This document shows positions 1 through 22,226 of a stretch of DNA of 22,226 bases, piece after piece (within the stretch, counting starts at the first letter, position 1; every line of letters starts with the position of its first letter). The translations under genes and the position numbers were made by a program. The stretch lies in IMG/VR virus record IMGVR_UViG_3300047168_000010, positions 1 to 22,226 of that record; one strand, written 5' to 3'. This stretch comes from a virus. Under the pieces are notes generated by a model, which had not been told where the DNA came from, ran no database searches, and saw only the letters and a list, made by a program, of their open reading frames with translations.

Positions 1-162
1 GCCGGTCGAGGCGGCGTGGCTGCGGTAGCCGGTCGAGGCAGCGTGGCTGTAGTCGCCGGTCGAGGCAGCGTGGCTGCGGCAGCCGGTCGAGGCGGCGTGG
101 CTGCGGTAGCCGGTCGAGGCAGCGTGGCTGTAGTCGCCGGTCGAGGCAGCGTGGCTGTTGTC
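1..162 (-). repeat. 27-bp in-frame tandem repeat, six copies visible
   Basis: Six consecutive 27-bp units start at 1, 28, 55, 82, 109 and 136. On the plus strand each begins gccggtcgaggc and they differ at only a few bases. Units 1-2 (1-54) are identical to units 4-5 (82-135), a sign of recent duplication. The unit is a multiple of three, so copy-number change keeps the reading frame. The array continues off the left edge and its full length is unknown. Confidence 0.95.
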
Positions 163-534
163 GCCAGTCGCACATCCACCCGAGGCGTTCTTGACGATCC
201 ACTCCACGACGCGCTTCACGAACGCCGGCAGCGCAATCTCGGCGCGGATCGTGATCTCCGCGGAGGCGACATTGCTGTCCCGGCCGTCGCGCGATAGTTC
301 ACCACCCTGCGCCGTCTCGCCGAAGCGACTGGTGACGGGCGGGTAATAGTTCCACACGTCAGGCGGCGCTTCGCAGGCGTGGAAGCCGATACTGCACGCC
401 TGCACGCGGCCGTTGATGGTGTAGGTGCCGCCCACCGCATACTGAAAGTCGCGGCACTTGAAGTCCTTATCGAACCCCTTGAAGGATGCTATGGTGGGCG
501 GCGACGCACCGGCGTCGGGTTTCTTGCTTGACAT
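1..534 (-). CDS. DUF7666-like phage protein with 9-residue tandem repeats (3' end beyond window)
   Basis: The frame is open from an ATG at 534 to the left edge, giving 178 visible codons and no stop. The N-terminus reads as a globular domain with the motifs FKGFDKDFKCRDFQY, GGTYTINGRV, GFHACE, and an E-I-T-I-R-A-E-I strand pair followed by FVKRVVEWIV. This resembles the DUF7666 domain of phage and prophage proteins, whose biochemical function is unknown to me. From about residue 125 it becomes a 9-residue repeat with core SHAASTG and variable positions (DN, DY, YR, CR). Family members often carry similar Thr/Gly/Ala/Ser repeats, which may form a beta-solenoid. The start overlaps the upstream stop as TAATG, so translation is probably coupled. 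The recognition rests on motif memory. Confidence 0.75.
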   Translation of the reverse strand, partial: MSSKKPDAGASPPTIASFKGFDKDFKCRDFQYAVGGTYTINGRVQACSIGFHACEAPPDVWNYYPPVTSRFGETAQGGELSRDGRDSNVASAEITIRAEIALPAFVKRVVEWIVKNASGGCATGDNSHAASTGDYSHAASTGYRSHAASTGCRSHAASTGDYSHAASTGYRSHAASTG

Positions 535-1016
535 TACGCGGCCTCCTGCTTGCGGACTTCGATTTTGTAGGTCGGCTTGCCCGACGAGACGGTGCGTGCC
601 TTCTCGAAGACCTTGCGGATGGTCGCCGGCCAGGCGGTGTAACGCTTCTCGGCAACCGACAACTTCGTGTCGATGTAATCCGAGACGTTCTCGCCCCACG
701 ACGCGACAACCTCACGCGCCCTCGCCAACTCCGCCTGATCCCATTCAACCTTCTTCGGAAGGTCGGCGACGATCACGAAGTCATCGGCGACGAAGCGGAC
801 GGTGCCGGTATCCTTCCCCTCGGCGCGGCGGCACTCGGAAGCACGCGCGGCGAAGGCGGCATTCATCCCGGCATGCAGCTTGTCCGCATACATCTTCGTG
901 CGGTCCTGCAAAGCAGTCAGTTCCTCAAGCAGCATTTCAAACTGCGCGACGGGGAGATTTGCTATCTCCGCGGCATCCAGTTTGTGAAGCTGCGCCAGAG
1001 TGACGCGGTTTGACAC
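534..1016 (-). CDS. DUF7173-like phage protein
   Basis: 160 residues with a GTG start. An AGGAG ribosome-binding site lies 8 nt upstream of that GTG. The first ~60 residues are helical and charged (LAQLHKLDAAEIANLP, then LLEELTALQDRTKMYADKLHAGMNAAF). The second half has TVRFVADDFVIVADLPKKVEWDQ, an acidic YIDTKL strand, YTAWPATIRKVFEKARTV and GKPTYKIE. The V-P-K-K-V-E-W-D-Q and A-W-P...R-K-x-F-E-x-A-R-T-V signatures match what I know of DUF7173, a family from phage early regions often near recombination genes. No catalytic residues are apparent and its role is unknown. It lies between the RuvC-like gene (61 bp upstream) and the repeat protein, whose ATG overlaps its stop. Confidence 0.7.
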   Translation of the reverse strand: MSNRVTLAQLHKLDAAEIANLPVAQFEMLLEELTALQDRTKMYADKLHAGMNAAFAARASECRRAEGKDTGTVRFVADDFVIVADLPKKVEWDQAELARAREVVASWGENVSDYIDTKLSVAEKRYTAWPATIRKVFEKARTVSSGKPTYKIEVRKQEAA

Positions 1017-1076
1017 GAAACAATCTCCTAACCGGGTTTGTTTAGTCCGCCGTTCCCCGGTGCGGCGGTAGGGGAA

Positions 1077-1580
1077 CTATGCCGCCGACTTCCTTTGCGA
1101 ACTCTTAATGACGAACGGCAAAAGATACTTTTCCGCCCATTGCGCCAGCAAAGCCGCATCGGCCCTGCCGTCATGCTTTTTGAGCGAAAACGAGTTGAAC
1201 CAGGCGGGGAAACGCTCTTGCGCGATCTTCCTGCACACGTCCTTGTTGGCGGGAGCGCCGGCTGCCGCTTTCCACACCGACGCCGCGATTACGCGCGTCT
1301 CGAAGCCAGCACCAACGGAAACGCCGTGAAGCTGCCCGGCTCCGTAGCCGAAATGGAACGCGCCGGCGTGACCTTCATTCGGCCGTGAAGAAACGCCTTC
1401 GATCACTACTAGGTCAGGGATGTGGGCAACAAGGCGACGGCGAATTTCCGCCACGCCCATTTGCTTGAACGGGCAGCCGACGCTAGCTATAGGAGTATCT
1501 TCAACAGCGATCAGAACGCCGCTCTTGATGACAGCCATAGCGCCATTTATGCCCGGATCGAATGCTACGACGACGCTCAT
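1077..1580 (-). CDS. RuvC-like Holliday junction resolvase / RNase H-fold nuclease
   Basis: 167 residues. The RNase H fold is recognisable. The first strand carries VVVAFDPGING with Asp8, the second acidic site is VVIEG with Glu61, and the C-terminal motif KKHDGRADAALLA supplies Asp137 and Asp141. This four-carboxylate pattern binds two metal ions in RuvC-type resolvases, which cut four-way junctions made by phage recombination or replication. The ATG at 1580 is chosen because it overlaps the stop of the preceding gene as ATGA. A longer reading from 1676 would add an Arg-rich stretch that is a shadow of that gene. A short inverted repeat (GTTCCCC/GGGGAAC, 1052-1077) follows the stop but lacks a T-run. 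Confidence 0.88.
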   Translation of the reverse strand: MSVVVAFDPGINGAMAVIKSGVLIAVEDTPIASVGCPFKQMGVAEIRRRLVAHIPDLVVIEGVSSRPNEGHAGAFHFGYGAGQLHGVSVGAGFETRVIAASVWKAAAGAPANKDVCRKIAQERFPAWFNSFSLKKHDGRADAALLAQWAEKYLLPFVIKSSQRKSAA

Positions 1581-1900
1581 GCCGACACGCGAACAGGCTC
1601 GCGGTCGCACGACCGGAACACGGGGAACGGATACGCGGAGCCGTCCAGCACGGTCCCGTCCGTGATCGCGCCCCATGTTATAGCGGAGCCGGCGGGAAGC
1701 GGAGGAATGTCGTCGTGCGTCGGCAGGCGAAAGATGGCGGGGCGATCATCGGTAGCAGTTTTGGGGGTATCGTAGCAGTGCAACTTCTGCGCGTGATACG
1801 TCGCGCTTTGCCGAGTGATGCCGAACACGGCCCCGATATCGGCCCAAGTCGCGCCAATATCGCGCATTTCGGTGATTTTCTCGCGAGTGATCTTGCTCAT
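1577..1900 (-). CDS. small helix-turn-helix early protein
   Basis: 107 residues from ATG 1900. The N-terminal ~40 residues (SKITREKITEMRDIGATWADIG, then VFGITRQSATYHAQKL) form a resolvase/Hin-type or Fis-like helix-turn-helix, with the turn at IGAVFGITRQ. The remainder is short and without a recognised domain. An AAGGGG-like site lies about 8 nt upstream of this start. A longer reading from 1969 lacks such support and would run through the control region. It is first in the leftward early operon and divergent from the repressor, the place of a Cro- or CII-like regulator. That role is inference; it could also be a DNA-binding replication accessory. Its stop overlaps the RuvC-like start. Confidence 0.7.
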   Translation of the reverse strand: MSKITREKITEMRDIGATWADIGAVFGITRQSATYHAQKLHCYDTPKTATDDRPAIFRLPTHDDIPPLPAGSAITWGAITDGTVLDGSAYPFPVFRSCDREPVRVSA

Positions 1901-2020
1901 AGTCTGCACCCCTTGTGACAAGCCATCATCGATAATGCAGTTATGGGACATAAAGATGCAGCCGTGCAAGCGAAATATTTGGATTGATTTATTTCCGTGA
2001 TAACGCTATATAAAGGGACT
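1901..2020. promoter_or_regulatory. divergent early/repressor control region with three dyads
   Basis: This 120-bp gap separates the leftward early operon from the rightward repressor. It holds three adjacent dyads: CTTGTGACAAG (1912-1922, perfect), CATCATCGATAATG (1924-1937, two mismatches) and TTATG-gga-CATAA (1941-1953, perfect arms). The last overlaps a plausible leftward -10 (CATAAC on the minus strand) whose -35 would be TTGCAC at 1969-1964. The three dyads do not share a strict consensus, so their role as operators for one repressor is inference. Confidence 0.5.
1984..2012 (+). promoter_or_regulatory. sigma70-type promoter for the repressor, probably leaderless
   Basis: TTGATT at 1984-1989 and TATATA at 2007-2012 are separated by exactly 17 bp. 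Initiation about 7 nt downstream would fall at 2018-2020, essentially at the ATG at 2021. The mRNA would then have little or no leader, as for lambda cI from PRM. Confidence 0.6.
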
Positions 2021-2368
2021 ATGGACCCAAATACGAAAATCCTAGCATCCGCGCGCTTGCGTGCGCTGATACAGGTTGCGAAGTTGCAGGATCACAAAGG
2101 GCTAGGCGATGCGGCCGGCGGCGCGGATAAAAGCGCAGTCGGAAACTGGTTAAACGTGCTTTCGCTAATCCCGGTGGATCATGCGTCCGCGCTGTGCGTC
2201 AATTGCGGGATAACGCTAGATTGGCTTTATCGAGGCGTGCCGGATGGTATCGAGCCGCACAAACTGGCGATGCTGGAGCATTTCATGGATCAGGATTTTA
2301 TCGCCAAGAAGCGCGCGGAATTTGGCGTCAAGACGGGCGGCAAACGCGGTCTGGTCCGCCCCCGCTAA
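2021..2368 (+). CDS. short XRE-family phage repressor
   Basis: 115 residues from ATG 2021. The N-terminal half is a helix-turn-helix of the XRE/Cro-CI class (RLRALIQVAKLQDHKGLGDAAG, then ADKSAVGNWLN), followed by GITLDWLYRGVPDG, typical of small regulators of this class in proteobacterial phages. There is no C-terminal LexA/CI-type peptidase domain (no S...K dyad), so classical RecA-stimulated self-cleavage is not expected. Divergent placement against the early operon makes it the likely lysogeny repressor. A GTG at 1997 would add eight residues, but that stretch contains the promoter -10 and has no ribosome-binding site. The 3' end overlaps a convergent gene by 41 bp. Confidence 0.75.
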   Translation: MDPNTKILASARLRALIQVAKLQDHKGLGDAAGGADKSAVGNWLNVLSLIPVDHASALCVNCGITLDWLYRGVPDGIEPHKLAMLEHFMDQDFIAKKRAEFGVKTGGKRGLVRPR

Positions 2369-2615
2369 GGGTCGCTATATCGCGTTCCACGGATGCGAAT
2401 AACTCGCACGGGCTGATGCGGCCGAATAGCGCCGCCTTGGCCGCGAGGGAGCGCAGCGTTGTGGCGCGACTGTTCTGTATCTGTGAAATGAGCTGGTTAA
2501 TTCCGTCCGTTCCGGGGCTTGGCGTCCCGTTGTGTATGCAGTCCAGCACTGCGCTTGCCTTCGCGATCTTGTCTAGAAGGAGCGCGTCCATTTGATCGGT
2601 AAGAGCGTCTAGCAC
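2328..2615 (-). CDS. hypothetical small phage protein, convergent with the repressor
   Basis: 95 residues from a GTG at 2615, which has an AAGGGA ribosome-binding site 6 nt upstream. I do not recognise a family. The composition is protein-like: an amphipathic N-terminal helix (LDALTDQMDALLLDKIAKASAVLDCI), a turn rich in Gly/Pro/Thr, then a helix with SQIQNSRATTLRSLAAKAA. The last ~13 codons overlap the 3' end of the repressor gene on the other strand. The plus-strand frame over the same stretch is Arg/Ser-rich and looks like a shadow. If real, its transcript is antisense to the repressor 3' end. An internal ATG at 2591 is an alternative start. Confidence 0.5.
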   Translation of the reverse strand: MLDALTDQMDALLLDKIAKASAVLDCIHNGTPSPGTDGINQLISQIQNSRATTLRSLAAKAALFGRISPCELFASVERDIATLSGGGPDRVCRPS

Positions 2616-2777
2616 CCGGCATCCCTTCGTGGTTAGAAAGATACGGCGTCAAGTCAATACCATGCAGTTTACAATCTGGTAACGCAATCGTGGCTTGCAG
2701 TCATCTAGGGGAAAGTACGGGGGGGGCGGTCCCAACACCGTCACGTAAGGTGATTGCATATCATATTAAATGATGCT

Positions 2778-3071
2778 ATGCAACCCGTCATGCGTATCCG
2801 ATCGACCGAAGTTGCAGACATGACGGCGCTTTCGCTGCGGCAGGTTCAAGCAATGTCCTTGCGCGGCGAGATACCGAGCGCAGCCTTTGTCGGCGGCGTG
2901 TGGACCTACCGGCGGGAGGCTGTAGAGCAATGGCTGACAAAGCAGGAACAGCGCCCGCGCCGGGGTTATACCGCCGCAACGAAACATGGTGGGGACGTGT
3001 CTACGTCAACGGCCGAGAATATCGCCGCTCGCTTGGAACGGCTGATCCCAAGGCGGCGGAAGCCGCGCTAA
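2778..3071 (+). CDS. excisionase-like helix-turn-helix protein
   Basis: 97 residues from ATG 2778. The first ~55 residues form a winged/AlpA-type HTH: MRIRSTEVADMTALSLRQV, then MSLRGEIPSAAFVGGVWTYRREAVEQWL. This is the usual excisionase or helix-turn-helix 17 layout, with G-x-W-x-Y-R-x-x-x-V-x-x-W as the wing and last helix. Location directly before the integrase supports a role in excision and in directing recombination. The last 47 codons overlap the integrase start in another frame, a longer version of the lambda xis/int overlap. The start is uncertain: TTG 2754 and ATG 2790 are also in frame and none has a well-spaced ribosome-binding site. Confidence 0.65.
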   Translation: MQPVMRIRSTEVADMTALSLRQVQAMSLRGEIPSAAFVGGVWTYRREAVEQWLTKQEQRPRRGYTAATKHGGDVSTSTAENIAARLERLIPRRRKPR

Positions 3072-3982
3072 AGACGTGGCGGGAGAAACTAAAAGCCGAA
3101 GCCGGCGGCGATTACTCGCGCCACCGCCTTAGCGATGCCGTGGTGAAGTGGGGGGAGGAATGGCTGCCCCGCAACGTCAAGCCTGCGGTCGCCCGCCGCT
3201 ATCTCGTGAGCGCCGGCCAGTTGCTAGACGCAATGGGCGACGGGCTGATTGTCGAGATAGATGACGCCTGGATCGGGCGCTACATCACGGCCAGGTCACG
3301 CACCGCGACCAATGCCACCATACGCCGCGACCTTACCGCGCTGTCCCGCCTCATGGCCGCGATGATCGTATGGGGATGGCGGGAAGGCAACCCGGCGAAA
3401 TGGTATGACCGTAGCGTGATCCGCGAGCGGCGGGAGCCTATGGAGCCGCCGACGCGCGCCGAGATTGCCGCCATGATCGACGCCGCTCCCGAGCGGATGC
3501 GCCCGGTGCTGCGCCTGCTGGCCGAGACGGGGATGCGCCTGGACGAAGCCGTAACGCTGCGGCGCAAGGGCGTCCGTGACGGGGCGATTACGCTCTACCG
3601 CACGAAAGCCAGCCGAGCGCGCCGCCTGCCCCTGGTGACGCCCGGAGGCGACGCGCGGGGCATTCTGCCATCAGGCGGCGACTACCTGTTTCCGGCTGGG
3701 CCGGACGGCAAGCCGTTCGCCAACTTTAGCAGCAACTTCGGCCAGCTTCGCACGCGGCTGGCGCGGGAAGCGCGGGAGGCCGGAAGGGAGCCGCCGCGCC
3801 ATTGGCGCATCCATGACATGCGCCACGCCTTCGCCGTCCGATGGCTGCGATCCGGCGGGACCATTTACGCTTTGTCAAAGCATCTTGGGCATACGTCCAT
3901 CAAAACAACGGAAATCTACTTGGACCATCTAACCGAACACGAGAGGGAGCGCGCGTTGCGCGACGGGAATACCGATGACTGA
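2930..3982 (+). CDS. int: tyrosine recombinase / phage integrase
   Basis: 350 residues. The N-terminus (GLYRRNETWWGRVYVNGREYRRSLGTADPKAAEAAL) is an arm-type DNA-binding domain, followed by a SAM-like core-binding domain (about residues 75-160) and the catalytic domain. The active-site set is complete: Arg203 (ETGMRLDEA), Lys226 (RTKASRARRLPL), His295 and Arg298 (HDMRH), His321 (KHLGHTS) and nucleophile Tyr330 (TEIYLDH). It should recombine the attP centred near 4218 with the host tRNA-Ser(GCU) gene. ATG 2930 is chosen because GGAGG lies 10 nt upstream; an earlier in-frame start at 2900 lies inside the excisionase HTH coding region and has no such site. The gene overlaps the excisionase gene, so the two are probably co-transcribed. 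Confidence 0.95.
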   Translation: MADKAGTAPAPGLYRRNETWWGRVYVNGREYRRSLGTADPKAAEAALKTWREKLKAEAGGDYSRHRLSDAVVKWGEEWLPRNVKPAVARRYLVSAGQLLDAMGDGLIVEIDDAWIGRYITARSRTATNATIRRDLTALSRLMAAMIVWGWREGNPAKWYDRSVIRERREPMEPPTRAEIAAMIDAAPERMRPVLRLLAETGMRLDEAVTLRRKGVRDGAITLYRTKASRARRLPLVTPGGDARGILPSGGDYLFPAGPDGKPFANFSSNFGQLRTRLAREAREAGREPPRHWRIHDMRHAFAVRWLRSGGTIYALSKHLGHTSIKTTEIYLDHLTEHERERALRDGNTDD

Positions 3983-4250
3983 CCAGCCATCGTTGCCGCT
4001 CCCCGGCGTCCAGCCAACAGAACCGGCGCGGCCAACGATCCATGACCGAAGCCAACTGGACCTAGCGCAATGGTTGCGCTCGCAAAAACGTGAGACCGGC
4101 ACAAAAACCGGCACAACGGACAGCGGCGATAACGGTTCTGCTAAGGCTAACTTATTAAAATGGCGGAGGGAATGGGATTCGAACCCACGGCACACCGATA
4201 AAGTGTGCAACGGTTTAGCAAACCGATGTGAACGCCAGCTAAGGTATTGA
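3975..4250 (+). CDS. possible small protein reading through attP
   Basis: 91 codons. The ATG overlaps the integrase stop (ATGACTGA), which favours coupled translation. The first ~62 residues are Pro/Thr/Gln-rich and hydrophilic (QPSLPLPGVQPTEPARP, later KRETGTKTGTTDSGDNG) with no known domain. From residue 63 the frame translates the antisense of tRNA-Ser, giving the familiar WRREWDSNPRH string seen in many spurious annotations. The GTKTGT part is encoded by the left 17-bp attP repeat. The tail past residue ~78 would change on integration. It may be a real short protein with a site-dependent tail, or merely open sequence. Confidence 0.3.
   Translation: MTDQPSLPLPGVQPTEPARPTIHDRSQLDLAQWLRSQKRETGTKTGTTDSGDNGSAKANLLKWRREWDSNPRHTDKVCNGLANRCERQLRY
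4099..4115 (+). repeat. 17-bp direct repeat, left of attP core (candidate arm-type site)
   Basis: gcacaaaaaccggcaca, identical to 4319-4335. Its centre (4107) is 111 bp left of the anticodon triplet at 4217-4219. CCGGCACA also occurs immediately to its left, overlapping it, so the motif is partly iterated. Spacing and orientation suit an integrase arm-type binding site; this is inference. Confidence 0.6.
4161..4225 (-). other. attP core: 3' portion of tRNA-Ser(GCU)
   Basis: Read on the minus strand, 4225 to 4161 gives an anticodon stem-loop (CGGT-TTGCTAA-ACCG, anticodon GCT), a long variable arm with a perfect 6-bp stem (GCACAC/GTGTGC), a T arm (GTGGG-TTCGAAT-CCCAT), the acceptor 3' strand TCCCTCC, discriminator G and CCA. 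The long variable arm and GCT anticodon identify a class II serine tRNA. The 5' acceptor strand and D arm are absent, and identity appears to stop near 4225, where the next anticodon-stem pair would be T-T. It is therefore not a functional tRNA gene. The phage carries the 3' half so that integration rebuilds the host gene. Crossover within the anticodon stem-loop is likely. Confidence 0.85.
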
Positions 4251-4280
4251 CACGTATATTCGTCAGTAACTTAGCTGGCG
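4233..4280. repeat. nested inverted repeat beside the attP core
   Basis: CGCCAGCTAAG (4233-4243) and CTTAGCTGGCG (4270-4280) are perfect 11-bp inverted arms around a 26-bp AT-rich spacer. The spacer has its own shorter symmetry (TTGAC...GTCA). There is no T-run, so a simple terminator is unlikely. It could be a protein-binding or cruciform site in attP. Confidence 0.7.
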
Positions 4281-4318
4281 CATGGAGCGCGTAGAACGCC
4301 CCTAAAGCACACAAACCC

Positions 4319-4335
4319 GCACAAAAACCGGCACA
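4319..4335 (+). repeat. 17-bp direct repeat, right of attP core (candidate arm-type site)
   Basis: Exact copy of 4099-4115 in the same orientation. Its centre (4327) is 109 bp right of the anticodon triplet. It is the second unit of a degenerate 12-bp tandem that starts at 4307 (gcacacaaaccc, gcacaaaaaccg, gcaca). The last base lies 2 bp from the stop of the membrane-protein gene. Confidence 0.6.
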
Positions 4336-4336
4336 G

Positions 4337-4549
4337 CTAGACGACGCGCCAGATGTTGAACGCCACGACTACAAGTTGCGCAATATTGAGCGGCAACAGG
4401 CCGTAGGCTCGCCGCTTGATGACTACGCAATACACTATCAGCGGTATCGAGAAAGCGTAGCACACCGCGCCGTAGAGCGTGGTAGAGCCTAGCGCCATGC
4501 CGGACAGACCTAGGACCGAAGCGACGATTTGCAGGGTGCGATCAAGCAT
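4337..4549 (-). CDS. 70-residue integral membrane protein (cargo module)
   Basis: 70 residues, almost entirely hydrophobic. Likely membrane segments are about 5-22 (TLQIVASVLGLSGMAL), 25-43 (YGAVCYAFSIPLIVYCVVI) and 50-68 (LPLNIAQLVVVAFNIW), with a short KRR loop between the second and third. The style resembles small PnuC-like or other short phage membrane proteins, but I cannot assign a function. The ATG at 4549 overlaps the stop of the DUF6065 gene by 8 bp, implying coupled translation. A longer reading from 4765 would be an Arg/Ser-rich shadow of that gene. It ends 2 bp before the right attP repeat, so it would be at the prophage edge after integration. Confidence 0.7.
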   Translation of the reverse strand: MLDRTLQIVASVLGLSGMALGSTTLYGAVCYAFSIPLIVYCVVIKRRAYGLLPLNIAQLVVVAFNIWRVV

Positions 4550-5246
4550 CGGCGTGGACCGGGCACTTGCTGGCCTTGCGAGCGCGCACGGCATACTCGC
4601 CATAGGCGCGTTGCGGACGGTCATTCGGCTCGCACACGAAGCGCCGATAATCCTCCCAATCTTCCGGTGCAGCGTCCACCGTCTCATGCCGCGCCGTGAG
4701 CATGTGCAGAGGCACAAGCTGCGCTTGCGCGAACGGGCGATCCGCGAAGATGCGAACCGGCTCATTCGTGCGCGTGAGGCGGACGTTGATGAATAGCGGG
4801 CCGAACCAGTTGGACGGATCGACTACGCCTTCGTAGTGGAATAGGTCGCCGTGCGTCGGGTAGTTGGCCGGGGCGCGCAACAGGATGCCGTAGCCTCCCG
4901 GAACACGCGCGCCGAAGCCGAGGTTGACTTGCACTATGCCAGGCTCAGGCATGGCCGACAACAGCGGGACGGCTCCCATGTCAGGGTGCATGAAGCCGTC
5001 ATCGTCCGGCGACAAGGTATCAGCGATAGGCCGCGCCGCCTCGCCGTCGAATGCCGCAGTAACGGCCCTGCCGGACCATTCCAGCGTGACGGCTCGCGGC
5101 GGATACAGGTAGAAGCCGAGAGACGACGCGAAGCGTAGCGCCTCGCAATAGCGGACGGCGCGCATGGGCAGCGTGCCTTGCGCGTCCTGGCTTGCACGCT
5201 CGGGCGCAATGCCGCCTGCGTAGAACCGCACGAAACGAACTTGCAT
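4542..5246 (-). CDS. DUF6065-like protein (cargo gene)
   Basis: 234 residues, soluble. Motifs that recall DUF6065 are GTLPMRAVRYCEALRFASSLGFYLYPP near the N-terminus, the Gly/Pro turn LSAMPEPGIVQVNLGF, then LLRAPANYP, YEGVVDPSNWFGPLFINVRLT, and a C-terminal WEDYRRFV...YGEYAVRARK. The family occurs sporadically in bacterial chromosomes and I know of no established function. The start has AGGAG 8 nt upstream. The gene begins only 20 bp after a strong terminator hairpin and is coupled to a small membrane protein. It lies between the lysis genes and attP, where lysogenic-conversion genes are often found. That role is inference; recognition is by motif memory. Confidence 0.75.
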   Translation of the reverse strand: MQVRFVRFYAGGIAPERASQDAQGTLPMRAVRYCEALRFASSLGFYLYPPRAVTLEWSGRAVTAAFDGEAARPIADTLSPDDDGFMHPDMGAVPLLSAMPEPGIVQVNLGFGARVPGGYGILLRAPANYPTHGDLFHYEGVVDPSNWFGPLFINVRLTRTNEPVRIFADRPFAQAQLVPLHMLTARHETVDAAPEDWEDYRRFVCEPNDRPQRAYGEYAVRARKASKCPVHADA

Positions 5247-5265
5247 GTGTGGCGCTCCTAAAGAA

Positions 5266-5302
5266 AAAGCGCCCCTGGCAAGGGGGTTGCCAAGGGCGCT
5301 TT
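5266..5302 (-). terminator. intrinsic terminator / possible attenuator upstream of the DUF6065 gene
   Basis: Two paired blocks, AAAGCGCCC/GGGCGCTTT (5266-5274 with 5294-5302) and TGGCAA/TTGCCA (5276-5281 with 5287-5292), form a 15-bp stem with one internal mismatch and a G/C pentanucleotide loop. On the minus strand the hairpin is followed by TTTTTCTTT, a classical intrinsic terminator for leftward late transcription. The next gene starts just 20 bp on. Confidence 0.9.
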
Positions 5303-5323
5303 ATCAATCAGACCGTGCGAGTA

Positions 5324-5386
5324 TTAGGCGTGACGGTTCGTGCCGCCGACGCGAACGATCTTTCGATTGGTGCCACCGATCTTCAT
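5324..5386 (-). CDS. 20-residue basic peptide with duplicated GGTNR motif
   Basis: ATG at 5386 and TAA at 5324-5326 enclose 20 codons. An AAAGGA ribosome-binding site lies 6 nt before the ATG, better than that of many larger genes here. The peptide is strongly basic and has an internal duplication: KIGGTNRKI is followed by VRVGGTNRHA. I recognise no family. It sits between the endolysin stop and the terminator, with no other gene in that gap. It could be a leader peptide for an attenuator before the DUF6065 gene, a small effector, or a remnant. Evidence is the start signals and the internal repeat only. Confidence 0.45.
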   Translation of the reverse strand: MKIGGTNRKIVRVGGTNRHA

Positions 5387-5433
5387 GTAATTTCCTTTCA
5401 TGTTTGCGCCTGCGGTTTCCCGCTGACGAACGG

Positions 5434-5462
5434 AACATCGCACAAGACTTGCTCCCGGTCAA
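5434..5462 (-). promoter_or_regulatory. candidate promoter for mini-gene and cargo module
   Basis: On the minus strand TTGACC (5462-5457) and GATGTT (5439-5434) are 17 bp apart. The -35 is good and the -10 weak. Initiation near 5427 would give a transcript containing the 20-codon gene, the terminator and the DUF6065 gene. Weak support, based on spacing only. Confidence 0.25.
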
Positions 5463-5486
5463 CAAGAAAATGCAGCCAGAAGCAAT

Positions 5487-6065
5487 TTAGTGTCCGGCCT
5501 GCATCGCAAGTGCGTCCGTATGCACTTCGTTGACGCGGGCAGTCCATCCCTTGCCGAACGTTGCGAAAGTTTCCAGGCTTCGCAGGAACGCGAGCCGCGC
5601 CGACGCTAGCGCGTCAATCACGTCAACGGCGTTGCGGGCTGCGGCGACGGTCGCCGGCCCAATCGCGCCGTCCATCGGCACGCCAACGATGCCTTGTAGC
5701 GCCTTTGCTGCCCTGCTTGTCCCGCTATTCACGCCAAAGTCAAACACCATCAGGTCAACGCCGCTCGGCAGCAAGGCGCAATGCGTCAGGTTCCAATAGT
5801 TCGCTCTATAGATCGCATTGGCCGTCGCGAGCGGCATGGATCGCACGTCATCGACGGATACCGCGTGGCCTAGAAACGCCTCTAGAACGCGCTTGGTGAT
5901 CCCGTAATTCGTCGCGCCGCCGGGGTCCGCCGGGTTGTCCACAAAGCCGCCTTCGAAGCCCAACGTAACGGCAACGCATCGGCCGAAGTTGTCGGGCTTG
6001 GCGGGCGCGGGCACGGCGGCAGGTTGCGGCGCAGGGTTGCCGCTCAGCCAGTTCATGAAGTCCAT
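5487..6065 (-). CDS. endolysin, GH108-type N-acetylmuramidase
   Basis: 192 residues. After a short Pro/Ala-rich N-terminus the catalytic region reads LGFEGGFVDNPADPGGATNYGIT, with Glu38 in the E-G-G motif as the expected acid catalyst of GH108 muramidases. It is followed by MPLATANAIYRANYWN and a C-terminal peptidoglycan-binding-3-like region (VDLMVFDFGVNSG, KALQGIVGVPMDGAIGPAT). It cleaves the glycan backbone of peptidoglycan at the end of infection. There is no signal peptide or membrane segment, so it needs a holin. The start lies 1 nt after the upstream stop (TGAAATG), inside the lysis cassette. Confidence 0.93.
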   Translation of the reverse strand: MDFMNWLSGNPAPQPAAVPAPAKPDNFGRCVAVTLGFEGGFVDNPADPGGATNYGITKRVLEAFLGHAVSVDDVRSMPLATANAIYRANYWNLTHCALLPSGVDLMVFDFGVNSGTSRAAKALQGIVGVPMDGAIGPATVAAARNAVDVIDALASARLAFLRSLETFATFGKGWTARVNEVHTDALAMQAGH

Positions 6066-6066
6066 T

Positions 6067-6294
6067 TCAGCCTCCAGGCTCGGTAGTCTTTTTCAGAAGA
6101 AGCGATCCGCCGCCAGCCGCCATGATGGCCGACTGTGCGCCGGCAAACGCCATCGGGTCATAGGGATGCCCTAACCACACGGCGGCGTGGATCGTCAGGC
6201 CAAGGTGGCACAGAGACGAAAGCGCCATCATCATTCGGACGATATCGCCCGTGTTGTTGTCGCGTGTTGTCAGCATGGACCGCAGGAAGTTCAC
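6067..6294 (-). CDS. small membrane protein, holin candidate
   Basis: 75 residues from a GTG at 6294, chosen because it overlaps the o-spanin stop as GTGA. A polar N-terminus (FLRSMLTTRDNNTGDIVR) is followed by a membrane segment at about residues 21-41 (MMMALSSLCHLGLTIHAAVWL) and a weaker one near 50-66 (MAFAGAQSAIMAAGGGSLLL), ending in KK. Size, topology and position between spanins and endolysin fit a holin that releases the endolysin. No family motif identifies it, so the holin call is contextual. A longer reading from 6369 is a shadow of the o-spanin gene. Confidence 0.6.
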   Translation of the reverse strand: MNFLRSMLTTRDNNTGDIVRMMMALSSLCHLGLTIHAAVWLGHPYDPMAFAGAQSAIMAAGGGSLLLKKTTEPGG

Positions 6295-6548
6295 GGGCGC
6301 ACCACGCCGCGCACTGCGGCAAGGTTGTCGCGGCACGCCTCGCCAGCTTCCGCTAGGCCGGCAATCCACTGGGCAACCGGCTTATCGGTAGAGTCGCTGG
6401 CAGGCGGCTCGGGCTGCGGCGGGCACGTCAACAGAATGTCAGGGATGGTGAGGCGCGGCGCTAGCACCGTTTGGACTTGCGGAGCGCAGGCCGTCCATAA
6501 CGGCGCGGATAGAAGCAGGAACGGGGCAATTCGAAGCAGGCGCGGCAT
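6291..6548 (-). CDS. Rz1-like o-spanin lipoprotein
   Basis: 85 residues. The N-terminus is a lipoprotein signal (MPRLLRIAPFLLLSAPLWTAC) with Cys21 as the lipidation site; the lipobox WTAC is atypical but acceptable. The mature part is Pro-rich (APRLTIPDILLTCPPQPEPP) and ends with CRDNLAAVRGV, both usual for Rz1-like proteins. It should be anchored in the outer membrane and pair with the i-spanin to fuse the membranes in the last step of lysis. The first 110 bp overlap the i-spanin gene in a different frame, the classical staggered Rz/Rz1 arrangement. Confidence 0.85.
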   Translation of the reverse strand: MPRLLRIAPFLLLSAPLWTACAPQVQTVLAPRLTIPDILLTCPPQPEPPASDSTDKPVAQWIAGLAEAGEACRDNLAAVRGVVRP

Positions 6549-6813
6549 TTATATCTCCCATGATGGCGGCGAACTTCGCAGCCCGCCGAGCCTGCGCGGC
6601 GTTCACGGCGGCGAAGCCAGCGACGATACGGTTGTGATCCGACTGCATTTGCTCGGCGTCTGCGCGCTGTTCCGATACGGTGTGCTGCGCTACGACCATT
6701 GCGTTGTAGGTGTGGACCATGAAAAGCAAACCGCCCGCCGAAACCAAGAACGCAAAAGCGATCCCGGTAATTTTGCCGAGCGGGCCGGTTAGGAAGCCGA
6801 TGGCTCCTAGCAT
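6439..6813 (-). CDS. Rz-like i-spanin
   Basis: 124 residues. There is one N-terminal membrane segment at about 15-38 (ITGIAFAFLVSAGGLLFMVHTY), then a long periplasmic alpha-helical region (HTVSEQRADAEQMQSDHNRI to AQARRAAKFAAI) likely to form a coiled coil. It ends with a region holding CPVPASIRAVMDGLR, frequent in i-spanins. It spans the periplasm from the inner membrane to meet the o-spanin encoded in the overlapping frame. The C-terminus after ~100 is Ser/Ala/Pro-rich and overlaps that gene. Confidence 0.85.
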   Translation of the reverse strand: MLGAIGFLTGPLGKITGIAFAFLVSAGGLLFMVHTYNAMVVAQHTVSEQRADAEQMQSDHNRIVAGFAAVNAAQARRAAKFAAIMGDINAAPASNCPVPASIRAVMDGLRSASPNGASAAPHHP

Positions 6814-6817
6814 TGCG

Positions 6818-6964
6818 TCACTCCATGTTGCGGGATAGAATGCGGATTGCGGCGGATAGGATGGCCGCGATTAGGAAGTGCGCTAGTAGCTTAAAGGGAA
6901 CGGGTTTTGCGCCGGGCGCGACAACAGGACCGCCCGCACTATCTCGATGCCATCCGACAAGCAT
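6818..6964 (-). CDS. possible 48-residue single-pass membrane protein
   Basis: 48 codons from ATG 6964, ending 4 bp before the i-spanin start. The C-terminal half is a convincing membrane helix (FKLLAHFLIAAILSAAIRIL) ending in SRNME. The first 82 bp overlap the deoxyribosyltransferase 3' end in another frame, so the N-terminal half may be a shadow, and no good ribosome-binding site precedes the ATG. Its place at the head of the lysis cassette would suit a holin or antiholin. Otherwise the 69-bp gap between the flanking genes would be empty. Confidence 0.3.
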   Translation of the reverse strand: MLVGWHRDSAGGPVVAPGAKPVPFKLLAHFLIAAILSAAIRILSRNME

Positions 6965-7368
6965 TCGGCGCGAAATCCGGCAGTTTCTCGTATCATCGGA
7001 TGATCGTGGGTATTCTTCGTAGGCTCCATCACGAGAACAAGGCGCTTTCGGTATGCGTATGCCCATGCCATTTCCATGATTGTGCCGGCGCTCTTTTCTT
7101 TAGCGCCTAGCAGATTGACGAAGATAAGATCGCTTGTGATGCAATCGCCGTGATCGCGCTCCATGATGGCACGGTCTGTTGCCAGAGGATGCGAGTAAGC
7201 CGCCTGCCCGATCACTTCTTTCTTGCGAAAGAATTTCTTGGCGCGGAGCGGCGAAAAGCATTCGATACCGTCCGGCTCTAGCGCAACCCGCACCGCATCG
7301 CGCCAATCCTGCGCGACGCCGTATGTAAGGCCAGCAATCGCGCCGGCAAGATAGACCTTATAGCGCAT
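6883..7368 (-). CDS. nucleoside 2-deoxyribosyltransferase-like protein (copy 2)
   Basis: 161 residues from ATG 7368. The Rossmann-like start YKVYLAGAIAGLTYG, then SDLIFVNLLGA with an acidic residue (Asp80), and SAGTIMEMAWAYA with Glu99 match the nucleoside 2-deoxyribosyltransferase fold; the Gly-Thr...Glu segment normally carries the nucleophile. Such enzymes transfer deoxyribose between bases or hydrolyse deoxynucleotides. The substrate cannot be read from sequence. The start follows the stop of a second protein of the same fold by 2 nt (TGAACATG). A longer reading from 7446 is a shadow. Confidence 0.8.
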   Translation of the reverse strand: MRYKVYLAGAIAGLTYGVAQDWRDAVRVALEPDGIECFSPLRAKKFFRKKEVIGQAAYSHPLATDRAIMERDHGDCITSDLIFVNLLGAKEKSAGTIMEMAWAYAYRKRLVLVMEPTKNTHDHPMIRETAGFRAECLSDGIEIVRAVLLSRPAQNPFPLSY

Positions 7369-7370
7369 GT

Positions 7371-7787
7371 TCAATCTTCCAATGCCGCGAGGATCAAATC
7401 GAGGTTGGGCGTAACAAGATGCGCGAATAAATACATCACATCCCAACGCTCGTATTCCTGATCCAGCAGTATGAAACCGAGTTTGCCCTTGCCGACGCAG
7501 TAACCTAGCTCCAAGTGCCCCGAGCGCCCGGCAGGGAGCGCCAGAACAACCGCGTCTGATGCGTCCAAGTGTCGCTTGTCGAAAGCGAACACATGCTCCG
7601 CAGCGTCGCCTAGAAGCGCGTCGCTATAGTCGCGCCCGCGCGCTAGTTCGTAGTCGCGCCAGCAATCATCGGCGTGCGGGCCGGCGGCGTGCCAGTCGTC
7701 AAACACGTCATGCCCGGCCTTGCGGATGGACGCCGCGATGGTGGGGATAGCAGGATTGCGAAGGGAGCCGATGACGTAAACCTTCAC
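7371..7787 (-). CDS. nucleoside 2-deoxyribosyltransferase-like protein (copy 1)
   Basis: 138 residues from a GTG at 7787 that overlaps the upstream stop (GTGA). It starts KVYVIGSLRNPAIPTIAASIRKAGHDVFDDW, has LDASDAVVLALPAGRSGHLELGYCVGKGK with Asp75, Asp78 and Glu93, and ends LDLILAALED. The SGHLELGY segment matches the nucleophile motif of the deoxyribosyltransferase superfamily. It is clearly diverged from the neighbouring copy, so this is an old pair and not a fresh duplication. A role in deoxynucleotide metabolism is likely; NAD-related or defence-related activities known for distant superfamily members cannot be excluded. Confidence 0.8.
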   Translation of the reverse strand: MKVYVIGSLRNPAIPTIAASIRKAGHDVFDDWHAAGPHADDCWRDYELARGRDYSDALLGDAAEHVFAFDKRHLDASDAVVLALPAGRSGHLELGYCVGKGKLGFILLDQEYERWDVMYLFAHLVTPNLDLILAALED

Positions 7788-8248
7788 GGGTAACTCACTC
7801 CATCAGCGCGCAACCTCTCGATAGCGATTTGCAAATCTGCTAACGCGCGCCAAGCAACCTTCGTTGCGTGGAGCACCGTATCGCTATCCACCTTGTAGCG
7901 TTCCGCGAAGTGACGCATCAGGCAGTCCGCGTGATCGTCTGACTTACCGCGCGACCAATGCAGCGGCTGGCCTGGGTTGTGCTTGTCGTTGCCGATTTGC
8001 GACAAGCGCGCCACGTCCGCCAGCGCATCAGGGAAGTAGTCGATTACGCCCGTTGCCATAGGAACCGTTTTGCGCGCCGCGCTGTCCGTTGTCAGTCCGG
8101 AAACTGCCCGCGCTTTCTCCGGCTGGCGGAAATTCTCATTCAGGTCCAGGCTCGTGCCGGTGTAGTAGCAAATCCCTTCCGATTGGCACAATTGGTGGTT
8201 GTCGCATCCGTCCTGTATAGAAGGGCAACGACGCCTATATTTGACCAT
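7784..8248 (-). CDS. DUF5664 (dATP/dGTP diphosphohydrolase N-terminal)-like protein with Cys-rich N-terminus
   Basis: 154 residues from ATG 8248, chosen because it overlaps the upstream stop (TGATG). The central block, MATGVIDYFPDALADVARLSQIGNDKHNPGQPLHWSRGK cut by context into DYFPDAL, GNDKHNPGQPLHW and SDDHADCLMRH, matches the DUF5664 family, also called dATP/dGTP diphosphohydrolase N-terminal domain. Its conserved Asp, Glu/Asp and His residues suggest metal-dependent nucleotide hydrolysis. The first 27 residues hold four cysteines (8, 15, 21, 27), possibly a zinc site, which I do not recall as standard for the family. It is next to two deoxyribosyltransferase-like genes, so a joint effect on the dNTP pool is a reasonable inference. 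Confidence 0.8.
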   Translation of the reverse strand: MVKYRRRCPSIQDGCDNHQLCQSEGICYYTGTSLDLNENFRQPEKARAVSGLTTDSAARKTVPMATGVIDYFPDALADVARLSQIGNDKHNPGQPLHWSRGKSDDHADCLMRHFAERYKVDSDTVLHATKVAWRALADLQIAIERLRADGVSYP

Positions 8249-8679
8249 CAGGTAATAACCTTCTTCCAATAGTTAGCTCCTTCGCGCGCCCAAGGCTCGG
8301 GCGGCTCATAGAGCCGGAAGCCACACGCGATCAGACTGTTGCCGGAATGCGGATTGTCGAATGTATCGGCAACAACTGAGTGCCAGCCTTGCGCTTTCGC
8401 GTGCGCCTCTCGCACCCGTATAAGTCTGCGCTGCAAGCCTTGGCCGCGATGCTTGACCATCACGCCAGCCCGGCAAAGGTAGCCTGCGGGTTCACGTTGA
8501 TTACGCGCTTTCTTGATGCACGCGAAGGCTACCGGCTCGCCGCTGATTGCCCGCACTATCCACCATTGGCCTTCCGAGCAGGGCGCGATTATATCGTCCG
8601 GCAGGGCAATGATCTGCATTCCCGCCAGTTCTACGGCGTGCTTAGGGCCGTCAACTTTATCAATGCGGTATAGCGCCAT
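8248..8679 (-). CDS. GNAT-family N-acetyltransferase
   Basis: 143 residues from ATG 8679, 1 nt after the upstream stop (TGATATG); an in-frame GTG at 8691 is less likely. The acetyl-CoA binding motif is visible as AGVMVKHRGQGLQRRLI (V...H-R-G-Q-G-L), followed by a helix with REAHAKAQGW and a C-terminal NPHSGNSLIACGFRLYEPP typical of GNAT domains. The substrate is unknown; GNAT proteins modify small molecules, proteins or nucleobases. Its stop overlaps the DUF5664 start. Confidence 0.88.
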   Translation of the reverse strand: MALYRIDKVDGPKHAVELAGMQIIALPDDIIAPCSEGQWWIVRAISGEPVAFACIKKARNQREPAGYLCRAGVMVKHRGQGLQRRLIRVREAHAKAQGWHSVVADTFDNPHSGNSLIACGFRLYEPPEPWAREGANYWKKVIT

Positions 8680-8680
8680 A

Positions 8681-9895
8681 TCACGGCGCACCCGCTATGT
8701 TGACGCGATGGCGGAACTTCTCGCCTTTCTCGCGGTGGAACGTAATCGCGTGCATGGCGCGCGTTGCCACATGCCCCGAGCCTGCATTAAACGCATCTGG
8801 TGCAGCCGGAGACGGGAAGCTTTCGACCATGACGCCAGGAACTTCCTGCCCCGTTTTGTGGTGGATATGGCCGAAGAAAAAATGCCGGTAGAGCGTTTGT
8901 CCCCAATCGGCCGCGCGCGTCGCGGCCATCATCGCGCCCATGCGTGCCGGCGGCATAGTGTGCCCGTGCGTAGCACCGAGAAACACCTTTCCGAAACGCA
9001 AGAACCAAACCATTGCCGGCGAGATATTGACGTTGACGCGCGGATTGTTGCGGTAGAAAAGATGCAACGCGATGGCGATTGCCACCGCGCTGTCCGGATC
9101 GTGGTTGCCTGGCAGGAAGTTGATATCAACTACTTGATGCTTTGCGAGCACGATATCAACCATGTCTAGCGCCAGTTCGCAGCCGGCGAGAAAAACCTTG
9201 GACCATCGGCCATCAACGTCCAGGCGGTGCCCCGATTTTGGCGTCACTGCCTTTTCGTCGTTGGCATGGAAGTAGTCGCCAAGGCCGAGCAGCACGGCGC
9301 GGTGACTGGCGGGAGACGAAGCAACCAGCTCATGAATTGAATGCACCGCAGTCTGCTTAGTAATCTTGATATCGTAGCTTGCGCCGGTTTCCTTGCCCCA
9401 AGCATACATGCCGAAATGCAGGTCCGCGATCGGATAGACGGTCAACTGATCTTCGTCGCTATCGGCGGGGGGCGGCACGTAAGCCGACTTGCCGGCGTGC
9501 GACGCGAAAGCCTCTTGCAAGGCATCCACCAGCGCGCTGGCCGTGTCCTCCCGCGTCTTGATCCATTGCGCCAGCACGCGCCCGTCAGGTCCGACAAGGG
9601 CGCTAAGCCCCTTTACGGTGTGCCCGTCCGGTATCTCAAACACGTCTCCGTCATCCGGCTTCGACTGCACGTAACGCTTGGTCACGTTGCCGGCGGCGTC
9701 CAGGGCTACGCTATCGCGCGTCACGATATATCCGGGCGCAGGGTGCGCGCCCTCATGTAGTTTCGTCATGGATCGGCGTCGCGCGGCCTGGACGCGGGTC
9801 TGGAATGTTGATGATGGGATACCGAGCGCGGCGGATGCCTTGCGGTAACTGCCATGCTCCGCGAGCGCGGCAAGCGCGCTTTCGTCATCCGTCAT
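8681..9895 (-). CDS. metallophosphoesterase with N-terminal helix-turn-helix
   Basis: 404 residues. Residues 1-40 form a Fis-like HTH (ALAEHGSYRKASAALGIPSSTFQTRV). Residues ~150-380 are a calcineurin-type phosphoesterase with all dinuclear metal motifs: Asp158-x-His160 (IADLHFG), GD at 206-207 (GLGDYFH), GNHD at 263-266, His310-Gly-His312, and GHIHH at 342-346. Similar HTH-phosphoesterase proteins occur in many proteobacterial phages; their substrate is not known to me, with DNA or nucleotides as candidates. The gene heads the coupled accessory cassette, and the start is 10 bp after the upstream coiled-coil protein. Confidence 0.9.
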   Translation of the reverse strand: MTDDESALAALAEHGSYRKASAALGIPSSTFQTRVQAARRRSMTKLHEGAHPAPGYIVTRDSVALDAAGNVTKRYVQSKPDDGDVFEIPDGHTVKGLSALVGPDGRVLAQWIKTREDTASALVDALQEAFASHAGKSAYVPPPADSDEDQLTVYPIADLHFGMYAWGKETGASYDIKITKQTAVHSIHELVASSPASHRAVLLGLGDYFHANDEKAVTPKSGHRLDVDGRWSKVFLAGCELALDMVDIVLAKHQVVDINFLPGNHDPDSAVAIAIALHLFYRNNPRVNVNISPAMVWFLRFGKVFLGATHGHTMPPARMGAMMAATRAADWGQTLYRHFFFGHIHHKTGQEVPGVMVESFPSPAAPDAFNAGSGHVATRAMHAITFHREKGEKFRHRVNIAGAP

Positions 9896-9905
9896 TGTGC
9901 CGGCC

Positions 9906-10232
9906 TCATTGTTTCATGTGGAGTGCGGTGCCTAGCGCGCCTATAGCCGTCGCAATAGCGACGATGGCGGACAGCACTAGGCCGACGACGAAGCGGCCCG
10001 CAGACTTTGAGCCGGCGTTTTCAGCGATGCTTGTGGCGATGCTGCTAAGTTGTCTATCGACTTCGTTAAAACGCGCCTCAAAGACAGCCTCTTGCCGGTC
10101 GATACGGCGGCTTATATGATCTTCCATTCGGTTTTGCCGATCTTCTAAGCCGTCCATTCTGCCGGCCAGCCGTCCAACACTCCAATTAATGTTGAGGCGC
10201 TCGTTTGCGCCTTCGCCATCTTCCAATGTCAA
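9906..10232 (-). CDS. coiled-coil protein with C-terminal membrane anchor
   Basis: 108 residues. The first ~75 are strongly alpha-helical and charged (RLAGRMDGLEDRQNRMEDHI, then RRIDRQEAVFEARFNEVDRQLSSIATSI), a probable coiled coil. A C-terminal segment at about 82-102 (RFVVGLVLSAIVAIATAIGALG) spans the membrane. The layout recalls XhlA-type haemolysin or small phage membrane proteins near lysis genes; the function is not established. The start is a TTG at 10232, or TTG at 10226, which has AGGGG at better spacing. It follows a 173-bp gap after the receptor-binding protein. Confidence 0.7.
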   Translation of the reverse strand: MTLEDGEGANERLNINWSVGRLAGRMDGLEDRQNRMEDHISRRIDRQEAVFEARFNEVDRQLSSIATSIAENAGSKSAGRFVVGLVLSAIVAIATAIGALGTALHMKQ

Positions 10233-10405
10233 CCCCTGCCTTGAAGTTTTCGGTTAGTCCCGCCCGTGCTTCTGCCCCATATAAACAGCCATGCTTTGCA
10301 GATGGATCATTGCACTTGTAACGGTCGCTTCGCCGGGCCATTAACCGTTAAGCCCCATAGAAAAGTAACCATCGTAACCAATAGAATTTCCTGATTTACA
10401 GCGCC

Positions 10406-12535
10406 TCACGATGGCGCGGTTACGGGCAGGCCGTAGGTCGTTGCGGCCAGAGGAAAATTGAGGCTCCACGCGCTGCCAAGGTCGCCCGCGATATCCCATC
10501 CGGCGGGCTTCGTGACCGACGCGAAGTTGTCAGTAACGGCGTTGCCGCGGCCGAGATATCCGTTGCCGTAGAGGTAGAAGAAAAGCAGACCGGCTTGCGC
10601 GTTTGTCGGTGCCCTGGACAGCGTTATTTGCAAGTGCGTGGCGTCAACGCGAGTGCAGGCTGTTGCCGATATAATAGATCCGGGCGACGCAACCGATCCG
10701 CCGTCCATGACGTAGAAGCCGACGCCAGTTGCGGCTAGTAGAGGCACGACCAAATCATTGCCAGCGTCGTGCGTGATTGTGAGCAACAGCGTTGTCGTGT
10801 TGGCAACTGCCTGATACACGCCCGATATCACGGGACCGCCGACGCTTGGCACGCCAGCCGGTATCGCCGTCTCCGTAATGTCGCCGTTGCCGCCTGCCAG
10901 GATCGCACGCGCCGCTACAGGTGCGGCAAGCTTCGCGATGCGCGCTAGGTCAACCGGATCGAGGTGGTTGTAATCCGGGCTTGCGCCGTTCGTGATAACG
11001 CCTGTTGCGGGGTTCCACGAAACGCCTTGCGGGTTGCTGTCTCCTACTTGCGGAAGCCCGATGAAATAATGCACGCCAGCGCCCGCAACATCCGCTTCCG
11101 TCTCGCGGACCATTTGCATACCGGAAGTCGATCCGGAGCCGAACGGCATAGCGTTCCACGTCAACACCGGGAGCGACGCCGCTGCGCGCGAAAGCATACC
11201 GCGAACGAGTGCGATGAAGCGTTGCACGGCGGCGTTGTAAAACGCCTTTTCGCTGTATGCCCTGATGCTATCCGTTTCGCTCCACGGCAGGAAGATAAGA
11301 ACCGCGTCGGCTAGGTCGGCGGCGGCTTGCTGGCCGAGATAGGTTTGCACGGCGGTTCCGTCCGCGCCCAGCGCCCAGCCGGACGGGTTGCTTCCGTCGC
11401 CAGGGTCATTCAAAAACGATCCGGGGTAAACCGTCGCGCCAGTGAACGGCGCATTACTGATGCCGTGCCCGCCCGCGATGGTGTAGGCCGATCCGCTGCC
11501 ATAGAGCGCCAAGACATTGTATGCGAGCGCGCCAAGGTGCCAGGCGATGCCCTGCGCCAAGACGTGCCACGCGCCAGCGTTCAAGCCGTTACCAGCGTTC
11601 GACTGGCCTATGACGATGACTTGCAAGCCCCTACGCGCCCCGCGCGTCCAGCGCGTTGCGTAGGTCAGGAGCGTAGTGACGCTGCCGCTGGCAAGCGCGC
11701 TAGGCCACAAGGCAGCCTCATGAAACCAGCACTGCGCGGATCCGGATGACGTGCCCGCGTGCAAGAACAGCAGCGCGCCGGACAGTGCCGACGCCGAAGG
11801 GTTTCTGGTCGCCGTGCTTACCTGCACCCCGTCCAGCCATACATCCACGCCGACGCCCGTCGTGTTGCGGATGATGACGCTGTGAGTGTGCCGGCGATCA
11901 AGCGCGTTTGTCAGGATCGTTTGCGACGCGCCTGGAAACAGGATCAGCCGCGCGTTGCTGCCCGCCGCCGCGTCGGCCGCGAGTATGACTGTCCCGGCGC
12001 AGGACAGGAGCGTGATTTGCGACGGCGCTCCGTTGCCCTGGACGTAGTTAGGGCGCGACCAGACAAAGAACACCGTCCAGGCCGCGCCAGCGCCCAAGGA
12101 AGCCGATGCCAGCTTTAGGCCGGTGTCCATGCCCATTACGGGCAACAGGAAGCCGCTGGACGGCATAGCGGGCGGCAGGATGGTATTGAGGCCGACGCCG
12201 CCTAGGGTGCCATTTAGGCGCGGCGTAGCCTGCGGAAGCGTGCCACCGGAGGCGAAGCTGTAGGCTGCCAGGTTGACGCCGTTGCCCGACTTGTCCGCGA
12301 CGGCGGACACTTGGTTATTCCATCCGGGCAGCGGGTTGTTGTTGCCGTCAAGCTGGCCGGCGTAGGTGCTGGCATCCCACCATCCCGCCAGCCCGGCGAT
12401 TGAAGCGGGGGTTGCCCCGCCGCCGCCACCGCCGGACGGCGGGGCGGACGGAGCGCCTGACGAACGCCAGAACACCGCCTTACCCGGCGCGTAGAACATG
12501 GCGCGTCGTTTCGCGACAAGCGCGACAGATACCAT
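10406..12535 (-). CDS. receptor-binding tail protein with lectin-like and SGNH-esterase-like domains
   Basis: 709 residues. After a short anchor and a poly-Gly linker (about residue 36), residues ~45-290 look like a LamG/concanavalin-type sandwich (ASIAGLAGWWDASTY...VWLDGVQVS...LFLHAGT). Residues ~300-545 resemble an SGNH/sialate-O-acetylesterase-like hydrolase: block I GQSNAG with the nucleophile Ser near 310, and a C-terminal DYNHLDPVD near 520 supplying Asp and His. The rest, ~560-709, is a beta-rich tip. Such proteins bind and deacetylate surface polysaccharide. It is the most promoter-distal of three fibre-type genes. A GGAG site lies 9 nt before the start. No intramolecular-chaperone or separate fibre-chaperone gene is seen. 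Confidence 0.75.
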   Translation of the reverse strand: MVSVALVAKRRAMFYAPGKAVFWRSSGAPSAPPSGGGGGGATPASIAGLAGWWDASTYAGQLDGNNNPLPGWNNQVSAVADKSGNGVNLAAYSFASGGTLPQATPRLNGTLGGVGLNTILPPAMPSSGFLLPVMGMDTGLKLASASLGAGAAWTVFFVWSRPNYVQGNGAPSQITLLSCAGTVILAADAAAGSNARLILFPGASQTILTNALDRRHTHSVIIRNTTGVGVDVWLDGVQVSTATRNPSASALSGALLFLHAGTSSGSAQCWFHEAALWPSALASGSVTTLLTYATRWTRGARRGLQVIVIGQSNAGNGLNAGAWHVLAQGIAWHLGALAYNVLALYGSGSAYTIAGGHGISNAPFTGATVYPGSFLNDPGDGSNPSGWALGADGTAVQTYLGQQAAADLADAVLIFLPWSETDSIRAYSEKAFYNAAVQRFIALVRGMLSRAAASLPVLTWNAMPFGSGSTSGMQMVRETEADVAGAGVHYFIGLPQVGDSNPQGVSWNPATGVITNGASPDYNHLDPVDLARIAKLAAPVAARAILAGGNGDITETAIPAGVPSVGGPVISGVYQAVANTTTLLLTITHDAGNDLVVPLLAATGVGFYVMDGGSVASPGSIISATACTRVDATHLQITLSRAPTNAQAGLLFFYLYGNGYLGRGNAVTDNFASVTKPAGWDIAGDLGSAWSLNFPLAATTYGLPVTAPS

Positions 12536-12550
12536 GTCGGAAGTCTCCGG

Positions 12551-14767
12551 TTAGGTGAAGGTGAGAGCCGTAGTAACGGTAGTGGATTGGATCGTTCCGG
12601 AACTATCGTATTCCAGTGCCCAAAGATACCAAGTTCCAGCGGTCGTCGGGCCGTTGACGTATTGAACCCAGAGATTGTGCCCGCCCGTGCTGTATTGCAC
12701 AGCGGCCTGCATCCCACTTGTCGGCTGGACGCTGTTACTTGTCGAGAAGGCGAAGTTGACGGCGTAAGCTGCCGTCTTGCTGCCATCCGACGATGACGAA
12801 TTATCGTTAACCTGCGCAACGATGCCGTTTGTGCCGTGCGCCGCCGAGTAACCTACGGCGGGCGTCTGGCCGGCATTGCCGAAATTGGTTTGCGTCAACA
12901 GGTAGTTGCTCGGCGCGGCTGTGCTGCCAGTGCTGGCCGCTGTCCATCCGCTGTTGCCGCCCGCGTTGACGCTTTCGACCTCGTAGTCGTAGGACGTGGA
13001 GCCGGTAAGCCCCGTGATCGTGGTTGACGTGCCGGAGATACCGGATACGGTTGTCCACGAGTTTGCGGCGTGAACGCTGTAGCGAACCGAGTAGGTTGCC
13101 ACCGCGCCACCGGAAGCCGGCGCGGTCCAAGATAGCGGCTGCGTCGTGCTGGTAGCGGTCCCGAGCGTGAGCGCGGTCGGAAGGCCGGGGTTCGCCACAA
13201 CGGTTGTGGCGTTCGTCGTCGCCGTGAACGCGGACGTTCCGCCGGCATTTACCGCCGCAACCTGCAAATCGTATTGCGTGCCGGCGGTTAGGCCGGTGAT
13301 CGTGGTTGACGTGACGGTAAGGCCGGTTATCTGCGTCCAGCTTCCCGCGCCAGTGACGCGGTATTGCAGCGTGTAGGTTGTCACAGCGCCGCCGGAACTC
13401 GGGGCGGTCCAAGACACGGGCGCGGTAGTTTGCGTCATCGTGCCAGCCGTGAGCGCGGTCGGCGTGCCGGGCGCTGCAACGGTTGTGGTGGCGTTGGCGA
13501 CGCTGCTAGGCGTGCCGTTGCCAGCGGCGTTGACAGCGAACACCGAGAAGTCATACGCGGTCGAAGCCGTAAGCCCGGTGACGGTGTAGTTTGTCGCGCT
13601 GACGCCGGTTGCCGCCGTGATCCAAGACGACTGCCCGGTGACGCGATACTGCGCCGTATAACTGCCCACAGCGCCGCCGGAAATCGGGGCGGACCAAGCC
13701 AGATTGACCGTGCTGGCGGACGGGCCGGTTGCCGACAGGCCGGTGACTTGGCCTGGAACCTGCGTCGGGATCGCTGCCGTCGTGGCGTTGACGATGCTGC
13801 TAGGCGTGCCGTTGCCGCCCGCGTTCGCCGCGATAACCTCGATATCGTATTCCGTGGAAGCGGCCAGACCGGAAATAACCGCATTCGTAACGGAAGCCGC
13901 AAGCGCGGTCCATGTCGATTGCCCGGTGATGCGATACTGCACAATGTAGCCTGTTGGCGTGCCGCCGGACACCGGGGCGGACCAGCTAATCGCTACGGAC
14001 GTATAGGTGACGGTGCCAACGGAAACGCCGATCACTTGGCCTGGATAGGGAGAGGCAACCGGGCCTGATACCCATGCGTAGAACTTTGTCCCGGCCGAGT
14101 AGGTGACAACGTAAACGTCGGCAATCTGGCCGGCTGATATCGTGCTGACACCGCTTGTGGTGGCGATAGTGCTATCGAATGTAACATTTCCGCTTGATGC
14201 GTTGATGACCAAGCAGGAGAAACCGCTGCCCTGCGTTCCCGAGTGCGTAAGCGTTACGGGTTGCGAGCAAACCAGAATGCGCCCATTGTGCGCGGAGCCG
14301 TCAAGCAACGTGTTGGCGGTAATCTCCACCACGGGAAACTTGTATATAGGCATCTTGCCGGCGATGTATGTCCACATTGCCGCGAAGGTCTGGGCATACA
14401 TGGAACTCGTGCCCTGGCCGACGAAGAACGTATCGGTATCGGCGGCAGGGGCGGCGGCTTGCGCTTGGTCAATCGTTTCGCCGCCGAGAAAGTTAGCGAG
14501 CGTGATAAGGTGATCCTGCCCACCGACGCTAACGGCGACGCTATCCGTGTTCGCCATCGTGGTTACGGGCGGCAGGTTAGTCAGGATAGCCGCGCTTTCC
14601 ACGGCTGCAAGGCAAGCCGCGACACATTGCGTGATGATCGTAGCAATGGGCGTCTGGACGGTGATTTGCGCGCCGGTCGCGGCGTTAGTTTGCACAACGT
14701 CAATCAGGTCGCCACCGGAGACGGGTTGCACCGTCGCCGGAAGCTGGTTGATCGCAAGGTTCGCCAT
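12551..14767 (-). CDS. virion protein with four fibronectin type III domains
   Basis: 738 residues. Residues 1-~240 are a beta-rich phage domain without a family I can name (LAINQLPATVQPVSGGDLIDVVQ near the start). Four FN3 domains of about 93-95 residues follow, beginning near residues 242, 339, 432 and 527. Each has the sequence P-G-x-(V/P)-T-x-L, then SW(S/T)AP.SGG, YxVxYR, and TGL.A.T.YD..V.AVNAGG. Residues ~618-738 form a separate C-terminal domain. FN3 arrays are common in tail fibres and may help carbohydrate binding. AGGAG is 9 nt before the ATG. It is placed between the glycine-rich fibre and the esterase-like protein. Confidence 0.85.
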   Translation of the reverse strand: MANLAINQLPATVQPVSGGDLIDVVQTNAATGAQITVQTPIATIITQCVAACLAAVESAAILTNLPPVTTMANTDSVAVSVGGQDHLITLANFLGGETIDQAQAAAPAADTDTFFVGQGTSSMYAQTFAAMWTYIAGKMPIYKFPVVEITANTLLDGSAHNGRILVCSQPVTLTHSGTQGSGFSCLVINASSGNVTFDSTIATTSGVSTISAGQIADVYVVTYSAGTKFYAWVSGPVASPYPGQVIGVSVGTVTYTSVAISWSAPVSGGTPTGYIVQYRITGQSTWTALAASVTNAVISGLAASTEYDIEVIAANAGGNGTPSSIVNATTAAIPTQVPGQVTGLSATGPSASTVNLAWSAPISGGAVGSYTAQYRVTGQSSWITAATGVSATNYTVTGLTASTAYDFSVFAVNAAGNGTPSSVANATTTVAAPGTPTALTAGTMTQTTAPVSWTAPSSGGAVTTYTLQYRVTGAGSWTQITGLTVTSTTITGLTAGTQYDLQVAAVNAGGTSAFTATTNATTVVANPGLPTALTLGTATSTTQPLSWTAPASGGAVATYSVRYSVHAANSWTTVSGISGTSTTITGLTGSTSYDYEVESVNAGGNSGWTAASTGSTAAPSNYLLTQTNFGNAGQTPAVGYSAAHGTNGIVAQVNDNSSSSDGSKTAAYAVNFAFSTSNSVQPTSGMQAAVQYSTGGHNLWVQYVNGPTTAGTWYLWALEYDSSGTIQSTTVTTALTFT

Positions 14768-14779
14768 ACTTGAAAACTC

Positions 14780-16036
14780 CTAGTAGCGGACGATAACCAA
14801 GCCGCCGCCGCCGGCCGCGCCGGGATTCGCAGTCGTGCCGCCCGCTCCGGTGCCCGCGCCTGATGCGCCGCCGCCCGGTGCGTATCCAGTATTCGCCACG
14901 GACTGCGCTACCGAGCGCATTCCGCCGCCGCACGGCGATCCGCCGCCAAGCCCGCCCGTATTCATCGAGCCGCCATTGCCACCGTCGCTGCCCGACACGT
15001 TCACGTCGCCGCCGGAGCCGACGCCGCCAGGTGCACCGAAGGGTGGAGCGGACGTGGTGTTAAGCACGTTCAAGCCGCCGCCGCTCGCGCTCGCATACGC
15101 GCCGAAGCTGCTTGTGCCGCCCGCACCGGGAGCAACGCCAGACGTGCCAGCGGTCCCGCCTGCGCCGACTGTGACGGTTACGGTGCTGCCGGGCGTCAAC
15201 CCGGAGACGCGCTTGCGCGAGTATCCGCCGCCCGATCCGCCGCCAGATGGTGTGCCGGACACGCTGGCATAGGAGCCGGAACCGCCGCCCCATACTTCGA
15301 CCTCAACCTGCGTCACGCCGGCTGGAACGGTAAATGTCCCGCTGGACGCAAAGGACTGCACACCGCTGCCAAAGCCGGGGCGCAGAGAAGGCAGGGAAAA
15401 CGGAATAAGCGGCGCGTTGCTGTAGGTGGAGATATTGCCGGACACCACGGTTGTCGCGCCATAGGCGACGGTCACGACGGCAAGGCCAACCCATCCGCTA
15501 TCGGGCGCTGGCGTGGTTTGCGTGCCGGTTGTCGCCGCCGTGCCAGCCTTCGCCTGCAACTGGACGCGCTGCGTCCTTACGGTGTTCTGCGCCGTGCCGC
15601 TGTTTGTCGGCCCGCTCCACGACTGCGCAGGGTTGCTGGCGTTGTAGTAAGGGAACGTTACGGGCGTGCCGTCCGCTTCCACAAGCGAAGCTTCGATAAG
15701 GTAGTTGATAGATTGGCCGCTAGTTGACGGCGCGGTAAGCGCGATGTTAGTTACGGCAGTGTTTATACCTACCTTCATCAGCGCGTCAGCGGTGTCTGCC
15801 GCGAGCGAACCGAACGCCGTAGCGTCAACGGTCGAAAGCTGATAGATGCTGCCAGCCCCGACGTTAACGCCAAGGCTGGCGGGCGAAGTCGGCACGGTCG
15901 CAAGTCCGCCGAACACGGTTGCGGAGCCGATCACGTCCTTTACGAGATAGCCTAGCGCGACCATTACGTTGCGCTGGATATTGAGCGCGTCTGTATCGAG
16001 CGGGATTGCGCCCGGATAGACGAAAATGCGATCCAT
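14780..16036 (-). CDS. tail fibre protein with glycine-rich C-terminus
   Basis: 418 residues. The N-terminal region (DRIFVYPGAIPLDTDALNIQR, then ALGYLVKDVIGSATVFGGLA) matches a conserved phage tail-fibre start that I associate with alphaproteobacterial and Burkholderia-type prophages. Residues ~225-418 form a glycine-rich domain built on the pattern FTVPAGVTQVEVEVWGGG, later KRVSGLTPGSTVTVTVGAGG, ending GGGGLVIVRY, as in many fibres with a polyglycine-II-like tip. It is probably a short tail fibre contacting the baseplate by its N-terminus. The start has GGAAG 6 nt upstream, and the gene follows the gpI-like gene by 20 bp. Confidence 0.85.
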   Translation of the reverse strand: MDRIFVYPGAIPLDTDALNIQRNVMVALGYLVKDVIGSATVFGGLATVPTSPASLGVNVGAGSIYQLSTVDATAFGSLAADTADALMKVGINTAVTNIALTAPSTSGQSINYLIEASLVEADGTPVTFPYYNASNPAQSWSGPTNSGTAQNTVRTQRVQLQAKAGTAATTGTQTTPAPDSGWVGLAVVTVAYGATTVVSGNISTYSNAPLIPFSLPSLRPGFGSGVQSFASSGTFTVPAGVTQVEVEVWGGGSGSYASVSGTPSGGGSGGGYSRKRVSGLTPGSTVTVTVGAGGTAGTSGVAPGAGGTSSFGAYASASGGGLNVLNTTSAPPFGAPGGVGSGGDVNVSGSDGGNGGSMNTGGLGGGSPCGGGMRSVAQSVANTGYAPGGGASGAGTGAGGTTANPGAAGGGGLVIVRY

Positions 16037-16056
16037 GCTTCACTTCCGAGTGTGAG

Positions 16057-16752
16057 TTAATCTAAGGCAATCCACGCCGTTGATGCGACGGGCCGAACAT
16101 CATTCACCACGGCCAGCACTGCGGCTTGTCCGATTACGCCGCCCATCATGGAGCGGCTCGCGTATTCGATAGCGCCCGAGCCATATCCGCCGGTTGCGCT
16201 TGTGACTGATCCAAGATGGCCGTATCCCATTACGCCAGGGATGCCGGAACCGACTGGCGTTTTCACTTTCATCAGGAATTGAAACGGCATCAGCAAAGAA
16301 CCGTATCCGCCTCCCACGCCGTATCCGCAGGCGACGCCATAACCTCCCGTGTCTTGCGGCTCACTCGGCTCGAAAATCCACGGGGCGTGTCCCGTAAGGT
16401 CCGTGATCGCCTGGACCATCGCGGGCCGCGATCCTTTCGGGCGAAACAACTCTTTCTGTATGCGCGACTGTAGCGCGGTGTCGCCTTCGCCAAGCCTGCG
16501 CGAGAGGAACGAGCCAAAGAAGTCCGCCGCGATCATGTCGAGAAACACGCCCGACGCCGTAAGGATGCGCGTTTGCGTGATGACGTATTGCAGTAGCGAG
16601 TATGCAAAGGACATGCACGCCGCGCAGCCGTTAAGCACGCCGTCCAGCACGGGAGATTGCGTCGGCTGCCCCGGCGTTGTGGTCGGAAACCAGCCAACGG
16701 GCAGAACGGATCGAGCGCGCTCTACCATGTCGGTTTGATCGCCAGTTGCCAT
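16057..16752 (-). CDS. gpI/YmfQ-like tail protein
   Basis: 231 residues from ATG 16752, chosen because it overlaps the previous stop as TGATG. The N-terminus has SVLPVGWFPTTTPGQPTQSPVLDGVLNG, with helices bearing SFAYSLLQYVITQTRI and ASGVFLDMIAADFFGSFL, then RPKGSRPAMVQAITDLTG and a Gly/Tyr-rich region (GGYGVACGYGVGGGYG). Its position directly after baseplate J fits the baseplate protein joining wedge and fibres (P2 gpI or Mu gp48 position). Family assignment is by position plus general style, and the Gly/Tyr-rich middle is unusual. Confidence 0.75.
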   Translation of the reverse strand: MATGDQTDMVERARSVLPVGWFPTTTPGQPTQSPVLDGVLNGCAACMSFAYSLLQYVITQTRILTASGVFLDMIAADFFGSFLSRRLGEGDTALQSRIQKELFRPKGSRPAMVQAITDLTGHAPWIFEPSEPQDTGGYGVACGYGVGGGYGSLLMPFQFLMKVKTPVGSGIPGVMGYGHLGSVTSATGGYGSGAIEYASRSMMGGVIGQAAVLAVVNDVRPVASTAWIALD

Positions 16753-16895
16753 CAGGCGCTCCAAACTGTTTTGAGAACGAGCCTTTCAGGCTCTAGCAGA
16801 ATGCGCCGCTGATCCGTCACGGCGACGCGGCGAAAGCCTTTCTTCTTGCCGTCAGGCCGAGGAAGGGGACGGCGCGCTACCTTGCGCGCTGCCAT
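16752..16895 (-). CDS. 47-residue basic protein between baseplate J and gpI-like genes
   Basis: 47 residues. Both ends are locked into the operon: its ATG overlaps the J stop (TAATG) and its TGA overlaps the next ATG (TGATG). This makes translation very likely although the gene is short. The first half is highly basic (MAARKVARRPLPRPDGKKKG, then FRR) and the second half is a strand/helix pair (TDQRRILLEPERLVLKTVW). I recognise no family. It could be a small baseplate or fibre-assembly component, or a translational link between J and I. Confidence 0.75.
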   Translation of the reverse strand: MAARKVARRPLPRPDGKKKGFRRVAVTDQRRILLEPERLVLKTVWSA

Positions 16896-18052
16896 TACGT
16901 GACGGCGACGCTACCGGCGCTTGTCTTGACGACGCCGTTGGATGCGCCGGGCGCAAGGTCCGCAGTCGCGCTATTCAGCGTGTATGACGTAACGTCTGAG
17001 ATTGACGGATCGACGCCGAACACCACGGCGATAAGGCGCGCGTAGGACAGCGAAGCGCCGACTGGCAGGCTGTTGACGTAGGCAATGATCGCGTTCTGCA
17101 CTGGCGCGAGTAGAGCGGGCTTGTTCGTGGTGGGGTTCGTCGTGATCGTCAGGGCGACGGTTGCCGTGGTGTTCGGCGGTGCCACAACGTAGGCTTGCGT
17201 CCCGAGCGGACGATACAGCGCGACGCTGGCCGCGACGGCGCTAATGAGTGATGACGGCGGGCTTCCGCTGCCATCGTCAATCGTCACAAGGAAAGCACCG
17301 GCCTGCGCCGTTTCCATGGCGTTCACGTTTTCCTGCACAAGCACAGACAGGCCGGACTGCACAAGCGACGCGGCGTATGTGATCGCCGGCCCGGTGGCGC
17401 GGCTCCGCGTGGTGATGTAGTTGGCGAAGCGTAGCCGCAACGCTGCATCGGTTTCGGCGTTAAGCCCGTTCGTGAAAGGAACGGCGTTCGTTACGGCGTC
17501 AATTCCGGCGATGGCGGACGATATCAGGGATATAGCGCCAGTCACCACGTTGCCAGCCGAGCCGATAGACGGATTGCCGCTCGCGTCAACCGTCACGTCC
17601 GTAACTGTCACGGTTGCCGATGCCTGCGCCGCCGGCACGAGAAAGCCGTTAAGCGTGGCGTTCCATAGCGCGTTCGTGGTGTCCGCTATGACAGCAAAAA
17701 CGCGCGAACCGTCCGCCGTTTTTACCTGCACGCCAACTGCGATCAGCGCGGAACTTGTCGGCGTAAAGCGAGTGAAAGTGACGGGTCCTGTTGATGCGTT
17801 CGGCTGGATGCGCGTAAGCGAGTAGTCCGCAACCCATGTATCAAGATCCTTGCCGTTGCTGGTGGCGGCTCGTGTGGTTTGCAGAACTAGCAGGATCAGC
17901 CATTGCAGCCACAGCGCGATTGAGGCGTTCGCCTCTAAGATCACGCGCACAACGCTGCCAACTGTGAAGTCGAGAATTTGCGCGCAAGCGCCCTGCGCCG
18001 CAGCCGCCGCGTTCTGGACAAGGGACGTGAAATTTTGCAAGGAAAGCTGCAT
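16895..18052 (-). CDS. baseplate J-like protein
   Basis: 385 residues from ATG 18052; a GTG one codon earlier is possible. It has the gp47/J pattern: N-terminal helix with VGSVVRVILEANASIALWLQW, then LDTWVADYSLTRI, then the characteristic NAETDAALRLRFANYITTRSRATGPAITYA, and late ISDVTSYTLN. It is a baseplate wedge component, which supports a contractile tail. The start overlaps the upstream gp25-like stop (TGATG). Confidence 0.93.
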   Translation of the reverse strand: MQLSLQNFTSLVQNAAAAAQGACAQILDFTVGSVVRVILEANASIALWLQWLILLVLQTTRAATSNGKDLDTWVADYSLTRIQPNASTGPVTFTRFTPTSSALIAVGVQVKTADGSRVFAVIADTTNALWNATLNGFLVPAAQASATVTVTDVTVDASGNPSIGSAGNVVTGAISLISSAIAGIDAVTNAVPFTNGLNAETDAALRLRFANYITTRSRATGPAITYAASLVQSGLSVLVQENVNAMETAQAGAFLVTIDDGSGSPPSSLISAVAASVALYRPLGTQAYVVAPPNTTATVALTITTNPTTNKPALLAPVQNAIIAYVNSLPVGASLSYARLIAVVFGVDPSISDVTSYTLNSATADLAPGASNGVVKTSAGSVAVT

Positions 18053-18417
18053 CACGACACCGGAACGGTAAGAAGTTGCACGATGCCGGTCTCGGCATCA
18101 GTGTATTTGATGGAGGCCGTAACTATCCCGCTAGGGTCAACCGTCACGGAAACAACAGGGACTGGCGACTGCGCGATTGCGGCTTCCTTGGAAGCCTGCG
18201 CGAGAATGAGCGCGTTTATGGTGTCCGCAATTGCGGGCGTGCCTACCATGCGGCCAAGCCCGCCGCCGTAGTCGAGTTGCCAAAGGTAATCACCCGCGTT
18301 CGTGAGAAGCCGGCGAATGAGGCGTTGCTGTCCGTAGGCCGCACCATCAACGGTCAGCAGGTCGCCGGTCGGCCCTAGTTGAAGGTCCGCCCCGAAAGTG
18401 TGCCAGGCATCCGGCAT
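18052..18417 (-). CDS. gp25/gpW-like baseplate wedge protein (gp46-like)
   Basis: 121 residues. DLLTVDGAAYGQQRLIRRLLTNAGDYLWQLDYGGGLGRMVG is the typical region where early residues of gp46/gp25-like proteins contact J, followed by TINALILAQASKEAAI and VSVTVDPSGIVTASIKYTDAETG. It should be a baseplate wedge component. An AGGA-type site lies 7 nt before the ATG. The next gene overlaps its stop. Confidence 0.88.
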   Translation of the reverse strand: MPDAWHTFGADLQLGPTGDLLTVDGAAYGQQRLIRRLLTNAGDYLWQLDYGGGLGRMVGTPAIADTINALILAQASKEAAIAQSPVPVVSVTVDPSGIVTASIKYTDAETGIVQLLTVPVS

Positions 18418-18425
18418 TGCATGTC

Positions 18426-19019
18426 CTATACAGGCTCGTTTGTAGTGCCAGTAGTGCTAGGCGTCGTGCCAGCGTTGTATGGGTGCCCGTGCGCGTCATA
18501 GGCTGCGCGGAAATCGGCAAGGGTCGCTTCCGATCCAGTTCTATTGCGGTCGGTAATATCGCCCGTAACTAACAGGTTCCCGGTCAATACGACCGTCCCG
18601 TTGTTCGTAAATTCCAAAGTCGTGCCGCTGGCGTCGCCAATGTGAACGTGGCCGTCATTTGTAAGCTTCACGTATGAGCCGGACTTGTGAACTATCCACC
18701 GTTCGCCACCGACACCGCCGGCAGGTTGCTCCGCGTCGGAACAAACGCGACCAAGAATGATGCCGTTATCGCCGTCGCCTTCATGTTGGATGACACACAC
18801 TTGCTCGCCGGTCGTGAAGTGCGCCACGTCGCCCCAACCATCGCCGCCCCAAGGCGACACGATAGGAAGCCAGCCTGTCAGCACGTTATCGGGTTGCAGC
18901 GTGACGCGGCCAGTTGCAGTTTTGGGGTCGTAGTTTTCCAGAATGCCGAAACGCGGTGCGCCTATAGAGCGCGCGGCCATAGTGGCGTGCGCCTTTATGC
19001 CGTTGAGGAAAGCCCGCAT
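18426..19019 (-). CDS. baseplate assembly protein V-like spike
   Basis: 197 residues. An OB-fold part is suggested by GRVTLQPDNVLTGWLPIVSPWGG, then VAHFTTGEQVCVIQHEGD and NGIILGRVCS. After that comes a strand-rich stem (VKLTNDGHVHIGD, TLEFTNNGTVVLTGNLLVTGDI) and a tip segment DAHGHPYNAG with His-x-His, usual for the iron-binding spike tip. It punctures the outer membrane on contraction. GGGAG lies 8 nt upstream of the ATG. The C-terminus after the tip is Thr-rich. Confidence 0.92.
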   Translation of the reverse strand: MRAFLNGIKAHATMAARSIGAPRFGILENYDPKTATGRVTLQPDNVLTGWLPIVSPWGGDGWGDVAHFTTGEQVCVIQHEGDGDNGIILGRVCSDAEQPAGGVGGERWIVHKSGSYVKLTNDGHVHIGDASGTTLEFTNNGTVVLTGNLLVTGDITDRNRTGSEATLADFRAAYDAHGHPYNAGTTPSTTGTTNEPV

Positions 19020-19022
19020 AGG

Positions 19023-20174
19023 CTAAACTCCCGAGCTTTGTATGGTCGCCGCTTCCGTCGCGTTGGATTTGTTGCGGGCGTCGAACATCATGGAAAACCC
19101 GCCGGCCATATCTATGCGCTTCGTTACGGTGTTCGGGTAATAGGATTGGTCCCAATCCGTGCCCGTGCCTTGCAGGCTGATTACGCAACGCGGCGTCAAG
19201 ATAAGGTCGCCAATCATCGTTGCGCTAATGCTCATTTCCTTCGCAACTATATCGGCGTAAAGCTGGTTTGCAAGCTGCTGCGCTTGTTCCTCGGTGAGGC
19301 CGGGGCGCGTGAAAAAGTATTGCTGCACGTCCTGTGTGGCACTCGCAAGTAGCGTCTTGGATGACAGCGCACCACGGCTGAAAGTCTTTTTCTGCTTTGC
19401 ATTCCAACTTCGCACAACGACGCGAATACCGCGATTGAGTGCGAGGCTACGCTTCATTTGCAGACCGGGCGCGTTGCCGAGTTGCCGCCCGCCCGTGTCC
19501 TTGCTCCAAGTGATAACGTATGGATCGCTATTCGCGTCGGCAGGCTTCGCCAGCGTCAACGTGATACCGTCCATATAAACGTCCAAGCCTTCAAACTGCG
19601 CCAGCGTCTTTAGGATATCCCATGACGTTGTGACGCTGTGAAGTTGGTTCTGGTTCGTGAATACGTGATCGTTTGACCAGAAGCGGCCTACCGGCGTAGT
19701 GGTCTGGATGGCGCTGCATTGGAGGCCGAATTTCGTTGCGAGCGTTTGCACTACCTCGCTTGTGGTTTGGTTCTGAAAAGCGTTCTGCGTCCTATCGTCA
19801 ATCATCAGCGAAGAAAAGTCGCGCCCGGAGACGGTTAACGTGTTGCTTTCGATAGCATACGCTGCGTCGTCAAGCCGTCCCTGCACAAGCGAAGTCCAAG
19901 CGATGCCCTGCCCTTCCTGCGCGCCGAGCGGGAGCAACCCAACTTGAACGTCAATCGGGTTCTGCGGAGTGATCGGCGGCAGGTTTGCCCACCATGCCAG
20001 ACTGCCGATGCCACCATCTACGGGAACCGAAACGAACGAAAAGCTGTCCGCATGAAAGTTGCCCGTGCTGGTAACGCTAACGCCTGCAACGTTCGGTATT
20101 TCTTGCCCGCCGCAAAGGACGCGGGCGCGCGGGCGGATGGCGTATCCCGGCGCGCTAGGGTTATTGATTGGCAA
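19023..20174 (-). CDS. baseplate hub protein (gpD/gp27-like)
   Basis: 383 residues. Start is TTG at 20174, with a strong GGGAGG site 5 nt upstream, inside the last codons of the gpX-like gene (14-bp overlap). Hub features are visible: a domain with ARVLCGGQEI and FSFVSVPVDGG, LVQGRLDDAAYAIESNTLTVSGRDFSSLM, then TTSWDILKTLAQFEGLDVYMDG and RVVVRSWNAKQKKTF. The C-terminal region has LTEEQAQQLANQLYADIV. It forms the hub on which the spike sits. The unusual start codon beside the excellent ribosome-binding site is the main oddity. Confidence 0.88.
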   Translation of the reverse strand: MPINNPSAPGYAIRPRARVLCGGQEIPNVAGVSVTSTGNFHADSFSFVSVPVDGGIGSLAWWANLPPITPQNPIDVQVGLLPLGAQEGQGIAWTSLVQGRLDDAAYAIESNTLTVSGRDFSSLMIDDRTQNAFQNQTTSEVVQTLATKFGLQCSAIQTTTPVGRFWSNDHVFTNQNQLHSVTTSWDILKTLAQFEGLDVYMDGITLTLAKPADANSDPYVITWSKDTGGRQLGNAPGLQMKRSLALNRGIRVVVRSWNAKQKKTFSRGALSSKTLLASATQDVQQYFFTRPGLTEEQAQQLANQLYADIVAKEMSISATMIGDLILTPRCVISLQGTGTDWDQSYYPNTVTKRIDMAGGFSMMFDARNKSNATEAATIQSSGV

Positions 20175-20349
20175 TACCGCCTCCCGCCGTAGGGTCCGGA
20201 TCGGGTATCGTCAACGTAACGACGCCAGATAGTTGCGGATCGCTGAGACCGTTCGCCTGCGCAATCCTGATCCATTGCGTTGCGTCGCCAAGTTGCTGCG
20301 CGGCGATCTGAAACAGGTTGCCGCCCGCCACCGTGATCTGCGTAGGCAT
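20161..20349 (-). CDS. gpX/LysM-like baseplate protein
   Basis: 62 residues from ATG 20349, which overlaps the preceding stop as TAATG; a longer reading to 20418 is a shadow. GGNLFQIAAQQLGDATQWIRIAQANGL and GVVTLTIPDP match a LysM-like domain as in tail protein X. It would bind peptidoglycan or connect hub and tube. It overlaps the hub gene by 14 bp. Confidence 0.85.
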   Translation of the reverse strand: MPTQITVAGGNLFQIAAQQLGDATQWIRIAQANGLSDPQLSGVVTLTIPDPDPTAGGGIANQ

Positions 20350-21188
20350 TATGCCGCCTCTATGTTCTTTCGCGAGCGCCCAAGGTATCCGTTGATGACG
20401 GGAGCCTTGGCTACGCATTCCGCATTCGACGTGGCGGTATTGAGCGACGCGACGCCTGATGCCGCCGTGCCCGGCGCAAACACCGTGCCAGCCGCTGTAG
20501 CGAGGGAGACGACGCCGCCTATGTTGCCCTCGGCAAGCGCCTGAGCGCCGCCTACAGTGCCCTGTGCGACGCCTAGGCCGGTGTCCAGCGCCATCGCCGC
20601 CGCCGAGCCTGGAAACACTGCCGACGCCGCGCTGACAAGCGGCTGCACTTGGCTGATGGCGGTTTGCACCGCCGCCAGGTTGTCAGGTGTCAGGCCAAGC
20701 GCGCTTGTCACGTCCTGCGATAGTTGGCCGAGTAGCGATTGCGACGCCGCGCCGCCGGACAGCGTTTCGTCGCGGATCACTTCGCACGCGACGCTATACG
20801 GTATCCAGTTGGAGTATTGCTCTTTCGACGTGAAATCGGAAACGACGACGGTATAGAGCCGATCTCCCCATGACAGAGAGACTTGGTTGCCGGCGTTCAA
20901 CATCGCGTAAACGGCGCGTGCCCGGCCGCGTGCGCCGGCTCCGTTGAAGTATCCGGTCCATGCGAGCGGCGGATACTCCACGCCCATAAGGGACATGGTA
21001 ACGACGCCGCCTGGCAGGACCGTCTTAACGGTGCGCTGGCGTCCGCCCCACGCGATGAACTCCGGCACTTCGTAGGTCGTGAAAACGACGCTGCCGAGCG
21101 TGACGGTTCCAGCGCCGCCGAATACCTGCGAAATGGCCTGCGCCACCGCCGAGATAGGCGAGACGATGGACGCAAGGGAAGCGCTCAT
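20349..21188 (-). CDS. tail/baseplate protein between tape measure and gpX (U-like or circularisation-type)
   Basis: 279 residues. The first 130 residues hold beta-strand patterns seen in tail proteins just after the tape measure: FTTYEVPEFIAWGGRQRTVKT, LMGVEYPPLAWTGYF, AGNQVSLSWGDRLYTVVVSDF. The rest is Ala/Val-rich helical sequence (LSQDVTSALGLTPDNLAAVQ, SAVFPGSAAAMALDTGLG). No catalytic motif is visible. The gene starts 1 nt after the tape-measure stop (TAAAATG). Exact family assignment is uncertain. Confidence 0.7.
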   Translation of the reverse strand: MSASLASIVSPISAVAQAISQVFGGAGTVTLGSVVFTTYEVPEFIAWGGRQRTVKTVLPGGVVTMSLMGVEYPPLAWTGYFNGAGARGRARAVYAMLNAGNQVSLSWGDRLYTVVVSDFTSKEQYSNWIPYSVACEVIRDETLSGGAASQSLLGQLSQDVTSALGLTPDNLAAVQTAISQVQPLVSAASAVFPGSAAAMALDTGLGVAQGTVGGAQALAEGNIGGVVSLATAAGTVFAPGTAASGVASLNTATSNAECVAKAPVINGYLGRSRKNIEAA

Positions 21189-21189
21189 T

Positions 21190-22226
21190 TTATGGTGTCC
21201 ATCCGGGTTGCATGACGCCTAGGCGCGTATCGAAGCCGGTCCCGCCGGTCGGCGGCGCGTTCACAGCGCCGGATATGCCGTTCGTGATGTGGTCCGCGAC
21301 GTGATCCGGGTTCGTGAGATAAACCGGGACCGGCGCACCTTGCTTACTCGGCAGTTTCGGGCTGGCGTTCCACCAATGCGAGGTAGGGTCCGCCCATGTG
21401 CTGCTGTCGAATGGCGAGAAACTACGCACCGCCGCTGCGTCGGCTGCGCGCCCTTGGCCGAATATCGCGCCTTCAACCTTATCGGAAATGGTCGATAGTT
21501 GCGCCTTCAAATAGCTTGCCAGCGCAAAGGCCATAGCGGTTATGGCAACCGGCGCGATGACAGCCGCCGCGCCTTCAATTGCGGCGGTCGCTGACGCTGG
21601 AATGATTTTCATGCCCGACTGCCCGGCGATCTTGGAGACGGCCTTAAACAGTCCCGACACGGACAGACCGAGCAAGCCGTAACCTGCCGCTTCCGCCCCG
21701 GTATCGCTTCCCTGCAACTGACTATTCACGCGCGATATGCTTTCATGCAGCACATCAAAGCCGGTTCGCAGTCCTGGCAGCGTTTCTACAACAAGCGTAT
21801 TCAAAACGTCTGCCAGTCGGGCCATTACTTGCTGCCCTTGCTGCCCCGTTGTTCCGGCCAGCGTTTTTTGCGTTTCTCCAACGCCCGGCAGCGTCCTTAA
21901 GTCCGTGTCGAATGTCGCTAGCCTACCAACTGCTTCCGGGTCCTCAAACGTCCCGGCAACGCGCTCGCCACGCTGATTGAATGCGTCCCTTAGACCTTTC
22001 ATCGCATCAATTGGCCGCTGTGACTTCGCGTATGCCGCGATGCGCTTGATTAGCGCGTTGAAGTCCAGCTTGCCGCCCGGCGCTACGCCTGCAACAACAT
22101 TGCCGTCCTTATCCAGAACGCCCATGTCCATAAGCGCGTTAGCCGCCGCGCTGAAATCGCCGTTCCTGTTAGGAGTGTAGTTGTGGATGGAGTTGATGAC
22201 GTTGGATACGCCAGTGCCCGCCGTCG
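21190..22226 (-). CDS. tail tape measure protein (C-terminal part; 5' end beyond window)
   Basis: The frame is open to the right edge, so at least 344 residues are visible. An ATG at 22131 is internal, because the frame upstream reads on as SNVINSIHNYTPNRNGDFSAAANALM. The pattern DFNALIKRIAAYA, RLATFDTDLRTL, and KTLAGTTGQQGQQVMARLADVLN fits the long helical part of a tape measure. After it comes a hydrophobic region around LFKAVSKIAG and AVIAPVAITAMAFALASYL, usual for the membrane-interacting part, and a Pro/Gly-rich end (NAPPTGGTGFDTRLG). It sets tail length and enters the host envelope. Confidence 0.88.
   Translation of the reverse strand, partial: TAGTGVSNVINSIHNYTPNRNGDFSAAANALMDMGVLDKDGNVVAGVAPGGKLDFNALIKRIAAYAKSQRPIDAMKGLRDAFNQRGERVAGTFEDPEAVGRLATFDTDLRTLPGVGETQKTLAGTTGQQGQQVMARLADVLNTLVVETLPGLRTGFDVLHESISRVNSQLQGSDTGAEAAGYGLLGLSVSGLFKAVSKIAGQSGMKIIPASATAAIEGAAAVIAPVAITAMAFALASYLKAQLSTISDKVEGAIFGQGRAADAAAVRSFSPFDSSTWADPTSHWWNASPKLPSKQGAPVPVYLTNPDHVADHITNGISGAVNAPPTGGTGFDTRLGVMQPGWTP

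What the first reader, a model, noticed from the sequence alone, without database searches (positions are those of the whole stretch)
4099..4335. attP with two identical 17-bp repeats placed symmetrically around the tRNA anticodon
gcacaaaaaccggcaca occurs at 4099-4115 and at 4319-4335 in the same orientation. The midpoint of the two centres is 4217, inside the anticodon triplet (4217-4219) of the tRNA-Ser(GCU) fragment. Such symmetry (-111/+109 bp) is unlikely by chance. It suggests arm-type integrase sites and a crossover at the anticodon loop. The right copy is part of a degenerate 12-bp tandem.
Basis: partly seen in the sequence, partly recalled or inferred. Interest (0 to 1): 0.65.

Follow-up and report, generated by a model that had tools for sequence, protein, structure and literature searches.

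The report
Phage integration site with integrase-binding repeats
The two repeats are most likely the docking sites where this phage's integrase grips its own DNA while inserting the phage into a host serine-tRNA gene: an ordinary integration site, whose docking motif recurs across a large, apparently undescribed family of related integrases.

Summary
In detail: GCACAAAAACCGGCACA occurs exactly twice, at 4099-4115 and 4319-4335. It flanks a tRNA-Ser(GCU) 3' half and lies beside a tyrosine integrase gene. Both copies belong to 12-bp-period arrays of GGCACAAAA-like units, two left of the core and three right.

The arm-site reading is strongly supported. The motif alone, scanned through IMG/VR, recovered about 38 integrases related to the window's (27-50% identity). 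Conversely, of 80 loci chosen only by integrase profile, 44 carry the 12-bp-spaced pair next to int; about 0.1 would be expected by chance. Where the motif has changed (L093, L094), left and right arms changed together, and the integrase N-terminal domain differs too. An Azospirillum argentinense prophage has the same layout at the same tRNA, and its attL/attR shared block ends in the anticodon arm.

The symmetry claim fails. Across 17 two-sided sites the left offset runs from -75 to -147 and the right from +108 to +145. Near-equality as good as the window's is expected about 16% of the time.

Mechanism: lambda-Int-like two-site binding, arms by the N-terminal domain and the anticodon arm by the catalytic part. 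I found no report of this arm motif. A new member of a known kind.

The parts
2754..3071 (+). candidate excisionase / directionality factor (HTH_17, MerR-like), overlapping the start of int
   Evidence: Pfam HTH_17 2e-8; PHROG 66 'excisionase and transcriptional regulator' 5e-7; role inferred
2900..3982 (+). tyrosine integrase, with N-terminal arm-binding-like domain (about residues 20-68), core-binding and catalytic domains; true start may be a little downstream of 2900
   Evidence: Pfam Phage_integrase 4e-18; PHROG 1 integrase; catalytic R213 K236 H305 R308 H331 Y340 invariant; model: 3 strands + helix at 23-68; best structural matches are full-length lambda Int
4097..4118 (+). left (P) arm: two 9-bp units 12 bp apart, GGCACAAAA (4098-4106) and GGCACAACG (4110-4118); contains the reported left copy 4099-4115
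   Evidence: homologous position in relatives
4161..4225 (-). tRNA-Ser(GCU) 3' half including CCA, from the anticodon stem to the 3' end: the attP/attB shared segment
   Evidence: sequence; similarity to tRNA-Ser of other records; intact homologue in Azospirillum prophage attL
4211..4225 (.). recombination core: anticodon stem-loop dyad CGGTTT-AGC-AAACCG, anticodon 4217-4219
   Evidence: end of the attL/attR shared block in A. argentinense; the only part common to attPs carrying the 3' half, the 5' half (L069) or neither
4233..4280 (.). inverted repeat, 19-nt arms, 10-nt loop, between core and right arm; role unknown
   Evidence: folding energy -28 kcal/mol for the hairpin, no counterpart in 17 related att sites
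4306..4338 (+). right (P') arm: three 9-bp units 12 bp apart, AGCACACAA (4306-4314), CGCACAAAA (4318-4326), GGCACAGCT (4330-4338); contains the reported right copy 4319-4335
3975..4250 (+). ORF overlapping the int stop and running through left arm and core; probably not a conserved gene, at best a small leader-like ORF
   Evidence: no Pfam or PHROG match; its last third is att-site sequence

Best explanation
The region is the attP site of a temperate tailed phage with a lambda-type two-site-binding tyrosine integrase. The integrase's N-terminal domain binds the 12-bp-spaced GGCACAAAA units in the left arm (two units) and right arm (three units). Its core-binding and catalytic domains bind the two half-sites of the anticodon stem-loop, where strand exchange occurs. 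Integration into the host tRNA-Ser(GCU) gene keeps the tRNA functional because attP carries the tRNA 3' half. Shown by sequence: repeats, arrays, core, conservation with related integrases, co-change of both arms, shared-block end at the anticodon arm. Inferred: binding, bridging, exact exchange positions. The equal distances to the anticodon are incidental.
For: Exact repeats in 12-bp arrays on both sides of a tRNA 3' half beside int. The DNA motif alone retrieves about 38 integrases homologous to the window's, E 1e-95 to 1e-22. Of 80 profile-selected integrase loci, 44 have the pair (at most 3 mismatches) at the int end versus about 0.1 with shuffled motifs; 28 of these were not obtainable from the exact-motif scan. 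Two-sided arrays with the same orientation in 17 att sites. Motif variants match left to right within each phage: L093 GGGTGCAAACGGGGGTGCAA on both sides, L094 GACAGTCCACARATTCGACCA on both sides, with altered N-terminal domains. The dimer is read in two frames at the Int C-terminus (GTKTGT or SAQNPAQ) and exceeds synonymous recoding, 29 of 52 versus 6. A. argentinense prophage of about 45 kb at tRNA-Ser(GCU) with arms at -144/+123 and a shared block ending GGTTTAGCAAACC. Lambda Int is the best full-length structural match, arm-binding domain included.
Against: No binding or recombination data. No consistent IHF site between arms and core: none in the window; 3 of 24 left and 0 of 17 right intervals in the family. 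Some relatives (for example L107, L109, L117) show weak or no arrays near int by this motif. A. brasilense L007 has only a degenerate left array. No host genome with the matching attB was found.
Confidence: 0.93

Rival explanations
1. The symmetry is a real design feature: both arms must lie at equal distance from the anticodon for the intasome to form.
For: Window -112/+108, L016 -123/+123, L102 -125/+123, L012/L023 -123/+121, L086 -105/+110 are near-symmetric.
Against: L069 -78/+145, L032 -79/+142, L136 -75/+124, L095 -147/+111, L034 -98/+122, A. argentinense -144/+123; P about 0.16 by independent draws. Signed left and right offsets correlate positively (r 0.51): where the left arm is nearer, the right arm tends to be farther, the opposite of symmetry. 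The units are direct, not inverted, repeats, so they are not related by a dyad at the core.
Confidence: 0.04
2. The repeats are operators for a regulator (for example the repressor or the excisionase) rather than integrase arm sites.
For: Direct repeats near int could bind other proteins; an HTH_17 protein is encoded next to int.
Against: The motif tracks integrase homology across many phages and tRNA targets, on both sides of the core and at the 3' end, not the promoter, of int; no promoter-like site nearby; motif variants go with altered integrase N-terminal domains.
Confidence: 0.04
3. The motif is a coding by-product of a conserved integrase C-terminal peptide.
For: In many relatives the left array lies inside the int coding sequence.
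Against: It is read in two frames giving unrelated peptides, lies outside int in the window, exceeds synonymous recoding, and recurs non-coding on the far side of the core.
Confidence: 0.01
4. Passively duplicated sequence from illegitimate recombination near attP, without function.
For: Arrays with 12-bp period can expand and contract; right offsets cluster at 11.6-11.9 bp steps.
Against: Independent conservation in sequence, position and orientation over integrases of 27-50% identity.
Confidence: 0.02

Closest known systems
Phage lambda Int / attP (PDB 1z1b, 1z1g, 5j0n; PMC4880445)
   Same: Integrase with N-terminal arm-binding domain, core-binding and catalytic domains; attP of about 240 bp with arm sites on both sides of the core, three of them clustered on the P' side (last point from general knowledge).
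   Different: Arm sequence is different; no recognisable IHF sites here; core is a tRNA anticodon arm; sequence identity about 17%.
Mycobacteriophage Pixie attP (PMC3203893)
   Same: Two direct arm-type sites left and three right of a tRNA core, all in direct orientation: the same layout as the window. In related cluster K1 phages arm-site variants are discussed together with substitutions in the integrase N-terminal domain.
   Different: Different arm consensus, tRNA-Lys; an extra inverted sixth site.
ICEMlSym R7A IntS attP (PMC11963761)
   Same: 283-bp attP with five arm-type motifs, all reported as required for efficient integration, in an alphaproteobacterium.
   Different: Consensus TGKTGGTATC; conjugative element, not a phage.
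Azospirillum argentinense MTCC4035 plasmid p1 prophage (NZ_CP032322.1, about 160.7-206.2 kb)
   Same: Homologous integrase (about 39%), same tRNA-Ser(GCU), same arm motif on both sides of the core.
   Different: Arms at -144/+123; extra perfect dimer inside int; unannotated in the record.

Membership tests
Lambda-type (arm-binding) tyrosine integrase | Catalytic residues R-K-H-R-H/W-Y | tested here: met
   R213, K236, H305, R308, H331, Y340 invariant in alignments of 16 and 20 relatives
Lambda-type (arm-binding) tyrosine integrase | N-terminal three-stranded arm-binding domain | tested here: met
   Predicted strands 23-26, 29-36, 39-44 and helix 50-68 at high confidence; lambda Int residues 7-352 aligned to model 14-347, Z 18.6 with rmsd 11 over 314 residues, i.e. 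domains match but their relative placement differs; profile match to lambda Int 9-335. Binding itself not testable here
attP with arm-type sites | Repeated short sites on both sides of the core, specific to the integrase lineage | tested here: met
attP with arm-type sites | Integrase N-terminal domain binds the repeats and they are needed for integration | not testable with these tools
   needs footprinting or mutant integration assay
tRNA-anticodon-loop attB class of integrases | Shared attP/attB block starting or ending in the anticodon stem-loop | tested here: met
   A. argentinense attL/attR block ends GGTTTAGCAAACC; attPs with 3' half, 5' half or neither share only the anticodon arm. Exact exchange points not placed
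Lambda-like IHF-assisted intasome | IHF sites between arms and core | tested here: inconclusive
   No match with at most 1 mismatch in the window; 3 of 24 left, 0 of 17 right intervals; host IHF preference unknown
tRNA-dependent lysogeny (PMC10865867) | Complete phage tRNA gene replaces the disrupted host tRNA | tested here: not met
   Window has only a 3' half, no complete tRNA; but relatives L105, L107, L109, L116, L118 do carry one

The most novel reading that the evidence does not exclude
A large integrase clade that attacks several different tRNA genes shares one arm-site code (GGCACAAAA at 12-bp steps), and many members use their own integrase gene as part of attP: the left array is written into the int C-terminal codons in either of two reading frames, and a further dimer within about 45 codons upstream of the HxLRH motif is kept at DNA level (13 of 52 genes versus about 1 after synonymous recoding), so that int coding sequence serves as an extra arm site. 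The window phage itself has the external arms but no internal dimer.
Probability: 0.5. Interest if true: 0.5.

Novelty: new member of a known kind. Interest (0 to 1): 0.38.

Why it matters
Arm-type sites are rarely identified for new integrases because they are short and differ between lineages. Here one consensus, its 12-bp period and its position relative to int and to the tRNA anticodon hold over dozens of phages. The integration sites of a whole integrase clade can therefore be located and trimmed to functional attP units from sequence alone, and natural arm/N-terminal-domain variants (GGCACAAA, GGTGCAAA, GTCCACA) offer a direct test of how the domain reads its site.

Tried and rejected
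Direct integrase search with the window protein alone found no close relatives in viral or genome contigs, and phage records gave only 27-32% hits. Host attB search with a loosened tRNA-Ser half found nothing in genome contigs, so the host stays unknown; baseplate similarity points to phages of acetic acid bacteria, as a lead only. IHF sites: no consistent signal. A terminator role for the inverted repeat: no T-run, not conserved. Helical phasing of the left arm: no significant period (p 0.65); the right-arm offsets do cluster at about 11.7-bp steps (p 0.001), which could reflect gain or loss of 12-bp units; the sites are related, so p values are optimistic. About half of the 71 motif hits have no nearby integrase: many are alanine/glutamine/lysine-rich coding repeats (AAQKAAQ) and were set aside. 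Sequence searches of papers for the motif found no relevant report; closed journals are not covered.

Full report
What was checked. The window is a whole 22,226-base virus record. The two 17-bp copies are exact, in the same orientation, and unique in the record. They lie either side of a tRNA-Ser(GCU) 3' half on the minus strand, just downstream of a tyrosine integrase gene. There is no complete tRNA in the window. Looking closer, each copy is part of an array with a 12-bp period built on GGCACAAAA: two units on the left (4098, 4110) and three on the right (4306, 4318, 4330).

Is it an integrase arm site? Three lines say yes. First, I scanned IMG/VR with the DNA pattern CGGCACAAAANNCGGCACA, without any protein information. 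It hit 71 stretches; in about 38 loci an integrase gene ends at or near the motif, and those integrases are all related to the window's, at 27-50% identity. The remaining hits are far (right-hand) arms, cut-off genes or unrelated alanine/glutamine-rich coding repeats. Second, I selected 80 loci by integrase profile only. Of these, 44 have the 12-bp-spaced pair with at most 3 mismatches of 17 near the int end, where letter-shuffled motifs give about 0.1. Sixteen are exact and so could also have been found by the motif scan; the other 28 are new. Third, in phages whose motif has changed, both arms have changed alike: L093 carries GGGTGCAAACGGGGGTGCAA on both sides, and L094 carries GACAGTCCACARATTCGACCA on both sides. 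Their integrase N-terminal domains also depart from the family pattern NLYxRGxxWWxRxxxxGxExRxSLRT. This co-change is what recognition by one protein domain predicts. It is a comparison of a few sequences, not a formal covariance test.

The integrase. Catalytic residues are invariant across the family. The model has the three-stranded sheet plus helix expected of an arm-binding domain. The best full-length structural match is lambda Int, N-terminal domain included; the large rmsd reflects different domain placement. An HTH_17 protein resembling excisionases is encoded just upstream.

Where the crossover lies. In Azospirillum argentinense MTCC4035 a homologous integrase sits beside an intact tRNA-Ser(GCU). 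A second tRNA 3' half lies about 45 kb away, and the two share a block that ends at GGTTTAGCAAACC, the anticodon arm. In that prophage the same arm motif lies at -144 and a degenerate one at +123 from the anticodon centre. Other relatives carry the tRNA 5' half (L069, L034) or, in L105, L107, L109, L116 and L118, only the anticodon stem-loop sequence. The part common to all of these is the anticodon arm, so the core most likely lies there. The exact exchange positions are not placed.

The symmetry. In 17 two-sided sites, left offsets range from -75 to -147 and right offsets from +108 to +145; the sum ranges from -36 to +67, with standard deviation 28. A sum as small as the window's (4 bp) arises in about 16% of independent draws. 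The right arm is the more constant: 121-124 bp in more than half of the sites. The window's right arm (+108) is roughly one 12-bp step nearer. Symmetry is therefore incidental. The 220-bp spacing recurs in L034 and L061, but with a -98/+122 split.

How it most likely works. By analogy with lambda Int (PMC4880445), Int bound to the arrays by its N-terminal domains reaches over to the anticodon-arm half-sites and captures the host tRNA gene. The attP-borne 3' half keeps the tRNA functional. Which bending protein, if any, helps is open: no consistent IHF consensus was found.

Known relatives and novelty. The two-left, three-right direct layout is described for mycobacteriophage Pixie (PMC3203893), and five required arm sites are reported for ICEMlSym R7A (PMC11963761). 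The kind of thing is known. The GGCACAAAA arm code of this clade I did not find reported in the open library. The most interesting extra is that the left array is often written into the int C-terminal codons in two different frames. A further dimer inside int also exceeds synonymous recoding: 13 of 52 genes versus about 1, and at most 3 in 100 recodings. These genes are related to each other, so the effective number is smaller. The window lacks this internal copy.

Limits. All evidence is comparative. The host of this phage is unknown; searches point to Rhodospirillales or acetic acid bacteria only loosely. Hits from one environment can be near-duplicates, and only identical ones were removed.

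Noticed in passing
L105:4256-4346, L107:4254-4344, L109:4249-4339, L116:4320-4410, L118:4267-4357: Complete tRNA-Ser(UGA) gene between an attP core consisting only of the anticodon arm (GGTCTTGAAAACC or GGTCTTGAAATCC) and the right arm: looks like the tRNA-dependent lysogeny arrangement described for mycobacteriophages (PMC10865867), in phages with integrases related to the window's.
   Followed up: partly
L008 about 3869-3887, L027, L136, L148-L151 and others, inside int: Extra arm-like dimer within the int coding sequence upstream of the HxLRH motif, more often than synonymous recoding allows.
   Followed up: partly
window 4233-4280: Strong 19-nt inverted repeat between core and right arm, present only in this phage among 18 att sites examined; not an intrinsic terminator by the scan. 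Unexplained; possibly an accessory-protein site.
   Followed up: partly
L006:3005-3096 (Komagataeibacter phage phiKM1): Annotated tRNA-Ser(GCU) next to an integrase in phiKM1, with a different repeat (GATACCCCCAT) next to int: another integrase lineage using the same tRNA with its own candidate arm sites.
   Followed up: no
window 3975-4250: ORF overlapping the int stop codon and reading through left arm and tRNA fragment; likely spurious, but placed where relatives have the int C-terminus or a small gene (L086 has an HNH-like ORF there, judged by eye).
   Followed up: no
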